Shown: positions 1-64,000 of the stretch, piece after piece
Layout: each line of letters starts with the position of its first letter
Position numbering within the stretch: the stretch's first letter is position 1
Origin: an uncultured Caulobacterales bacterium
GTDB lineage: Bacteria; Pseudomonadota; Alphaproteobacteria; Caulobacterales; Maricaulaceae
NCBI GenBank assembly: GCA_938009235.1
Contig: CALLIK010000003.1
Location: 1-64,000, forward strand
Direction of reading: 5' to 3'
DNA: 64,000 nt
Translations under genes and position numbers: made by a program
Notes under the pieces: generated by a model
The model's database searches: none
Seen by the model: only the letters and a program-made list of their open reading frames with translations
Told to the model about the DNA's origin: nothing

Positions 1-438
1 GCCATAAACGCCAGCAGGTAGCAAACGCGCAGCGATAATTGCGCCGCCTAGATTAAAGTTCCCGTCCGAGCGCCCCAGTGACCAAGGCCGCATTGCGCCC
101 GTTAGCACGACGACTTTCTCGCTGTCGTTCAAGCCTTCTGAGAGATATTGCGCCGTGAGTTCCATTGTCCCTGTGCCGTGGGTGATGATGATCTTATTTT
201 CAGGCGCGTCAATGACGGCCTTTAGGATTTGGGCGCGGTGCACCTCTGTCATATCCAGACTGTCGATCTGCATCAGGTTTTCACACCGGCTGATCTCGGC
301 GCGGCCTTGCGCGAATATATCAGGTACGCGCGTGACGCCGTCGAGGACGAGGCTCTCTGTGGCGGTATCATGTACCTTGTCCAACGTGCCGCCTGTTATG
401 AGAACCGCAACGGGTGAATATGTGTTCTCGTCGTTCAT
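1..438 (-). CDS. Asparaginase-like protein, N-terminal part (runs off the left edge)
   Basis: The 146 visible residues match the N-terminal domain of the asparaginase/glutaminase family, which hydrolyses L-asparagine to aspartate and ammonia. TGGT (residues 15-18) is the first catalytic-threonine motif. THGTGTM (86-92) sits where the family normally has HGTDTM, so the usual catalytic Asp is Gly here (codon GGG). VVLTGAMRP follows at about 109-117. The start ATG shares its A with the TGA of the TonB-domain gene, so the two are probably cotranscribed. The 3' end lies outside the window, so length and C-terminal residues cannot be judged. The family call is firm; activity is uncertain because of the substitution. 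Confidence 0.8.
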   Translation of the reverse strand, partial: MNDENTYSPVAVLITGGTLDKVHDTATESLVLDGVTRVPDIFAQGRAEISRCENLMQIDSLDMTEVHRAQILKAVIDAPENKIIITHGTGTMELTAQYLSEGLNDSEKVVVLTGAMRPWSLGRSDGNFNLGGAIIAARLLPAGVYG

Positions 439-1367
439 CAATTGGGACGGAAGATATAGCGTTTTTTCACGCCCACAGTTGGGACAGCTACGCCGTCAAT
501 CGTTTTAGGGTTAAACCGCGTTCGCATCGCGGCCCGTTCGGCAGCCTTAATAAACTCTTTTTCATACCGTTCGGCACTGATCGCGAGTATCTCGGTTGTC
601 TGCACACGGCCCTTGGCGTCAATATCCATTGTGAGCGTGACAATGGCTCCCACTTTTTTCCGTTTAGCGGAACGCGGGTAATTCGGCGAGGCATTGCGAC
701 GAATTGTAGGCTGCACAATGACTTGAACTGGCTTTATTTCGACGGGTTTGACAGGTGGCGGTGGCGGCGCGATCGGGGTGAGTTTCGCCATCTTAGGTCG
801 GGCACCTGCCAAAACATCTGAATCAATCGAATCGGAAATTGGACTTTTACCCACCTCCAATGCGCGATCAGGCAAAGGTTCCGAGGCGATTGTTTCGTCT
901 ATTGCGGCGCGTAAAGTGTTTAGCTCATCACCGCGCCCGCCCATTAAACTTCCATCCCATTTGGCTTCATAAGACGTCAGTGCGGTCTGCTTATCATCTA
1001 GCTTGGCACGAACGTCATATATAACGCGTGTGAGACTGTCCCAATCGCGTTGCTCTGACGCATTTATAACGTCTAGCTGGTCTTGGATGGCGTTTGCGCG
1101 GTCCGTGTCAGGGTAGGCGCGTTGATAATCGAGCAGCCGCGCACGGCGAAAGGCGGGTCTGGAGTCCTTGAGGGCTGTCAAATAGGTTGCGCGAGAGGCA
1201 GGCGTGTCAATGGTTTGACCAGGCGTCGTCGGTTGCCCCGGACTGGCTAGCCACACGACAAAGAACACCACCCCCGCGAGGAGGGCGCCAATAAGAATAG
1301 GGAAAACTGAAAAGCCTGCGCGGGGCTCTATCGTCTCTTCTTCTGGGTCATCGATAACTTGGTACAT
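438..1367 (-). CDS. TonB C-terminal-domain envelope protein
   Basis: The protein has a short acidic cytoplasmic N-terminus, one membrane segment (FPILIGALLAGVVFFVVWLA), a periplasmic stretch and a C-terminal TonB-like domain. The domain begins at PNYPRSAKRKKVGAIVTL and includes the hallmark MDIDAKGRV. TonB-domain proteins energise or contact outer-membrane receptors, but no ExbB/ExbD or receptor gene is nearby, so the role is open. The start is uncertain: I chose ATG at 1367, just after GGGG; an upstream ATG at 1415 gives 325 residues. It is divergent from polA, and its stop overlaps the start of the asparaginase-like gene. Confidence 0.75.
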   Translation of the reverse strand: MYQVIDDPEEETIEPRAGFSVFPILIGALLAGVVFFVVWLASPGQPTTPGQTIDTPASRATYLTALKDSRPAFRRARLLDYQRAYPDTDRANAIQDQLDVINASEQRDWDSLTRVIYDVRAKLDDKQTALTSYEAKWDGSLMGGRGDELNTLRAAIDETIASEPLPDRALEVGKSPISDSIDSDVLAGARPKMAKLTPIAPPPPPVKPVEIKPVQVIVQPTIRRNASPNYPRSAKRKKVGAIVTLTMDIDAKGRVQTTEILAISAERYEKEFIKAAERAAMRTRFNPKTIDGVAVPTVGVKKRYIFRPN

Positions 1368-1437
1368 AACCCCAATTATAGGGGAGAAAATCTCTGACGC
1401 TATTGAAATTGCCATTCCTCACGCGCACAAGCTGCAC

Positions 1438-4296
1438 ATGACCGCTACAGCCCCTATTGATAAGAACTCCCACGTCGTTTTGGTCGATGGGTCCGCCTAT
1501 ATTTTCAGGGCGTTTCATGCCTTGCCGCCCCTGACCCGCAAAACAGATGGTTTGCCAATTGGGGCCGTGGCTGGATTTTCGAATATGTTGTTCAAATTGA
1601 TGAATAACCAGACGGACCTTGATCGTCCGACGCATTTCGCTGTGATTTTCGATGCCAAAGGCGACACATTCCGCAATGAAATTTACGACCTCTATAAAGC
1701 CAATCGCGGCGCAACGCCCGAAGACTTGATCCCGCAATTCCCGCTCACACGCGAAGCCACGATTGCTTTCGGTGCTGCGTCTATTGAAATGACAGGATTT
1801 GAGGCGGATGATTTGATCGCGACCTATGCGCGGATTGCAGACGAAGCGGGCGCGCGCTGTACGATTATCAGTTCCGATAAAGACTTGATGCAGCTCGTCA
1901 CGGAAAACGTCATCATGCGTGACCCGATGAAGAACAAAGACATCGGCATTAAAGAGGTTGAGGAAAAATTCGGCGTCAAACCCGACCGCGTTATCGACGT
2001 TCAAGCCCTCGCAGGCGATAGTGTTGATAATATTCCTGGCGTGCCGGGCATTGGCGTGAAGACGGCTGTGCTGTTGCTGAATGAATATGGGCCACTGGAA
2101 GTGTTGCTCGAACGCTCGGGCGAAATTCCGCAAAAAGGCCGCCGCGAGAAAATGCTCGCGAATAAAGATATGGCGCTGCTGTCCAAAAAACTCGTCACGC
2201 TCAAAACTGATATTGAGTTGGAAGTCCCGCTCGAAGATTTGGCCGTGACTGATCCTGATGTGGATGTGTTGTTTGACTTCCTCGAGCGCATGACCTTCCG
2301 CACATTGACGTCGCGCGTGCGCGCAGCATTGGGTGACGGCGCAACGGATGGACTGCGTAAGGATGACACGGATGAGGGCAATGATGCTGCGCCGGGTGAT
2401 TTGGATGCGCCTGCGAATGTTGTCTTTGATAAATCAAAATATGTCTGCGTTCAGGACACGGCGACCCTTCGCGCATGGGTTGGCAAAGCAATGGTGGCTG
2501 GCGTTGTGGCGGTCGATTTGGAAACGAATAGTCTGGATTCCGCTGAAGCGAAAATGGTCGGCGTCTGCCTATCTCATGCCGATAACGAAGCCTGCTACAT
2601 TCCGTTAGGCCACGTCGGCGGTGGGTCTGCGGAATTGGGCGGAGATATGTTTGGCGCGGAAGCTCCGAAACAAATCCCGATGCAAGAGGCGCTCGATATT
2701 CTGGAGCCATTGCTACATTCACCCGCCGTTTTGAAAGTCGGGCAGAACTTCAAATATGATCTGGGTGTGTTCCAACGCCATGAGGGGAACGGCAAAGCCC
2801 TGCACCCCGCGCCCTATGACGACACGATGTTGATTTCCTACGCCCTCGAAGCAGGCCTACGCGGACATGGCATGGACGCGATGGCAGAGCTATATTTCGG
2901 GCATAAGGCGATCTCGTTCAAAGAGGTCGCAGGCACAGGGAAAAGCCAAAAGACATTCGATCAAATCGACCTAGATGTGGCAACGCCATATGCCGCCGAA
3001 GATGCAGATGTGACATTGCGCTTGTGGAAATTCCTCAAGCCGAAACTGGCCGCCGAACAGGTCGCAACGGCCTATGAAACGTTGGATCGCCCGCTGCCCG
3101 CTGTCACGGCGCAGATGGAAAATCACGGCATCAAAGTTGACCGCGCAGAACTGAACCGCCTGTCGGGATTATTCGCGCAGAAAATGGCGCAACTCGAAGA
3201 CGAAGCCTACGAAATCGCAGGAACGAAATTTAATGTCGGCTCGCCGAAGCAAATTGGCGAAATCCTCTTTGATAATATGGGCCTTCAAGGCGGGAAGAAA
3301 ACCAAGACGGGCGCATGGCAAACAGGCGTCGATGTGTTGGAAAAACTCTCGGATGAGGGCGCAGCGCTGCCGCGCGTCATTCTGGATTGGCGTCAATATG
3401 CGAAACTGAAATCGACCTATACGGATGCGCTTGTGGCGCAGATTAATCCTAATACGGGCCGTGTGCATACGTCCTATTCCCTCGCGGCGACAACGACGGG
3501 CCGTTTGAGTTCTAGTGATCCGAACCTACAAAATATTCCGATCCGTACAGAAATGGGCCGCAAAATCCGCGATGCCTTCGTGGCGGAAACGGGCCATGTT
3601 TTGGTCGCCGCCGATTACTCGCAGATCGAGCTTCGCTTGCTCGCGCATGTGGCGGATTTGAAAACGATGAAGCAGGCCTTTGCCGATGGTGTGGATATTC
3701 ATTCCCTGACCGCCAGTGAAATGTTCGGCGTGAAACTCGCGGATATGACGCCAGAAATTCGCCGTAATGCGAAGGCGATTAACTTTGGCATTATCTACGG
3801 TATCTCTGCCTTTGGCCTCGCGAAGAATATCAATATCAGCCGCAGTGAAGCCAGCGCCTACATCAAAACCTATTTCGAAAAATTCCCTGGCATTAAAGCC
3901 TATATGGAAGAGGCGAAAGCCGAAGCCCGCGAACATGGTTACATCACGACGATCTTTGGCCGTAAGTGCCACATCAAAGGTATCCGCGACAGCAACCAAA
4001 TGTCTCGCGCTTTTGCTGAACGCCAAGCGATCAACGCGCCGATCCAAGGCGCAGCCGCAGACGTCATGCGCCGCGCCATGATTAAAATGCCAGAGGCGAT
4101 TGCGAGCGTGGAGGGTGCAAGACTGCTCCTACAGGTGCACGATGAACTTGTGTTTGAGGTGCCAGAAACCCAAGCTAACGCGCTGATCAACGTGATCGTG
4201 CCAACTATGGAAACGGCGCACAAACCCGCGATAGATATTAGCGTGCCATTATTGGTGGAAGCGAAAGCCGCCAAGAACTGGAACGATGCGCATTAG
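1438..4296 (+). CDS. polA: DNA polymerase I
   Basis: Full-length 952-residue PolA, acting in Okazaki-fragment processing and repair synthesis. The 5'-3' exonuclease domain (about 10-295) begins VVLVDGSAYIFRAFHALPPL and carries GFEADDLIATYA and the helix-hairpin-helix AGDSVDNIPGVPGIG. The 3'-5' exonuclease domain (about 325-535) keeps the acidic motif VAVDLETNS and EDADVTLRLW, so proofreading should be intact. The polymerase domain has motif A DYSQIELRLLAH, the O-helix RRNAKAINFGIIYGIS and motif C LQVHDELVFEVP. The last 11 bases overlap the start of the phosphodiesterase gene, suggesting translational coupling. Confidence 0.97.
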   Translation: MTATAPIDKNSHVVLVDGSAYIFRAFHALPPLTRKTDGLPIGAVAGFSNMLFKLMNNQTDLDRPTHFAVIFDAKGDTFRNEIYDLYKANRGATPEDLIPQFPLTREATIAFGAASIEMTGFEADDLIATYARIADEAGARCTIISSDKDLMQLVTENVIMRDPMKNKDIGIKEVEEKFGVKPDRVIDVQALAGDSVDNIPGVPGIGVKTAVLLLNEYGPLEVLLERSGEIPQKGRREKMLANKDMALLSKKLVTLKTDIELEVPLEDLAVTDPDVDVLFDFLERMTFRTLTSRVRAALGDGATDGLRKDDTDEGNDAAPGDLDAPANVVFDKSKYVCVQDTATLRAWVGKAMVAGVVAVDLETNSLDSAEAKMVGVCLSHADNEACYIPLGHVGGGSAELGGDMFGAEAPKQIPMQEALDILEPLLHSPAVLKVGQNFKYDLGVFQRHEGNGKALHPAPYDDTMLISYALEAGLRGHGMDAMAELYFGHKAISFKEVAGTGKSQKTFDQIDLDVATPYAAEDADVTLRLWKFLKPKLAAEQVATAYETLDRPLPAVTAQMENHGIKVDRAELNRLSGLFAQKMAQLEDEAYEIAGTKFNVGSPKQIGEILFDNMGLQGGKKTKTGAWQTGVDVLEKLSDEGAALPRVILDWRQYAKLKSTYTDALVAQINPNTGRVHTSYSLAATTTGRLSSSDPNLQNIPIRTEMGRKIRDAFVAETGHVLVAADYSQIELRLLAHVADLKTMKQAFADGVDIHSLTASEMFGVKLADMTPEIRRNAKAINFGIIYGISAFGLAKNINISRSEASAYIKTYFEKFPGIKAYMEEAKAEAREHGYITTIFGRKCHIKGIRDSNQMSRAFAERQAINAPIQGAAADVMRRAMIKMPEAIASVEGARLLLQVHDELVFEVPETQANALINVIVPTMETAHKPAIDISVPLLVEAKAAKNWNDAH

Positions 4297-5260
4297 GTTT
4301 GCTATTACTGCATTATTTTTGACGGCTTGTGCTGGAGACACCTCTATGACTAACTCCATATTCCCAACCCTCTCTGGCGAGCCACCCATCGTTATCGCGC
4401 ATCGCGGGGCGTCTGGGGTTTTGCCTGAGCATACACTTGCGGGATATGCGCGGGCGATTGAGATGGGCGCGGATTACATTGAGCCTGATTTGGTCATTAC
4501 AAAAGACGGGCATTTGGTGGCGCGGCATGATCGGTATTTATCGACGACGACTGATGTGGCCACGCGTCCTGAATTTGCAGATCGTAAAATAGAGAAGCTC
4601 GGCCATGACGGTGCGGATTGGTTCATCGAGGACTTCACGCTGGCCGAGATTAAAACTTTGCGCGCCGTCCAACCTCGCGCGGGGCGTTCGACTGAATTTG
4701 ACGGCCTATACGAAATCCCGACCTTTGACGAAATTCTGGACCTCATCACGACCCAAGCCAAAACGCTGGGCCGCCGCATTGGGGTTTACCCTGAAACCAA
4801 ACACCCAAGTATATTTACAGGGCTAGGCCTGCGCCATGATGATGCGTTGCTGTCGAGTCTCTCCAAATACGGATTTGATGGTGCGGATGATCCTGTCTTC
4901 ATTCAGTCCTTCGAGATGGAGAACCTCGAGCGTTTAAACGCCAAAACAAATATCCGCCTCATCTTGCTGACAGAGAAACGCCCAGACTTTAAACGCGCGG
5001 CCAAAACTGTGGATGGTATTGGCCCGTCTAAAAAACTCCTGCTGACGGACACGCACGAAGACACAGGCTTTATCGCGGCGGCACATGCGGCAGGTTTGGC
5101 CGTTCATCCGTGGACATTCCGCGATGATGCGTTGGACCCAAAGTTCCCCGATATAGACACAGAGATAAAAGCCTATTACGCGCTGGGTGTGGATGGAATT
5201 TTTTCAGACTTTCCTGATACAGCGCTGAGCGCACGACAGACATATAAGGACTTGAAATGA
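4286..5260 (+). CDS. glpQ: Glycerophosphodiester phosphodiesterase, probable lipoprotein
   Basis: GDPD-family TIM-barrel enzyme (324 residues) that releases sn-glycerol 3-phosphate from glycerophosphodiesters. PIVIAHRGASGVLPEHTLAGY carries the catalytic His and Arg, EPDLVITKDGHLVARHD the metal-binding Glu and Asp and second His, and YPETKHP another active-site Glu. It resembles periplasmic GlpQ in length. The N-terminus MRIRFAITALFLTACAG is a very short signal with an LTAC lipobox, so it is probably lipid-anchored. It overlaps polA by 11 bases and gpmA by 4 (ATGA), forming a run of tightly packed genes. Confidence 0.88.
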   Translation: MRIRFAITALFLTACAGDTSMTNSIFPTLSGEPPIVIAHRGASGVLPEHTLAGYARAIEMGADYIEPDLVITKDGHLVARHDRYLSTTTDVATRPEFADRKIEKLGHDGADWFIEDFTLAEIKTLRAVQPRAGRSTEFDGLYEIPTFDEILDLITTQAKTLGRRIGVYPETKHPSIFTGLGLRHDDALLSSLSKYGFDGADDPVFIQSFEMENLERLNAKTNIRLILLTEKRPDFKRAAKTVDGIGPSKKLLLTDTHEDTGFIAAAHAAGLAVHPWTFRDDALDPKFPDIDTEIKAYYALGVDGIFSDFPDTALSARQTYKDLK

Positions 5261-5991
5261 CTAAACTGATCCTCATCCGCCACGGCCAGTCCCAATGGAA
5301 CTTGGAAAACCGCTTCACGGGGTTCCACGACATTGGCTTGACTAAAACAGGCTTAAAAGAAGCTGACAAAGCGGCAAAATTGATCAAAAAAGAAGGCATC
5401 ATCCTCGACGTTGGCTTCACGAGCTTTCAACGCCGCGCCATTAAAACGCTTTGGTTGACACTCGAAGGTATCGATCAGCTCCATATTCCTGTCACGAAAA
5501 ATTGGCTTCTGAATGAGCGTCACTACGGCGCGCTGACGGGTTTGAACAAGCAAGAGACACGCGACAAACACGGCGACGAGCAAGTCCACATCTGGCGCCG
5601 CAGCTATGACGTGCCGCCACCGCAAATCGACGAAACGTCAGAGTTTCATCCGTTGAAAGACCCGAAATACAAGCACATCGACCCAGCCGCCTTGCCAACA
5701 GGCGAGAGCTTGAAAATGACATGTGAGCGCGTCTTGCCATATTTCAACGAACAGGTTGTTCCGCATTTGAAAGCGGGGTCGAATGTTATCATTTCCGCTC
5801 ATGGAAATTCTCTACGCGGGATTTTGAAGTCTCTCTTTGATGTGCCTGATGCAGACATTCCAGGCTTTGAGTTCCCAACGGGTAACCCGCTTCTGATTGA
5901 TATGAAACCGGGCACGTTGGATATCACATCTGCGCGTTATATGGACGAGAGCCGCGCGAAAGAGCTGCCAGACCTTGGCGGCACCGCATAG
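5257..5991 (+). CDS. gpmA: 2,3-bisphosphoglycerate-dependent phosphoglycerate mutase
   Basis: A 244-residue histidine-phosphatase-fold enzyme interconverting 3- and 2-phosphoglycerate in glycolysis. LILIRHGQSQWNLENRFTG holds the phosphorylated His (RHG). RHYGALTGLNKQET is the dPGM signature that distinguishes GpmA from other phosphatases of this fold. SAHGNSLRGILK gives the second catalytic His. The start overlaps the upstream stop as ATGA. The ribD remnant follows after about 40 bp on the same strand. Confidence 0.95.
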   Translation: MTKLILIRHGQSQWNLENRFTGFHDIGLTKTGLKEADKAAKLIKKEGIILDVGFTSFQRRAIKTLWLTLEGIDQLHIPVTKNWLLNERHYGALTGLNKQETRDKHGDEQVHIWRRSYDVPPPQIDETSEFHPLKDPKYKHIDPAALPTGESLKMTCERVLPYFNEQVVPHLKAGSNVIISAHGNSLRGILKSLFDVPDADIPGFEFPTGNPLLIDMKPGTLDITSARYMDESRAKELPDLGGTA

Positions 5992-6032
5992 GGCGGGTTC
6001 GAATTACCGCTCAGGCTACACATAAAGACTAC

Positions 6033-6452
6033 ATGCTGCGCGCCCTCGCATTGGGCGCGGAGCAATCAGGCCGTACGGCGGAAAACCCTGCCGTCGGCTG
6101 TGTCCTCGTCAAAGCGGGCGAGATCATCGGGGAGGGCGCAACCCAAGACGGCGGACGCCCCCATGCCGAAACTGTGGCACTCCAAGTCGCAGGTCGCGCC
6201 GCGCGCGGCGCAACCGCCTATGTCACGCTCGAACCTTGCAGCCATTACGGACAGACGGCCCCCTGTGCTAACGCCCTGATTGACGCAGGCATAGTCCGAT
6301 GCTTCATCGCCATCGTAGACCCTGATCCCCGCGTAAATTGGCGCGGTGCAGCCCTGCTGCAAGAAGCAGGAATAGATGTGCAGGTGGGACTATGTGAGGC
6401 TGAAGCAGAACAGGCCCACGCGGAATTTTTTATGCGGGTGCGGGATATCTAA
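6033..6452 (+). pseudogene. ribD: RibD deaminase domain only; reductase half missing
   Basis: The 139 residues match the N-terminal cytidine-deaminase-like domain of RibD, which deaminates the pyrimidine intermediate in riboflavin synthesis. NPAVGCVLV, the zinc-binding HAET, and LEPCSHYGQTAPC (two zinc cysteines) are intact. Normal RibD continues for about 200 more residues of reductase domain after the FFMRVRD position; here the frame stops two codons later (GAT ATC TAA). No reductase segment follows before the IS30 element at 6496 or on its far side. In-frame sequence upstream of the first ATG (THKDY) also looks RibD-like, so the start may be lost too. I treat it as a truncated gene; a stand-alone deaminase partnered with a separate reductase elsewhere is the alternative. 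Confidence 0.7.
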
Positions 6453-6493
6453 GGTCTTGGGTAGATCCTGAAGTTGAGTGGCTTAAAACGCCC

Positions 6494-6519
6494 GCGGTTT
6501 CAATCGGTCATCGCAACAC
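6494..6519 (+). repeat. IS30 element left inverted repeat
   Basis: A 26-bp terminal repeat matching the reverse complement of 7685-7710 except for one A/G difference at position 17. It contains the transposase stop codon. Confidence 0.85.
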
Positions 6520-7708
6520 ATTGGCCAAATCGCTCGGCCGGTGTTTCATATTCGAGGGTCTTTCTGGGACGCTCGTTAAGGGATCTTGCTACCGCATTCA
6601 ACTTGGCTTGGCTATGGACAGATAGATCCGTGCCTTTGGGGAAGTATTGGCGGAGCAATCGGTTCGTGTTCTCGTTACTGCCTCTCTGCCACGGGCTTTG
6701 CGGATCACAGAAGAACACGTCGATATTCGTCTTCAACGTGAAACGTTTATGATCTGCGAGTTCCTTGCCTCTGTCCCATGTCAGAGACTTATAGAGTTCT
6801 TTCGGTAATTTCTTAGAGTGCTTGATGAGCGCATTTACCACCGTCAGCGTGTCTTTACTCGGGACTTTAACTAACATGACATAGCGCGAATGACGCTCAA
6901 CTAATGTGGCGATAAAGCTTGCATTGGAGCCTGCAATCAAATCGCCTTCCCAATGTCCCGGGACAGCACGGTCTTCGACTTCGGCGGGCCGTTCTCTAAT
7001 AGAGATGGCATCTTTAATCTGCCCGCGCTTATCTGTCTTTTGCTTGGCATGGCGTGAGCGGCGTATCCGCCGTTTTGCACGTAGATACTGGATAAGTTCC
7101 TTCTTTAAGGCCCCTCGGGCCTGCACATAGAGGGTTTTATAGATTGTCTCATGGGAGATGTGCATGTCCTCCTGGCCCGGATATTGGCGTTTAAGCCACC
7201 CTGCAATTTGCTCGGGTGACCAGTAACGCTCTAGCTTTATGATAACCGCCCGACGCAGTCGAGCCTCCCGCAATAACTTACAGGGCTTGGGACGCAAAGC
7301 TTGCGCCCAAGCCTGCTTGTCTGCCCGCGCCGCGCGGTAGCGGCGTCGGCCGCCATTGCGTTTAATCTCTCGGCTAATCGTCGAAACAGCTCGACATAAC
7401 TTGGCAGCAATAGACCTAAACGACAGGCCGACCACAAGGCCTCGAGATATCTCTTCCCGCTCGGCCAAGGTTAAAGCCAGTCTTGAGCGCTTGCGTTCCG
7501 GCGGACGCAGCCCGCCCGTCTTCATCAGTATTTTAAAAATCGAAGTATGGGGCCGATCAAACAGACGGCCTATCTCATGCGCCGACTCGCCGCGTTTCCA
7601 GCGATCCCATATCTCCGAACGCTGCTCTGTTGAATAATATATACGTCGTCTCATCTGCTCACTCCAGTTTAGTAAAATACTAAAGTGTTGCGACGACCGA
7701 TTGAAACC
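6496..7708 (-). mobile_element. IS30-family insertion sequence, complete
   Basis: About 1.2 kb, with one transposase gene between near-perfect terminal inverted repeats. The left end from 6494 and the reverse complement of the right end from 7710 agree at 25 of 26 positions (both begin GCGGTTTCAATCGGTC). If the outermost GC is a 2-bp target duplication, the element spans 6496-7708, which fits IS30-type short duplications. That duplication call is inference, because GC is itself palindromic. The transposase stop codon lies within the left repeat. The right end is only 32 bp from the start of the DUF11 gene. Confidence 0.85.
6500..7654 (-). CDS. IS30-family transposase
   Basis: A 384-residue DDE transposase. 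An N-terminal helix-turn-helix region (SEIWDRWKRGESAHEIGRLF) and a second HTH (GLSFRSIAAKLCRAVSTISR, then EIKRNGGRRRYRA) bind the ends. The catalytic core shows GHWEGDLIAG (first Asp), LTWDRGKELADH (second Asp) and NENTNRLLRQYFPKGTDL (Glu), the classic IS30 arrangement. I chose the ATG at 7654 (MRRRIYYSTEQ), preceded by GGAGTGAGCAG. A longer upstream reading frame would run into the right inverted repeat. It looks intact and potentially active. Confidence 0.95.
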   Translation of the reverse strand: MRRRIYYSTEQRSEIWDRWKRGESAHEIGRLFDRPHTSIFKILMKTGGLRPPERKRSRLALTLAEREEISRGLVVGLSFRSIAAKLCRAVSTISREIKRNGGRRRYRAARADKQAWAQALRPKPCKLLREARLRRAVIIKLERYWSPEQIAGWLKRQYPGQEDMHISHETIYKTLYVQARGALKKELIQYLRAKRRIRRSRHAKQKTDKRGQIKDAISIRERPAEVEDRAVPGHWEGDLIAGSNASFIATLVERHSRYVMLVKVPSKDTLTVVNALIKHSKKLPKELYKSLTWDRGKELADHKRFTLKTNIDVFFCDPQSPWQRGSNENTNRLLRQYFPKGTDLSVHSQAKLNAVARSLNERPRKTLEYETPAERFGQCVAMTD

Positions 7709-7710
7709 GC
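7685..7710 (-). repeat. IS30 element right inverted repeat
   Basis: Partner of 6494-6519, with 25 of 26 bases matching. Just inside it, 7668-7684 is a further inverted repeat (TTTAGTA, 3-bp spacer, TACTAAA) upstream of the transposase start, plausibly part of its promoter or operator. Confidence 0.85.
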
Positions 7711-7740
7711 AAGGCAAATATGGGTTTATGAGGTATTGGC

Positions 7741-10700
7741 ATGTTTTTCCAAAGTAAGATATTATATATAAACCGCCTCGCTGGTGTTGCCTTACTCTCA
7801 CTCACTAGTCTTTTTATGGCTCAACACGCCTCAGCTCAAACAGTTGTTTACCAAGATGACTTTGAAGGGGCTGTTTCGGGATGGTCATCTAACGTTACAG
7901 AAAACGCACCACTTCTTGGCACTAATATGCTTGGCCGATTTGGCGGCTCGACGGCAGAAACCTCAAGAACATTTACTGTGCCAGTGGGCACAACGGCGCT
8001 AGATATCGAATTTGACTTATTACGGTTCGACAGTTGGGACTTTTACAACGCTGCGAACCAAGATGGTTTTGCCGTCCTGATTGATGGTAATACAATATTT
8101 TCTACCACGGCCAGTTTTGGCACGGTTCCTCGACTAGATTTTTCTGTCGGTCAGGGACCAAGGTCAGGGGCATCTGGGAATGTGGATTGGGCGCATGTGC
8201 GCTTAAACCCGACTGACGCTCAAGTGAGTGCAGGCAATCAGGAACAAGAACTTGGGTTCACCACGGGTCAGTATTGGTATGACCAAGTTCACAGGTTTAC
8301 AATCAATGTAAACAATCCCGGTACAACGGTTGATTTAACATTACGCTTCGATACCGATCAAACCATCAACGACGAGTCCGCGGGTTTTGATAACTTTCTA
8401 GTCACGGCTATTACGCCAACTTCGCCGACAGATGCCGACTTGGTAACAGTTAAATCGTTAGCTTCCGCGTCGGCAACGCCAAGTGAAGGCGATATAGTTG
8501 CCTTTGATATTGAAGTCAGTAATAACGGTGGCGCGGAGGCGACGGGTGTTAGCCTAACAGATTTAATTCCTGCGGGCCTTACAGCGACAGGTGCAAACGG
8601 CACGGTCAATGCTGGTTCTTATGATGCGAGCACAGGTCTTTGGACTTTGGGCACACTTGCAAATGGTGCATCCGCGACGCTGACGATTGAAGGCACGGTC
8701 GATGCGGGGCAGGTCGGCAATACACTTACAAATACATTGGCTGCTCCTGCATCAGGCGATCAACCCGACCCAAGTACCGTGGGAGATGACCTGACTGAGA
8801 GTGTAACGATTGTGGACTCTAGTTCTGGCGGTGGCGGCGGCTTCTGTCCTGTTGGGGCAACAACTATGCCCGGAACGTATCATGTCGTGTCAGCCACAGG
8901 CGGGAATAGTCCAAATAATACTGTTGGTACGCCGGCTGCCGAAGGGTCAACACAAACGAATGGCGCTGTGCTTTGGAGCGGCAATATGGACATGGACCTC
9001 ACTGGAGACGCGGATATTCTAGTCCCTGAGGGCGAAGTTCTTGAAGTCGTTTTGTCCTCACATTGGGGAACGCAAGCTCGTGCAGAAGTTCTCATGTCTG
9101 CGGATGGCACGAATTACACGAGTCTCGGCACGGCGGGTAATGGCGGTTCTGTTTACGGCGCGTGGCAAAGTAACATTTTAAGATATGACGATTTCGCTGT
9201 GCCTCCAGGCGGCGCGCGCTATTTGCGTTTGTCTCACCAGAGTTCGGGCGTGCGCGCTGACGGTGTTCTTTATGGGACGCAGTGCCTACTGAGTGCGCAG
9301 ACGGATGTCGATCTCGTGACGGTTAAAAACCTGAGCTCTGCGAGCGCAACGCCAAATGTAGGTGATACGGTCACATTTGAAATTGAAGTTAGTAATAACG
9401 GTGTGGGTGAGGCAACTGGCGTTAGCTTAACAGATTTAATTCCTGCGGGCCTCACAGCGACAGGTGCAAACGGCACGGTCAGTTCTGGCTCCTATGATGC
9501 GGGTACAGGGCTTTGGACTTTAGGCACGCTTGCAGACGGTGCGTCAGCGACCCTAAGGATTGAAGGTACGGTTGATGCAGGGCAGGGCGGGAATACAATT
9601 ACAAACACATTGGCGTCCGCCGCGTTGGGCGATCAAACTGATTCCACGACGGATGGAGATGACCTGATTGAGACTGTCACTGTGACGATACCGGCGACAC
9701 CTGTTGTCGAAGCGGTAGATAATGACTTTACAACGACGGCAATTACACCTGGCTTTGGCGGCGTTACCGCGTCCATTTTCGATAATGATACGCTGAACGA
9801 CGCAACTTTTACGCCTACGGATGTTACAGTCACGGTTATCGATGATGGGAGCTTATTTGGAGCAGTTATTAATGCTGATGGAACGATTGATATTCCAGCA
9901 ACAATAGCCCCTGGCATTTATGAACTGGTCTATGAAATTTGCGATGTAAATGATTCCAGCAATTGTGACATTGCGATTGCGACAATTGCGATTCAAAGCG
10001 TTGTTGCTAATGCTCATATTAACCCAAGTGTTTGCGGTGCCTTTTTATCGCAAAGCTGGATTGTCCATGGGAAGTTGAACCTTCATGACTCAGAGGTCCA
10101 AATTGGATCGGGAGACTTTGCGACAGACCCCTATCTTTATTTACCTATTGAACGCGATGCTGAAGGGCGAATTCTAACTTACTTTGGTTCAAATGACGGG
10201 ACTGATTCTGGAACAGTATTGACGCCCGCACTTGCAGAAGTGTCGACGTCGCAAAATACTGCAGCAGACCATGAATCGGATTTTCAAGTCATTGTTTACA
10301 GACTCGAAGGAGCACCTGGTACAACCTTGACCGCAAATTTTAATAGTCGCGCTGAACAAGATTATACGGGATATTGGATTGAGGACACGGCTGGTAATGT
10401 TATCAGTGCCTCTGATTTTCAGTTTACGACAGGCACCTCTGGTATTGGCGGCGTGGGCGAAGAACTTCCATTGAGCTTCACCGCGCCTGCAGATGGAATT
10501 GCCTATCTTCACGTCGCGATTTTTGACCCTAGCGCGTTTTTCGGAAAGCCAGTTATTGACAATTACGAATGTCCTGCACCTTCACTCTCTATGACTAAAG
10601 TGGCGGATAACCCAGGCCCACATAAGGCTGGCGATGTTGTAACCTATACTTACACGGTTACGAATGACGGCAATCAAATTATTGAAAATGTCGCGATCAC

Positions 10701-10887
10701 CGATACGCATAATGGCTCTGATCCTGCACCGATACCAGGGAATGAAACGCTCCTAACGGACGCTGCGCCAATAGGCGACTCGACAGATGCTGGACCTAAT
10801 AATTCATGGGATGTTTTAGCCCCAGGTGATGCGATCGTCTTTACGGGAACATATACGGTGACGGCAGAAGACGTCGATACTTTGTAA
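7741..10887 (+). CDS. Secreted surface protein with DUF11 repeats, apparently truncated at the C-terminus
   Basis: 1048 residues. The signal peptide ends around QHASAQ. It is followed by a lectin/jelly-roll-like region (VVYQDDFEGAVSGWSS...), a first DUF11 repeat (about 230-360), a Cys-containing sandwich domain (about 365-515), a second DUF11 repeat (about 520-640), Ig-like and other modules, and the beginning of a third DUF11-type repeat (MTKVADNPGPHKAGDVVTYT). The two complete DUF11 repeats are close copies (VSLTDLIPAGLTATGANGTV in both). The frame stops at TAATAA inside the last domain (VFTGTYTVTAEDVDTL), with no anchor or sorting domain. RBS GAGG precedes the ATG. An adhesin or surface-layer role is inference only. 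Confidence 0.8.
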   Translation: MFFQSKILYINRLAGVALLSLTSLFMAQHASAQTVVYQDDFEGAVSGWSSNVTENAPLLGTNMLGRFGGSTAETSRTFTVPVGTTALDIEFDLLRFDSWDFYNAANQDGFAVLIDGNTIFSTTASFGTVPRLDFSVGQGPRSGASGNVDWAHVRLNPTDAQVSAGNQEQELGFTTGQYWYDQVHRFTINVNNPGTTVDLTLRFDTDQTINDESAGFDNFLVTAITPTSPTDADLVTVKSLASASATPSEGDIVAFDIEVSNNGGAEATGVSLTDLIPAGLTATGANGTVNAGSYDASTGLWTLGTLANGASATLTIEGTVDAGQVGNTLTNTLAAPASGDQPDPSTVGDDLTESVTIVDSSSGGGGGFCPVGATTMPGTYHVVSATGGNSPNNTVGTPAAEGSTQTNGAVLWSGNMDMDLTGDADILVPEGEVLEVVLSSHWGTQARAEVLMSADGTNYTSLGTAGNGGSVYGAWQSNILRYDDFAVPPGGARYLRLSHQSSGVRADGVLYGTQCLLSAQTDVDLVTVKNLSSASATPNVGDTVTFEIEVSNNGVGEATGVSLTDLIPAGLTATGANGTVSSGSYDAGTGLWTLGTLADGASATLRIEGTVDAGQGGNTITNTLASAALGDQTDSTTDGDDLIETVTVTIPATPVVEAVDNDFTTTAITPGFGGVTASIFDNDTLNDATFTPTDVTVTVIDDGSLFGAVINADGTIDIPATIAPGIYELVYEICDVNDSSNCDIAIATIAIQSVVANAHINPSVCGAFLSQSWIVHGKLNLHDSEVQIGSGDFATDPYLYLPIERDAEGRILTYFGSNDGTDSGTVLTPALAEVSTSQNTAADHESDFQVIVYRLEGAPGTTLTANFNSRAEQDYTGYWIEDTAGNVISASDFQFTTGTSGIGGVGEELPLSFTAPADGIAYLHVAIFDPSAFFGKPVIDNYECPAPSLSMTKVADNPGPHKAGDVVTYTYTVTNDGNQIIENVAITDTHNGSDPAPIPGNETLLTDAAPIGDSTDAGPNNSWDVLAPGDAIVFTGTYTVTAEDVDTL

Positions 10888-10999
10888 TAAAGAACCATAA
10901 TTTCCAATAGTTGCTACTAAGTTGATGGTTGGTTTTCGGATTTAAAACTGCTGCTGATTGCCTATTGGTGCCAACCACCCCTCAAATAAATATCTCGCC

Positions 11000-12871
11000 T
11001 TACCCGCGTTTTTCTTTTGCGATATAATTATCTATGACGCGTTCTAGGACTGTCATGGGGACGCTGCCGCCCAATACCAATGCGTCATTGAAACGGCGGA
11101 AGTCGAAGGCTTCGCCCAGTTCTGTTTTGGCTTTGGTCCGCAAGCGGTTGATGGCGGAGTGTCCGACTTTATAGCCGAGGGCTTGACCCGGCCATGCGCA
11201 ATAGCGGTCAATTTCGCCGCGCACTTCTTCGGGGTTTGATCCATTATTGACGACGAACCATTGGTTCGCTTCCTCGCGGGTCCAACGCTTCGCATGAAGG
11301 CCCGTATCGACCACGAGGCGGCACGCGCGGAAGGCGAGGGATTGTAGATAGCCCAATCGCCCAACGGGGAAGTCTTTATACACGCCCAGCTCATCCGCGA
11401 TCTGTTGCGCATATAAGGCCCACCCTTCGGAATAGGCATTAAACGCGAGCAGGGACCGCGTGAGCGATTGTTTAAACGCATATTCGCCCTGCCACACATG
11501 ACCCGGAATGGCTTCGTGATACGTCAGGTCTGCAAGGTTGAATTTGTTGTGCAAATCGGTGGAGCGAAGGTTGATCCAAAAATGCCCCGGTTGCGTGCCG
11601 TCAATTGACCCTGCGCCGCCATAGGCACCGGGGGCGCCCGCTTCGACTTCGGGGGCGATGCGTTCGACTTTGAGGAAGCCCGGAACTTGCGTTTCAAAGG
11701 CTTGCGGCATCAGCGCGCGAATCTCTGCGACGGCGGTTTCAATAAAGTCCATAATTTCGGCGCGGCCCGGATCACCCGCTTTGAAGTGATAGCGTTTGTC
11801 TGCCCCAAGCGCCGTCATGCGGTCGCCCACAGAGCCTTTGGTGTAGCCGATAGATTGCAAGATTGGCTCCATTTGAGACTGCAGGTTTGCGAGTTCATCG
11901 AGGCCCATTTGGTGGACCTCTTCGGCGCTCATCGTCGTTGTCGTGCCTGCGCGGAGTGTCCAGTCGTAATAGGCGTCGCCATTGGGTTTGGCCCAGACAC
12001 CTGCGTCGGATGTGGCTTTCGGCGCGAGGGCTTCGAGCGCTTCGATCTGGCGGTTCAGGGCGGGGATGACGGTTTGCGTGGCGATGGAGACTGCGGCGTC
12101 GTCATATGAGCCGAGGTCTTTGGCGCGGCCCGTTAGGGATGTCACAAGGCCCCATTGTGCGGGGTCGCGGTCACGTGCGCCGCGAAGTTGCCCAAGGGTT
12201 TTGTCCATCAGGAAGTCTGGCAGGATGATGCCTTTTGCACCGTCAGCTTTGATGCGTTCTGACTCGCCATCAAGCTGCGCGGCATAGGCGGACATGCGCG
12301 AGAGATAAGCGTCTGCATCGTCAGGGGTAGCAATCGCGTGCGAGGCATCGAGGAAGCTTGGAATTTCAACAAATGCGCCTGTGTTCTGCGCGACGGCATA
12401 GGGGCTGTTTCGATAGGACCAATTGTAATTCAACAAGGCCGTATCGCCGAAGCCAAAGTCAAACCCTTCTGCGGCGCGTTCAAAGACAGAAGACACGACA
12501 TCCATATCCAAGGCGACGTCAGCCGATAGCTTATCCGTGTCAGTTTTTTTCATCTCTGCCAACAGTGCGTGAACCTCTTTCGCGATCTTGTCTTGCCCTG
12601 CAGCCGAACGGTCCGTGAGCTGTGATTTCAACGCGGCATAGTCACCCGTATCGACACCCACGCTAGAGGCGGTTTCAGGATAGGCCCGCAGCATGAGGTC
12701 TTTGGCTGTGTCGAGAAGGTTGAATGCACCCGCATCTGGCGCTGATCGTGTTGCCTCTTCGCTCGTGGCCTTTAAGTCGGAGGCGCTTTCCGCGCACCCC
12801 GCTCCAATCAATCCAGTCGTCGCCGCAGCTGCAGCGGAGGTTTGCAAGAGTGTACGACGGGAAAATTTCAT
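11000..12871 (-). CDS. DUF885-family Tat-exported lipoprotein, probable metallopeptidase
   Basis: About 623 residues. MKFSRRTLLQTSAAAAATTGLIGAGCAES has a twin-arginine motif (SRRTLL) and a lipobox-like cysteine, so it should be folded before export and lipid-anchored. TYHEAIPGHVWQGEYA near residue 450 contains the HEAxPGH metal-site motif characteristic of DUF885 proteins, which resemble zinc carboxypeptidases. Substrate is unknown. I chose the ATG at 12871 because TTGAGG sits 8 bp upstream. No operon partner: the next gene on this strand, the uridine kinase, starts far upstream and ends 80 bp away. Confidence 0.85.
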   Translation of the reverse strand: MKFSRRTLLQTSAAAAATTGLIGAGCAESASDLKATSEEATRSAPDAGAFNLLDTAKDLMLRAYPETASSVGVDTGDYAALKSQLTDRSAAGQDKIAKEVHALLAEMKKTDTDKLSADVALDMDVVSSVFERAAEGFDFGFGDTALLNYNWSYRNSPYAVAQNTGAFVEIPSFLDASHAIATPDDADAYLSRMSAYAAQLDGESERIKADGAKGIILPDFLMDKTLGQLRGARDRDPAQWGLVTSLTGRAKDLGSYDDAAVSIATQTVIPALNRQIEALEALAPKATSDAGVWAKPNGDAYYDWTLRAGTTTTMSAEEVHQMGLDELANLQSQMEPILQSIGYTKGSVGDRMTALGADKRYHFKAGDPGRAEIMDFIETAVAEIRALMPQAFETQVPGFLKVERIAPEVEAGAPGAYGGAGSIDGTQPGHFWINLRSTDLHNKFNLADLTYHEAIPGHVWQGEYAFKQSLTRSLLAFNAYSEGWALYAQQIADELGVYKDFPVGRLGYLQSLAFRACRLVVDTGLHAKRWTREEANQWFVVNNGSNPEEVRGEIDRYCAWPGQALGYKVGHSAINRLRTKAKTELGEAFDFRRFNDALVLGGSVPMTVLERVIDNYIAKEKRG

Positions 12872-12951
12872 GGCGGGCCTCAATTCAAAAGATCAGACAT
12901 CCTGTCTGCGATGAATTGCGCCGCGTAGCAATGGGGAGGTATTATGTGCCG

Positions 12952-13590
12952 CTACGCATCCGCATTGATCAGGCTCACCAACGTCTTGGCGACGCGGGTG
13001 ATATCCGTCACATAGTCCGTCTGTTCTATGACGAGGTCCGCATAGGTTTGTGAGGGACTAACGTGGGCCAAATGGGCAGGCTCAACTTGGTCATGAAATT
13101 GGCGCAACACATCGTCACGCGATCGCCCGCGCTGCGTTGTGTCGCGGTCTATACGCCGAGAGAGGCGCAGCTCAGTCGTGCAGCGTATGTAGGCACTATG
13201 GTCGAAGACATCCCTCAACGCGGGCTGACTGAGCAAGAGGATGCCTTCCAGAATAATCAGAGGGCGAGACGCACGCGCCTCAGTCGGTGTTGTCCGCTCA
13301 TGTGTTGTGAAATCATAATTGGGCAAGGCGACAGCTTCGCCGCGTTTAAACGCGAGCAGGTTCTCCCGTAGCAGCTCAAAATCGAGCGCTTCGGGAATAT
13401 CGAAATTCGCCATCGGCGACCCGCCCCGTTTGCGGATGTCATGATAATAATCATCTTGGCGTACCAAGCGGCAGTTATCTGCACCAACATAGTCACGCAA
13501 ATAAGCCGCAAGCGTCGTTTTTCCAGAACAACTCCCGCCAGCAATCGCCAAGACGCGTGGAGAGTTTAAGAAAATGGACGGGTTCAACAT
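12952..13590 (-). CDS. udk: Uridine kinase family protein
   Basis: A 212-residue P-loop kinase. VLAIAGGSCSGKTTLAAYL is the Walker A motif. RQDDYYHD is the uridine-kinase substrate motif with its catalytic Asp. NFDIPEALDFELL and LPNYDFTTHER match Udk nucleoside-binding segments, and LIILEGILLL is the Walker B-like strand. It would phosphorylate uridine/cytidine to UMP/CMP using ATP or GTP. Phosphoribulokinase-like relatives share this fold, but the DDYYHD and YDFTTHER motifs favour uridine kinase. It is divergent from sdaA across 65 bp, which must hold both promoters. Confidence 0.85.
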   Translation of the reverse strand: MLNPSIFLNSPRVLAIAGGSCSGKTTLAAYLRDYVGADNCRLVRQDDYYHDIRKRGGSPMANFDIPEALDFELLRENLLAFKRGEAVALPNYDFTTHERTTPTEARASRPLIILEGILLLSQPALRDVFDHSAYIRCTTELRLSRRIDRDTTQRGRSRDDVLRQFHDQVEPAHLAHVSPSQTYADLVIEQTDYVTDITRVAKTLVSLINADA

Positions 13591-13655
13591 ATCTTGCGTT
13601 TAAAACAAGCAAACAGCGGTTGCCACCTTTCGGTAATACAGATTATGCGGATAGT

Positions 13656-15038
13656 ATGTTATCTGTTCTCGACATTTTTCGTATCGGTATTGGTCCGTCA
13701 TCGTCCCACACGGTTGGGCCTATGCGTATTGCCAATCGCTTCTGGAAACGCCTGAAGGTTCAAGGCCACCGCGAGGCGACACATCGCATTCGTATGATTT
13801 TCCGAGGGTCGCTTGCCTTTACAGGGCTTGGGCATGGCACGCCTCGGGCGGGAGAGTTGGGTCTGTTGGGGTTTAAGCCTGAGACCATAGATTTGGACAA
13901 GGCCGAAGCGGCGCTCACGGACTTAAGGACGCAGCAGGCTTTCACGCGCGATGGCCAAACGGTGCAGTTCGACCCAGACCTAGATTTGATAATCGATTAC
14001 GACCAACCGGCAGACCTTCATCCGAATGAGATGGAAATGCAGGCCTTCGGCGCGTCGGGTGACCTCATCTATGCGCGAACCTATTACTCAACGGGCGGGG
14101 GTTTTACGGCCAGTCATACGCAGCTTTGTAAGCCCGCAAAAAATGACCGCGTAGCAACACATAAGGGCGATGTGCCATATCCATTTGGGTCAGCGGCAGA
14201 TTTACTCGGCTTATGCGATCAGCATGATTTAACAATTTCAGACATCGTCTGCGCGAATGAAGATGCCCGCCGTCCACGTGAGCAAACGAATGATCAATTT
14301 GACCGCGTGACAGATGTGATGTTGGCGGGGATTGAACGCGGATTAAACACAACAGGTATTCTTCCCGGAGGCCTAAAAGTGAAACGTCGCGCGTCGGATA
14401 TTTGGGCGAAGCTAACGACGATGCCCGCTGCGAATGAGAAAGAGACCTTGTTTGATTGGTTGAATGTTTACGCGATGGCGGTGAACGAAGAAAATGCCGC
14501 AGGTGGGCAAGTTGTGACCGCGCCAACAAATGGGGCGGCGGGCATTATTCCTGCAATCATTCGCTACTATTGTTGTGATGATGCGGCTGTGCCTGATTAT
14601 AAAAAGATACGTATATTTCTGGCGACGGCTGGCGGTGTTGGACTTTTGTATAAACAACGCGCCTCTATCTCTGGCGCGGAAATGGGCTGCCAAGGTGAAG
14701 TCGGCGTAGCATGTTCTATGGCGGCTGCTGGCTTAGCCGCCGTTTGGGGCGCGAGCCCTAATCAAATTGCTTCTGCAGCAGAGATTGGTATGGAGCATAA
14801 TCTAGGCCTGACCTGCGATCCCGTTGGCGGGTTGGTTCAAATACCTTGCATTGAACGTAATGCAATCGGAGCCGTAAAGGCGGCCAATGCTGCGCGCTTG
14901 GCGTTGCACGGGACAGACCAAGGCAAAGTGACACTGGACCAAGTGATCGAAACCATGCGTCAAACGGGTCTGGATATGAGTTCGAAATATAAAGAAACGA
15001 GCCAAGGTGGATTGGCCGTGAATGTGATTGAGTGCTGA
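13656..15038 (+). CDS. sdaA: L-serine ammonia-lyase (serine dehydratase), iron-sulfur type
   Basis: A single-chain 460-residue enzyme converting L-serine to pyruvate and ammonia. [23 protein letters not shown] is the family's N-terminal signature. The C-terminal domain has [34 protein letters not shown] and [18 protein letters not shown], whose cysteines ligate the [4Fe-4S] cluster. The start at 13656 matches the family; the reading frame is open upstream but reads as non-coding. A hairpin follows the stop, towards the convergent RDD gene. Confidence 0.95.
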
Positions 15039-15044
15039 GGGTGT

Positions 15045-15061
15045 GCCCCTTAATTTGGGGC
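15045..15061 (+). terminator. Weak hairpin between convergent sdaA and the RDD gene
   Basis: GCCCC, 7-nt loop, GGGGC, followed by an AT-rich but not T-only tract. The position between convergent genes suggests a terminator; the short stem and absence of a clean U-run make it tentative. Confidence 0.35.
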
Positions 15062-15081
15062 TTAAATTAACGTCTTAAAAT

Positions 15082-15963
15082 TTAGCGCGTATCAAATTTA
15101 TCTTTTCGCCTTACGCCCATCAACATTTTCGATTCCAGGCGACCGCGTAGTGCGGTGTAATAGGCACGTAAAAATGCTGTATTGCTTTCGCCGTCTTCCC
15201 ACACCCATCCAATTTTTGTCCGAATACGCATAGCGACATCTGCGAGAACATCTGTATCTTTGGCGCGAAGCACGTCTTCAAGGACATGTAATTCCCTGAT
15301 ACCATATTTATCGATTTGCGCGGGCGTGAATGTGAATTTGGCAAAAACGTCTGCGTGTTCAGGTGTGTCCGTTGTGACCAAGTCTGCGGCTAAGATGGGA
15401 CGCGGGGATTTAACAACCCATGTGCCCGCGACGAGGTCGCCGACGCGTAAACGGTCACGATTAAAAAGTGGGAAGAAGAGAAAAATTCCAGCCCAGATTG
15501 ATGCCAGTAAGTTCATCCAACCATCCACGCCATTGTCGCCAATGCCAAATAAAAACCCAATAGGGAGAAAGAATCCAATTTCCCGTAAGGCATTTCGGGC
15601 AAAAACACTGGCCGCAGAGAGGCGGGCCTTTCCGCGTGCGGCGACCCTGATTTTAAGTATCATCTTTCCGGGTGTTGCGGCTCTTCGGCTCATTTCAAAG
15701 ACCGTAAAATAAAAACTTCGCAAGAAAAAGGCGATTAATACGAGCAGTGTTACGGCGAGTTCGCCGTTAAAAGATAGCATTGATAATAGGCCGTAGGCAG
15801 ACGCGATGAGCACAAGAATCATGATCATGAGATCAAGTGCAAAGGCGCCAATCCGAGAGCCAACATCCGCTAATTCAATCTGAAGGTCTACGCCTTCAGG
15901 TGTCACTAAATGCCTTCGACCCAATTTTATTTGGTCTGATGAAAGCGCGCCTGAGGGACTCAT
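15082..15963 (-). CDS. RDD-family membrane protein
   Basis: 293 residues. The RDD domain (about 25-180) contains SRIGAFALDLMIMILVLIASAYGLL, a second hydrophobic segment, RRAATPGKMILKIRVAARGK, and a third segment ending at NRDRLRVGDLVAGTWVV. About 110 soluble C-terminal residues follow. It is the last gene of the six-gene MoxR/DUF58 operon and overlaps the SpoIIM-like stop by 4 bases. RDD proteins are polytopic membrane proteins of mostly unknown function; some have been linked to transport. Confidence 0.85.
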   Translation of the reverse strand: MSPSGALSSDQIKLGRRHLVTPEGVDLQIELADVGSRIGAFALDLMIMILVLIASAYGLLSMLSFNGELAVTLLVLIAFFLRSFYFTVFEMSRRAATPGKMILKIRVAARGKARLSAASVFARNALREIGFFLPIGFLFGIGDNGVDGWMNLLASIWAGIFLFFPLFNRDRLRVGDLVAGTWVVKSPRPILAADLVTTDTPEHADVFAKFTFTPAQIDKYGIRELHVLEDVLRAKDTDVLADVAMRIRTKIGWVWEDGESNTAFLRAYYTALRGRLESKMLMGVRRKDKFDTR

Positions 15964-16982
15964 GGTGTGTTGCTCTTTATGGTTTCAAGCGCCTTACGTG
16001 GAAGAAAGAAATAGACGAGCCAGAAGGTCAACATGGCACCGCCAATGGCATATCTTGTCCAATCATTTTGCACCAATTGACGACCAAACCCCTCAAGGAG
16101 GCCCGCGACCAATAACATAAAGACGACGCCGCCCAAAATAATCGCAGCTTGCTCGGACTTTGAACGCATGGATTCCATGCGTGTCATTTCCCCAGGGAAG
16201 GCGACCGCGCGCCCAATCAGGCACCCGCCTGCACCCGCCAAAGCAATTGCAAAGAGTTCCGTTGTCCCATGAATTGAGAGCCAGCCTCCGATTTCAAACC
16301 CTAAATCTTTGCCGGTATAGACAGCGATAAATGCGCCAATGGAGAGGCCGTTATAGAGCAATAGGACTACGGTTGGCAGCGCAAAGGCGAAGCCTAGCGC
16401 AAAGGCGAATATAGCAACGCGGCTGTTATTGGAGAATAAGAACGCCGCAAAGGCCCCTAATCCATCGCTGTCTGGGTCATTGTCGTAAATGGCGTCACGT
16501 AGAAACTCTTCGGAGGCCGCAGGGGTTCTGCCGCCCGCCATGCCTGCATCCATGAATGAATAAAACCAGTCTGGATTATTAGACACCATCACAAAACCTA
16601 TCACGATGCCAAGTGCAAAGATGAAACTGGACGCCGCGACGTCTTTCCATGCGGATTGAATGGCGAGGGGCCAATCGCGGGCAAAAAAATTATAGATACG
16701 ATCCCGCAGGCGCTGTTGGCTGCCGTAAATAACGTAATAGGCGCGGGTGGAGAGTGATTCCAAGTAACTGACAACGCTCTGATCCAAGGATGTTGCGCGG
16801 GCCACAGAGAGCGACGATAGGGTTGCGCGATACAGTTTTGGTAATTTAATTAATTCCTCATCCGTCAACCCACGGACAGATCGGGATTCAATACTTTTCA
16901 GCATTGTTTCCATGTCTTTCCAATCACCTTGGCGTTCCTCGCGGAAACGCTTTGATTTTAGAGTTAACGTGCGGCGGCTCAT
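15960..16982 (-). CDS. SpoIIM/DUF95-family membrane protein
   Basis: 340 residues. The soluble N-terminal third is followed by five to six hydrophobic segments. The family core SIGAFIAVYTGKDLGFEIGGWLSIHGTTELFAIALAGAGGCLIG matches the SpoIIM/DUF95 motif (the HGTxEL element). In spore formers SpoIIM belongs to the peptidoglycan-remodelling engulfment complex. In Gram-negatives this family recurs in MoxR-DUF58 operons such as this one, where its role is unknown. It lies 24 bp after the DUF58 gene. Confidence 0.85.
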   Translation of the reverse strand: MSRRTLTLKSKRFREERQGDWKDMETMLKSIESRSVRGLTDEELIKLPKLYRATLSSLSVARATSLDQSVVSYLESLSTRAYYVIYGSQQRLRDRIYNFFARDWPLAIQSAWKDVAASSFIFALGIVIGFVMVSNNPDWFYSFMDAGMAGGRTPAASEEFLRDAIYDNDPDSDGLGAFAAFLFSNNSRVAIFAFALGFAFALPTVVLLLYNGLSIGAFIAVYTGKDLGFEIGGWLSIHGTTELFAIALAGAGGCLIGRAVAFPGEMTRMESMRSKSEQAAIILGGVVFMLLVAGLLEGFGRQLVQNDWTRYAIGGAMLTFWLVYFFLPRKALETIKSNTP

Positions 16983-17006
16983 GATATCGCCTTTGTGTTT
17001 AGGTCC

Positions 17007-18353
17007 TTAAATCGCATTGCGGGCCTTCAACATCATATAGGTGTTTAGGATTTTCATATTCATTGTATCGGCATTGGCGTCGATCACATTGACCCCCATG
17101 CGTTCTAAACGCTTCAACACGATTTCGCGTTCCCGCATCAGGCCATCCCCGATCAGGCTAGCGGCGGCCTCGCGAGGCGTCACCGCGTCACGGGTGATCA
17201 AGCGGTCTAAGGCCGTATTTCTAAAGGCCACGAAAATCACGATATGACGTTTCAGGAGACGTGACATATTTTCGACCATCAACTCGGCCTGCGTGCTGTC
17301 GACGAAATCTGTAAAGACAACGATGAGGGTTCTGCGCTGTAGGTTCTGCGCAAGCTGACTGAGGCCAAGGGTGAAGTTTGTTTCAGCTGTTGAATATTCG
17401 ACACGTGCAGAGACCCTGCGGATCTGTGCAAAGCTACGCGTACCGCCGACAACGGGCGCATATAGATATGGTTTTTCATCAAAGGCGTAGAGCCCGACAT
17501 TGTCTCCGATTTTCAGCGAGACGAATGACATCAGCAAGGCCGCATTTAGCGCGCGATCAAGCTTGGTCATCGCTTCGCCAGTTTCAACATTCTCGACGGA
17601 TTCCGCCATCAAGTGACCCGTATCAAAGGCAAAGACGATATTATGATTGCGCTCTGTTCTGAACTCGCGCGAGAGCAACGTCCCGTGACGGGCAGAATGT
17701 TTCCAATCAATGGATCGTTTATCCATACCTGCGACCCAGTCTGTCAGGCCATCAAACTCTGTACCTTGCCCGCGCATACGCTGTAGTTTTTGCCCAATGT
17801 TGGCGTCGCGTGTGAATATTTCAGCGGCTGTATCGCGTACCATTTGCGTATCTGATGTGACGGGAATTTCCAATTGCAGCGGATCAATGCGCTGTCGCCA
17901 GATCAAGCCGAGCGGTCCCTGCCAACGCGTCCAAAGACGTTCTAACTCTGCGGTTCCGCGCAAGTCTGTTCGAATACTAAATAAAGCCAACATACCGCCG
18001 TCGCCTTGCCCTGCATGGGCGGGAGAGGGCGTGACGCTGAGGCGGTCATTGACGCTCAAGCGTAGCTCTGGTGAGCGCGGCGGAATCCCTGGGCCATACT
18101 CTGTCGTGACGCGAACATCATAATCATGTCCAACATACCCTGAGCCAGGAGAGTCTAGGTTTGGCTCCATGCGCTTGATAGACGCGGATAGCAGAATATC
18201 CAAACCCACGAGCCCTAATACAGCCGCCACCCATGCCGCGCCAATCAACCACAGCGCAGGCAGAAACAACGCAAGCAAAAGCGTGACGGGCAAGCCGAGC
18301 GCAGCCACGAAAACGGCAGCCCTAGTTGGATATGTCTGAGTGCGAAACTTCAC
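17007..18353 (-). CDS. DUF58-domain protein, vWA-like
   Basis: 448 residues. Two adjacent N-terminal membrane segments (about 12-55) are followed by a soluble region. The DUF58 signature SIDWKHSARHGTLLSREFRTERNHNIVFAFDTGHLMAE lies near 210-255 and continues into a von Willebrand A-like fold with DxGxL in place of a canonical MIDAS. DUF58 proteins are the regular partners of MoxR ATPases and are thought to act as their adaptors or substrates. It starts 12 bp after the MoxR stop. Confidence 0.88.
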   Translation of the reverse strand: MKFRTQTYPTRAAVFVAALGLPVTLLLALFLPALWLIGAAWVAAVLGLVGLDILLSASIKRMEPNLDSPGSGYVGHDYDVRVTTEYGPGIPPRSPELRLSVNDRLSVTPSPAHAGQGDGGMLALFSIRTDLRGTAELERLWTRWQGPLGLIWRQRIDPLQLEIPVTSDTQMVRDTAAEIFTRDANIGQKLQRMRGQGTEFDGLTDWVAGMDKRSIDWKHSARHGTLLSREFRTERNHNIVFAFDTGHLMAESVENVETGEAMTKLDRALNAALLMSFVSLKIGDNVGLYAFDEKPYLYAPVVGGTRSFAQIRRVSARVEYSTAETNFTLGLSQLAQNLQRRTLIVVFTDFVDSTQAELMVENMSRLLKRHIVIFVAFRNTALDRLITRDAVTPREAAASLIGDGLMREREIVLKRLERMGVNVIDANADTMNMKILNTYMMLKARNAI

Positions 18354-18365
18354 GAGCCGTATGTC

Positions 18366-19361
18366 TTACCGTGGCGCTTGAGTTTGTTCTATCACGGTGG
18401 TGATGACTTCGTCGGCGGTGCGACCTTCGATTTCAGCTGCTGGAGACAGCACAGCGCGGTGACGTAGCGCGGGCAGAGCAATCGCTTTCACATCATCGGG
18501 AATAACATAGTTGCGGGCTTGCAGCGCAGCATAGGCGCGTGCGGAACTCGCGATCATGGCGGCGGCGCGGGGGCTGGCACCCGTTTCGAATAATGGATTG
18601 TCGCGTGTGCCGCGTACGAGATCGACAACATAATGGGTGACTTCATCATTCAGATGAATGGCGGAAATCGCTTCACGGGCTTTCTTGAGGGCCGCTTTTG
18701 TCAACACGGCTTTGAGGCCAAGTTCATCCAAGCTCGGAGTGCCTGCGCGTTGTCCATGTTGTTGCACAATACGAATTTCTTCGTCGCGTGTTGGATAGGA
18801 CAGAATATGTTTGAACAGGAATCTATCTAATTGCGCTTCGGGTAGAGGATATGTGCCTTGCTGCTCAATCGGGTTTTGTGTCGCAACCACCATGAAGTTC
18901 TCGCCGAGTGGAAAGCCTTTACCATCAATTGTGACTTGGCGTTCCTGCATGGCCTCTAGCAGCGCCGCTTGTGTTTTTGGCGGCGTTCTGTTGATCTCAT
19001 CCGCGAGTAACATGTCGCAAAAAATAGGTCCCTTTACCAAGCTAAATTCATTGGTTTGGAAAGAGAAGAGGTTTGTACCCAATAAATCACCCGGTAGGAG
19101 GTCGGGCGTAAATTGGATGCGGCCAAAATCTAATTTGGTGACATGTGCAAAGACTTGCGCAAGAAATGTTTTCGCTGTGCCGGGAACACCTTCGAGTAGA
19201 ATATGCCCACGGGAGAGGAGGGCGGTTAGCAGCAAGTCGACCGTATCTGTTTGGCCAATAATGACCTTGCCAACTTCGGTGCGAATGTCAGAGGCGAGCG
19301 ATTGAATATCCGCTAATGCGCCATCATTCGGGCGTGATGCGGGTGTTGATGTTTCGGTCAT
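18366..19361 (-). CDS. MoxR-family AAA+ ATPase
   Basis: 331 residues. Walker A GVPGTAKT near 59-66, Walker [24 protein letters not shown], sensor 1 [24 protein letters not shown] and the C-terminal lid are all intact. MoxR ATPases are chaperone-like machines that help assemble or activate vWA-domain partners. The DUF58 protein encoded directly downstream is the obvious partner. The start overlaps the DUF4350-like gene's stop by 4 bases. Confidence 0.93.
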
Positions 19362-20914
19362 AGGGAGGTGTCCTCTTGTCCAAGATCAGTATCTGTTCGG
19401 GTCATAGCGTCACGCCACTGAGTGAGGGCGCGTGCGTATTGCGGGTAGGTTTGTGGATCAGCAGTGGAGATCGCGTGTTTCAGCGGGGCGTAACGCGGTT
19501 CGATTTTTAGCCGCGCTTCTCTTGCATCCAAGAGTGTGTCTGTATGATCGGACCTGCGAGCTCCAAAGCCTAATGTGTCTATGACTTGCCTTCGGATGAG
19601 CCCGGCATAGGCGTCCCCCGTTCCATGTGCGCGGTCAGCAATTTCCATAAATTCAGCGGCGGTTTCGGCCAAACTGACGGGGCCTTGTGCGTAATCAGGG
19701 CGCACACGCGCGGGATCACCGAAACGGTTGAACCCTTGCCATGCGACCAAGCCGCCTGCGGCTAATAGGCAAAGCGTCGCGGCCAAGAACGGTGGCGTAA
19801 CCATTAGCTTAACAATGTTACGATTGGCTTCAAATCCGTGTAAGGTCAGATCGAAATCAACAGTCTGCCAATTTAGTTCACCCCGGCGAATGACCTCGTC
19901 AATGACGGCTCCAGATAAATAGGCATTACTTTGCGTTTGAAAGGCCATCGTATTGATAAGGTCAGGTTCAGAGAGAACATAGGTTTGTGTGTCTTCCAAA
20001 CGGATGAGAACAGCACGGCCATCTATTTTCAACAGGACTTCATGTTCGGGGAGCGTGATCGGCTCTGGAATTTCTGCCTCATCAACTAAAGCGTCTTTGT
20101 CTTCAGATGTCTTTTTCTTAGACTTCTTTTTCTTAGATGACTTGGGCTCATATTTTTCGCCAGCCTCTTCCGCCATTTTACGGCGGCTTTCTTCTCGTTC
20201 GGCCTCTTGGGTTTTACGCAGTTCGATTTTGTGAGCTTTCCAAGCCGTGTCCAAATCAAAATATTGTAAACCTTCAAAGTCTGGAGCCAATTTCTTTGGC
20301 AATCCACGCGGTGTCTTTGTTGTGAAAACAACCTGCGTATTGACGGAGGGGTCTTTATGACGCCGAATGACGGGCAAATCGTCCAGCAGTCTGTTATATG
20401 CGCCTGCATAAAAGAGGCTCGCGTTAGCTGTTTTTCTAGCCCATCCTTTGCGGCCAGTTTCTTCCTTTGTTGGGACCATCTGACGGATGGACCATTTTGG
20501 AAGAACAACCAGTCGAACCTCTTCGCCTGTATCTTCTAGCGCTCGGTTCAGACGCGCCGTTGGGTTGGAAGGCGTGTAAATAATCAATCGATTGTCACGA
20601 TCAGACGACTCGCGAACTCCAATGGTCTCGGTGACATCATAGTTTAAGTCGCCTAAGTATTTTGCCAACGCTTGATATCCCACGGCAGATACGGACCGCG
20701 GGGTGGCTTGTCCTGGCGGGGCCTTACGTAAGTCTTTGGCAAAACCGCCCAAAACGATGAGAGCGCCAAATGCGAAAAACCCAATCAGAATAAGACTGAT
20801 GAGCGTGGTCGGTTTAAACAGCACAGCGGAGACGCCAAGTTGCCGTCCCGCGGATTGACGACCTTCGAGGCTTTGAGACAGGTGCTTTTCTTTATGTCTT
20901 GACGTCGCGCTCAT
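19358..20914 (-). CDS. DUF4350-like membrane protein of the MoxR operon
   Basis: 518 residues. A membrane segment near 32-55 is followed by a long extracytoplasmic or cytosolic domain, and a second segment near 372-390 ([24 protein letters not shown]) by a soluble tail. The order helix, domain, helix and tail is what DUF4350 proteins show in MoxR-DUF58 clusters. An unusual highly charged insert (about 235-275) is packed with lysines and serines ([18 protein letters not shown]). The identification rests on architecture and operon position more than on crisp motifs. Confidence 0.7.
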
Positions 20915-21708
20915 CGCCGTGCTTTCCGCATCGGTGCTTGGGTGAGGCCTGTTAAATTAGTATAGCCTGCACGTGCGGCTTCGAACCCAGCTTTATTGAC
21001 AGCCACGCCGCCGAAATGGGCGAGCTCAGAGACGCCTGCAATTGTGGAGAAAGCGACGCGGGCGTCTGATGTTAAAATTGTTAACCCACCAATTTCGCGA
21101 GCTGTCAAACTGCGCCGAACAACATTTGGACGGTTACGGTCAATGTCTTGAATGGACCTGAACAGCAGCGTGTGAACGGCTTCGCCATAGCGGCCTTCTG
21201 CGGCCAAACGGTCAATTTCATCCAGCAAGATACGCGCTTGTGCTTGTGCGGGTTGATAGAGCGGAATGACGTCTTCAACCGCTTCAACCTTTTTGGTGCG
21301 CGCAAATCGTGTTTCGTAAATCGCCCTGCCAATGAGATAGGCCGCCCCTAATATCAGCGCGCCAAGGCCTAAGTAAAAGGTGATTTTTAAGAGGGGGCCA
21401 AGGACCTTGAAAATGGCTTTGAAAAATCCACCGATGACTCTTGCGAACCACTTCGAGAACGCAGACGGTTCACGCTTTGGGATAGGCTCGGCCAATTCAA
21501 ATTGATAACTTTCATTACGTTTGATGGCGCGGAAGGCGGCCTCAGTTTTTTCCTTATGAGTTACAGGTGAAATATGGGAGGCGTCTTCTGCCATTTCAGC
21601 CTCAACGGCATCCGCAACAGTGGTTTGAGCCACCGCATCAGAGACAGGCGCAGCCATGAAAATGGCGCATCCAAGAAGTATCAAGAAAAGACGAAAAATA
21701 CGGATCAC
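20911..21708 (-). CDS. DUF4129-like membrane protein, first gene of the MoxR operon
   Basis: 265 residues. The signal peptide (LFLILLGCAIFMAAPVSDAVAQ) is followed by a soluble stretch, a membrane segment (VLGPLLKITFYLGLGALILGAAYLIG) and a C-terminal cytoplasmic domain. ILLDEIDRLAAEGRYGEAVHTLLFRSIQDI and RSLTAREI in that domain resemble the DUF4129 pattern of MoxR-operon proteins. A 17-bp inverted repeat at 21762-21778 lies about 55 bp upstream and may regulate the operon. Overlap with the next gene is 4 bases (ATGA). Confidence 0.7.
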   Translation of the reverse strand: MIRIFRLFLILLGCAIFMAAPVSDAVAQTTVADAVEAEMAEDASHISPVTHKEKTEAAFRAIKRNESYQFELAEPIPKREPSAFSKWFARVIGGFFKAIFKVLGPLLKITFYLGLGALILGAAYLIGRAIYETRFARTKKVEAVEDVIPLYQPAQAQARILLDEIDRLAAEGRYGEAVHTLLFRSIQDIDRNRPNVVRRSLTAREIGGLTILTSDARVAFSTIAGVSELAHFGGVAVNKAGFEAARAGYTNLTGLTQAPMRKARR

Positions 21709-21761
21709 GCGAGCGTTATTTCCAGATCATACTGAGAAAATCGCAAGACGAAACTCTGAAG

Positions 21762-21778
21762 CCTGCTTTTAAAGCAGG
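21762..21778. promoter_or_regulatory. Perfect inverted repeat upstream of the MoxR operon
   Basis: CCTGCTTT, one central T, AAAGCAGG. It sits about 55 bp before the first gene of the six-gene operon, where an operator could lie. A terminator role for the region is less likely, because no T-run follows in the direction of pabBC transcription. Confidence 0.4.
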
Positions 21779-21939
21779 TGAGTTGTTGTCGCCCTGTGCG
21801 AAAGGCGCAATGCGTAAAATGAATGGCACGATGTGTGTCAGTCCCCAAGTTGAAGTCTCTATACCTTAGCGAGCATAACTTGGCGGTCAATCCAGCCTCA
21901 TACAAATAGCTGAGAAATACCTACTCTATTTCTAGCGAA

Positions 21940-21960
21940 CACCCCGTTTATTGTGGGGTG
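21940..21960 (-). terminator. Hairpin over the pabBC stop codon
   Basis: CACCCC, 9-nt loop, GGGGTG, followed on the minus strand by TTCG rather than a U-run. The stop codon lies in the loop. A weak or factor-dependent terminator for the pxpABC-pabBC unit is plausible. Confidence 0.35.
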
Positions 21961-23681
21961 AAGCTAAGGAAGTGTGCAGGTATCAGGCCCCTGAGGCTGT
22001 TGCCGATGTATATTTTATTCGCTGTTTCCAAATCGGCTAAACTTAAGGTGGCTTGTAGGGCTTGGCCCGTGTCCAAGTAATGCTGTCGCAAAATACCCGG
22101 CAGCAACCCGCAAGATAGATGTGGCGTCGTGAGATGCCTTGCTGTCTCAATAAAAATCGAGGTGAAGGACCCTTCGCAAACTTCGCCGTCCGCATTGAGA
22201 AATATAACCTCATTGGCACCCGTGAGTGCGCCGATACGGGCGCGCTCTCCGTCGTAAAAATCTCGGCGGGTTGTCTTGGTGGATGTGAGCTGAACCTCTG
22301 ACGTTAGCGGGTAACGCGAGATCGCTAATGTTAGGGGTTTTTCAAATAGGGTAAAGGGCGTTAGTGTCGTGTTGAACCTATCTGAGCCGTCCGATGGAGC
22401 TTCCATTCGTACACGCATAATTTCACCTGAATGCAAACTGCGAATCCTATCCAGTTCGGATTGGATGACTTTGCAAGAAATATCAGTTGCCGCTGCGATG
22501 CGCCTCGCATGTAGATTTTCATGTGGAATTTGGCCAGTCTCTGTGAGGCGAAAGGTCTCAAAAACTGTGTCTTTTGTCGATTTAAATATTTCTGATTTTA
22601 ACAGACATTCTCGATATTCGTCGGGGCCGTCACTGTCCAAGACGACACCAGATCCGACATCATACCGCAGGCGGCCTTCAGCCATTTGCACCGTACGGAT
22701 GGCGACTGAAAAACTGGCGTCTCCATTCGGGGCGATATATCCGATGCTTCCGCAATAAGCCTCTCTGGGACCGCTTTCTAAGTCTTCAATAATTTCCATG
22801 GCGCGAATTTTAGGTGCGCCCGTGATGGACCCGCAGGGGAAGAGGCTTTGTAAAATATCTGTCCAACTGACCCCATCGCGTAATCGTCCCGTCACTTGTG
22901 ATGTCATCTGGTGTAAGGTTGGATAGGTTTCCAAGGTGAACAGTTCTGGGACCTTCACGCTCCCCGCTTCGCACAGGCGCGACAGATCGTTACGAAGTAA
23001 GTCCACGATCATTAAATTCTCGGCCTGACTTTTGGGTTCAGCGCGCATTTCGGCGCGAATGGCGGCGTCTTCTTTGTCATCGGATTTGCGGGGGCGTGTG
23101 CCTTTCATCGGGCGCATACGCATATTTTGTCCGCGGCGTTCAAAGAAAAGCTCGGGCGAAAAACTGACGATTTCAGTCTCGCCAAGACTAACGACGGCCC
23201 CGTAGCGTCCGGGTTGACGGCGGCGGAAGGCGGCATAGATTTGCGCCGCTGTTGCATCGCTCTGGGCGAACATTGGGAAGGTCAGATTGACCTGATAACA
23301 ATCGCCCGCTTCAAGGTATTGCCGAACACGGTCAAAACGGGTGAGGTAGTCGCCTTCCGTCCAACTAGGTTTGAAGTTTAGCTCTGGAACGTCTCGCGTA
23401 TAGAGGTGCTTAACAGGCGGGGCCATATCAGGGGCGTTGAAGACACCGAAGCGCAATAAGGGGCCTGAGATACTTTCTAATGCATCAAAATGTGGCTCAA
23501 GCGCATGGCCAAATTCATAAGACATCAACCCCGCTAGCCATTTACCTGCGGCTTGCGCGGCCTCTATTGCGGCAAAGGCTGCGGGTAACTCTGCGCGTGT
23601 CTGAGCCGTGATGATGTAGTCTGGATTGCGGAACAGGCGTTGTTGTCCGCTCCCCTGATCGTCCAACAGGACATAGGCCAT
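21948..23681 (-). CDS. pabBC: Fused aminodeoxychorismate synthase component I / aminodeoxychorismate lyase
   Basis: 577 residues combining two steps of p-aminobenzoate (folate) synthesis. Residues 1 to about 350 are the chorismate-utilising PabB domain: GDCYQVNLTFP, FFERRGQNMRMRPMKGTRPR, then GSITGAPKIRAMEIIEDLE and REAYCGSIGYI. Residues from about 365 form a PLP-dependent lyase domain of class-IV aminotransferase fold, with ARRIAAATDISC and ANEVIFLNADGEVCEGSFTSIF. No PabA glutaminase is in the window. The start lies 1 bp after the pxpC stop, so it is translated with the oxoprolinase genes although the pathways are unrelated. Confidence 0.9.
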   Translation of the reverse strand: MAYVLLDDQGSGQQRLFRNPDYIITAQTRAELPAAFAAIEAAQAAGKWLAGLMSYEFGHALEPHFDALESISGPLLRFGVFNAPDMAPPVKHLYTRDVPELNFKPSWTEGDYLTRFDRVRQYLEAGDCYQVNLTFPMFAQSDATAAQIYAAFRRRQPGRYGAVVSLGETEIVSFSPELFFERRGQNMRMRPMKGTRPRKSDDKEDAAIRAEMRAEPKSQAENLMIVDLLRNDLSRLCEAGSVKVPELFTLETYPTLHQMTSQVTGRLRDGVSWTDILQSLFPCGSITGAPKIRAMEIIEDLESGPREAYCGSIGYIAPNGDASFSVAIRTVQMAEGRLRYDVGSGVVLDSDGPDEYRECLLKSEIFKSTKDTVFETFRLTETGQIPHENLHARRIAAATDISCKVIQSELDRIRSLHSGEIMRVRMEAPSDGSDRFNTTLTPFTLFEKPLTLAISRYPLTSEVQLTSTKTTRRDFYDGERARIGALTGANEVIFLNADGEVCEGSFTSIFIETARHLTTPHLSCGLLPGILRQHYLDTGQALQATLSLADLETANKIYIGNSLRGLIPAHFLSFTPQ

Positions 23682-23682
23682 G

Positions 23683-24618
23683 TTAGAACGAAAACCCGGG
23701 AATCAGGTCCGCGTAATAGCTGTTCTTCGCACGCAATATTTTTGGGGCGTCATCAGCGAAACAGCGACGGAAACTCACGGCGGCTCCCGGCGCAATTTGC
23801 CCTAAGAGCCAGAGGTCAGCCTGAATGATTTGGAGCGCACGCGCATAACCGCCCGTACAATGTCCATCTGCAAGAGCCAATATAGGCTGCCCATCTGGCG
23901 GGACCTGTAAGCTCCCCGGTAAAAGAGGACTGCTCGTCATTTTTAGGGGATGATCGAGCGTAATTTGATCACCCTTCAAGCGTGTTCCCATACGGTCTGT
24001 TGCGGTTGTCGCATAAAACGGGGTCGTAAAGAGATAGCGTTTACCTGAATCAGAGAGCGCGTCCCATTCGGGACCACCGCTCGCGCGTAGGACGATGTGG
24101 TTGGACAACATAGGGACATGTCCATTGGGCAATGTGTTGATTGCGCCTTGTGGCTCGCCAATGTGCAGGACATCGCCCGTTTTTAACGCCCCGCCGTCTA
24201 GCCCGCCAAGTGCTGCGGGAAGATAGGTCGAGACCGAGTCCATAAATTCATTGGCTTTGACCCCGCCTGCAATCGCTAGATAGGCCCGACAACCTGCGCG
24301 GGTAAAACTCATCGTCAAAATATCGCCAGCTGCAACGGGCAAGGCTTTGTTGAGCGGTAAATTTAGACCTTGGTTTTGCGACCACATCTGCGCGCCTGAA
24401 ATCGCGATAATGGCGTCTTGCTCGAACCGTATATGAAGACCGCCAAGCGCGCATTCTAGCGCGGGCATATCCCAACGGTTTCCGACCAAATGGTTCGCGA
24501 TAGCAAAGGATAAGCGATCCGCTGCGCCCCCGCCAGGAATACCTTGGTGGCGATGGCCGGGGCGACCTGCATCCATGATCAAGGTTTGCGTACCAGATTG
24601 TAAAATGGTGAGGCTCAT
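23683..24618 (-). CDS. pxpC: 5-oxoprolinase subunit C
   Basis: 311 residues with family motifs LIMDAGRPGHRHQGIPGGGAAD, AIISGAQ, CRAYLAIAGGV and MGTRLKG. PxpC was formerly annotated as a biotin-dependent carboxyltransferase (KipA-like). With PxpA and PxpB it hydrolyses 5-oxoproline (pyroglutamate) to glutamate using ATP. I chose the ATG at 24618 (MSLTILQSG), 10 bp after the pxpB stop; upstream in-frame sequence overlaps pxpB. Third gene of a pxpA-pxpB-pxpC-pabBC run. Confidence 0.92.
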   Translation of the reverse strand: MSLTILQSGTQTLIMDAGRPGHRHQGIPGGGAADRLSFAIANHLVGNRWDMPALECALGGLHIRFEQDAIIAISGAQMWSQNQGLNLPLNKALPVAAGDILTMSFTRAGCRAYLAIAGGVKANEFMDSVSTYLPAALGGLDGGALKTGDVLHIGEPQGAINTLPNGHVPMLSNHIVLRASGGPEWDALSDSGKRYLFTTPFYATTATDRMGTRLKGDQITLDHPLKMTSSPLLPGSLQVPPDGQPILALADGHCTGGYARALQIIQADLWLLGQIAPGAAVSFRRCFADDAPKILRAKNSYYADLIPGFSF

Positions 24619-24628
24619 ATTGCGTATC

Positions 24629-25276
24629 TCATTGCGGTATAAACCTGACGCGATCACCTGCATTCAACAGAAAATGTGTCTCGCGGCCTGCGTCAAAAAT
24701 AGACAGGGGTGTTTGTCCGATGATTTGCCATCCACCGGGCGATTCTAACCCGTAAATTCCTGTCTGCCAATTCGCAATACCAATACTTCCCGCAGGTACT
24801 TTGGCGCGAGGTGTCGCGAGGCGAGGGTGATGTAATTTTGTGGGCGCTGGCGATAGGAATGTGAAACCTGGAATGAACCCCATCATACAAACGCGGTATT
24901 CGGCGCGACTGTGTTGCGAGATAACTTCATCAACCGAGAGCTTCGAGGCTACGCAAATGGTCTCCATGTCGGGTCCGAAGCGTCCTCCGTAATTCACAGG
25001 GATATCGATCAAACGACCAATTTTGGTTTGGCTTAAATCTTTGCGGCTTAAGGCGTCTTCGACATGTTGTTTCGTTGCGGCCATAGAGCGGACGGCGAGA
25101 TCAAAGACGCAGACAAGGGAGTCATATCCCGGCACAACTTCGATATAGTCCCCGCTCTCGCGCAAGTAAGCGGCAAGGGCATGGATTGTATTATTGACCG
25201 TTTCAGAAAACCCGTCCGTGGTCCATTCAACCAAGAGGGCGTGATCGCCATAGGGTTTAATCTCTGAAGTGGTCAT
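24629..25276 (-). CDS. pxpB: 5-oxoprolinase subunit B
   Basis: 215 residues of the KipI/PxpB family. IPVNYGGRFGPDMETIC, CMMGFIPGFTFLSPAP and KVPAGSIGIANWQTGIYGLESPGGWQIIGQTP are the conserved core. It partners with PxpC in the ATP-dependent cleavage of 5-oxoproline. The start overlaps the pxpA stop (TAATG). Confidence 0.93.
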   Translation of the reverse strand: MTTSEIKPYGDHALLVEWTTDGFSETVNNTIHALAAYLRESGDYIEVVPGYDSLVCVFDLAVRSMAATKQHVEDALSRKDLSQTKIGRLIDIPVNYGGRFGPDMETICVASKLSVDEVISQHSRAEYRVCMMGFIPGFTFLSPAPTKLHHPRLATPRAKVPAGSIGIANWQTGIYGLESPGGWQIIGQTPLSIFDAGRETHFLLNAGDRVRFIPQ

Positions 25277-26046
25277 TATGCGAAAGCCTTTATGATGATA
25301 CCTTCAGCTTCAATCACGGCGCGGGCTTGTCGGGCGGTGTCTACCGCACCTGCACTATCGCCATGCACGCAGAGTGATCCTGTTTGTAGCGTGAGGCTTT
25401 GCCCCGAATGAGTTTGAACCTGACCTGTTGTCGCCAAAGAGAGGGCTTGCGCGAGGCGTTCCGTTTGATCTTCGATCACAGCGCCTTTGAGTGTGCGGGA
25501 CAATAAATGTCCATCATCCGTATAGCGGCGGTCAATGAATCCTTCCGCGACAAAGCGAATGTCGTGATCTGCGGCGGCGCGGCCCATTTCAGAATTTGGG
25601 CCACCCAAAAAGGTAAGGTTCATATTTAACGCGTGTAGAACATCGACGATAATATCGGCTTTTTGCGCATCGAAGACGGAGTCATTATACAGCGCGCCAT
25701 GCGGTTTAACGTAAGCGAGTGTTGCGCCTTCTGCGTCGCAAATTGCGGCAAGGTCTAGTATTTGAACGCGAAGCGTTTCTTTGAGGGCGGCGGGAGTAAT
25801 GTCTTCTCCGATAACAAGCGATGTGCGGCCAAAGTTAGCGCGATCAGGATAGGCAGGATGTGCGCCAATCGTCACACCTGCCGCGCGCGCATTCCGTACA
25901 GTCCGCCGCATGGAGACGGCATCGCCCGCATGTCCACCACAAGCAATGTTCGCGCTTGAAATCGCAGAGACGATGGCGGCTTCTGCGGCGTCCCATTCGG
26001 GTGTGTTCGCTTCGCCTATGTCTGCGTTTAAATCGATTGTCTTCAT
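25276..26046 (-). CDS. pxpA: 5-oxoprolinase subunit A
   Basis: 256 residues of the LamB/YcsF family: DLNADIGEA at the N-terminus, SSANIACGGHAGDAVSMRRTV, IGAHPAYPDRANFGR, KPHGALYN, and SLCVHGDSAGAV near the end. It is the first gene of the pxpABC run. It is divergent from the TSUP permease over only 43 bp, so both promoters must be very close or overlap, and permease and enzyme may be co-regulated. Confidence 0.95.
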   Translation of the reverse strand: MKTIDLNADIGEANTPEWDAAEAAIVSAISSANIACGGHAGDAVSMRRTVRNARAAGVTIGAHPAYPDRANFGRTSLVIGEDITPAALKETLRVQILDLAAICDAEGATLAYVKPHGALYNDSVFDAQKADIIVDVLHALNMNLTFLGGPNSEMGRAAADHDIRFVAEGFIDRRYTDDGHLLSRTLKGAVIEDQTERLAQALSLATTGQVQTHSGQSLTLQTGSLCVHGDSAGAVDTARQARAVIEAEGIIIKAFA

Positions 26047-26089
26047 TTGCTCTACCTATCGCTTTTCAAAGCCAGTATGAACCCCTGAA

Positions 26090-26839
26090 ATGTTATCAGA
26101 TCCCACATTCATACTCGTCGCAGTTTTTGCTGTCCTGATCACGGGATTGGCGAAGGGTGGTTTTGGCGGCCTTGGTCTGTTTGCCGTCCCTATTTTGTCG
26201 CTTTCAATCTCGCCCGTCCAAGCGGCTGGGATTATGCTGCCAATTCTAATTGTAATGGATTGGATCGGCGTTTGGGCCTATCGCAAACATTGGGATAAAC
26301 GCCTCTTGTTACTGATGCTTCCAGGGGCGCTTATTGGTATCGCGCTTGGGGGGCTATTGGCGGGCCGCGTCAGTGAGGACTTTGTGCGACTCTGTGTGGG
26401 CCTCATCGCAGTCACCTTTCCCATTTATGCCATATTAGGCGCACGGCTGAGAACAGGCGTGGATAGATTAAAGAACAATCGTCCTGTGGCGTGGGTGGCG
26501 TCAACGGTCGCAGGCTTCACCAGTTTTGTCGCCCATGCGGGTGGTCCGCCGTATCAAGCCTATGCTCTGGCGCAGGGACTCGATAAACGCATATACGCTG
26601 GAACTGCCGTCATGTTCTTCTCTGTCTTGAACGCCGTTAAGCTCGTGCCTTATGCCATGTTGGGGCAGTTCGACCGTACCAACTTAATGACATCCGCCGC
26701 TCTCATCCCGCTCTGCCCAATTGGCGTATTACTCGGCGTCTGGTTGATTAAACGGATTGATCAAGCCGTGTTTTACAGAATTATGTACGGCTTGATTTTT
26801 ATTACAGGCGTGAAGCTCTTGTGGAATGTGGCGGTTTAA
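26090..26839 (+). CDS. TSUP (TauE/SafE) family permease
   Basis: 249 residues with seven to eight hydrophobic helices and the family motifs ITGLAKGGFGGLGLFAVPILSL near the N-terminus and FTSFVAHAGGPPYQAYAL in the second half. TSUP carriers move small organic anions or sulfur oxyanions. The substrate here is not shown by sequence; the divergent pxpABC genes hint at an amino-acid-derived anion, but that is inference. It ends overlapping the flavoprotein gene's stop by 4 bases, tail to tail. Confidence 0.88.
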   Translation: MLSDPTFILVAVFAVLITGLAKGGFGGLGLFAVPILSLSISPVQAAGIMLPILIVMDWIGVWAYRKHWDKRLLLLMLPGALIGIALGGLLAGRVSEDFVRLCVGLIAVTFPIYAILGARLRTGVDRLKNNRPVAWVASTVAGFTSFVAHAGGPPYQAYALAQGLDKRIYAGTAVMFFSVLNAVKLVPYAMLGQFDRTNLMTSAALIPLCPIGVLLGVWLIKRIDQAVFYRIMYGLIFITGVKLLWNVAV

Positions 26840-28008
26840 ACCGCTTGCCCACACGCCATGCCGCTGGCCCACGCCCATTGAAAATTATGCCCGCCAAGAT
26901 GTCCTGTCACGTCCACAACTTCGCCAATGAAATATAGTCCAGAGACAGCTTTGGCCTCCAGTGTCTTGGACGATAATTCATCCGTATGCACACCACCGCG
27001 TGTGACTTCTGCCTTACGGTAGCCTTCTGTGCCTGCAGGACGGATGTGCCATGCGCTGACTTGGAGCGCGAGATTGGCAAGCTCTCGGTCTGGCATGTCG
27101 GCCAATCGCTCGAATGAAAATGTTTGCGCCAGATGCGCGGCAAGTCGCGCAGGCAGATAAGCGGCCAACCATTTCTCTGGCGAGAGTTTAGGCGTCTCGG
27201 CTTTTGCAAGACGTAAGTCCGCCAAGGCATCTCGGGTCGGGGCCATGTTCACCGTGATGGCTTCGCCTGCGTTCCAATAGGAACTGATTTGTAAAATGGC
27301 AGGACCCGACAAACCACGATGCGTAAATAACAACGCCTCGTCAAAACTTGCGCGTTCATTGGTGATAACCGCATCAACGCTGACGCCTGAGAGCGCCGCA
27401 ATTGGTCCCTTCATTTGATCAGTGAAGGTCAAGGGGACCAACGCGGGTTCGGGTTTAATCAGGCTAAGGCCAAATTGTTCCGCCACTTTATATCCGTAAT
27501 TCGTTGCGCCCATTTTTGGAATGGACGGCCCGCCACAGGCAATCACGACGGCAGAGGCCGCAAGGGTCTGCGTGGTTGTCGTGACCACAAATCCATCGCC
27601 AAGTTTCTCAACGCCTAAAACCTCCGCGCCAAGCCTGAGGTCATTTCCTGCGGCTTCACATTCGTCCAGCAGCATATCGATGATCTCTTGTGATCTTCCA
27701 TCGCAGAACAATTGTCCTTTCGTTTTTTCGTGCCATTTAATGCCGTATTTTTCGACGAGGTCGAGGAAGTCATATTGCGTATAGCGTTTGAGGGCTGATT
27801 TCGCGAAATGCGGGTTTTCGGAAATGAAATTATCTGGCCCGCAATGCAGGTTTGTAAAGTTACATCGACCGCCGCCGCTGATTCTGATTTTTTCTCCGGC
27901 GCGTTCTGCGTGATCTAGCAAGACGACGCGCTTGCCGCGACGACCTGCTGCGGCCCCGCACATTAAACCCGCGGCGCCTGCGCCAATGATGATGACATCT
28001 GCATCCAT
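26836..28008 (-). CDS. HI0933-family flavoprotein (BaiN-like NAD(P)/FAD oxidoreductase)
   Basis: 390 residues. MDADVIIIGAGAAGLMCGAAAGRRG is the N-terminal dinucleotide-binding motif. KIRISGGGRCNFTNLH is the family signature, and GLYFIGEVVDVTGHLGGHNFQWAWASG is the C-terminal FAD-binding closure. The reaction catalysed by most members is unknown. I chose the ATG at 28008, 1 bp after the NUDIX stop; a further in-frame ATG lies 18 bp upstream. Confidence 0.88.
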   Translation of the reverse strand: MDADVIIIGAGAAGLMCGAAAGRRGKRVVLLDHAERAGEKIRISGGGRCNFTNLHCGPDNFISENPHFAKSALKRYTQYDFLDLVEKYGIKWHEKTKGQLFCDGRSQEIIDMLLDECEAAGNDLRLGAEVLGVEKLGDGFVVTTTTQTLAASAVVIACGGPSIPKMGATNYGYKVAEQFGLSLIKPEPALVPLTFTDQMKGPIAALSGVSVDAVITNERASFDEALLFTHRGLSGPAILQISSYWNAGEAITVNMAPTRDALADLRLAKAETPKLSPEKWLAAYLPARLAAHLAQTFSFERLADMPDRELANLALQVSAWHIRPAGTEGYRKAEVTRGGVHTDELSSKTLEAKAVSGLYFIGEVVDVTGHLGGHNFQWAWASGMACGQAV

Positions 28009-28009
28009 G

Positions 28010-28582
28010 TTAAAGCTGCCCTTCATTGCGCATACGGCCCAGTTTAAGAATGGCGGCGACACTTAAGGATTGTCGAATTTCGCCCGCATCCACGGCTGCC
28101 AATGCGGCGTCCAAACTCATTTTCATGAGTGAAATATCTTCGCTGCTTTCGAGCGCGTTTTCGCCAGAGGTCAGCTCAGTCGCGAGAAATACAAGGCAAC
28201 GCTCGTCCGTAATTGAATTGGATAACTCCATCGTGAGGATTTGTTCTAACCGCCCCGCTGAAAATCCTGTCTCTTCTTTCAATTCTCTAAGTGCGGCCTT
28301 TTCAGGGGCCTCATCGAACGCGCCGCCACCAGCAGGCACTTCCCAACTATAGCTCTGAAAAGCCACGCGGCTTTGCCCCACCAACCAGATATGTCCGTCG
28401 TGATACGGCACAATGCCGACTGCGAGGTTTTTGAAATGCACAAGGCCATATGATTTTTTTACCCCGCGCGGATCTACGGCTGGAATTAGATCTACACGCA
28501 TCCATGAGTTTTCAAATTGCGCGGCTGGCGTGCCAAGGCTCCAAGCGAAAGCGGGTCTCGGAAGTTTCTGTGCAATCGTCAT
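28010..28582 (-). CDS. NUDIX hydrolase (NudE/ADP-ribose pyrophosphatase type)
   Basis: 190 residues. The Nudix box is complete: GGAFDEAPEKAALRELKEETGF (G, E, REL, EE, G at the expected spacing), preceded by SWEVPAGG. Substrates are probably ADP-ribose-like nucleotides, as for NudE/NudF relatives, but specificity cannot be read from the sequence. Immediately upstream of, and apparently cotranscribed with, the HI0933-type flavoprotein. Confidence 0.9.
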   Translation of the reverse strand: MTIAQKLPRPAFAWSLGTPAAQFENSWMRVDLIPAVDPRGVKKSYGLVHFKNLAVGIVPYHDGHIWLVGQSRVAFQSYSWEVPAGGGAFDEAPEKAALRELKEETGFSAGRLEQILTMELSNSITDERCLVFLATELTSGENALESSEDISLMKMSLDAALAAVDAGEIRQSLSVAAILKLGRMRNEGQL

Positions 28583-29152
28583 GGGTGGCGGTTAGCAAAG
28601 CTAACGAGGTTGTGGAACCTAAATGCCCAGATTGTTTTGTGGCTTGATTGTTTTGTGGCCTGATAGTTTTGTGGCCTGATAGTTTTGTGGAGTGAGGTTG
28701 GGTGGTAAGGTTTGGTTAACCATAAAACCAAAAATGAACTCGTTTTAGGTTCTCTTTTAGGTTGTATTCATGTTGCTATCTTATCTTAAAACCTAAGCGC
28801 TGCCGTGCTGAACGTCGAACGTGGGAGTAGAGTGTTCAGTCGGCAGCGCACAGTTTTCTCTGCACGCTTCTCCTAATGACTTTCAGGTGATGTCTTTGAG
28901 TCAAAGTTGTCTGCATTTGAATAAACTCAATTGCTCGCATGGTGACAACAACACAATTAAAATACACAATATGTGAAATTATTATGTTTTTTATATCAAT
29001 AAAATCTCTGAACCCTTATGCATTGCGGTGATATATGCGTTCATAGGTTGTAAATCATGCATAGGGCTAAGTATTTGAATGAATGAAGATGACTTGGATA
29101 AAAGGACGGGGTTAACTCTCAAAATATCTAGGCAGTCAGGTTTGAGGTTGGA
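28583..29152. other. 570-bp gene-poor AT-rich interval
   Basis: No credible gene. It holds a four-copy 16-bp tandem repeat (28632-28695), repeated TTTTAGGTT/AAAACCTAA words around 28720-28795, and a TGTGAAAT half-site near 28973 that recurs at 29509. Base composition is visibly AT-richer than the flanking housekeeping DNA. A 53-codon plus-strand frame at its right edge runs antisense into the XRE gene and is not convincing. Confidence 0.6.
28632..28695. repeat. Tandem repeat, four 16-bp units
   Basis: Four consecutive units at 28632, 28648, 28664 and 28680. The consensus is TWGTTTTGTGGCCTGA; the first carries GGCTTGA and the last GGAGTGA. It starts about 50 bp upstream of the NUDIX start on the far side of its promoter region. 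Confidence 0.9.
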
Positions 29153-29440
29153 TTATGTCGCTTTATTGACTGAGGGACTAGATGCAACGGCACTTGCCAT
29201 ACTTGCTGGCAACGCACTAACCTTGCCGTCATATAAGTAATCTAGCGAAATACCGTATATTCTAAGAAGTTTTATAGCGTAATCGACTGGAAAACGCCTG
29301 TGCCCAGACACCCAATTGCCTACACGGCTATTGGAGACCGACAGAATTTTGGCAAGATCATTATTGGATAATTCCAATATGTCACGAACAATGATTAATC
29401 GTTCACCGATTTCTTTGTGTGGATATTTACTTAGCTCCAT
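29153..29440 (-). CDS. XRE/Cro-CI-type HTH regulator
   Basis: 95 residues. A helix-turn-helix (LELSNNDLAKILSVSNSRVGNWVSGHRRFPVDYAIKLLRIYGI) occupies most of the protein, followed by a short Ala/Ser-rich tail. There is no sensor domain. The ATG directly follows a TGCGA-ATTG-TCGCA palindrome (29442-29455) that leaves no room for a normal ribosome site, so the message may be leaderless and the site an autoregulatory operator. It lies in AT-rich DNA just left of the tRNA-Ser island but outside the island's direct repeat; it may be a relic of another element. Confidence 0.75.
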   Translation of the reverse strand: MELSKYPHKEIGERLIIVRDILELSNNDLAKILSVSNSRVGNWVSGHRRFPVDYAIKLLRIYGISLDYLYDGKVSALPASMASAVASSPSVNKAT

Positions 29441-29441
29441 G

Positions 29442-29455
29442 TGCGAATTGTCGCA
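29442..29455. promoter_or_regulatory. Candidate operator at the XRE start
   Basis: TGCGAATTGTCGCA: perfect 5-bp arms around 4 bp, two bases upstream of the XRE start codon. Confidence 0.4.
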
Positions 29456-29500
29456 TCAATAAGTTAAATAACCAAGTTCTAATATCTCTATTGAAATGGC

Positions 29501-29528
29501 TCACATATTGTGAAATTACTATTTCACA
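29501..29528. promoter_or_regulatory. Overlapping inverted repeats
   Basis: TCACA-TAT-TGTGA overlaps a second, perfect inverted repeat TGTGAAAT-TACT-ATTTCACA (29509-29528). Stacked palindromes sharing TGTGA look like binding sites for a dimeric regulator. They lie about 60 bp upstream of the XRE gene, on the far side from its coding region. Confidence 0.4.
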
Positions 29529-29666
29529 GCTTTGAATTGAGTCGATGCCCTAGGAAGCTATGTCCTCAGGTAGTCGAGTGTTTGAAGTCAATTCGACTTA
29601 AAGCCGCGAGGTTTGCAGGTCCTCCTCCCCCTAGGGCGCTATATGTCGCCCAAACCGAGACTGTGT

Positions 29667-29906
29667 ATGACTTACCAAGTGCAAACCTTAGCGATAAAAA
29701 GCCAAAACGAAATTGACGCAATGTCAGTCGTCTATTCAGTCGTCGAGGCGACTGATGTTGATCAACTTGCCGCCCGACTTGAGAGGGGCTTCGAGGATAT
29801 ATTTGAACTTTATGATGCGGACATCAAATTATGCAAATACGAGATTGCTGCCTTAAATAACCTACACAATGCGTTGCAGTTATTGGCGTTTAAACAATCA
29901 GCTTGA
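29667..29906 (+). CDS. Small hypothetical protein
   Basis: 79 residues from ATG 29667, or 61 from ATG 29721. Not recognised. The C-terminal part (VDQLAARLERGFEDIFELYDADIKLCKYEIAALNNLHNAL) reads as two amphipathic helices, plausible for a real small protein. There is no good ribosome site before either start, hence low confidence. It lies between the XRE gene and the left end of the island. Confidence 0.35.
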   Translation: MTYQVQTLAIKSQNEIDAMSVVYSVVEATDVDQLAARLERGFEDIFELYDADIKLCKYEIAALNNLHNALQLLAFKQSA

Positions 29907-30007
29907 ACCCTGAACGTATACCCCGTGACTAAGGCGAATAAGAAATAATAATTCACGCCCAAGACGTGGGCTTAAGAGCCCTACGCAGACATTAATTGCA
30001 CTGTACT

Positions 30008-30023
30008 GCTGGAGGTGGGGATG
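30008..30023. repeat. Left attachment site (attL), 16-bp repeat
   Basis: GCTGGAGGTGGGGATG, identical to 36630-36645 at the 3' end of tRNA-Ser. The bases on both sides differ, so the core is exactly 16 bp. Confidence 0.85.
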
Positions 30024-30142
30024 TCGGCCATCCATGATTCCAGCTACGTCCAGCGCTTAACAAGAAACGCTTTAGATTCATTATCTTGCCTATGTTTCGA
30101 GTTTTATAAGTGTCAGTAAGTGTTGCTTAAATCCAGCTCAAA

Positions 30143-30160
30143 ATGTGGGTTGAAATGTGG
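30143..30160. repeat. 18-bp direct repeat, candidate integrase arm site (left)
   Basis: ATGTGGGTTGAAATGTGG, identical to 36555-36572. Each copy contains two ATGTGG words 11 bp apart. Adjacent to the integrase start. Confidence 0.65.
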
Positions 30161-30177
30161 TCCAAGAAAGAAATGTT

Positions 30178-31359
30178 ATGGGGAAAGCAAAAGGCAAGCA
30201 TGTTGAAAAGGCCTTAACAACGCTCAAAATCAACAAATTGAGTGTAGAAGGCAGGTATCCTGATGGGAATGGTCTGTATCTCGTTGTGTCATCATCTGGT
30301 TCTAAGCGATGGATCCTACGAATAATGGTGGATGGAAAGCGAAAAGACATCGGACTCGGCGGATGGAGAGATGTGACCCTAGCGATGGCTAGGGATGAAA
30401 CTCAGAAAATGAGACGGCAAGTGCGTGATGGTCTTGATCCAGTTATCGAAAGAAGAAAGTCCAAGAAAAAGGTTGTGACGTTTGATGAGTGTATGCGGGC
30501 TGTTCATGCTGCCAATGTACCAACATGGTCTCCCAAATATGCTATGCAATGGCTCAATATTGTCTCCAAACATGCCTCCCCAAAGCTGGGTTCGAGGTCA
30601 ATGGAGGGTATCACATCGGCAGATATAGTGGCTGTCTTGAGTCCGATCTGGGTTGAAAAGGCCGAAACTGCCCGACGCGTAAAACAGCGGTTAAGTGTTA
30701 TTTTTGATTGGGCGCGTGTTAACTTAGACGAATACGATAATGCCAATCCCGTGGCTGGCGTAAAGCAGGGCTTGCCAAAAGTAACTTACGAAGTGACTCA
30801 CTTCAGGTCGATGGATTATCAGGCAATTCCTGAATTCCTGACTATCTTAAAGGCTTCATCACAATCCATAAATGTGAAGCTGGCTTTAGAGTTTACGATC
30901 TTAACCGCTGCAAGATCAGGTGAGGTGAGGGGCGCGAAATGGTCGGAAATTGATCTTGAAAATGCGCTTTGGACCCGCCCAAAAGAAAGGATGAAAAATA
31001 AGAAAGAACATAAAGTGCCATTGACAGAACGATGCCTTGAGATTTTGCAAGAGATTAAACCTATATCGGGTAAGTCTGAATTGGTTTTCCCGAGTTCAAT
31101 TAATTGGACAAAACAGATGTCAGACATGACTCTTACCAAAGCTTTGAGGCGTTTAGGGCACTCATGCACGATTCATGGTTTTAGGTCATCATTTCGTAAT
31201 TGGACCGCCGAGCAGACCTCTTACCCTAGAGATGTATGTGAAATGGCGCTGGCGCATTCGTTGAAAGACAAAGTCGAGGCGGCTTACAAACGAACAGATT
31301 TGTTGGAAAAAAGGCGGTTGTTGATGAATGATTGGGCGGGTTATCTTATTGAAAAATAA
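30178..31359 (+). CDS. int: Tyrosine-type site-specific integrase (P4 family)
   Basis: 393 residues from ATG 30178; GTG 30157 would add seven. The N-terminal DUF4102 arm-binding domain (KLSVEGRYPDGNGLYLVVSSSGSKRWILR... DIGLGGWRDVTLAMARDE) is followed by a SAM-like core-binding domain. The catalytic domain has TAARSGEVRGAKWSEID (Arg I), HGFRSSFRNWTAEQ (HxxR), MALAHSLKDKVEAAYKRTD (second His and the nucleophilic Tyr). It is complete and should recombine the 16-bp att core at tRNA-Ser. It sits immediately inside attL, pointing into the island. Confidence 0.95.
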   Translation: MGKAKGKHVEKALTTLKINKLSVEGRYPDGNGLYLVVSSSGSKRWILRIMVDGKRKDIGLGGWRDVTLAMARDETQKMRRQVRDGLDPVIERRKSKKKVVTFDECMRAVHAANVPTWSPKYAMQWLNIVSKHASPKLGSRSMEGITSADIVAVLSPIWVEKAETARRVKQRLSVIFDWARVNLDEYDNANPVAGVKQGLPKVTYEVTHFRSMDYQAIPEFLTILKASSQSINVKLALEFTILTAARSGEVRGAKWSEIDLENALWTRPKERMKNKKEHKVPLTERCLEILQEIKPISGKSELVFPSSINWTKQMSDMTLTKALRRLGHSCTIHGFRSSFRNWTAEQTSYPRDVCEMALAHSLKDKVEAAYKRTDLLEKRRLLMNDWAGYLIEK

Positions 31360-31572
31360 AGAAAAAATGTAAAGAAGAATGTAAAACAAAAATTTTCAGA
31401 AACGATAGTGTTGAAGTTTTTGAAAGAATGCAATACTCCCTTGGCTCCCAGTTACGGGAATTAATTAAGGGACTTCGAGGAAAGCGTTTATCGGAAATAT
31501 AGAGATAGGTGTCTTAGGGTATTTGTCAAGCTTTCATTGTCGTTCCTTCATATAAGAAGGAAAAATTTATAT

Positions 31573-31887
31573 ATGAAAACAAGTGAAAATACTCGCTTCA
31601 AGCGGGCTAGCGAAGCTTTGCCAAGAATTAAATATAAATTCAAAACAAAGTTAGATTTTAGTGCTCTAAATCTGTCGGCCAACGAGTCTCATGAATCAAT
31701 CGAAACACATAGGTTGATGCGAATTTGCGACATAGTTGGAGAGAATGGAATTCTCCCGATTAGCAAGAGCACCTTCTTTGCAAATGTGAAATTAGGCATC
31801 TATCCTAAAGGCACTAAAATATCACGTAGATGCACGGCTTGGCGTGAGGCTGATATTTTACGCATCGCCAAGCGTGGCTTCCAATAA
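31573..31887 (+). CDS. AlpA-like HTH regulator/excisionase
   Basis: 104 residues. The C-terminal half (ICDIVGENGILPISKSTFFANVKLGIYPKGTKISRRCTAWREADILRIAK) follows the AlpA/MerR-like pattern, in which a helix-turn-helix is followed by a basic wing and a WRxxDI closing helix. In P4-type islands AlpA stimulates integrase expression or excision. The N-terminal 50 residues are basic and unrecognised. AAGGA lies about 12 bp before the chosen ATG; a longer upstream frame exists. Confidence 0.75.
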   Translation: MKTSENTRFKRASEALPRIKYKFKTKLDFSALNLSANESHESIETHRLMRICDIVGENGILPISKSTFFANVKLGIYPKGTKISRRCTAWREADILRIAKRGFQ

Positions 31888-31898
31888 TGGAGGTGAAC

Positions 31899-32180
31899 AT
31901 GAATGAGGCTCAACTTCTTTATCGAGTCACCAAGGTACTTCAACGCAATCATGTGAGGCCGCATTGCCTATTGCCTGATTATGAAATGCGGGCGCTGTTT
32001 TCAGTTCTGTATGATACTGCCCGCCATTGGAATGATGCTAATTTTTCGTTGATGAACTATTTAGATTTTCGAATTGAGCAGGCGCAAAGCCTCAATTTCG
32101 ATCGCTATGAAAAAGATGAGTTAATCGTGTTTTATAGGCAGCTAGGGATTGAAAGCCTTTATGGTGGCGACTTTGGCTAA
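31899..32180 (+). CDS. Small island protein of unknown function
   Basis: 93 residues with an excellent ribosome site (GGAGGTG, 5 bp before ATG), 11 bp after the alpA-like stop. The sequence is mixed helical, rich in aromatic and charged residues (CLLPDYEMRALFSVLYDTARHWNDANFSLMNYLDFRIEQ). No family is recognised. The 3' end overlaps the next gene by 20 bp, so the three genes alpA-unknown-HTH look like one transcript. Confidence 0.7.
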   Translation: MNEAQLLYRVTKVLQRNHVRPHCLLPDYEMRALFSVLYDTARHWNDANFSLMNYLDFRIEQAQSLNFDRYEKDELIVFYRQLGIESLYGGDFG

Positions 32181-32622
32181 AAATTACGATTCCAAAAATG
32201 GAAATAAGCCTGAGAGATTTATCATGCTTGAGCACTGGATTTTGAAGCGACCCGCATGGAAGTCTCTAACTCCACGTGAGGTCAGAGTTCTGTTGCTGCT
32301 CTTAGAGCGCCATAATGGCTCTAACAACGGCAGAATTGGTTTGTCTGTACGAGATGCTGCAAATTTGGGAAATATGGCTCAGGGGACGGCTAAGAAGGCA
32401 TTTGATGTATTGATAGCGAAGGGGTTCGTGAAGCGGCATCTGGTGGGCTCTTTCAATCAGAAGGTTAGACTTGCTAGCGAGTACGAGCTTACGCATTTGC
32501 GGTATGGCAATAAGCCTCCAACCAAAGAGTTTGTTTTTTGGAGGCCAGAAAAAACAGCGGTATCAAATGAGGTGCGTGTTGGTCTGAAATTAGGAGGTAT
32601 GTCCAATGAGGGCGTGATTTAG
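32161..32622 (+). CDS. Helix-turn-helix-like island protein
   Basis: 153 residues from ATG 32161; ATG 32224 (MLEHWILKRPAWKSL) is an alternative with a purine-rich GAGAGA upstream. The middle (SLTPREVRVLLLLLERHNGSNNGRIGLSVRDAANLGNMAQGTAKKAFDVLIAKGFVKRH) reads as a winged helix resembling the N-terminal domain of small replication or regulatory proteins on alphaproteobacterial islands. It could control the RT genes, 355 bp downstream. No catalytic motif seen. Confidence 0.65.
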   Translation: MVATLAKNYDSKNGNKPERFIMLEHWILKRPAWKSLTPREVRVLLLLLERHNGSNNGRIGLSVRDAANLGNMAQGTAKKAFDVLIAKGFVKRHLVGSFNQKVRLASEYELTHLRYGNKPPTKEFVFWRPEKTAVSNEVRVGLKLGGMSNEGVI

Positions 32623-32977
32623 AGCTGCTTTTGCATCTGGAATGATGCTTAAACGGCCTTAATTCACGCGTCGTCGGTATCAATTTAGGGTACACATATA
32701 TAAACCATAGGGGGGTACGAGTTTAGGTTAACCCTAAGCCCCATCCCCTTGGTATCTGGTAGAGGGTATTTAGGGCTAGTCTCTAATTGGGTTTTGGAGA
32801 ATTTCATGAAGTTAAAAGGGATTTTGGTTACAAATACACTTCGCCTTCGATTGAGTGAAAATAGATCCCTGCTATTTGTCCGCGTTTAAGAAACCACATT
32901 TAAGCTGATTGTTTAATACTATCGCTAGTAATAATCGTTGAGTGAAATAAGGTCTGCCTTCAATCTTGAGGGGTAAA
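32623..32977 (+). promoter_or_regulatory. 355-bp leader region before the reverse transcriptases
   Basis: It holds a near-palindrome TTTAGGTTAACCCTAAG (about 32724-32740), an AT-rich TATATAAA tract (about 32695) and a 27-codon frame (32806-32889). No clean -35/-10 pair is obvious, but the gap and the change of gene set imply that the RT operon's promoter lies here. GAGGGG precedes the drt3a ATG. No ACACAC is present in this stretch. Confidence 0.4.
32806..32889 (+). CDS. Possible 27-residue leader peptide
   Basis: MKLKGILVTNTLRLRLSENR, then LLFVRV-type ending. GGAG stands 8 bp before the ATG. It is too short for family assignment. Its position, about 90 bp before the first RT gene, allows a leader-peptide role; chance is equally possible. 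Confidence 0.25.
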   Translation: MKLKGILVTNTLRLRLSENRSLLFVRV

Positions 32978-34237
32978 ATGGCCTACGACCTAACTTTACA
33001 CAAGAAGAGTATTCAGCGGCATGCGCTTCGCCAGTTGGACTTTTTTCGTCATCCCCATTTAGCAAAAAAAATGGAAATGGAAAAACTTCTTACTGCCTGC
33101 GAAAACATTTCAGTCGATGGGTTTAAAAATCTTAAGTATTCTGACACGAAGTCTGGCGGTAAAAGCATCTACAAGATATCAAGCTTCGAACATGAGCTGG
33201 TGCTCAGACTCATATCAAGAAGCTTAGTAAGGCTGACGGGTTCAAAGCAAAACAACCGAAAAATAATCGTAAATCGCTTGAAGGTAATGCTCCAAGAAGG
33301 GGTGAGCTTCAAAGTATTTAAGTACGATATAAGTAGTTTTTACGAGAGCGTAAATGTCTCAGAACTTCTAACTGATTTGGGAAAAGATCGAGGGTTTTCA
33401 AATTCCCACTATACATTATTGGAGTCCTTTTTTGCGCAACTTGCGAGCCTCAATATCAATGGATTACCACGCGGAATGGCCATCAGTGCAGTAATGGCTG
33501 AATATGCGATGCGTAGGTTTGACGATAAAGCTTCTGAGAGAGAGACATTATTTTTCTATGAAAGATTTGTCGACGACATCATCGTTATCACCAACCCGAA
33601 AGAAATGAGTACGGATTTAGGAAAGCTGTTTCGTAACAACTTGCCATACGGTTTAAGCCTAAATACCAAAAAGACGAAGAAATATGAATTCGTAGAGAAG
33701 GCCCTTCCCGATAATATAGATGAAGAGATCCACAACGATTTTGATTTCCTCGGGTACAGCTTTACAGTCACGAAACGTCAAAATCGAAAAAAGAATCTTC
33801 CGACAGATAGGCGGGTAACAGTCGATATTTCAAAATCCAAAACTAAGAAGATAAAGACCAAATTAGTTAAGTCCTGTCTAGCGTATTGCGATGATGGCGA
33901 TTTCGACGCCTTCCATGACAGGGTGAAATTGCTTTCGGGAAACTACTCGATTTATGACCGTGGGAGAAGGGTCAACCGAAAGGCTGGCATATATTATAAC
34001 TACAGCTTGGTTGATGGTGCTAAATCAATTTCACTAAAAGAATTGGATTTATTCCTGAAAACCATGGTTTTGTCCAGTCAAGGTAAGGTTTTTTCGAGAC
34101 TAAACCCAAAGTTATCATCTGCTCAAAAGCGTCTCCTTCTCAAGCTGAGTTTCGTCGACGGATTTCAGAAGAAAATTTTTAACAACTTCCCAAGCAAAAG
34201 ACTTGTTACTTTGATGGAGTGTTGGAAATATGAGTAA
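32978..34237 (+). CDS. Reverse transcriptase, Drt3a-like (defence system DRT3)
   Basis: 419 residues. The RT palm is complete: motif A KYDISSFYESV with Asp117, motif B GLPRGMAISAVMAEYAMRRFD, catalytic FVDD at 197-200, and DFLGYSF after it. The N-terminal basic region and the C-terminal 130 residues contain no integrase, maturase or endonuclease domain, as in the unknown-group/Abi RTs. GAGGGG precedes the ATG at 32978. It overlaps the next RT gene by 8 bp, so the proteins are made together. Known DRT3 systems consist of exactly two neighbouring RTs (UG3 and UG8) plus an ncRNA. The assignment to Drt3a rests on that arrangement and on size rather than a database match. A retron is unlikely, because no msr/msd lies directly upstream. 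Confidence 0.75.
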   Translation: MAYDLTLHKKSIQRHALRQLDFFRHPHLAKKMEMEKLLTACENISVDGFKNLKYSDTKSGGKSIYKISSFEHELVLRLISRSLVRLTGSKQNNRKIIVNRLKVMLQEGVSFKVFKYDISSFYESVNVSELLTDLGKDRGFSNSHYTLLESFFAQLASLNINGLPRGMAISAVMAEYAMRRFDDKASERETLFFYERFVDDIIVITNPKEMSTDLGKLFRNNLPYGLSLNTKKTKKYEFVEKALPDNIDEEIHNDFDFLGYSFTVTKRQNRKKNLPTDRRVTVDISKSKTKKIKTKLVKSCLAYCDDGDFDAFHDRVKLLSGNYSIYDRGRRVNRKAGIYYNYSLVDGAKSISLKELDLFLKTMVLSSQGKVFSRLNPKLSSAQKRLLLKLSFVDGFQKKIFNNFPSKRLVTLMECWKYE

Positions 34238-36206
34238 ATTAAAATATTCTCGTGGAAATATCCATCATGCTGATTACTCCCGATGTCTAGTTACGGACAC
34301 GCTGCCAGGTGATGTTCCAATAATATTCTCTAATGATGGCTTTTATAAAAATCAGAAAAAGAGAGATTTGTTTAATGCTGACACCAAACAAATTCTTGAT
34401 CATATCCTTGACCCAGCAACCAAATCTTACGCGGTGCCGTATAGATATAGGATTACAAAAAATGAGATTTCGACAAGAAGATTAAGTCTTTTGCATCCGC
34501 GTTCTCAACTTGAGGCTTGCGACTTTTACGAAACTTACGAAGACATAATCTGCTATTACAACTCTAAGAGCAAATTCTCTATACGTGCTCCGCAAAAAGT
34601 AGGGTCTTCATTTTTTTACAAGTGCAGTTTAGGGGAGAAAAATAAATACAAAGGTGGATCAGTAGATACCTTAGATTTTGAGAAGAGAATTCGAAACCCT
34701 TCTTCATATTTTTCTTATAGTGGCGTTGATAGATTGTACAAATTTTTTGAGTCCCCCAAATATCTCAGGCTAGAAAAGAAATTCTCAAACATGTGGTTTG
34801 CGGATGTAAGCAAGTGTTTCGCAAGCATATATACTCATACGTTGCTTTGGGCCGTAAAAGATATGCCTCTGTCAAAAGAAAGCAATGGTTATAAGTCCTT
34901 TGGGGCTGACTTTGATAAACTGATGCAACGCCAAAATTACAATGAGACGAATGGGATATGTATTGGTCCTGAGTTAAGTAGGGTATTTGCAGAAACAATC
35001 TTCCAGAACATCGACCACAAAGTTTATTTGAAGGCAAAGGCAGAAGGCCTAAAATTCAAGGTCGATTTCGAGTGTTTTCGATATGTCGACGACATTATCA
35101 TTTTTTCTAATGATGAAATCGTTAGTTCTAAAATTTACTCTCTTTTTGAGGAGGTTATGGGGGAGTTTAATCTTCACCTGAATAGTTCAAAACTAGAAAA
35201 ATATGTTCGACCGTTTCAAACGAAGAAGTCTCATGTGATCCAAAAGTTAGGGTCAGCCCTATCAAAGTTGGAAGAAAGACTAACGGATCAGATCAAAACT
35301 GAAACAGATACGCTGGTGGTGCCTAGACAAATCTACCGTTCGAATGCGGTCAAAATGGATTTTATCAAAACTGTGAAGTCGATCTGCTATGACGCAGAAG
35401 TTGGCTATGAAATGGTTGCAAATTTTCTAATATCTTGTTTGTCAAATTTACTTGAACGGCTAATCGAAAGTTATGAAAAAGTACCAAATGAGAACTGTAG
35501 GCCTCCTGAATGGTACCTTACTTCTGTCAACTTACTGCTTGATTTGATTTTCTTCCTATACACGGTACAGCCGAGCGTGAATACCTCGCTTAAATTGTCA
35601 AGAGCAGTAGTTCTTTCAATCAAGTTTGTAAAAAAGATGGACCCTAAGCGTTTACCATTCCTTGCAGAACTATTGACAGGATGGACCCACGAACTTGTTA
35701 AGTCGTTTGAGACGAGTAATCCAAAACTTACTAGGTCAAAAATTCCGATAGAAATATTGAATGTACTTTTGGCAATATCTGAAGCCGATATCGTTGATAG
35801 CTTTAATGATGATTTTGTAGAAAAAATTATACTAAGGTCGAAAAAACCCGATTACTTTTCTATCGTTTGCTTTTTGTTTTTTGCAAAGACGAACGTGAAG
35901 TTCTCCAAACTTAGAAAGGATTTAGAGAGGCACTTGTTGGAACACTTTGAGAAAAACGCTGACGTGCTTAAATATGCCCGGGACGCACATATGTTCCTAG
36001 ATTTAGTTTCTTGCCCTTATATCGACATCAAAGTACGTGGAAAAATTGTTCTCCATACAAACAAAGCACTAAAGTTAAAAACGTTGTCACTGACAAAATG
36101 CAGGGCAATAGCGGCAGAGCTAGAACTCGAGTCATGGTTCACAAACTGGAAGGAAGTGGACCTTCTAAACATGATTAGGCGAAAGGAGTTGAGCGCGGTG
36201 TATTAG
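34230..36206 (+). CDS. Reverse transcriptase, Drt3b-like (defence system DRT3)
   Basis: 658 residues. An N-terminal domain of about 180 residues (RCLVTDTLPGDVPIIFSNDGFY near the start) leads into the RT palm: motif A WFADVSKCFASIY with Asp192, motif B NGICIGPELSRVFAETIF, catalytic YVDD at 285-288. A helical C-terminal region of about 320 residues has no recognised domain. This shape, with the long N- and C-terminal extensions, fits the larger partner of the DRT3 pair. As I recall, recent work reports that Drt3b makes the poly(AC) strand without a nucleic-acid template; the residues involved cannot be checked here. ATG overlaps the upstream stop (ATGAGTAA). Both RT active sites are intact, so a working system is plausible. 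Confidence 0.75.
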   Translation: MSKLKYSRGNIHHADYSRCLVTDTLPGDVPIIFSNDGFYKNQKKRDLFNADTKQILDHILDPATKSYAVPYRYRITKNEISTRRLSLLHPRSQLEACDFYETYEDIICYYNSKSKFSIRAPQKVGSSFFYKCSLGEKNKYKGGSVDTLDFEKRIRNPSSYFSYSGVDRLYKFFESPKYLRLEKKFSNMWFADVSKCFASIYTHTLLWAVKDMPLSKESNGYKSFGADFDKLMQRQNYNETNGICIGPELSRVFAETIFQNIDHKVYLKAKAEGLKFKVDFECFRYVDDIIIFSNDEIVSSKIYSLFEEVMGEFNLHLNSSKLEKYVRPFQTKKSHVIQKLGSALSKLEERLTDQIKTETDTLVVPRQIYRSNAVKMDFIKTVKSICYDAEVGYEMVANFLISCLSNLLERLIESYEKVPNENCRPPEWYLTSVNLLLDLIFFLYTVQPSVNTSLKLSRAVVLSIKFVKKMDPKRLPFLAELLTGWTHELVKSFETSNPKLTRSKIPIEILNVLLAISEADIVDSFNDDFVEKIILRSKKPDYFSIVCFLFFAKTNVKFSKLRKDLERHLLEHFEKNADVLKYARDAHMFLDLVSCPYIDIKVRGKIVLHTNKALKLKTLSLTKCRAIAAELELESWFTNWKEVDLLNMIRRKELSAVY

Positions 36207-36288
36207 TAAGGTACTAGACTTAGGGGATTGAAAGATACCGATATACAGATTGGCGTTGCTGTTTTTTAAAATGGTGACAATGAGCTGT

Positions 36289-36510
36289 TATACTGCAGTC
36301 CGAAATACTTGGGTGGTAATTTACCTGAGTCACTCTGATCGTAGAGCGGCGTGAGTCGTACACACATAATTCGTGAAGTCAGTCCCCACCTTCGCTATTT
36401 CCGTGAATGTCTGCCTTGTCACTGCTCAAGAGGGCACATTGTCAGTTTGAATGACATCTGCATGAATAAAACGGTATGTCAAAAAGGTATGTGCGCTGTA
36501 TATCCTTAAG
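36289..36510 (+). ncRNA. Candidate DRT3 non-coding RNA with ACACACA template
   Basis: The non-coding stretch between the second RT and the right att site. TATACT (36289-36294) is a good -10 box with a weak TTTAAA 18 bp upstream, placing a start near 36301. Downstream are short hairpins: CTCT-GATCGT-AGAG (around 36333-36346), a TGCTC-AAGA-GGGCA hairpin (around 36420-36435) enclosed by ATGTC...GACAT. ACACACA lies at 36360-36366 between the folded parts. My recollection is that the DRT3 ncRNA supplies an ACACAC template to Drt3a. The ends are not defined by the sequence; no U-run terminator is visible. Confidence 0.5.
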
Positions 36511-36554
36511 TGGAAAACCCTTCCTATCAATACTTCCAAACTATATGAAAACAG

Positions 36555-36572
36555 ATGTGGGTTGAAATGTGG
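36555..36572. repeat. 18-bp direct repeat, candidate integrase arm site (right)
   Basis: Identical to 30143-30160 and in the same orientation, about 60 bp inside the right att core. Confidence 0.65.
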
Positions 36573-36629
36573 GTTGGTTTAATACAATATTAGATAAATG
36601 TTATAAATATCAATAACATGATAGAATGC

Positions 36630-36645
36630 GCTGGAGGTGGGGATG
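36630..36645. repeat. Right attachment site (attR) within tRNA-Ser
   Basis: Same 16 bases as 30008-30023. It covers the encoded CCA, discriminator and acceptor-stem 3' strand of the tRNA, so integration leaves a working tRNA. Confidence 0.85.
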
Positions 36646-36722
36646 GGATTCGAACCCACGTTAGGCTATAAACCTAAACACGCTTTCCAAGCGTGCGCCT
36701 TAAACCACTCGGCCACCCCACC
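36632..36722 (-). tRNA. tRNA-Ser (anticodon GGA)
   Basis: 91 nt including an encoded CCA (36632-36634). Acceptor stem GGTGGGG/CCCCACC, D-arm GCCGAGTGGTTTAAGGC, anticodon arm CACGC-TTGGAAA-GCGTG with GGA at 36686-36688, a long variable arm (class II, as expected for Ser), and T-arm GTGGG-TTCGAAT-CCCAT. It reads UCC and UCU codons. It serves as the integration target of the island to its left. Confidence 0.95.
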
Positions 36723-36744
36723 TCTGGAGCAATTGTCTACCCTG

Positions 36745-36773
36745 TATATAGGGTATTTAGCGTTGCCAGTAAA
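36745..36773 (-). promoter_or_regulatory. Promoter of tRNA-Ser
   Basis: TTTACT and TATATA separated by exactly 17 bp on the minus strand, with the -10 ending 23 bp before the tRNA 5' end. The -10 sits inside an inverted repeat TACCCT-GTATAT-AGGGTA (36738-36755). Confidence 0.6.
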
Positions 36774-36985
36774 CGGCTACACATGGAGCGCGCGATATAG
36801 CGCATAGCGCGTTGTGCGCAAGCGCTTTCGGCGACCTTTTGCATTTGTCTGAGTGTGCGCGGCCGCTGAGATATCGAATGGGTGCAATAAGTCTGGATGA
36901 AGGCCCTCTGCATCTCAGGGCCTATTCATCCACCCTCTGATAGAAATTTCACATATAATATTTTACTCTGTTATCACAGGCGCAT

Positions 36986-37708
36986 ATGTCCGACCCATTC
37001 CACATTATTCCCGGCACGACTGATGCGCCGTTTTTCTTTTTTGGGGATCATGCGTCGCGTCATATTCCTGATAGCTATGCCGATCTAGGATTGTCAGGCG
37101 ATGATCTGACGCGCCATATTGCGTGGGACATTGGAAGCGAAGATGTGATACGCGGCCTCTGTGCGCGATTTAAATGCGCGGGGATTGTGGCTGGGTTTTC
37201 TCGGCTGCTGATTGATCCGAACCGTAGCAAGAGAATGGATGATTGGATTCCAAAGGAATCTGACGGAACGCTCATTCCTGGCAATCAGGATATTGATGCC
37301 GACAGCCGAAAAACCCGCATAGATACACTTTACGCGCCCTATCACGCGGCCCTTGCAAAACAATTGAGCGCGCAATCCGTAGGCCCTCTGGCCGTATCTA
37401 TTCACTCCTTCACGCCCAAGCCAAATTTGGGCGAGCGCCGTCGATTGGACTTTGGCTTGTTGGTTAAACATGACGAAGCCAATGCGGCGCGATTTAAGTT
37501 GTTGATGAACCAATTGGCCCCTGAATTATCGGTGGGCATCAATGAGCCATATTCGGCGCTGGATTTGAACCATACGGTTGATTTCCATCTGGCACCGCGC
37601 GCCTTGCCGCATCTTGCAATCGAGATTAGGCAAGACCACATAGACACTCCCCAAGGTGTTATTCGATGCGTTAAGCTACTCGGAGATGCCCTAAAGCAAA
37701 TGACCTAA
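36986..37708 (+). CDS. N-formylglutamate amidohydrolase family protein
   Basis: 240 residues of the FGase family, zinc-dependent amidohydrolases related to the last step of histidine degradation by the formylglutamate route. FFFGDHASRHIP carries the first zinc ligands, HIAWDIGSEDV and FSRLLIDPNRSKRMDDWIP are family motifs, and AVSIHSFTP holds a further His. No hut genes accompany it, so the true substrate may differ. First gene to the right of the tRNA-Ser island. Confidence 0.85.
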   Translation: MSDPFHIIPGTTDAPFFFFGDHASRHIPDSYADLGLSGDDLTRHIAWDIGSEDVIRGLCARFKCAGIVAGFSRLLIDPNRSKRMDDWIPKESDGTLIPGNQDIDADSRKTRIDTLYAPYHAALAKQLSAQSVGPLAVSIHSFTPKPNLGERRRLDFGLLVKHDEANAARFKLLMNQLAPELSVGINEPYSALDLNHTVDFHLAPRALPHLAIEIRQDHIDTPQGVIRCVKLLGDALKQMT

Positions 37709-37718
37709 ACTGGATGCT

Positions 37719-38324
37719 ATGATGAGCCTGATGGATTTGAGCCTGTGTGAAAACCACAAGAGTTATATCAATGGCGAGCAGATGTTCGCAGATATTCCAA
37801 CAGGCTTAGAACAAGTGCAGCTAGGCTTTGGCTGCTTCTGGGGTGCGGAGCGTATTTTGTGGAAGCTTGACGGCGTGCATGTCACCAGTGTTGGTTATTC
37901 AGGCGGACATACGCCTAAGCCAGATTACAAACTCGTCTGTACGGGAACAACGGGACATGCGGAAATGTGCCATGTTGTGTTTGACCCCGCCGTGATCAGT
38001 TTCGATGAAATCCTAAAAGTCTTCTTTGAACACCATGACCCGACGCAAGGCGACCGCCAAGGTAATGATGTTGGCCCGCAATATCGCAGTGCAATTTTCA
38101 CCTATTCAGACGCACAGACAGAAAGCGCCAAAGCGGCGATGGTGCGTTACGCGGAAGCTTATGGCCGCCCTCTCACGACAGAGCTAGGCGCTGCGCCTGA
38201 CGTCTATCACGCGGCCGAAGACTATCATCAGCAATATCTGGCCAAGAACCCGCAAGGCTATTGTATGCATGGCCCAACAGGAATTTTTTGCGCGCTACCT
38301 GAAAATGTGGTGCAGGCAAATTAA
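37719..38324 (+). CDS. msrA: Peptide-methionine (S)-S-oxide reductase
   Basis: 201 residues. GFGCFWGAERILWKLDGV contains the catalytic Cys in the GCFWG motif. SVGYSGGHTPKPDYKLVCTGTTGHAE, EHHDPTQGDRQGNDVGPQYRSAIF and AAEDYHQQYLAKNP are conserved. It reduces methionine-S-sulfoxide in oxidised proteins. The first 25 residues precede the usual start of homology; ATG 37722 is an alternative. A long hairpin covers the stop codon. Confidence 0.95.
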   Translation: MMSLMDLSLCENHKSYINGEQMFADIPTGLEQVQLGFGCFWGAERILWKLDGVHVTSVGYSGGHTPKPDYKLVCTGTTGHAEMCHVVFDPAVISFDEILKVFFEHHDPTQGDRQGNDVGPQYRSAIFTYSDAQTESAKAAMVRYAEAYGRPLTTELGAAPDVYHAAEDYHQQYLAKNPQGYCMHGPTGIFCALPENVVQAN

Positions 38325-38344
38325 GAGGACCGCCTCTTAATTTG
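38317..38344 (+). terminator. Hairpin terminator over the msrA stop
   Basis: A perfect 12-bp stem (arms 38317-38328 and 38333-38344) with loop ACCG, ending in AATTTG. AT-rich outer stem and GC-rich tip. The TAA stop lies within the left arm. Confidence 0.6.
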
Positions 38345-38356
38345 TAAATACATAAT

Positions 38357-38917
38357 ATGGCGACTCGAAACCCACTTCTTGGCGTATTTGCCGTACTTGG
38401 TACGTGGCCCGACTGGGAAGTGTATTTTGATCTCTCGCGTAAGGGTTTGAAAATATCCTTTCTGGCGCTGGTGGTCTCTCTCGTGCCGTTCTGGCGTGTT
38501 GTATTGGGCGTGCAGACGGAACGTGCGCGTTTGGCCGATGTTGATGTGACTCTACCGGGGGTTGTGCCGTTCGCGTTAATCGCGAGCCTGTGGCTCTTTT
38601 CTTTTCCCGCGCTCGCCTATGTGGCGGGCATGTATTTTGAAAAAATGGACAGCGTACGACCTTGGGTGATCACGCGAAATTGGACCGTGTTAGCCTTGGC
38701 TAGCATAGCGGGCGTGATGTTCGGACTAGTGGGTTTAGGTGTGATGCCGTTCATCGCCGCAATGGGCGCGAGTTTCGCGGCATACTTAGGGTTGTTGGCT
38801 GCGGACATTCGACTGGCACAAAAGGTCGCGGGATTTAAATGGGGCGCATCCATTTTGATTGGCTGCGTGATTGTGGCCGTCAGCCTGACTTTCGTGCAGT
38901 TGGCGCTCAGTGCCTAG
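38357..38917 (+). CDS. Hypothetical polytopic membrane protein
   Basis: 186 residues with about five hydrophobic segments (near 33-50, 68-92, 108-127, 130-149 and 163-185) and no signal peptide. Not recognised; no catalytic motif. It resembles small YIP1-like membrane proteins in layout only. It follows the msrA hairpin and ends before the truA gene on the other strand. Confidence 0.7.
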   Translation: MATRNPLLGVFAVLGTWPDWEVYFDLSRKGLKISFLALVVSLVPFWRVVLGVQTERARLADVDVTLPGVVPFALIASLWLFSFPALAYVAGMYFEKMDSVRPWVITRNWTVLALASIAGVMFGLVGLGVMPFIAAMGASFAAYLGLLAADIRLAQKVAGFKWGASILIGCVIVAVSLTFVQLALSA

Positions 38918-38932
38918 CTTAAATTCTGGCTT

Positions 38933-38964
38933 GAGGGTTAGAGGGTTAGAGGGTTAGAGGGTTT
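38933..38964. repeat. Tandem repeat, four 8-bp units
   Basis: GAGGGTTA three times, then GAGGGTTT. It lies between the ends of the convergent membrane-protein and truA genes, and the last two bases overlap the truA stop. Confidence 0.9.
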
Positions 38965-39700
38965 AGTAAACCACCTTCACCAGATACAATCCATCAGGCG
39001 GGGCGACGGGGCCGCATTCGGTTCGCTTTTTCGCCTCAAGCGCGGCTTGCATATCTTCCGCGTCCCATTTGCCCAGTCCAACTTCGACAAGGCTACCCGT
39101 GAAGCTCCGCACTTGTTTGTGCAGGAATGACCGCGCGCGATAATGGAGATGGATTTCAGCGCCCGCCCGCAGGACCGTGATTTCGTCGAGTGTTTTGATG
39201 GGGCTCTTGGCTTGGCATTGACCGTCGCGGAATGTCGTGAAGTCATGCTTGCCGATCAAGACTTGGGCCGCCTCGTGCATGGCCTCCGCGTCGAGATTCA
39301 CAGGCACGCGCCACACGCGGCCACGGTCCAACGCAAGGCGTGGGCGGCGGTCGATAATGCGGTATAAATACTGGCGTTCAATCGCATCAAATCGCGCGTG
39401 AAATTCGTCATCAACGGCTTCGGCAGACAGCACTGAAATCGGATGTTCTTTGAGGTGGAAATTCAACGCATCACGGACTTGGTCGGACCGTAAAGGTTTA
39501 TCAAAATCGGCATGAGCGATTTGTTCGAGGCCATGTACGCCGCTATCGGTTCGGCCTGAGCCATAGACGGTGACGTGTGATCCGTTCAGACGTGCGGCGG
39601 CTTTTTCCATCGCGCCTTGCACAGTCTCGGCATGGTCCTGACGTTGCCAACCTTGGAACGGCCCGCCATCATATTCGATTGTGAGTTTAAAACGCGCCAT
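38963..39700 (-). CDS. truA: tRNA pseudouridine(38-40) synthase
   Basis: 245 residues. [18 protein letters not shown] at the N-terminus, the catalytic-Asp motif [39 protein letters not shown] and [17 protein letters not shown] are all typical of TruA, which modifies the anticodon stem of many tRNAs. It overlaps the fmt stop by one base, giving the common def-fmt-truA order. Confidence 0.96.
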
Positions 39701-40638
39701 TATTCAAAGGTGTTCGCGTCGTCTTGCACATAGCCACGCACGAAATCACTGGCGGGCATGGGGCCTTTTCCGGCAGGCTGAACCTGCAAGAGGCGCAAGC
39801 GTGTTGCGCCGCCGGGGCCGCAGCAAATTTTAACGTGGTCATCGTTTTGTAAAATTGTGCCAGCGCGGTGTTCGTTTGTTTCAGGTTCGGTCGCATTTGC
39901 CGACAGCAGAATTTTCACGCGTGTCTCGCCGTGAAGTGTCCATGCGCCTGGGAAGGGTGACAAGCCGCGAATATGTGTGTCGAGTTCCGCGGCGGGGCGG
40001 GACCAATCAATGCGGGCTTCGGCTTTATCGATCTTATGCGCGTAAGTCGCTTCGCCTGACTGCGGTGTCGGCGTCAGGGCTTCGCGCTCCACTGCGCCGA
40101 GGGCGCGAGGCCACATTTGCGCGCCTAATTGCGACAGACGTTGAGAAAGTGTTGCAGCCGTATCATTCGCATTAATAGCTGTAAATTCGGACAGCAATAT
40201 ATCGCCCGTATCCAAACCTTTGGCCATCTGCATAATTTGAACACCTGTCTGCGCATCACCCGCCATGATCGCGCGCTGCACAGGGGCTGCGCCACGCCAG
40301 CGCGGCAGGAGTGAGCCATGCAAGTTCAAGCAGCCATAGGTCGGCGCATCGAGGGCGCGTTGCGGCAGGATTTGACCATAGGCCACGACGCAGGCGACAT
40401 CCGCACCCAAGGCGTCTAATCCGTCAATGACTTTGGACTTGCGAAAGCTCTCTGGCGTTTCAACGGGAATACCCATGACATCGGCAAATTGATGCACAGG
40501 CGATTTGGTGACTTTTTTTCCGCGCCCTGAACGGCGAGGCGGCTGTGTGTAAACGCGAACGACATTATGGCCAGAGGCGACAATTTCAGCGAGGGAGGGT
40601 ACGGCAAAGTCTGGCGTACCCATGAAAACGATGTTCAT
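39700..40638 (-). CDS. fmt: Methionyl-tRNA formyltransferase
   Basis: 312 residues. [19 protein letters not shown] at the N-terminus, the catalytic [25 protein letters not shown] (Asn, His) and [18 protein letters not shown] identify Fmt, which formylates initiator Met-tRNA with 10-formyltetrahydrofolate. The C-terminal OB-like domain is present. Starts 2 bp after def and overlaps truA by one base. Confidence 0.97.
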
Positions 40639-40640
40639 AA

Positions 40641-41159
40641 TTACCCAGCAACCTTGAGCTTCTCACTCTTCACAACCTTCTTCACCGCGCGGTCGCGTTT
40701 CAGGCGGGAGAGATAATCGATAAACACGATCCCTTTGAGGTGATCCATTTCGTGTTGAATACACACGGCATAGAGGTCCTCCGCCCATTCCGTGACGCGC
40801 TCGCCGTTATAATCCAAATAGGTAATCTGCACGCGTTCCGAGCGATCAATATCATCATAAACATCAGGGACAGACAGACAGCCCTCTTGATAAGGTTTAA
40901 CCTCTTCGACTAACTCTAGGATTTCAGGGTTCACGAAATATTTGGGCTGCGGGTCTTGGCCTTCGCGCGCCAAATCCATAACGATGACATTGACGGGCTC
41001 GCCGATTTGCACAGCCGCCAAGCCAATGCCCGGCGCGTCATACATCGTCTCGAGCATATCATCCATCAATTTCCGCGTCGCGTCCGTAACCTCAGCCACA
41101 GGTTTAGACACCTCTTTCAAGATCGGATTTGGAACGGTCAATATAGGTCGGATTGTCAT
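40641..41159 (-). CDS. def: Peptide deformylase
   Basis: 172 residues with the three deformylase motifs: [17 protein letters not shown] (metal-binding Cys) and [12 protein letters not shown] (HExxH). It removes the N-formyl group placed by Fmt, the product of the next gene. First gene of def-fmt-truA. Confidence 0.97.
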
Positions 41160-41494
41160 AGCGACCAGATAGGGACGCGCAGGCTTTGGGTCAAGACATG
41201 CCCAACAGACATCCCGCTAAGCTGGTGCCTAAAAAACGGGACGTCCGAAGCTGTCCATTTCTGTGTCGCATCGCGCACAGGTCCAACCACCTGAAAAGAA
41301 CTGACGCAAGTTACGAGGTATACGAAATTTTGGCTGACGCGTATTGCAACAGGGGCAATTCACGGCATTCAAGTTGATCGCAATCGCGGGCTTCGTTCTG
41401 TCTTTCATAGGCTATATGTGGGGACGTATAGCCATGGCTGCAAGATGCAGCACCCGCGCAGAGTTTCGCAGGCTAGGCCCCGTTCATCTGGTCT
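41160..41494. other. 335-bp interval without a convincing gene
   Basis: Between the divergently placed def start and the HAD-phosphatase stop. Several short plus-strand frames exist, including one with a CP..C and a YCNRGN segment that faintly recalls a zinc ribbon, but none has a good start, composition or length. It probably contains the def promoter and perhaps a decayed gene. Confidence 0.4.
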
Positions 41495-42196
41495 TTAAGT
41501 ATGCGCTTCCAACCATCCCGCAAGATCATTCGATACGTAATCCACGAAATCCGCTTTCACATTTGCATTCGCTGGGCGGGCTTCTTCTGGTTCATGGCTC
41601 CAGTCTTCATTCGAGACGAGAAGGACGGTGCGCATACCCATTGTTTTTGGGACTTCGAGATTGCGTAGGTTGTCTTCAAAGAAAATCGCTTTGGTTGGAT
41701 CAACATCGAATGTGCCCAGAAAGGCTTCAAAGGCGTGGCGGTTTGGTTTTGGTATATAGCCCGTGTCTTCCACGCCGAAATGCCCGTCGAACAAATCGAA
41801 CAGGTTCAGATATGTCGCGACATTACGCGCATGTTCTTTGGAGCCATTGGTGAAGATATACTTCTTACCTGGCAGGGCCGTAATGGCGGCGCGTAGAGAT
41901 GGGTTTACGTCCAGAAAGGAAAGATCGACGTCATGGACGTATTTCAAAAATTCTGCGGGATCCATGCCATGCACAGCCATCATGCCAGAGAGCGTGGTTC
42001 CGTATTCCGCTAAATATGTTTTCTGTAAATGTAGCGCGGCTTCAGTGTCGATTGACAGGTAACGCGCGACGAAGTGGTTCATCTTGACCACGATTTGATT
42101 GAAAAATTCTACGTCAGCAGGATAGAGCGTATTGTCGAGATCGAAAATCCAGCTGTCGATGTGGGCGAGATCAGGAGACATGGTATCGTTTGGCAT
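41495..42196 (-). CDS. HAD-family pyrimidine 5'-nucleotidase
   Basis: 233 residues. The HAD nucleophile motif is WIFDLDNTLYPADVEFF, motif II YIFTNGSKEHARNVATYLNL, and the final acidic motif FFEDNLRNLEVPKTMGM. The long cap and NTLYPA are characteristic of the SDT1/YjjG-like pyrimidine 5'-nucleotidases, which dephosphorylate UMP/CMP. It follows the DUF1036 gene after 22 bp, and argB before that, as in many alphaproteobacteria. Confidence 0.9.
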   Translation of the reverse strand: MPNDTMSPDLAHIDSWIFDLDNTLYPADVEFFNQIVVKMNHFVARYLSIDTEAALHLQKTYLAEYGTTLSGMMAVHGMDPAEFLKYVHDVDLSFLDVNPSLRAAITALPGKKYIFTNGSKEHARNVATYLNLFDLFDGHFGVEDTGYIPKPNRHAFEAFLGTFDVDPTKAIFFEDNLRNLEVPKTMGMRTVLLVSNEDWSHEPEEARPANANVKADFVDYVSNDLAGWLEAHT

Positions 42197-42218
42197 GGGG
42201 GAGCCTTAACGCGATTAG

Positions 42219-43289
42219 CTAGCGGCGCAAGCCGTCTCCACCGCCGTTCACGAAATCTGCATCCGTGAGGCGCAAGATTTGTCCATCCGCATCGGTAGGG
42301 ACGGGACGGAAGGCCGTGGGAGAATAACCTTGCTCTATGCATTTATCTCGGCCCAGAGCTGCAAAGCGAGATTCAGCAATACAGAATTGAGCCGGCGTTA
42401 CGCTCTTGGACCGCAGGTGTCGGTCTGGCGCAGGTTCATTGTCTACTCCAATGTTTTCTTGGAGCGCAAAAATATGCGCCTGAGTTCCAATGAGGCTGTG
42501 ATCATAAGGTTTGGCGCAGGCACCTGGTTCGATTGGCCACCAGCCGCGTGAGGCCCAGTTGCCATCACTTTGGATAGCGATAGCTCCAAATATGCGTGCT
42601 GTACTATCATTGCAGAGGTCAATGCCAACGGCTTCGCGCGCTGTTTCTGCAGCGGGAATTAAAGCGGCGATTAAATCTTGATGACTGGCGGATTTATCCA
42701 AGGCGAGATCGGCCTTGGCGTCGCGAATGGTGCGCAATGTGCGTTGCCCTGACAGGCCATCGACACGGGTGATCTTATAGCCCGCATCTTGGAGCAAACG
42801 TTGTAGTCCTGCCGTTTCGGCTTTGTCGCCGAAATCAGAAGGTTCGATAAAGGCGGTTCTTTGTTCTGCGGGATCCACAGCGAAATAATTGCGGGTTTCC
42901 ATATTTTTTAACTGGCAATTGTCGGTTGTTTCGGATTCGAAATTTGACTCCGCGGCGCAAAGTTTGACAGGGCCTTTCCATTCGCGGATGCCGCCGCGAT
43001 GCATAGACAAGCTTTCAGCATATAAATAACGAGGACTATTTTTGGGTGTGATAAGCGTGGCGCATGCACCCGATTGAACATTGGTCCATCCCGCCGCGCG
43101 TAGTCCATTCGACCGAATATATACCGATGCAAAGCGCAGAACAAAGCTTGTCTCGTTGCAAACGTTCCAATTATTAGTCGTCGAAGAGGACGTGCCTTCA
43201 GTGACAGGCAGCACATCTGGGGCGCTTGTTTGAGCAAACGTGTTCGATGAAGCCAAGAGGCCTGCGATTAAAAAACACAGAGCGCGCAT
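42219..43289 (-). CDS. Secreted protein with two DUF1036 domains
   Basis: 356 residues. The signal peptide (LCFLIAGLLASSNTFAQ) is followed by a first DUF1036 domain (NWNVCNETSFVLRFASVYIRS... GWTNVQSGACATL), a linker resembling a peptidoglycan-binding repeat (LQRLLQDAGYKITRVDGLSGQRTLRTIRD), and a second DUF1036 domain (IDLCNDSTARIFGAIAIQSDGNWASRGWWPIEPGACAKP). Function unknown; the linker hints at the cell wall. Its start overlaps the argB stop (TAATG). Confidence 0.82.
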   Translation of the reverse strand: MRALCFLIAGLLASSNTFAQTSAPDVLPVTEGTSSSTTNNWNVCNETSFVLRFASVYIRSNGLRAAGWTNVQSGACATLITPKNSPRYLYAESLSMHRGGIREWKGPVKLCAAESNFESETTDNCQLKNMETRNYFAVDPAEQRTAFIEPSDFGDKAETAGLQRLLQDAGYKITRVDGLSGQRTLRTIRDAKADLALDKSASHQDLIAALIPAAETAREAVGIDLCNDSTARIFGAIAIQSDGNWASRGWWPIEPGACAKPYDHSLIGTQAHIFALQENIGVDNEPAPDRHLRSKSVTPAQFCIAESRFAALGRDKCIEQGYSPTAFRPVPTDADGQILRLTDADFVNGGGDGLRR

Positions 43290-44149
43290 TATCGGATCAA
43301 GGTGCCCGCACCCATATCGGTGAAAAGTTCCACCAAGAGGCCATGTGCACGGCGTCCATCTAATATGACTACGGCTTCGACGTTGCCTTCAACGGCGTCA
43401 ATTGCGGTTGTGAGTTTCGGGATCATGCCGCCTTTGGCGACGCCATCAGATATTAAGCCGCGCGCTTCACTCGCGGTCAGGTCGGTCAATAAATTACCAT
43501 CATTATCCATGACGCCTTCAATGTCGGTCAGTAACATCAGGCGACTGGCGCCAAGCGCGGAAGCTATAACGCCTGCGGCCGTATCCGCATTGATATTATA
43601 TCCATGTCCCTCATCATCTGCGCTGATCGGTGAAATCACAGGAATGAAGCCCGCGTCTCTATTGGCGAGAGTTTCGAGGAGGGTCACATCAGTCGAGACA
43701 GGTTCGCCTGTAAAGCCGAGGTCGGCATTCACAGCTCGCGCGGTTATGAGGCCTGCATCACGGCCTGAAATACCCACGGCTTTGCCGCCGGCCACATTAA
43801 TCGCGCTCACGATTGACTTGTTGATAGCCCCAGAGAGGACCATTTCGGCGACTCCCACAGTTTCCATGTCTGAAATTCGTAAGCCGTCTTTGAACTTAGT
43901 TTTGATTTCTAGCCGCTCTAGCATCGACCCGATTTGAGGGCCGCCGCCATGCACAACAACTGGCCATAGCCCGCATTGGCGTAATAAGACGATGTCTTTG
44001 GCAAACTCTGCGGTCAGCTCAGCGCTGCCCATCGCGTTACCGCCAAATTTTATGACGATCCAGCGGCCTGAGTGGCGTTGGATAAAGGGCAGGGCTTCGG
44101 ACAGAACTATGGCGCTAGTCCAACCTGATTCGTTTTTACGGCGTTTCAT
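43289..44149 (-). CDS. argB: Acetylglutamate kinase
   Basis: 286 residues; second step of arginine biosynthesis. WIVIKFGGNAMGS, LWPVVVHGGGPQIGSMLERL, GISGRDAGLI and NINADTAAGVIASALGASRLMLLTDIEGV are the family landmarks. It lies 8 bp after engB. The rpmH-rnpA-yidC-engB-argB order is characteristic of alphaproteobacteria. Confidence 0.96.
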   Translation of the reverse strand: MKRRKNESGWTSAIVLSEALPFIQRHSGRWIVIKFGGNAMGSAELTAEFAKDIVLLRQCGLWPVVVHGGGPQIGSMLERLEIKTKFKDGLRISDMETVGVAEMVLSGAINKSIVSAINVAGGKAVGISGRDAGLITARAVNADLGFTGEPVSTDVTLLETLANRDAGFIPVISPISADDEGHGYNINADTAAGVIASALGASRLMLLTDIEGVMDNDGNLLTDLTASEARGLISDGVAKGGMIPKLTTAIDAVEGNVEAVVILDGRRAHGLLVELFTDMGAGTLIR

Positions 44150-44157
44150 AGGATGTG

Positions 44158-44856
44158 TTATAACGGTTGACGCGGCAGGGCCAAGGTCGCGATTTCAGCA
44201 CGTAAATCGTCAAGGCCTGTCTTTTTCTCTGCCGATGTGACCATAAGTTCGGGATGCGCGGCAGGGCGTTTACCGATTGTGCGCGATGTGCGGCGCATGA
44301 CTTTTTCCAGATCGACCTTTTTGATCTTATCTGTTTTCGTCAAAACGAGCTGATATGTGACGGCTGCGTCGTCTAGCATTTCCATGAGTTCTAGGTCGGA
44401 TGGTTTAACGCCATGACGACTGTCAATCAGAAGAAAGACACGACGCAGGTCAGCGCGTCCACGCAGGAAAGATCGTGTCAGCTTTGTCCACGTCGAAATG
44501 CTAGACTTGGGTGCACGCGCATAGCCATAACCAGGCAAATCGACGAGGTTCAAACGCTCATCAACATTGAAGTAATTAAGCTCACGCGTGCGACCCGGTG
44601 TATTTGAGGCGCGCGCGATACCTTTGCGATTTGTGATCGCGTTGATGAGGGATGACTTCCCAACGTTCGATCGTCCCGCGAAACAAATTTCGGGACGAAT
44701 AGGCGGCGGTAGTTGTTCGAGCTGCACGACGGACAGCATGAATGTGATTTCTCTCGCGAACAGAAGGCGGCCGTCTTCGATTTGAACCTTTGTGAACTCT
44801 GGCGCTGTGGCCAGTTCGCCTAGAGGCTCAGGGCTGTCCTGATCGCGGGAACTCAT
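44158..44856 (-). CDS. engB: Ribosome-biogenesis GTPase EngB (YihA)
   Basis: 232 residues, a TrmE-Era-type GTPase used in large-subunit assembly. G1 FAGRSNVGKSSLINAI, G2 region ASNTPGRTRELNYF, G3 VDLPGYGYA, G4 LTKTDK and a G5-like TSAEKKTGLDDL. Overlaps yidC by 4 bases. Confidence 0.95.
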   Translation of the reverse strand: MSSRDQDSPEPLGELATAPEFTKVQIEDGRLLFAREITFMLSVVQLEQLPPPIRPEICFAGRSNVGKSSLINAITNRKGIARASNTPGRTRELNYFNVDERLNLVDLPGYGYARAPKSSISTWTKLTRSFLRGRADLRRVFLLIDSRHGVKPSDLELMEMLDDAAVTYQLVLTKTDKIKKVDLEKVMRRTSRTIGKRPAAHPELMVTSAEKKTGLDDLRAEIATLALPRQPL

Positions 44857-46691
44857 TTCTTTGGCTTCTTGGATTTTTTCTTCACGCTATTGGGTTCCAC
44901 AACAACCGCTTCGCCTTCGACGATAGGTTCAGGTTTACCCGTGAGGCGGCGGAAGAATTTATCAACAGGTGTGTCGACGCCGTTCTTGCGTGTGATCCAA
45001 TATTGCTGAGCGAAGGTTAGAATGTTGTTCCAGATCCAATAAATGAGCAATCCAGCTGGGAAGCCTGCGAGGATGAACATGAACATCCAAGGCATCCATT
45101 TCATCATTTTGCCCATCATAGCGGCTTGTTCACCCGCGCCGGCACCTGGTGCAGGCTGTAGTGTGTACATCAAGCTCATAGATGCGCCGTAAAGGATCGC
45201 GAGGGGTCCAATCGTTAGAAGTGCCGGAATGAACTCAGGCATGCCCGACCATGGGAACAAACCAAATCCGTTGATAATGGATAATGGGTCACGCGCTGAA
45301 AGATCTTGGATGTAGCCCGTGAAACTCTCGTGACGTAGATCGAGGTTGATAAATACGGCTTTATAAAGCGCGAAGAAGACGAACATTGTTGGGATGATTG
45401 GCAAACACCCCGCCGCTGGATTTGCGCCTTCGCGTTTATACAGGGCCATCATTTCTTGCTGCAACTTCATACGGTCATCTTTGTACCGTTCCTGCAGTTT
45501 TTTCAGCTTAGGTTGTACCTTTTTCATTTTAGCCTGCGATGCATATTGCTTTGAATAGAGCGGATACATCAGAAGCTTGATGAGGAGCGTCAGCGCGAGA
45601 ATACCAAGTCCGAGGCTGCCAAGTTTTTCGCCCAACCAAGATAAGGCGCGTGTGATGGGCTTAACGAGGATTTTTAGTTTTCCCCATCCAATGGCACTTG
45701 TTAGATGTTTGATGCCTGCATCTTCATAGGCGCTGAGCATTTTGTAGTCTTTCGGGGCAGCCATCATGTGCCCTACAGATGTAACCGTTGCGCCCGGCGT
45801 CAGTGTAAGTGCTGATGTCGTATAGGACGTTTCATAGACTTCTCTGTCGTTGATCAGTTTGAAGTCATATGACGCTTGAACGGATTTACCTTGCGGCGCG
45901 ATTGCGGCCTGCAACCAATATTTATCTGTTAGGCCGACCCATCCGCCTTCGCCAGATCCAGACCAGCCACCTTTTTTCTTGAGCTTCTTGTATTTCTGCT
46001 CGCTGTATTTTCCATCAATAACGGAAATTGGACCTTCTTGAATGATGAAGAAGTTCGTCAACCCCTCGGGGAGGCCCACTTGGCGCGAGACACCTTTGCG
46101 TTCGACGTTGGCGTCTGTTGACCCTGTATTCGTCAGTGTATCGGTGAGGGTGATGAGATATTTGTCATCAACGCTTAATGTACGTTCAATCCGAACATCT
46201 CCGACTTGCTTTTGCAAGAGCACAGGTGATGTTGGCGTTATGATGTCGCCAGATACAACAGCCCATGCAGACGCAGTGCCTGATCCGCCATCTACGGCGG
46301 TCCAGTTATCTGCGATATAAGCAGATTGGTCACCGCCGACTGGGTTTAATAATTTTACAAGACCGTCTTCAGGATCCAGCGTTGCATTATATTGCTTCAA
46401 CTCAAGATCATCAATGCGAGACCCTGTTGTTAGGAATGAACCCGTCAAAGCGGGTGTTTCAATTTTAATACGTGTGGCTTCGCCTTTAGCGATCAGCTCT
46501 TCGCGCGTTTTTGGTTCCTCAATGGCAAGTGTTGTGTCTATTTCGCCGCGTCTCTCTGCAGCGGCAGCAACTTCGGCTTCGGCATCCATGCGCGCGCGTT
46601 GCTGCGTCGGGGCTTCAATGAATGTGAAGTATAGCAGCACAACGATGGCTGACAGGATCATGGCCCAAATGAGATTTTTTTGTTCGTTCAT
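44853..46691 (-). CDS. yidC: Membrane protein insertase YidC
   Basis: 612 residues with the Gram-negative layout: one N-terminal helix (NLIWAMILSAIVVLLYFTFI), a large periplasmic domain (about 60-360), then five helices of the insertase core with MKKVQPKLKKLQERYKDDRMKLQQEMMALYKREGANPAAGCLPII. The C-terminus is basic (KKKSKKPKK), suited to ribosome contact. It inserts membrane proteins alone or with Sec. 26 bp after rnpA. Confidence 0.97.
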   Translation of the reverse strand: MNEQKNLIWAMILSAIVVLLYFTFIEAPTQQRARMDAEAEVAAAAERRGEIDTTLAIEEPKTREELIAKGEATRIKIETPALTGSFLTTGSRIDDLELKQYNATLDPEDGLVKLLNPVGGDQSAYIADNWTAVDGGSGTASAWAVVSGDIITPTSPVLLQKQVGDVRIERTLSVDDKYLITLTDTLTNTGSTDANVERKGVSRQVGLPEGLTNFFIIQEGPISVIDGKYSEQKYKKLKKKGGWSGSGEGGWVGLTDKYWLQAAIAPQGKSVQASYDFKLINDREVYETSYTTSALTLTPGATVTSVGHMMAAPKDYKMLSAYEDAGIKHLTSAIGWGKLKILVKPITRALSWLGEKLGSLGLGILALTLLIKLLMYPLYSKQYASQAKMKKVQPKLKKLQERYKDDRMKLQQEMMALYKREGANPAAGCLPIIPTMFVFFALYKAVFINLDLRHESFTGYIQDLSARDPLSIINGFGLFPWSGMPEFIPALLTIGPLAILYGASMSLMYTLQPAPGAGAGEQAAMMGKMMKWMPWMFMFILAGFPAGLLIYWIWNNILTFAQQYWITRKNGVDTPVDKFFRRLTGKPEPIVEGEAVVVEPNSVKKKSKKPKK

Positions 46692-46717
46692 GTGGACTGA
46701 CTCTTACGCTTTTGACT

Positions 46718-47101
46718 CTAAGACTGAGTGTTGTTTTCCCCGACCGGCCCGGAGGCACGACGCGAGAGGGTTATGAGGGCTTTACGCGTGTCGTCAAGGA
46801 GGTCCGTCCATTGCCGCGCAGTCGTAGAATCGCGCGCAATGAAGACATAGTCGTAACCGACAAGCCCTAATTCTGGTAAAAGCGCCTTCGCGGTTTCGCG
46901 TAAACGCCGTTTGGCTCGGTTCCGCGTAACGGCATTTCCGATTTTTTTTGTGGCTGTAAATCCAATGCCGATACCGTTTCGGGTCTCGTTTTTACGCATC
47001 TGGACGACAACGCCGCCTTTGGCTGAGTATAGTCCATTGCGGACATACAAAAACTCGGAACGCTTCTTCAGCCCCCCGAGTTTGATTTGTATCTCTGTCA
47101 T
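46718..47101 (-). CDS. rnpA: Ribonuclease P protein component
   Basis: 127 residues from ATG 47101 (MTEIQIKLGGLKKRSEFLYV). GIGFTATKKIGNAVTRNRAKRRLRE is the RNR signature that binds RNase P RNA, and YDYVFIARDSTT is the following conserved strand. A longer upstream frame overlaps rpmH in another frame and is not real. 40 bp downstream of rpmH. Confidence 0.95.
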   Translation of the reverse strand: MTEIQIKLGGLKKRSEFLYVRNGLYSAKGGVVVQMRKNETRNGIGIGFTATKKIGNAVTRNRAKRRLRETAKALLPELGLVGYDYVFIARDSTTARQWTDLLDDTRKALITLSRRASGPVGENNTQS

Positions 47102-47141
47102 AGCGGCCTTCACCGCGCCGGACCGTCCTAAGACAGTCAGA

Positions 47142-47276
47142 CTAGGCTGAAAGGCTCTTACGGCCTTTAGCGCGGCGACGTGCCAAGATAGCGCGACCAT
47201 TTTTAGTCGCCATGCGAGCGCGGAAGCCGTGACGGCGGGCGCGGACAAGATTTGATGGCTGGAACGTACGTTTCAT
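47142..47276 (-). CDS. rpmH: Large ribosomal subunit protein bL34
   Basis: 44 residues, very basic: [20 protein letters not shown], then [20 protein letters not shown] and SLSA. This is the canonical bL34 sequence. It is easy to miss because of its length. First gene of rpmH-rnpA-yidC-engB-argB; the promoter must lie in the 250 bp to its right, shared with the divergent DUF547 gene. Confidence 0.98.
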
Positions 47277-47530
47277 CGGATTTCTCTTTATCGGTTCGGC
47301 GAGGCAAAACCCTAATAGGATTGTGCCAGTTATCTCAAGGTGCGCGACCTACGCTTGCTGGCGTTGACTGTCAAGACGTGCGTTCACGCTTAGGGAGGTC
47401 CATTTCAGGCCCTACTCGTAACGAGGCAGGCACAAGAACGTGATTGCGCGTGACCTAAGCGTTCACTGACTCTTTGCATTCGCCCGACTAATAGGCTCAT
47501 AACTTAGCGTACGATAGAGGATTTTATTAC

Positions 47531-48505
47531 ATGCGCCTTACATTACTGACATTGACCGCTCTTGCGACTCCGACATTCGCCTTTGCTGCCACGGATTGCG
47601 GTAACCCACCCGTGAAGACCGCCGAGGCCGTCTACACAATCCAAACGCCTGAGCAATTTATACAGCCTGCTGTAGCTGAACCTGCCGCGATTGTCATTGC
47701 ACCCGAGTGGAAAGAGAGCCCGCGAATCGAGGCGATTACGCCTGATGCTAATCTGGTGGCTCAAGCTGCCACACCCGTAGCCCCAACCTTTGAACCTTCA
47801 GCGCAACTGACCGCACCAGTTCAGGCCTATTCGAATTTACTTCAGCGCCGTATTTCTCGCGGAGAGGGCGGTTTGAACCTGTTTGATTATGCAGGCGCAG
47901 ACGCGGCAGGAGAGTTAAGCACGATCACAGCCTATACAGATCACTTAGCGAGCCAAAACCCTGACGCTATGATCGAGGCTGACCAAATTGCTTATTGGGC
48001 GAACCTTTATAATGCGCTCACAGTCAAAGTGATTTTAGAGAATCACCCTGTCACGTCCATTCGGAAGATCAAATCAGGCGCTTTTTCGGTTGGGCCGTGG
48101 AAACGTGATGCGGTCACCGTTAATGGCGAAGTGATTAGCCTCAACACAATTGAGCATGATATTTTGCGGAAGCGTTACGCGAACCCGTCTTTGGTTCATT
48201 ACATGGTCAACTGCGCCTCCATTGGCTGTCCGAACCTGAGTGACAAGCTTTGGGCCGGTTCGACATTGGACGCTGATCGCGAACAGGCCGCGCGAGATTT
48301 CATCAACTCACCGCGTGGTGTCAAAATCAAAGGCAATGAATTGAAAGTCTCCTCCATTTACGATTGGTTCAAAGAAGATTTTGGCGGATCGAAATCTGCA
48401 ACACTGGACCATTTCCGTAAATATGCAGGCCCAGAGTTGAAGGCCGCGCTCGACGCTGGCGCAACAATTGATGGCTACGGATATGATTGGTCGTTGAACG
48501 AATAG
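47531..48505 (+). CDS. Secreted DUF547-domain protein
   Basis: 324 residues. The signal peptide (LTLTALATPTFAFA) is followed by a low-complexity Pro/Ala stretch to about 90 and then DUF547. Its signature AYWANLYNALTVKVILENHP, SLNTIEHDILRKRYANPSLVHYMVNCASIGCPNL is present. DUF547 proteins are transglutaminase-like in fold with unknown substrates. GAGGA lies 9 bp upstream. First of three same-strand genes with gaps of 30-40 bp, ahead of a TVP38 membrane protein and a flavoprotein, a grouping seen widely in bacteria. Confidence 0.88.
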   Translation: MRLTLLTLTALATPTFAFAATDCGNPPVKTAEAVYTIQTPEQFIQPAVAEPAAIVIAPEWKESPRIEAITPDANLVAQAATPVAPTFEPSAQLTAPVQAYSNLLQRRISRGEGGLNLFDYAGADAAGELSTITAYTDHLASQNPDAMIEADQIAYWANLYNALTVKVILENHPVTSIRKIKSGAFSVGPWKRDAVTVNGEVISLNTIEHDILRKRYANPSLVHYMVNCASIGCPNLSDKLWAGSTLDADREQAARDFINSPRGVKIKGNELKVSSIYDWFKEDFGGSKSATLDHFRKYAGPELKAALDAGATIDGYGYDWSLNE

Positions 48506-48545
48506 AGCTTATCAGCTTTAACGCCTTCGAGACGAGAGAGATAAT

Positions 48546-49310
48546 ATGACTGATACAATACCGACAGCAAAACCGTCCAAACCTATTTGGATCAAACTTT
48601 GGCCAATTTACATCATCCTTGCGGGATTGGCATTCGCCATATCCCAAGGGTGGCACACGCAGCTTAGCCCATCTGCTTTGGGTGAGAATGCCGTGTACCT
48701 GAACACGTTGGTGGAAGAGAATTTTGTTCTCGTACTGCTAGCCTTTATCGGCATCTATATAGCGGCCACGGCGTTCATGGTTCCGGCCAGTGCGCTGACC
48801 ATTGGCGGTGGTTTTCTATTTGGGGCCTGGATTGGTGCGCCTGCGACTGTCGTTGGTGCGACTGTCGGGGCTTGCATATTGTTCACCGCCGCCAAATCCT
48901 CGATTGGTGAAGTTTTGAAATCGATTGCGGGGCCTTTTGTCGGGAAAATGGAAGCTGGGTTTAATGAAAGCCCGTTCTCTTATCTCTTCACGCTTCGCCT
49001 TATTCCAATCTTCCCTTTTGCAGTCGTCAATATTGCCCCTGCTATTTTGGGCGCGAAATTTCGGGATTATCTCATCACGACATTCATAGGTATTATCCCT
49101 GGTACGGTTGCATACTCATTGATTGGGTCGGGCATTAAAGAGGCGCTGCTTGAAGCGGCGGCTGCTGGTCAAGATGCAGATGTCGGTTCGTTAATTGGCG
49201 GATCGGTACAGAAGCTCATCCCAGCCTTTTTTGCGCTTGCGGTGGTGGCACTCATCCCTGCGATTTACAAAAAATTCTTCAAGAAAAATAAAGCGGCCGT
49301 CGAAGCCTAA
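48546..49310 (+). CDS. TVP38/TMEM64 (DedA-like) membrane protein
   Basis: 254 residues. Four or more hydrophobic helices with the family core LTIGGGFLFGAWIGAPATVVGATVGACILF and FLYLRLIPIFPF-like region (SYLFTLRLIPIFPFAVVNIAPAILGAKFRDYLITTFIGIIPGTV). TVP38/DedA-type (VTT-domain) proteins are implicated in lipid scrambling or small-ion transport. Its neighbours, a DUF547 protein and a disulfide-reductase flavoprotein, suggest they work together in an envelope redox or transport role. Confidence 0.88.
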   Translation: MTDTIPTAKPSKPIWIKLWPIYIILAGLAFAISQGWHTQLSPSALGENAVYLNTLVEENFVLVLLAFIGIYIAATAFMVPASALTIGGGFLFGAWIGAPATVVGATVGACILFTAAKSSIGEVLKSIAGPFVGKMEAGFNESPFSYLFTLRLIPIFPFAVVNIAPAILGAKFRDYLITTFIGIIPGTVAYSLIGSGIKEALLEAAAAGQDADVGSLIGGSVQKLIPAFFALAVVALIPAIYKKFFKKNKAAVEA

Positions 49311-49340
49311 TTGGCGAAAACGAGCTGAGAGAGATTTATT

Positions 49341-50795
49341 ATGTCTACGACTAAAACTGAATATGATGTCGACCTTTGCGTCATTGGCGCTGGCTCGGCT
49401 GGGTTGTCTGTTACTGCGGGCGCTGCGATGCTTGACCGTAATGTCCTCTTATTTGAGGGCGCAGAAATGGGTGGCGATTGCCTGAACCACGGGTGCGTAC
49501 CATCTAAAGCTATTTTGAAGGCTGGTAAAATTGCTCAAGCCCAGAGATCTGGCGAGAAATTTGGCATCACGCCTGTTGAACCTAAAGTCGATTGGGAGGC
49601 TGTTAAAGCTCACATCAAAGACGTTATCGCGACAATCGCTCCTGTCGATTCTGTCGAACGTTTCGAAGGCTTGGGCGCAACTGTCATTTCAGAATATGCG
49701 AAATTCGTCGATGCCAATACGGTTGAATCCGCGACGACACGCGTTCGCGCTAAACGCTTTGTTGTGGCCGTGGGTAGCCGCGCCTCCGCGCCGCCAATTC
49801 CAGGTTTGGATACAGTCGATTATGCGACGAATGAAAATATTTTCAGCCTTGATGCTTTCCCCTCTCACTTGCTTGTCATTGGCGCAGGTCCGATTGGTCT
49901 TGAGATGGGCCAAACGTTTCGCCGCTTGGGCGCAGAGGTAACGATTATTGATATTGCGGTGCCATTGGGCCGTAATGAACCTGAACATGCCAAAGTGCTC
50001 GTTCAGGCTTTGGAGGAGGAGGGCGTGAAATTTTACACACCGGCTTCGACGAAAGAAATTCGCAAGACGCCTAAGGGTATTGTTGTTGAGCTAGAAGATG
50101 GAACGTTGATTGAGGGCTCCCATCTTTTGGTCGCTGCGGGCCGCGCGCCTGCTGTGGATAATTTGGGGCTGGAGTCTGCGGGCATCGATTTTGACCGCCG
50201 CGGTATCGACACAGACGACAATCTTCGCACATCTAATAAGAAAGTTTATGCGGCTGGCGATGTGGCCAAAAACATGGGCGGCATGACCCATATTGCGGGC
50301 TTCCATGCAGGCCAACTTTTCAAGAACTTTTTCTTGCTACCACAAGGCCTGAACAAAGGCTTCTCAACGGCTAAGACTGATCGTATGCCTGCTGCCGTTT
50401 ATACGGAGCCAGAGCTCGCCAATATTGGCCTATCTGAGGCGCAAGCTCGCGAGAAATTTGGAGACGCAATCCAAGTCGCAGAGTTTCATTTCGATGAAAA
50501 TGACCGAGGCATTGCAGAGCGGTCTACCAAAGGTGGCGTGAAGATTATTGTTGGTAAAAAAGGCAAAATTTTGGGCGGTTCAATCGTTGGTGATTATGCA
50601 GGTGAAATGATCCATATGTTGTCCGTCGCGATGACGGGCAAAATGAAGGTCTCGCAATTGGCGCAAATTATCTCGCCTTACCCAACGCGCTCTGAAGCCG
50701 TAAAACGGGCTTGCTCTAGTCTTTACACGGAATCACTATTTGGGCCAAAATCCAAAGTCAGAACTGCCGCCAAGTTCTGGGCGAAATTTCAGTAG
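49341..50795 (+). CDS. Dihydrolipoamide-dehydrogenase/mercuric-reductase-like flavoprotein
   Basis: 484 residues of the class-I pyridine-nucleotide disulfide oxidoreductase family. FAD site VIGAGSAGLSV; redox pair GGDCLNHGCVPSKA (CxxxxC); NAD(P) site LLVIGAGPIGLEMGQTFRRLGAEVT; second FAD motif KKVYAAGDVAK. In the dimer domain, the usual catalytic HPTxSE is replaced by YPTRSE (SPYPTRSEAVKRA), so the acid-base His of lipoamide dehydrogenase is absent. The substrate is therefore probably not lipoamide. Third gene of the DUF547-TVP38-flavoprotein group. Confidence 0.9.
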   Translation: MSTTKTEYDVDLCVIGAGSAGLSVTAGAAMLDRNVLLFEGAEMGGDCLNHGCVPSKAILKAGKIAQAQRSGEKFGITPVEPKVDWEAVKAHIKDVIATIAPVDSVERFEGLGATVISEYAKFVDANTVESATTRVRAKRFVVAVGSRASAPPIPGLDTVDYATNENIFSLDAFPSHLLVIGAGPIGLEMGQTFRRLGAEVTIIDIAVPLGRNEPEHAKVLVQALEEEGVKFYTPASTKEIRKTPKGIVVELEDGTLIEGSHLLVAAGRAPAVDNLGLESAGIDFDRRGIDTDDNLRTSNKKVYAAGDVAKNMGGMTHIAGFHAGQLFKNFFLLPQGLNKGFSTAKTDRMPAAVYTEPELANIGLSEAQAREKFGDAIQVAEFHFDENDRGIAERSTKGGVKIIVGKKGKILGGSIVGDYAGEMIHMLSVAMTGKMKVSQLAQIISPYPTRSEAVKRACSSLYTESLFGPKSKVRTAAKFWAKFQ

Positions 50796-50844
50796 GCGTA
50801 ACTTGCGGCTAGGCTTTTGGCTTGCCGCGACGTAAACACGCACC

Positions 50845-52254
50845 ATGATTGACGGGTTCATATCACGGCGGCTTTCCTCAAAGCTGCTCTTGCTGACGAT
50901 TGGATTCGTCATGCTGGCAGAGATGTTGCTCTTTGTGCCGTCTGTGGCCTTGCATCGGCAAGATTGGCTATCTGAGCGCACGCAACAAGCGGGATTGCTT
51001 GCGCAGGCTTTGACGGGCGTTCCAGATTACGAAGCGTCTGAAATCTTGCTTGAACAATTCATGCAAGACACTGATGTGCTTCTGATGGCGGCCAAACGTG
51101 ATGGTATGACGGAACTCGTGTTAGGCGCCGCGCCACAGACTGCGGACGGCATGATTACGCTAGACTTACGGACCTCGAAACGAGTGCCGTCTATGTTAGC
51201 GCCATTTCGTGACTTGTTCTCAGGCGGGAATGAAATACTTCGCGTTATTTCGACAAGTCCAGTGCAGGGACAAGACGCGCTAGAGCTTTTGATACCGCGT
51301 GAGAAATTGCGCTTGGCTTTGCGAGATTATTTCAAGAATATTTTTTGGCTTTCCTTTATGATTGCGATGATCACAGGCGGCCTAATTTTTTGGGCTATGA
51401 GTGCCATGATCATTCGGCCTGTGCAGCAATTAGCCGAAGATATGACGGCTTTCCGCGAAAACCCAGAGCGCAGCAGAGCGATCCGCTCACGATCCAAACG
51501 CAAGGATGAGATCGGCCAGTTGCAGCGTGAATTTACAGATGTAAAACAGTCTCTGCGCGCGGCCTTTCGTCAACGTGAGCGCTTGGCGGGATTGGGTTTG
51601 GCTGTGGCGAAAATCAATCATGACCTGCGCAATGTTCTGACATCAGCCCTTCTTATTTCTGACCGTTTGTCGATGAACTCAGAGCCAAAAATGTCTGAAA
51701 TGGGTGAGCGCTTAACCCGCACAGTTGAGCGCGGCATTAGTTTGACGAATGATGTTTTGTCTTACTCCAAGGCCGAAACTGCTGATCCTCAAATTCAAGA
51801 TACACGGATCGCCTTTGTGATTGGCGAAGCTGCAGCGGATGTCATTGAGCAATTCCCTGGAACGCAATTTCGAAATACGGTTCACACGGATTTGATGGTC
51901 CGTTCAGATCCAGACCATGCTTATCGCATATTCCACAATCTGTTTCGCAATGCATCCCAAGCGATGATAGCGGCTAAGTCTTCACACTGCCTTTTGCATG
52001 TCAGCGCAGACTCGCGCGAAAGCATAGCCGAAATTCGTGTGTCTGACACAGGACCAGGCTTGCCTAAGCGCGCAAGAGAGAATTTATTTCGAGCCTTCTC
52101 TGGTGGACAAGCGCATAGTGCGGATACGAAGTCGACGGGTTTGGGCCTATCTATTTCCAAAGAACTCGCCAAGGCGCAGGGCGGCGACTTGTGCCTCATG
52201 TCATCAGATGAAACGGGAACCCGTTTCTTGGTGACGCTTCCTTTATCAGATTAG
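50845..52254 (+). CDS. Orphan sensor histidine kinase
   Basis: 469 residues. Two membrane helices (about 10-35 and 165-190) bracket a periplasmic sensor domain of about 130 residues. A HAMP domain follows (IIRPVQQLAEDMTAFRENP), then the dimerisation/phosphoacceptor region LAVAKINHDLRNVLTSALLISDRL (His near 258). The ATPase domain has FHNLFRNASQAM (N box), VSDTGPGLP (G1), LFRAFSGG and TGLGLSISKELAKAQGG (G2). No response regulator is encoded on either side, so its partner is elsewhere. Tail-to-tail with the gamma-glutamyltransferase gene. Confidence 0.92.
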   Translation: MIDGFISRRLSSKLLLLTIGFVMLAEMLLFVPSVALHRQDWLSERTQQAGLLAQALTGVPDYEASEILLEQFMQDTDVLLMAAKRDGMTELVLGAAPQTADGMITLDLRTSKRVPSMLAPFRDLFSGGNEILRVISTSPVQGQDALELLIPREKLRLALRDYFKNIFWLSFMIAMITGGLIFWAMSAMIIRPVQQLAEDMTAFRENPERSRAIRSRSKRKDEIGQLQREFTDVKQSLRAAFRQRERLAGLGLAVAKINHDLRNVLTSALLISDRLSMNSEPKMSEMGERLTRTVERGISLTNDVLSYSKAETADPQIQDTRIAFVIGEAAADVIEQFPGTQFRNTVHTDLMVRSDPDHAYRIFHNLFRNASQAMIAAKSSHCLLHVSADSRESIAEIRVSDTGPGLPKRARENLFRAFSGGQAHSADTKSTGLGLSISKELAKAQGGDLCLMSSDETGTRFLVTLPLSD

Positions 52255-52262
52255 GGTCTTAT

Positions 52263-54053
52263 CTATTGCGCTTCCGCAGTCCCTTCACGGCGCGGGTCTG
52301 CCCCGCCAATAAGTGTTCCGTCGTTTTGGCGATAGATGATATGCAGCCCTGAAATTTCCCCGCGAGAGCGCCTCACGTCATGGCCCAAATTTTCTAAGGC
52401 GGAAACTGTGGCTTCTTCCATGCCAAATTCTTTAGCCCCTGCGCCGCGATCCAATTCGTCCGTTTCCGCATCGCGCAAGTTCTGCGCTTCTAGTTTTAAG
52501 GACCCGTTGCGGGCAATTACATTGGGGAGCTCAATCGCATCTTGCGGAGAGAGGCCCCAGTCCAATACGCCCACGATCGTTTTGGCCGTATAGGCAATGA
52601 TGGAGTTTCCGCCGGGCGACCCTGTCGTGAAGAGAAACTCGCCGTTGGGCGCGAATACGATATGTGGGCTCATGGAGCTACGCGGACGTTTTCGGGGCGC
52701 AACGCGGTTGGCAATCAAGACGCCATCAGCATCTTTATCCCGAGACGAAAAATCCGTGAGCTGATTGTTGAGCATAAAGCCGCGTACCATACGCTGACTG
52801 CCGAAGGCACTCTCGACTGTTGTTGTCACGGACACGGTGAGGCCTTCTTTGTCGACGACTGTGAAATGCGAGGTTCCTGGATTGTCGGGCGTGGCGTCTG
52901 TCCCGCGTGCAAAAGCGACAGGATTTCCTGCGTTCACAGATTCCATAACCGCGTCAGTAGAGATCAAAGCTGCGCGTGTTTTGAGATAGTCTTTATTCAA
53001 CATTTCGCGAACGGGCACGTCGACGAATTTCGAATCTGCAACGTATTTATCACGGTCCGCATAGGCCAGAAAGCTCGCTTCTGCGAATAAGTGCCAGCCT
53101 TGTGCTGTGTTTCCCGCCGCGCTCATGTCGAAGTTTTCTAACGTGCCGAGAATTGACTGCACTGCCACGCCGCCGCTGGCTGGGGGTTGCGCGCCACAAA
53201 TCGCATGGCCGCGATAATCCGTACAGAGGGCTTCGGCTTTACGAGGCTGATACGCCGCCATATCCGCCAAGCTTAACGTGCCGGGGAAGGGCTCCATTTT
53301 GACCGCTGCGACAATGTCTTCGGCAATCTCGCCCTCCAACAGAGCGCGCGGGTTTTTCGCGAGGGCGCGCAGGCTGTCCGCGTAAGATTGATTATCTCGC
53401 AGAAATCCTTCTGGAATGGGCGCGCCGTCTTCGGTAAAAAAATAGGCGCGGGCGTTTGGATCATTCTTCAAAATATACGGCGCCATGCGCGTGATCAGTC
53501 CCGCCAAGCGGGGGCTGACGGTAAATCCATCTTCCGCGAGTTTGATCGTGCTGTCGAAATTTGTACCCCAGTCGAGCTGCCCGTAATCCTCATGTGCTTT
53601 GTGCAACATGACCATCGCGCCGGGTGCGCCTGTGGATTGACCCGAGCCCGTCCGTTCGAAATAATTTCGAGGTTTACCTGACGCCTCATCAAGGAACATT
53701 GTCGCGGTGGCACCTGCGGGGGCTTCTTCGCGTCCATCATAGGCCCAGACTTTTGCAGCCTTTGGATCATAGAGCACCATAAAGGCCCCGCCGCCCAAAC
53801 CAGAGGATTGCGGCTCAACTAATCCCAATGCCGCTTGGACAGCAATCGCCGCATCGACGGCGGACCCGCCTGCACGCAGAACTTTCAACCCTGCCTCAGT
53901 CGCGAGTGGATTGGCCGCCGCGACCATGCCTGTTGTCGGCGCAGGGGTTGTCGCGATTTTGGGGCCATCCACGGCCGCGATAGATGGTGGCGCATCCACG
54001 CCTTTACAGGCCAAGAGAAGAAATGAGGAGGTGAGGAGGAGGGCGTGTTTCAT
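52263..54053 (-). CDS. ggt: Gamma-glutamyltranspeptidase, lipoprotein
   Basis: 596 residues of the N-terminal-nucleophile GGT family. Lipobox LLLAC near residue 16. GLVEPQSSGLGGGAFMVLYD is in the large subunit. The autocleavage point is before Thr in NPGTSHFTVVDKEGLTVSVTTTVE, and GSPGGNSIIAYTAKTI follows in the small subunit. It cleaves glutathione or other gamma-glutamyl amides in the periplasm. It could feed the 5-oxoproline pathway encoded at 23.7-26 kb, though no link is visible in the sequence. Confidence 0.93.
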   Translation of the reverse strand: MKHALLLTSSFLLLACKGVDAPPSIAAVDGPKIATTPAPTTGMVAAANPLATEAGLKVLRAGGSAVDAAIAVQAALGLVEPQSSGLGGGAFMVLYDPKAAKVWAYDGREEAPAGATATMFLDEASGKPRNYFERTGSGQSTGAPGAMVMLHKAHEDYGQLDWGTNFDSTIKLAEDGFTVSPRLAGLITRMAPYILKNDPNARAYFFTEDGAPIPEGFLRDNQSYADSLRALAKNPRALLEGEIAEDIVAAVKMEPFPGTLSLADMAAYQPRKAEALCTDYRGHAICGAQPPASGGVAVQSILGTLENFDMSAAGNTAQGWHLFAEASFLAYADRDKYVADSKFVDVPVREMLNKDYLKTRAALISTDAVMESVNAGNPVAFARGTDATPDNPGTSHFTVVDKEGLTVSVTTTVESAFGSQRMVRGFMLNNQLTDFSSRDKDADGVLIANRVAPRKRPRSSMSPHIVFAPNGEFLFTTGSPGGNSIIAYTAKTIVGVLDWGLSPQDAIELPNVIARNGSLKLEAQNLRDAETDELDRGAGAKEFGMEEATVSALENLGHDVRRSRGEISGLHIIYRQNDGTLIGGADPRREGTAEAQ

Positions 54054-54755
54054 TGGACGGGTGTAGGTGAGGGATGCGGCGGGTTCAATGCGTTATGGAG
54101 CAAGATGAAGACCGCACATGCGGTATCGCTCACAGCCGCTCTCCCGTCATTTGGGGCGACTGCCAATATGCGATGTCTCTAATAATTAGGACAGCCCGCG
54201 TGGTGATATCCGCGATGGAATACCAAAGTAGAAAAGTTGTTTTACGCAAATACCAAATGCATTGAATGCTAACCAATGCACAAAGCCACGCGGCGACGGT
54301 TTTTGATGCAGCGGCCAGTTTGTCCTCGCAGTCATGCCATTAGACACGGCGATCGGCTCTCACTTCAAAAGGCCCCACATATCTGATCTCACCCAGACAT
54401 GATCAACCCCACCGTCTCTCGATACTGGCAAGCGAGGCCCCGCCTGTCCTGTGTCCGAAAGAACAAGATAAGTATGTCATAGCTTTTGAATGTGCGGATT
54501 AGTCTCTGTGGTCTTTCTATATCGCATTGAAATTGCGTGAGAGTTTGAATTCTAAAGCGGGGATTATCTTATGTGGAGGCCACCTTAGAGGGCTTTTGTT
54601 ACGACTCTGAGAGTGATGATTAGCTGAGTGTGCCAAGTTGAGTTGCGGCGACCCATTGATGGATCCGAAAGTGAACAATGAGACAAGAAAACATTCCTTG
54701 TTTTCACATATTCGTCCCTCCATTAAACATGCACATTTCTATAAATGAGGATTTC
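54054..54755. other. 700-bp interval without a convincing gene
   Basis: Contains only short frames without ribosome sites. The minus strand around 54120-54330 holds about 68 stop-free codons that read like a hydrophobic helix pair but lack a start codon. A decayed gene is possible; no IS ends, tRNA or clear hairpin terminators seen. Confidence 0.4.
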
Positions 54756-55484
54756 ATGCCAAACTCCCGTCAAAAAATAAGCATTATAGCCATTCTAGGT
54801 CTCATCACTTTGGTTGCTTGCGAGCAAGGGACTAAAACCAATCCAGCCACAACAAGTTTTCCAGAGGCAACCACAGAAGCGGCGATAAATGTCTCGGGAA
54901 AACAGGCAAAGGATGAAATCCAAACCCAAGAACTTGCCGTCAAGAATAACGCGTTGAAAAGCCCCGAATGGGTTTCTGTACCAAATGTGCCAAATGAATG
55001 GAGCGGACTTTATCAAAAGAATTGCAAAATAGGTGGGCCGGAAGACTCGCATTTTTTTGAATATAAAAACCAAAATAATAATACCGTATCTTATTTTGCT
55101 TACGTAACTTTTCCTCCTGCCTTGAATAAAAAACCCAAAGCCACTGTTTATCAGGTCAAATATCAAGTTTGGCAAAACGAGAAATGGCCTGATCACTATC
55201 TCCTTTATGGCCTAGACAGCTATTTACAATTTCTCTTGGAGGACGGATGGGCACACGGATTACACCAAACGCTTGATGGGCAAAAATGGGACATTGCACA
55301 GCATATGCAAACCAAATATCGGAATACCGATGTCGTTCGATGGGCTGCCAATATTGACGAAGATGAGGATTACGGAAGTACTCCGCCATGTGACCCCAAA
55401 TTGGCTCAACCCTGGACGGGGCAAGTGTTTAAAACAAAAGATGGAAAATCACTGACTTTGCAAAAGGTCATGGCCGGTATTTAA
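54756..55484 (+). CDS. Hypothetical lipoprotein
   Basis: 242 residues from ATG 54756 (GAGGA 6 bp upstream). The N-terminus MPNSRQKISIIAILGLITLVACEQG has a clear lipobox (LVAC). The body is unrecognised, with a conserved-looking aromatic region YFAYVTFPPALNKKPKATVYQVKYQVWQNEKWPDHYLLYGLDSY and several Cys. Base composition is AT-richer than its neighbours. A second small unknown gene follows after about 95 bp on the same strand. Confidence 0.7.
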   Translation: MPNSRQKISIIAILGLITLVACEQGTKTNPATTSFPEATTEAAINVSGKQAKDEIQTQELAVKNNALKSPEWVSVPNVPNEWSGLYQKNCKIGGPEDSHFFEYKNQNNNTVSYFAYVTFPPALNKKPKATVYQVKYQVWQNEKWPDHYLLYGLDSYLQFLLEDGWAHGLHQTLDGQKWDIAQHMQTKYRNTDVVRWAANIDEDEDYGSTPPCDPKLAQPWTGQVFKTKDGKSLTLQKVMAGI

Positions 55485-55578
55485 GACCCAAGGGCAAGGG
55501 GCTTAATTTGAGGATTAGATCCCACTCAGAAGACCCTGAACGAAGATTTGAACTATACTGGTCAACAAGGAGGCCTCT

Positions 55579-56148
55579 ATGAGCGATAAAGATGAAATCA
55601 CACCGTCAAACGTGTCCGCACAAGGCGCGTCGCTGCAGGACAACAAAAGGAACCGTAGCGGCGGCGCAAAACTCTTTTGGTTTCTCTTGCTCGGCGGGCT
55701 TGGAGTTTTCCTTTACACAGCCAATGAAGGTCAGGACAATATGTTCGAAGACGCTGTGGTTCTTTTTGACAAAGCCAAGGATAAAGTCTCCTCTTTCGGC
55801 AAATCTTCCCCGAAGCAGATAGCAGGCCAAATCCTCCAAAACCAACTAAAGTCGCCTGAGAGTTTCAGGCTCCAAAGGGACACTCTCATATGGTCAGGAC
55901 AAACCCAAAGCGGTGAACCCGCCTATATCGTCCTGATTGATTCTAGCGCTACGAACGGGTTCGGCGGCGCGGTGCGGGCTTGTCACTTAGTGAGCTTTCG
56001 ACAAACGGCGGATGGGCAAGCCCAATGGAGTCGTAAATTTGGAATCCAAAAGCTGGAAATTAGCACCTGCCAAGTTAATTTATCCAGCGCACACAAAAAT
56101 GAATTGAGCCAAATTTTTGTCAAAGCCAATGGATTTAAGGCGAATTAG
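55579..56148 (+). CDS. Hypothetical single-pass membrane protein
   Basis: 189 residues with a hydrophilic N-terminus, one helix near 30-46 (LFWFLLLGGLGVFLYTA), then a soluble domain carrying QILQNQLKSPESFRLQRDTLIWSGQTQSGEPAYIVLIDSSATNGFGGAVRACHLVSF. The phrase LKSPxSF recalls small secreted DUF-type domains, but no family is assigned. GGAGG lies 8 bp upstream of ATG. Confidence 0.7.
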   Translation: MSDKDEITPSNVSAQGASLQDNKRNRSGGAKLFWFLLLGGLGVFLYTANEGQDNMFEDAVVLFDKAKDKVSSFGKSSPKQIAGQILQNQLKSPESFRLQRDTLIWSGQTQSGEPAYIVLIDSSATNGFGGAVRACHLVSFRQTADGQAQWSRKFGIQKLEISTCQVNLSSAHKNELSQIFVKANGFKAN

Positions 56149-56180
56149 AGGTATTCTTTTTTGACGGTCATACCGCTCTC

Positions 56181-56310
56181 TCAGAGGCTCATTTTGGGCG
56201 TTCTAAGCCTCCGGTATAGTCCTAGAATGCCGTCATCACCCAATGCGTTGTAATCGGCGACTGTGAAGATCGGAGCATTTTCGTCGTTGTTGATCTCGGC
56301 AGGGGAAACC
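56181..56310 (-). pseudogene. Remnant of an etfA C-terminus
   Basis: The minus-strand frame reads [20 protein letters not shown], which closely matches [20 protein letters not shown] near the C-terminus of the intact EtfA at 60946-61887. Nothing upstream corresponds to the rest of EtfA; the sequence passes into the Lrp gene. After the match the frame drifts (GILGLYRRLRTPKMSL) and stops. A fragment of a second or transferred etfA copy is the best explanation. Confidence 0.65.
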
Positions 56311-56328
56311 AAACTGCGAGACTTGTAA

Positions 56329-56796
56329 TCACTGGCGCAGGGGAAGTGCCGTTGTGTATTTGATTTTTTCCATCGCAAAGCTCGTTGAGACATCAGAGAG
56401 TTTAATCTGGCTAATCAGTTTTTTGTAAACTTGATCGTAATCAGACACGCTCCGCACCACCATTTTTAGGATGTAGTCTACATCGCCTGCGAGGCGGTAA
56501 AATTCGACGATCTCTGGTATGTTGTTCACAGCCTTGAGAAACCGTTCGGCCCAATCTTGGGAATGGTCATCTGTGCAAATTGACACAAAAACAGTCAAGG
56601 GCAGGCCGACTTTCTCATTGTCTACTAATGCAACGCGGCTCTCTATGATGTGTTCGGCTTCCAACCGCTTCACCCGCCGCCAGCAGGTGTTAAGCGAAAC
56701 GCCAATTTCATCGGCAATCGATTCCAGAGAACGCGTCGAGTCGACTTGTAAAATCTCTAAAATTTTTAAATCATTATCGTCAATATTTTTTGTCAT
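56329..56796 (-). CDS. Lrp/AsnC-family regulator
   Basis: 155 residues. The N-terminal HTH ([44 protein letters not shown]) is followed by the AsnC ligand-binding RAM domain ([46 protein letters not shown]). Such proteins respond to amino acids. It is divergent from a cysteine-synthase-like gene, which it probably controls from the shared 105-bp region. A clear etfA remnant follows its stop. Confidence 0.92.
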
Positions 56797-56863
56797 TCTG
56801 ATTTTATATCAAAAATTTTCATCATAATCTATATTATTTCGATAAATTCTGAGATGATTTCAC

Positions 56864-56875
56864 TCACTCGTGAGA
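56864..56875. promoter_or_regulatory. Palindrome in the Lrp / cysteine-synthase divergent region
   Basis: CTCAC-TC-GTGAG, between the Lrp and cysteine-synthase starts. The rest of the region is AT-rich, as usual for Lrp-type binding. Candidate regulator site. Confidence 0.35.
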
Positions 56876-56901
56876 ATATTCTTTCAAAAAAAGGATACAT
56901 C

Positions 56902-57921
56902 ATGATTTCTGTACTAGACACACCCGTCACACGGCCGCCTATGTTCAAAGCGCTTGAGGGGCTTGTCGGCAATACACCTCTCATCAAGGTCAATTTGAAA
57001 TATAAGGATCACCCCGTCAGCCTTTATTTCAAACTTGAGTACTTCAATCTTTCAGGGTCCATTAAAGACCGTATGGCGCTCGAAGTTTTGCGAAATGCAT
57101 ATGATCAAGGCGTCCTCCGTAAGGGAGACCTTATCGTCGAGGCGACGAGCGGAAATGCGGGCATTGCCTTTTGTGCATTGGGGCGCGCGCTCGGACATCC
57201 TGTGCGGATTTATATGCCAGATTGGATGAGCCAAGAGCGTATCTCTCTCATGAAAAGTTACGGGGCTGATGTCCGTCTCGTTAGCCATGCAGAGGGCGGC
57301 TTTATCGGCTCCATCAAGATGGCTGAGGATTTAGCCTTAACGCGCAAGGATGTTTTCCTACCGCGCCAATTTTCTAACGAAGACAATTGCAATGCGCATT
57401 GCGGGAGTACAGGGCCAGAAATCATGAATCAGTTGGGCTGTGTGCCTGAAGCCTTCGTGGCGGGCGTTGGTACAGGGGGAACCATAATGGGCGTAGGCCG
57501 CGCGTTGAAGGCCTATAATAGTACAGTCAAAATTCACCCAATGGAGCCTGCCGAGAGCCCGACTTTGACGACAGGACATAAAGTCGGCAAGCACCGCATT
57601 CAGGGTGTCTCGGACGAATTTATCCCCGATATCATCTGCCTAGAGACCTTAGACGATGTGGTGTGTGTGAATGATGGAGACGGTATTATCATGGCACAGA
57701 AACTCAGTTCAGAGCTAGGCCTTGCCGTTGGGATTTCATCAGGCGCGAATTTGATTGCGGCCCTTAAAGTGCAGCAAGAGATGGGCGGAGACGCAAAAGT
57801 GGTTTCGATTTTCTGCGACGATAATAAAAAATACCTCTCAACAGATTTGACTAAAGTTGAACCGGTTCAATCTGGCTATCTCTCCACCGAGGTTGAATTG
57901 ATTGATTATGAAGTGTGTTAG
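56902..57921 (+). CDS. PLP-dependent cysteine synthase family enzyme
   Basis: 339 residues of fold type [10 protein letters not shown]; the PLP lysine in [16 protein letters not shown]; the phosphate-binding [31 protein letters not shown]; and the serine loop [11 protein letters not shown]. Normal CysK makes cysteine from O-acetylserine; with an Lrp partner, a cystathionine beta-synthase or catabolic role is also possible. I chose ATG 56902 (AAAGGA 7 bp upstream) over an upstream in-frame ATG at 56854. Confidence 0.88.
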
Positions 57922-58024
57922 GCTGCCCGCCTTGATGCATATCACTTGCAAATTTATGATGAGACTTTGAGCTTGAAAATATGTTGAGTTGATAGATCGT
58001 CGGTCAGCACTGCGATTCTGGAAC

Positions 58025-58372
58025 ATGGATATGACACCGAAACTTAAACGCGCTTATCAGTCGGAAATGACACAGATGCGAAACGCTTATAATGCGCAGG
58101 ATCTAAAACTGTCATTTCATCACCTAGAGCGCGCGCATATTTTAGGTCAGCGGAATTTTAAGGCGCATTTAAAAACGCATTGGTGGATGTTGAAAATTGG
58201 CGTCTTGCGCCGCGACATCCGCGAAAGTGTCGGACAAGTGTTGCGGTTACTCGCCGTTTTCCCTGCGAGCGTCTTTGGCTGGGTTCCCGTTGGAAATACA
58301 GGCGGCGCGAATGTCTCTGCTCTCAAATCTATGTCAATTCCTGCTGATTTGATGGAGTTTTTTGAGACTTAA
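58025..58372 (+). CDS. DUF3703-family protein
   Basis: 115 residues from ATG 58025. KLKRAYQSEMTQMRNAYNAQDLKLSFHHLERAHILGQRNFKAHLKTHWWMLKIG and the closing GWVPVGNTGGANVSALKSMSIP match DUF3703, small cytosolic proteins of unknown function often found near metal or redox genes. It ends overlapping the next gene's stop by 4 bases, tail to tail. Confidence 0.85.
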   Translation: MDMTPKLKRAYQSEMTQMRNAYNAQDLKLSFHHLERAHILGQRNFKAHLKTHWWMLKIGVLRRDIRESVGQVLRLLAVFPASVFGWVPVGNTGGANVSALKSMSIPADLMEFFET

Positions 58373-59118
58373 TCTGATTGAACGGGGAAGCTGTCAAATT
58401 TGTGCATTACCAAATTTGGGGATTGAGTGTTGACGAAGATCGATGTGATGATCTTCTTGTCATCATAGGTCCAAAACATATGGGCGTGATTGTTAATGGT
58501 GATGTTCATTTGGTTCATGCCCGTTTTCAAGCGTGACGCAGGGATGTGGACGTTGTTTCCGTAAACGCGCTGAATTTTTTCGCCATTGATATAAAGATGC
58601 GCGTGGCCTTGAACAAAACCAGTCTCGGCATTGCGCACAGGCGCCATCAAATTTTCCATCGCAACGCCTATCGGCGGCGGGGTCATGTCATAGTTCGCGA
58701 TGCGTAGATTTAAATTATAGCCAGACATAACATCTCGCGTCAGTGATGCCGAGAGTTGAGGCGCTGGCGCGCCCTTCGGCACTGCAACTGGGATATGTGA
58801 ATGATCCATCATCGGCATCGTAGCGGGTGACGTGACAGGTGCTTGCGTGACAGGAGTGGATGTAGGGGTCACGGGTTTGACTGTTTGAGGCGTTTGTCTT
58901 TGCGCGACTTGAGCTATTTTTGAAACTGGTTGTCGAGTGCTCGCCAGTTTGTTGCTGCAAAGGTTAGCAGCAAGATCAATGCCCAGAGCTTCAGAAAAGG
59001 CGCGAGCCTCGTCAGAAATAGGCTCTGCATTTACAGTTGCTCCGCATCCCATAAGGGAAACGGAGCTAATTAGACCCACAAGGGTAGAAACTGTGATGTT
59101 ACGTATGTCGTAGGTCAC
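58369..59118 (-). CDS. Hypothetical lipoprotein with His-rich C-terminal domain
   Basis: 249 residues. Lipobox SLMGC near 25, a Thr/Pro/Val-rich linker (about 75-105), then DHSHIPV and a domain with GHAHLYINGEKIQRVYGNNVHIPASRLKTGMNQMNITINNHAHMFWTYDDKKI. Paired His in HAH and HAHMF suggest metal (copper) binding, but this is inference. It starts 11 bp after the YHYH-domain gene, so the two are probably an operon. Confidence 0.7.
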   Translation of the reverse strand: MTYDIRNITVSTLVGLISSVSLMGCGATVNAEPISDEARAFSEALGIDLAANLCSNKLASTRQPVSKIAQVAQRQTPQTVKPVTPTSTPVTQAPVTSPATMPMMDHSHIPVAVPKGAPAPQLSASLTRDVMSGYNLNLRIANYDMTPPPIGVAMENLMAPVRNAETGFVQGHAHLYINGEKIQRVYGNNVHIPASRLKTGMNQMNITINNHAHMFWTYDDKKIITSIFVNTQSPNLVMHKFDSFPVQSD

Positions 59119-59129
59119 GTTTAATTAGT

Positions 59130-60692
59130 CTAACGACCGCCTGGCCCCATCGTGCCGCCACCTTCTGAGCCGCACGATCCAACAGCATTATCAGGGATAT
59201 CACCGCGATAGCGAGGGCCGAATGTGTATGGGAATGCAAGCTTTGTTACGCCGCCTTCGAGCTTCTGTGTGAAGTGATAGTGATAGCCTTTACCGTCACC
59301 TGAATCATGGCCGTTATATTGATCGAGTTGAGCACCTGCGACAGTCGCGCCAGTATAGTAGAAATCTTCGAAGTAAGACCCTGAGATGGCTATAACTGAA
59401 TTACCAGATTGTGACGTAATGACATCTGTTGTTAGCGGTCCATCAGTTGGAGCATCTTCGACGCCAGCATCCACATCATATTGGTCTACGAGCACACATG
59501 TGCGCTCATCTGGAGTATCGCAACCGCCTACTGATGCATCAGCACCATAGTCGCGTGCAACCCATCCAGACAGTGCAAATGTGTTAGCAGATTCGTAAGG
59601 GCCATAAATTGGGAAGCCATCAGCGGCAAAACCAATTAAAGGAGAATGTGCAGAGCCGTCATCACCGACAAGTTCTTGCAAGCATCGACCATAACTATGC
59701 TGATGATAATCGCCATTGGCTGAATGACCGGCACAAACATCAAGGTCATAAATTTCAAAGGCAACCGCTAGGTTTTGGAAAACGCCATCGCCATTATACG
59801 ATTGCGTATCACCCCACCCAAAAATACCTGCACCGTTGACGAGATATCCGATTGTACCAATGCCAGTTTCACAAGCTCCATCGACGTCTTCATCACGCTG
59901 TGTAGGCGCTGTTGTGAAATAACCTTCTTCGGTTGCAACAACAGGGCATGCTGGACCAGGAGGCCAATAGCCCTGACCGCCAGTTTCCGCGCAATTGTCA
60001 CCAGTCGCACCATATCCGATATCTTGTCCAAATACGATAGTGTCGCCAACGTTCAAGTTGGTTGAACCAAGGGCAAAATCTCTACTGGCTAATGGACGGT
60101 TGTTTAGTTCGTCAATAATTTCTTGAGTGGCTTCAATTTCATAATCAGGGATATTGGTTCTTGAAACAACAGCAAACTCGACGCCATTCACTGTTTGAAT
60201 TTGCGCTGACTGGATATCGAAAAGTGCGCCTTCACTTTGAGTGGAATCAGTGAAGATTTCAGTCGAACGTTTGGAGCCATCATTGAGGATCCATCCTGCA
60301 GCCGTAGCCGTCGTTGTAGCCGTTTGTACTGTAATCGTGACAGTGTCAGTTGTGGTGACAGTTCCATCAGAGACAGAGAGTGAAAATACAGCACTCGTCG
60401 CGCTTGCAGGCGCAGTGAAGGTTGGGTCAGCCGTTGTCGTTGAGCTTAGTGTTACATCTGTACCAGATGTTTGTGTCCAAGTGTATGACAAGCTGTCGCC
60501 ATCCGCGTCGCTCGCGGTTGAATTTAGTGTAACATTGGTTCCAACAGTCACAGTTTGATCTGTACCGGCATTAACAGTTGGTGCTGTATTCGTAGTACCC
60601 GTCGTTGTGGTGGTGGTGTTTATTCCATCCCCGCCGCAACTCGCGAGCGCGAATGTCAGCGCTAGAATTGATATATTTCGATAGAGTTTCAT
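59130..60692 (-). CDS. YHYH-domain lipoprotein with Ig-like module
   Basis: 520 residues. Lipobox ALASC near 19, then a Thr-rich tether, a PKD/Ig-like domain (about 35-125: NTAPTVNAGTDQTVTVGTNVTLNSTASDADGDSL), and a C-terminal YHYH domain containing GVFQNLAVAFEIYDLDVCAGHSANGDYHQHSYG, IGFAADGFPIYGPYES and GKGYHYHFTQ. YHYH proteins are surface proteins of unknown function. It is followed within 11 bp by a His-rich lipoprotein gene. Confidence 0.85.
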   Translation of the reverse strand: MKLYRNISILALTFALASCGGDGINTTTTTTGTTNTAPTVNAGTDQTVTVGTNVTLNSTASDADGDSLSYTWTQTSGTDVTLSSTTTADPTFTAPASATSAVFSLSVSDGTVTTTDTVTITVQTATTTATAAGWILNDGSKRSTEIFTDSTQSEGALFDIQSAQIQTVNGVEFAVVSRTNIPDYEIEATQEIIDELNNRPLASRDFALGSTNLNVGDTIVFGQDIGYGATGDNCAETGGQGYWPPGPACPVVATEEGYFTTAPTQRDEDVDGACETGIGTIGYLVNGAGIFGWGDTQSYNGDGVFQNLAVAFEIYDLDVCAGHSANGDYHQHSYGRCLQELVGDDGSAHSPLIGFAADGFPIYGPYESANTFALSGWVARDYGADASVGGCDTPDERTCVLVDQYDVDAGVEDAPTDGPLTTDVITSQSGNSVIAISGSYFEDFYYTGATVAGAQLDQYNGHDSGDGKGYHYHFTQKLEGGVTKLAFPYTFGPRYRGDIPDNAVGSCGSEGGGTMGPGGR

Positions 60693-60888
60693 TAAGTGGC
60701 TCCCTTAGCTCTTTGCTTCCTAGATTAAGAGTGACACAGAAAGTCTTAACGTATCTATAGGAGCTTTGTACCAAATTGTATCTTTAGGGTGATCAATTCT
60801 ATAATAATCCGTAACTTCCGGGGCATTTATATTAGGTTCAAAAATAAAAACTTAACTGTGAAATCTCAGTTTGATTTTACGGTGTCAC

Positions 60889-60919
60889 AAAAAAACCGCT
60901 GCCTATTAGGGCAACGGTT
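60889..60919 (-). terminator. Rho-independent terminator of etfBA
   Basis: On the minus strand AACCGTTGCC, 6-nt loop, GGCAGCGGTT, then TTTTT. Ten paired positions including one G-T, 27 bp after the etfA stop. The strongest terminator in the window. Confidence 0.9.
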
Positions 60920-60945
60920 TGTAATCAAGTCGGTGGTGAAAGGGC

Positions 60946-61887
60946 TTAGTAGCCAGCTTTCTCCAACTCGGCTTCGAACTCAGGCAGAGCCTTGAACAGG
61001 TCAGCAACGAGTCCGTAATCAGCAACAGTAAAGATTGGTGCGTCTTCGTCTTTGTTAATTGCGGCGATAACTTTGGAATCTTTCATCCCTGCCAAATGCT
61101 GGATCGCGCCCGAAATACCGACGGCGATATAAAGCGCTGGCGCAACGGCTTTACCCGTTTGGCCGACTTGCCAATCATTCGGAACAAATCCCGCATCAAC
61201 GGCGGCGCGTGATGCACCCATCGCTGCGCCGAGCTTGTCTGCGATACCTTCGAGTAATTTGAAGTTCTCACCAGAGCCCATACCGCGGCCACCAGAGATG
61301 ACGACTTTTGCGGCGGTCAATTCAGGACGGTCCGATTTGGACAATTCTTCGCCGACATATTCAGACTTTAGCGCGCCAAGGCCCGCATCTGATTCAGACG
61401 TAGAGGCTGATCCGCCTTCGCCTGCTGCTGGGAACGCGGTTGCGCGAACTGTGACGACTTTTTTGCTGTCTGTCGATTGCACAGTCGCCATGGCGTTACC
61501 GGCATAGATCGGACGTACAAATGTGTCCGCGCTCTCAACGCCTGTGATGGAAGAGATTTGCTGGACGTCTAATTTTGCGGCGACGCGCGGCATGTAGTTC
61601 TTATGTGTTGTTGTGTCTGGCGACAGAACCGCATCGTAATTGCCCATGAGGCCAACGACGACAGTTTCCATAGCTTCGGCCAATTGACGCTCAAGGCTAG
61701 CATGGTCGACGCCGATGACGGCGCGGACGCCATCAATTTTGGCAGCAGCCGCCATAACGGCTTTCACGTCTTTACCCGCGACGAGGATGTCGATGTCGCC
61801 ACCCATTTTGGCGGCAGCGGAGACAGTTTTGTGTGTCGCGTCTTTCAACGAGACATTATCATGTTCTGCGATAACGAGGACAGCCAT
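60946..61887 (-). CDS. etfA: Electron transfer flavoprotein alpha subunit
   Basis: 313 residues. The C-terminal FAD-binding domain has [85 protein letters not shown]. With EtfB it carries electrons from acyl-CoA and other dehydrogenases to ETF-ubiquinone oxidoreductase. The start overlaps the etfB stop by 1 base; an excellent terminator follows. Confidence 0.97.
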
Positions 61888-62636
61888 TAGATTACTCCTG
61901 CTTCGTTTTTCAATTTATCGACGAGCGCCGCAGCGTCTTCGACCTTGATGCCTGCCTTACGACCGGCAGGCTCTGTGACTTTCAACGTCTTGAGACGCGG
62001 AGTTGTGTCGACACCATAATCAGCTGGCGTTTTGGCCTCAATCGGCTTCTTCTTGGCTTTCATGATATTCGGGAGTGATGCGTAGCGAGGCTCGTTCAAG
62101 CGAAGGTCCGCTGTGACGAGGGCAGGCAATTGTAGCTTAACCGTTTGCAAACCGCCGTCGACTTCTTTGACAACGCTGATTGCGCCGCCTTCGATAGACA
62201 TTGAATTGGCAGCTGACCCAATTGGCCAGTCGAGAAGTGCCGCGAGCATTCCGCCCGTTGCACCGTAATCATTGTCGATGGCTTGTTTGCCCATGACAAC
62301 GAGTTCTGCACCTTCGGCGTCTGCGACGGCCTTCAGGATTTTAGCAATCGCGAGTGGCTCAAGGTCTTCGTCCGTTTGAACGTGAACACCGCGGTCCATG
62401 CCCATGGCAAGGCCAGTACGGATCGTTTCTTGCGCTTTCGCAGGTCCGATGGAGACAACGATGGTCTCTGTGGCTGTGCCAGCTTCTTGTAGACGCACAG
62501 CTTCTTCGACGGCGATTTCGTCAAATGGGTTCATGCTCATTTTGACATTGGACAGATCAACGCCAGATTGGTCGGCTTTAACCCGAGCTTTGACGTTATA
62601 ATCAAGCACGCGCTTGACTGGGACCATAACCTTCAT
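61887..62636 (-). CDS. etfB: Electron transfer flavoprotein beta subunit
   Basis: 249 residues. [46 protein letters not shown] and the EtfB signature [27 protein letters not shown] (AMP site) are intact; it docks with partner dehydrogenases through the recognition loop. GGAG lies 8 bp upstream of the ATG. First gene of etfBA. Confidence 0.97.
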
Positions 62637-62814
62637 TGGAGACTCCGAAAAGTTGGAATAAATACTTGAATTTTATATGCGGGCTATAAGCTTAAATTTC
62701 AAGGTGCTGAGATGCGGCATCCCTAATAAGTCAGTCTACGTTTTTGCATGAACCTACACTGAGATGTTGGGTCCGATATTTCCACCTAGCAAAGATGTAA
62801 GGGGGTTGACGTCC

Positions 62815-62838
62815 GTGCGGGGAACATCATCCCCGCAC
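62815..62838 (-). terminator. Strong hairpin after the right-edge gene
   Basis: GTGCGGGGA, loop ACATCA, TCCCCGCAC: a perfect 9-bp GC-rich stem about 90 bp beyond the stop of the minus-strand gene at the right edge. There is no U-run on the minus strand; TTTT follows a few bases later on the plus strand. Terminator or stable mRNA 3' end. Confidence 0.45.
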
Positions 62839-62928
62839 CATAAGTTTTGATCAGCTCAATTCAGTGGCTTCGCCATTAGGCGTTGAGATCGTTGTCTAGG
62901 CCTTTAAAATCACGGAGAGTGACATGTA

Positions 62929-64000
62929 TTACGGAGTGTCATTTTCCTGACTGGCAGAAAATCCAAGTGTTTCAGGATCAACATCGTCGCCTTTACCTGT
63001 CATCAATGGCGCTAAGGCGAAGGGAGCGGGCGGTGTCGCTTCGATGGTGAGCGTACCCCCATTTTTTACAAAGTCACCAAAGGCTTCCGCTGTTTCAGAG
63101 TAGACTTCGCTTTGCAGCTCATTCTTCGCGGCCATTGCTGCGCCGAATGTTAGCATGCCGACTGAGCGTTTTAGACTTTTCTCGCTTTGGCCTGTCATTT
63201 CACTTGCGAGTTTTAGGCCGCGTTCGACTATTGAATTATCTTCTAGTGTGAACCGCATAGACCGCAGCTTCAGCGCGTCAAATGCGTCTGTTTGTGTGGG
63301 CGCTTGCCCCGCCTGTGACAGATCCTCTAACTTTGCGACCATTGCAGCAAGGCCTTCAGCTTCATATTCAAAATTTAGTCGGAGAGCATCTTTAATCACG
63401 AAGAGACCATCTGATACAGCCACACTGTCTTCTGATTTATTCAGACGTGTGATGGAGCTAGCTGACATTTCAAGCGTTTCAAAATTAAGAGCCTTAAGCA
63501 TGTCATAGGCTTGTTTGGAGTTTGGGTTGTCGCCCAAGGCAGGCTTGAGTGTTACCGTCATAGGGCTGAGGGTTTGTTTGGTTGTGATGACATCCCCTTT
63601 TTCAGTCGTGATACCTTCGATGCCATTGAAGTCGATCGTGAAGCCTTCAGAGTCCATGTCTAAATCACCGACGATGAGCTCGTCATAAGGTTTTTGGGCT
63701 ACGTTCAAGTTACCGAGAGCTTGGCCGACTGCGCCATTCGCCGACATATCGCCCGGAACCATCGCGTCGTTTCCGAGATATAAATTGCGAACCGTAAGGC
63801 CTGCGAAATCGACTATCATTTCTTGCCCGCCGTTGTTCCCTACATGGGTGATGTCTAGTTCACCCATCATCATGTCAGCTGTGCCCGATAGGTCTTCGCC
63901 TCTGTCTTCGCCCCATGCGACTGCAGATATAGTGGCCGTAAACGCGTCACTTTTGATTTTAGCGTCCGTAAATGACAACCCACGGAATCCGATGATGCCG
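62929..64000 (-). CDS. Hypothetical protein (5' end outside the window)
   Basis: At least 350 residues; the frame is open to the right edge (GFRGLSFTDAKIKSDAFTATI), so the true start is outside. The visible part alternates beta-strand-like segments with GDLDMDSEGFTIDFNGIEGITTEKGDV and later helices. This layout resembles large AsmA/YdgA-like envelope proteins but no motif proves it. The C-terminus ends APLMTGKGDDVDPETLGFSASQENDTP. Confidence 0.6.
   Translation of the reverse strand, partial: GIIGFRGLSFTDAKIKSDAFTATISAVAWGEDRGEDLSGTADMMMGELDITHVGNNGGQEMIVDFAGLTVRNLYLGNDAMVPGDMSANGAVGQALGNLNVAQKPYDELIVGDLDMDSEGFTIDFNGIEGITTEKGDVITTKQTLSPMTVTLKPALGDNPNSKQAYDMLKALNFETLEMSASSITRLNKSEDSVAVSDGLFVIKDALRLNFEYEAEGLAAMVAKLEDLSQAGQAPTQTDAFDALKLRSMRFTLEDNSIVERGLKLASEMTGQSEKSLKRSVGMLTFGAAMAAKNELQSEVYSETAEAFGDFVKNGGTLTIEATPPAPFALAPLMTGKGDDVDPETLGFSASQENDTP

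What the first reader, a model, noticed from the sequence alone, without database searches (positions are those of the whole stretch)
32978..36206. Overlapping pair of reverse transcriptases: a DRT3-type anti-phage system
Two intact RT genes overlap by 8 bp, with different catalytic boxes (FVDD at 197-200, YVDD at 285-288) and no maturase, integrase or endonuclease domains. They sit alone as cargo in a small tRNA island. Established knowledge: defence system DRT3 consists of two adjacent RTs (UG3, UG8) plus an ncRNA; as I recall, recent work reports it makes alternating poly(GT)/(AC) DNA. Inference: this pair is Drt3a/Drt3b, possibly a divergent alphaproteobacterial branch.
Basis: partly seen in the sequence, partly recalled or inferred. 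Interest (0 to 1): 0.92.

Follow-up and report, generated by a model that had tools for sequence, protein, structure and literature searches.

The report
Alphaproteobacterial DRT3 anti-phage reverse transcriptase pair
A small mobile DNA island in an alphaproteobacterium carries a complete, distantly related copy of DRT3, a known bacterial anti-virus system in which two reverse transcriptases are thought to build repetitive GT/AC DNA, one copying a small RNA and one using its own protein as the guide.

Summary
Observation confirmed. drt3a (32978-34237) and drt3b (34230-36206) are intact, overlap by 8 bp, and carry FVDD and YVDD boxes. Both pass the curated equivalog cut-offs for Drt3a and Drt3b. 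Both match the solved DRT3 complex 9z6y.

A candidate ncRNA template, which the finding did not mention, is also present: ACACACA at 36360-36366, 154 nt past the drt3b stop, directly after a hairpin. ACACAC lies downstream of drt3b in 96 of 102 DRT3 loci (window included) and upstream of drt3a in 3 of 86.

The residues reported to make Drt3b a protein template are kept: D28 (the natural Glu-to-Asp form, 18 of 96), R83, R251 and C-terminal Tyr658. The pair is a long branch in a supported alphaproteobacterial DRT3 clade. It rides a 6.6-kb tRNA-Ser integrative element; a same-genus genome carries a related element with other cargo at that tRNA.

So this is a new, divergent member of a known system; its mechanism is inferred by homology. 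One lead: published work names RecBCD as the brake on DRT3, but this genome has AddAB and no detectable RecC.

The parts
32978..34237 (+). drt3a (UG3 reverse transcriptase, 419 aa), FVDD at residues 197-200; predicted ncRNA-templated poly(TG) synthesis
   Evidence: NCBIfam Drt3a 360.6 bits, cut-off 200; PADLOC Drt3a 424 bits; PDB 9z6y_A E 1.7e-59
34230..36206 (+). drt3b (UG8 reverse transcriptase, 658 aa), YVDD at 285-288, gate residues D28/R83/R251, C-terminal Tyr658; predicted protein-primed, protein-templated poly(CA) synthesis
   Evidence: NCBIfam Drt3b 620 bits, cut-off 350; PADLOC 670 bits; PDB 9z6y_H E 7.8e-117 and 26cz_A E 9.5e-76; residues
36223..36387 (+). predicted DRT3 ncRNA core, bounded by the putative closing stem GGGGATTGA (36223-36231) / TCAGTCCCC (36379-36387); true ends unknown
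   Evidence: the family-like fold is -51.4 kcal/mol against an MFE of -53.9; the closing stem alone is not significant (115 of 300 shuffles as long)
36346..36359 (+). hairpin GCGGC-GTGA-GTCGT abutting the template, as in relatives
36360..36366 (+). template ACACACA
   Evidence: ACACAC downstream of drt3b in 96 of 102 loci, window included
30178..31359 (+). tyrosine integrase of the island, 393 aa from ATG (longest ORF from GTG 30157)
   Evidence: Pfam Phage_integrase, Phage_int_M and Arm-DNA-bind_3 above cut-off
31573..31887 (+). AlpA-like excisionase/regulator (weak)
   Evidence: Pfam Phage_AlpA E 8e-4, 19.7 bits, just under the 21-bit cut-off
31887..32180 (+). 97-aa island gene, no family found; the same slot in the G439 island holds a 110-aa ORF (sequence relation not tested)
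32161..32622 (+). winged-helix, replication-initiator/DnaD-like island gene (ATG 32161; searched from 32164)
   Evidence: PHROG 186 E 2.5e-6; DNA match to the G439 island L148
30008..30023 (+). left att repeat GCTGGAGGTGGGGATG
36630..36645 (+). right att repeat, overlapping the 3' end of tRNA-Ser(gga), which lies at 36632-36722 (-)
30143..30160 (+). 18-bp exact repeat, left copy (possible integrase arm site, a guess); right copy at 36555-36572
36555..36572 (+). 18-bp exact repeat, right copy

Best explanation
This is a complete DRT3 anti-phage system, drt3a-drt3b-ncRNA, of an alphaproteobacterial branch, carried as cargo by a tRNA-Ser integrative element. By homology, Drt3a copies the ACACACA loop of the downstream RNA into poly(TG). 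Drt3b starts DNA on its own C-terminal Tyr658 and makes poly(CA) without a nucleic-acid template, with D28 selecting dA and R251 selecting dC. The two strands anneal to repeat double-stranded DNA. The host's end-processing nuclease, here AddAB in place of E. coli RecBCD, would keep it low; a phage that blocks that nuclease would let it build up and stop the cell. Shown here: genes, template motif, gate residues, clade, island, and AddAB without detectable RecC. Inferred: every biochemical and immune step.
For: Equivalog matches and PADLOC matches. Match to the solved complex. ACACAC downstream in 96 of 102 loci (window included) against 3 of 86 upstream. Over 96 Drt3b (window included) the E22/Glu26 position is E or D in 96, the R241/Arg253 position R in 96, and the priming Tyr present in 95, the exception (L044) ending at a frame break. 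Trees. Conserved 8-bp gene overlap. Att repeats, a same-genus site without the island, and a related island with other cargo. AddA and AddB present, RecC not found. Mechanism from PMC13174585.
Against: Nothing found contradicts membership. The ncRNA of this one locus is not significant by structure alone: closing stem 115 of 300 shuffles; 3 of the window's 20 ACACAC sites, this one included, have a 5-bp abutting hairpin; about 7% chance of ACACAC in 450 nt; and the unconstrained MFE pairs part of the template. A covariance model from six alphaproteobacterial relatives did not find it, though of 42 sources outside its training set it gave only one weak hit. D28 corresponds to E22D, which kept only partial synthesis in E. 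coli DRT3b. AddAB as the brake is an inference; RecB and RecD were not searched.
Confidence: 0.9

Rival explanations
1. A DRT3 locus whose chemistry has drifted: the Asp gate (D28) and long branch mean Drt3b makes a less strict product (C-rich or slower), so defence depends mainly on Drt3a.
For: D28 in place of Glu; long end branches (0.93 and 1.19) and at most 40% identity in the trees; E22D keeps only partial synthesis.
Against: Asp occurs in 18 of 96 Drt3b (window included), needing at least 5 changes on the tree; all 18 keep the R251-equivalent and all 18 have ACACAC downstream.
Confidence: 0.12
2. A decaying passenger: coding frames intact, but no functional ncRNA or expression in this host.
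For: The structure of the ncRNA is not significant at this single locus, though the 214-nt region folds somewhat better than shuffles (z -2.4); no close relative was found to measure selection.
Against: Both frames open over 1077 codons with the catalytic, gate and priming residues that were checked all kept; template at 154 nt with its hairpin, near the 117-229 nt first-hit range of its clade.
Confidence: 0.06
3. Not a defence system but a group II intron or retron RT pair or other retroelement.
For: Drt3a gives a weak group II maturase match (59.5 bits against a cut-off of 300).
Against: No maturase or endonuclease domain found; DRT3 scores far above any other family; no Rfam family but the tRNA in 8 kb.
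Confidence: 0.01

Closest known systems
EcoDRT3 of Wang et al. 2026 (PMC13174585; 26cz_A appears to be its Drt3b, judged from residue numbering only)
   Same: Two-gene operon plus downstream ncRNA with ACACAC; Drt3b contact residues R71, D182, F187, R241, YVDD and C-terminal Tyr kept
   Different: Gate Glu22 is Asp28 here; Drt3a box FVDD, where the paper's mutant name YVAA implies YVDD; genome has AddAB and no detectable RecC
DRT3 complex 9z6y/9z6z (depositors' names Drt3a and Drt3b; I take it to be that of Deng et al. 2026, which was not read)
   Same: Near full-length matches of both proteins; Glu26/Arg253 as given in PMC13213688 align with D28/R251
   Different: Glu26 is Asp28 here; Drt3a box YVDD there, FVDD here
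Acetobacter oryzoeni plasmid DRT3 (L002) and the Sphingomonas/Sphingobium loci L031-L033
   Same: Same clade, same 8-bp overlap, ACACAC 117-142 nt downstream
   Different: About 36-40% identical in Drt3b; Glu gate; different ncRNA hairpins

Membership tests
DRT3 (UG3+UG8) | Drt3a (UG3) protein | tested here: met
   NF041747 360.6 bits, cut-off 200; three PADLOC Drt3a models rank first; 9z6y_A
DRT3 (UG3+UG8) | Adjacent Drt3b (UG8) protein | tested here: met
   NF041748 620 bits, cut-off 350; two PADLOC Drt3b models rank first; 9z6y_H, 26cz_A
DRT3 (UG3+UG8) | Both RT active-site boxes intact | tested here: met
   FVDD and YVDD; Drt3a box Asp-Asp in 88 of 88 Drt3a examined
DRT3 (UG3+UG8) | Downstream ncRNA with ACACAC template | tested here: met
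   ACACACA at 36360-36366; family-wide 96 of 102, window included. Motif met; transcription not testable
DRT3 (UG3+UG8) | ncRNA secondary structure like that of relatives | tested here: inconclusive
   Family-like fold possible; not significant alone; window not among the 39 of 96 whose best fold meets the criterion; covariance model too narrow to judge
DRT3 (UG3+UG8) | Drt3b gate residues (E22/R241 of Wang; Glu26/Arg253 of Deng) | tested here: met
   D28 (Asp form, 18 of 96) and R251 (96 of 96)
DRT3 (UG3+UG8) | C-terminal priming Tyr of Drt3b | tested here: met
   Tyr658, last residue; Tyr in 95 of 96
DRT3 (UG3+UG8) | Makes poly(TG) and poly(CA) DNA | not testable with these tools
   needs cDNA sequencing
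DRT3 (UG3+UG8) | Protects against phage | not testable with these tools
   needs plaque assays
Group II intron maturase | Maturase/endonuclease domains, intron RNA | tested here: not met
   59.5 bits against a cut-off of 300; no such Pfam domain; no intron RNA in Rfam at E up to 1

The most novel reading that the evidence does not exclude
DRT3 is not tied to RecBCD. In Alphaproteobacteria the brake, and so the tripwire, is AddAB, and the alphaproteobacterial DRT3 clade would be set off by phage proteins that block AddAB. The published guard model would then be one case of a wider rule: DRT3 watches whichever end-resecting nuclease its host uses.
Probability: 0.45. Interest if true: 0.5.

Novelty: new member of a known kind. 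Interest (0 to 1): 0.36.

Why it matters
It adds a deeply branching, complete DRT3 from Alphaproteobacteria with the natural Asp form of the dA gate, useful for asking how strict protein templating is. It also points to hosts without RecBCD: of 18 alphaproteobacterial DRT3 hosts searched (17 with a DRT3 of this clade, 1 of another subfamily), 18 have AddA over the cut-off and none has a RecC match. That makes the RecBCD-guard model testable in a second setting.

Tried and rejected
ncRNA covariance model: MAFFT alignments of the divergent downstream regions did not keep the hairpins in register, and RNAalifold found no pairs in A4. A model from six well-aligned relatives found those six again and, of the other 42 sources, gave only one weak hit, in L064 (E 9.5). 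Its silence on the window therefore says nothing either way.

FVDD as a special trait: rejected, 27 of 88 Drt3a have it. A non-DRT3 retroelement: rejected. A viral relative found with the single protein: none; the four-sequence alignment found 12. Near full-length relatives in annotated phage records: none, 0 of 9 matches cover 80%. Promoter and terminator scan: no more than chance. Not run: structure prediction and fold search, because sequence already ties both proteins to a solved complex.

Full report
Observation. The two genes are as described: 32978-34237 and 34230-36206, 8 bp of overlap, both open, FVDD at 197-200 and YVDD at 285-288. Pfam shows only RVT_1 above cut-off in each.

Identity. 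NCBIfam's equivalog models name them Drt3a (360.6 bits, cut-off 200) and Drt3b (620.1 bits, cut-off 350). PADLOC ranks Drt3a and Drt3b models first by wide margins: 424 bits against 88 for the next family, and 670 against 131. Both match the solved complex 9z6y nearly end to end. The window's genome holds one Drt3b.

Relatives. One scan of genome contigs found 167 relatives and kept the best 80; viral contigs gave 12. I also fetched 4 of the 148 plasmid records found and 6 over-cut-off loci. With the window that makes 103 loci. They are not independent: several are near-copies (L003/L063, L009/L085, L074/L079, L115/L116).

ncRNA. Published DRT3 has its ncRNA downstream of drt3b with a conserved ACACAC template (PMC13174585; seen: abstract, Results parts 1-2 of 3 and section 9, Discussion, two methods sections, figure legends). 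A review, PMC13314766 (seen: abstract, part of section 4, one search for passages), says the same. In the window ACACACA lies at 36360-36366. Of 102 loci with at least 250 nt downstream (L078 dropped as cut off), 96 have ACACAC in the next 450 nt; in 400 nt upstream of drt3a, 3 of 86 do (window in both counts, without a hit upstream). The six misses are four loci whose drt3b frame is broken (L069, L117, L119, L120), so that the end used is not the true one, and two Orbaceae loci (L094, L099) with CACACAT. Hits in L076 (+367) and L091 (+267) are far out and may be chance.

In the window a 5-bp hairpin with a GTGA loop abuts the template (36346-36359). Four relatives picked by hand for the same 14-nt geometry (L057, L058, L070, L113) keep the stem pairing through changes on both sides. 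Over the family, a free template inside an outer stem with an abutting hairpin is met by 39 of 96 minimum-energy folds, against 5.2% of shuffles. The window is not among the 39: its unconstrained best fold pairs part of the template, and the family-like fold costs 2.5 kcal/mol more. The 214-nt region folds somewhat better than shuffles (z -2.4), but the closing stem alone is not significant (115 of 300 shuffles), and 3 of the 20 ACACAC sites in the 64-kb window, this one included, have a 5-bp abutting hairpin. The case for the ncRNA therefore rests on position, motif and family conservation, not on single-locus energetics.

Protein template. In PMC13174585, E22 and R241 of Drt3b select dA and dC, R71 helps, and Y666 primes. 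PMC13213688 (passages seen) gives Glu26 and Arg253 for the other structure. Both numberings map to D28 and R251 here (counted by hand from the alignments). Over 96 Drt3b, window included (7 of 103 dropped as broken, cut or partial: L048, L069, L078, L104, L117, L119, L120): position 28 is E in 78 and D in 18; R251 in 96; R83 in 95 (N in L004); D192 and F197 in 96; the primer Tyr in 95, the exception being L044, which ends at a frame break. The Asp form needs at least 5 changes on the tree. PMC13174585 reports that E22D keeps partial synthesis and occurs in a substantial fraction of homologs. So the window most likely makes strict poly(CA), perhaps more slowly. For Drt3a, 88 of 103 loci were examined; the rest had no, a broken or a short (under 350 aa) frame or belong to the dropped seven.

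Phylogeny. The window's Drt3b sits on a 0.93 branch inside a 23-row clade (98): 18 rows named Alphaproteobacteria plus 5 without a class label (window, plasmid L002, L009, a Gemmatimonadota and a Verrucomicrobia bin). Its place within that clade is open. Drt3a agrees (21 rows, 96). Trees are quick searches without bootstrap. None of the 17 other genomes of the genus has a Drt3b match (several are incomplete), and the only two other hits over the cut-off among 137 family genomes (L026, L027) fall in a distant DRT3 subfamily. That fits horizontal gain.

Island. The 3' end of tRNA-Ser(gga) (36632-36722) is repeated at 30008-30023. In same-genus genome G443 the left neighbour gene ends about 160 nt from the tRNA, so the whole insert is missing there; on the other side the right neighbour lies about 1.3 kb from the tRNA, against 0.26 kb in the window. 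In G439 the same tRNA carries an island with a related integrase, a related replication-initiator-like gene, its own 17-bp att pair, and different cargo. None of the four other island genes matches a phage structural family, so it looks satellite-like; that label is an inference.

Brake. PMC13174585 finds that a DRT3 plasmid cannot be propagated in cells lacking RecBCD parts and that lambda Gam triggers DRT3. The window's genome (94.8% complete) has AddA (1049 bits, cut-off 861) and AddB (739 bits, cut-off 487) side by side and no RecC match; a GreA/GreB-type protein is present too. RecB and RecD were not searched. I searched the genomes of 50 of the 80 genome-contig loci: of 18 alphaproteobacterial hosts (of 22 so titled), 18 have AddA over the cut-off and none has RecC; of the other 32, 19 have RecC over the cut-off, 2 more below it, and 11 have neither RecC nor an AddA over these cut-offs (other AddA models were not tried). 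This mirrors what these lineages are known to carry in general (recalled), so it does not show that AddAB guards DRT3; it makes RecBCD an unlikely brake there. No paper in the library holds both 'AddAB' and 'DRT3', and the main text of PMC13174585 holds no 'AddAB'.

What is recalled, not tested: Gao 2020 and Mestre 2022 as sources of the DRT3 and UG3/UG8 names, and Deng 2026 as the source of 9z6y; none was read.

Verdict. A real, complete and divergent DRT3. The mechanism is known from others' work; this is a new member of a known kind.

Noticed in passing
L009, L034, L037, L038, L041, L061, L067, L071, L085 (Drt3b): Nine of 96 Drt3b, all in the alphaproteobacterial-type clade, have YVDN in place of YVDD (at least 2 changes on the tree), so the second Asp of the box may be dispensable there.
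   Followed up: partly
L005-L008, L026-L027, L074, L079, L083-L084, L088, L093, L095, L097-L098, L100, L105, L107-L110: A second DRT3 subfamily (Drt3b tails like KELDAKQSQEVY) has ACACAC 39-76 nt after the drt3b stop, so its ncRNA may overlap the end of the gene.
   Followed up: no
L094, L099: Two Orbaceae DRT3 loci have no ACACAC in 450 nt; CACACAT is the nearest candidate template.
   Followed up: no
L111-L122: DRT3 genes occur in 12 IMG/VR viral contigs, so DRT3 may also travel in prophages or satellites.
   Followed up: no
28600-30007: About 1.4 kb between the conserved NUDIX-like gene and the left att repeat is also absent from the G443 site; it holds a 16-bp tandem repeat (28624-28687) and a phage-repressor-like HTH gene (29153-29440, minus). 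Possibly a remnant of an earlier insertion.
   Followed up: partly
L148:7381-11391: Related tRNA-Ser island in a same-genus genome with a 261-aa protein (10362-11147, minus) in the cargo slot that matches no PHROG or PADLOC family (Pfam not tried); its function is unknown.
   Followed up: no
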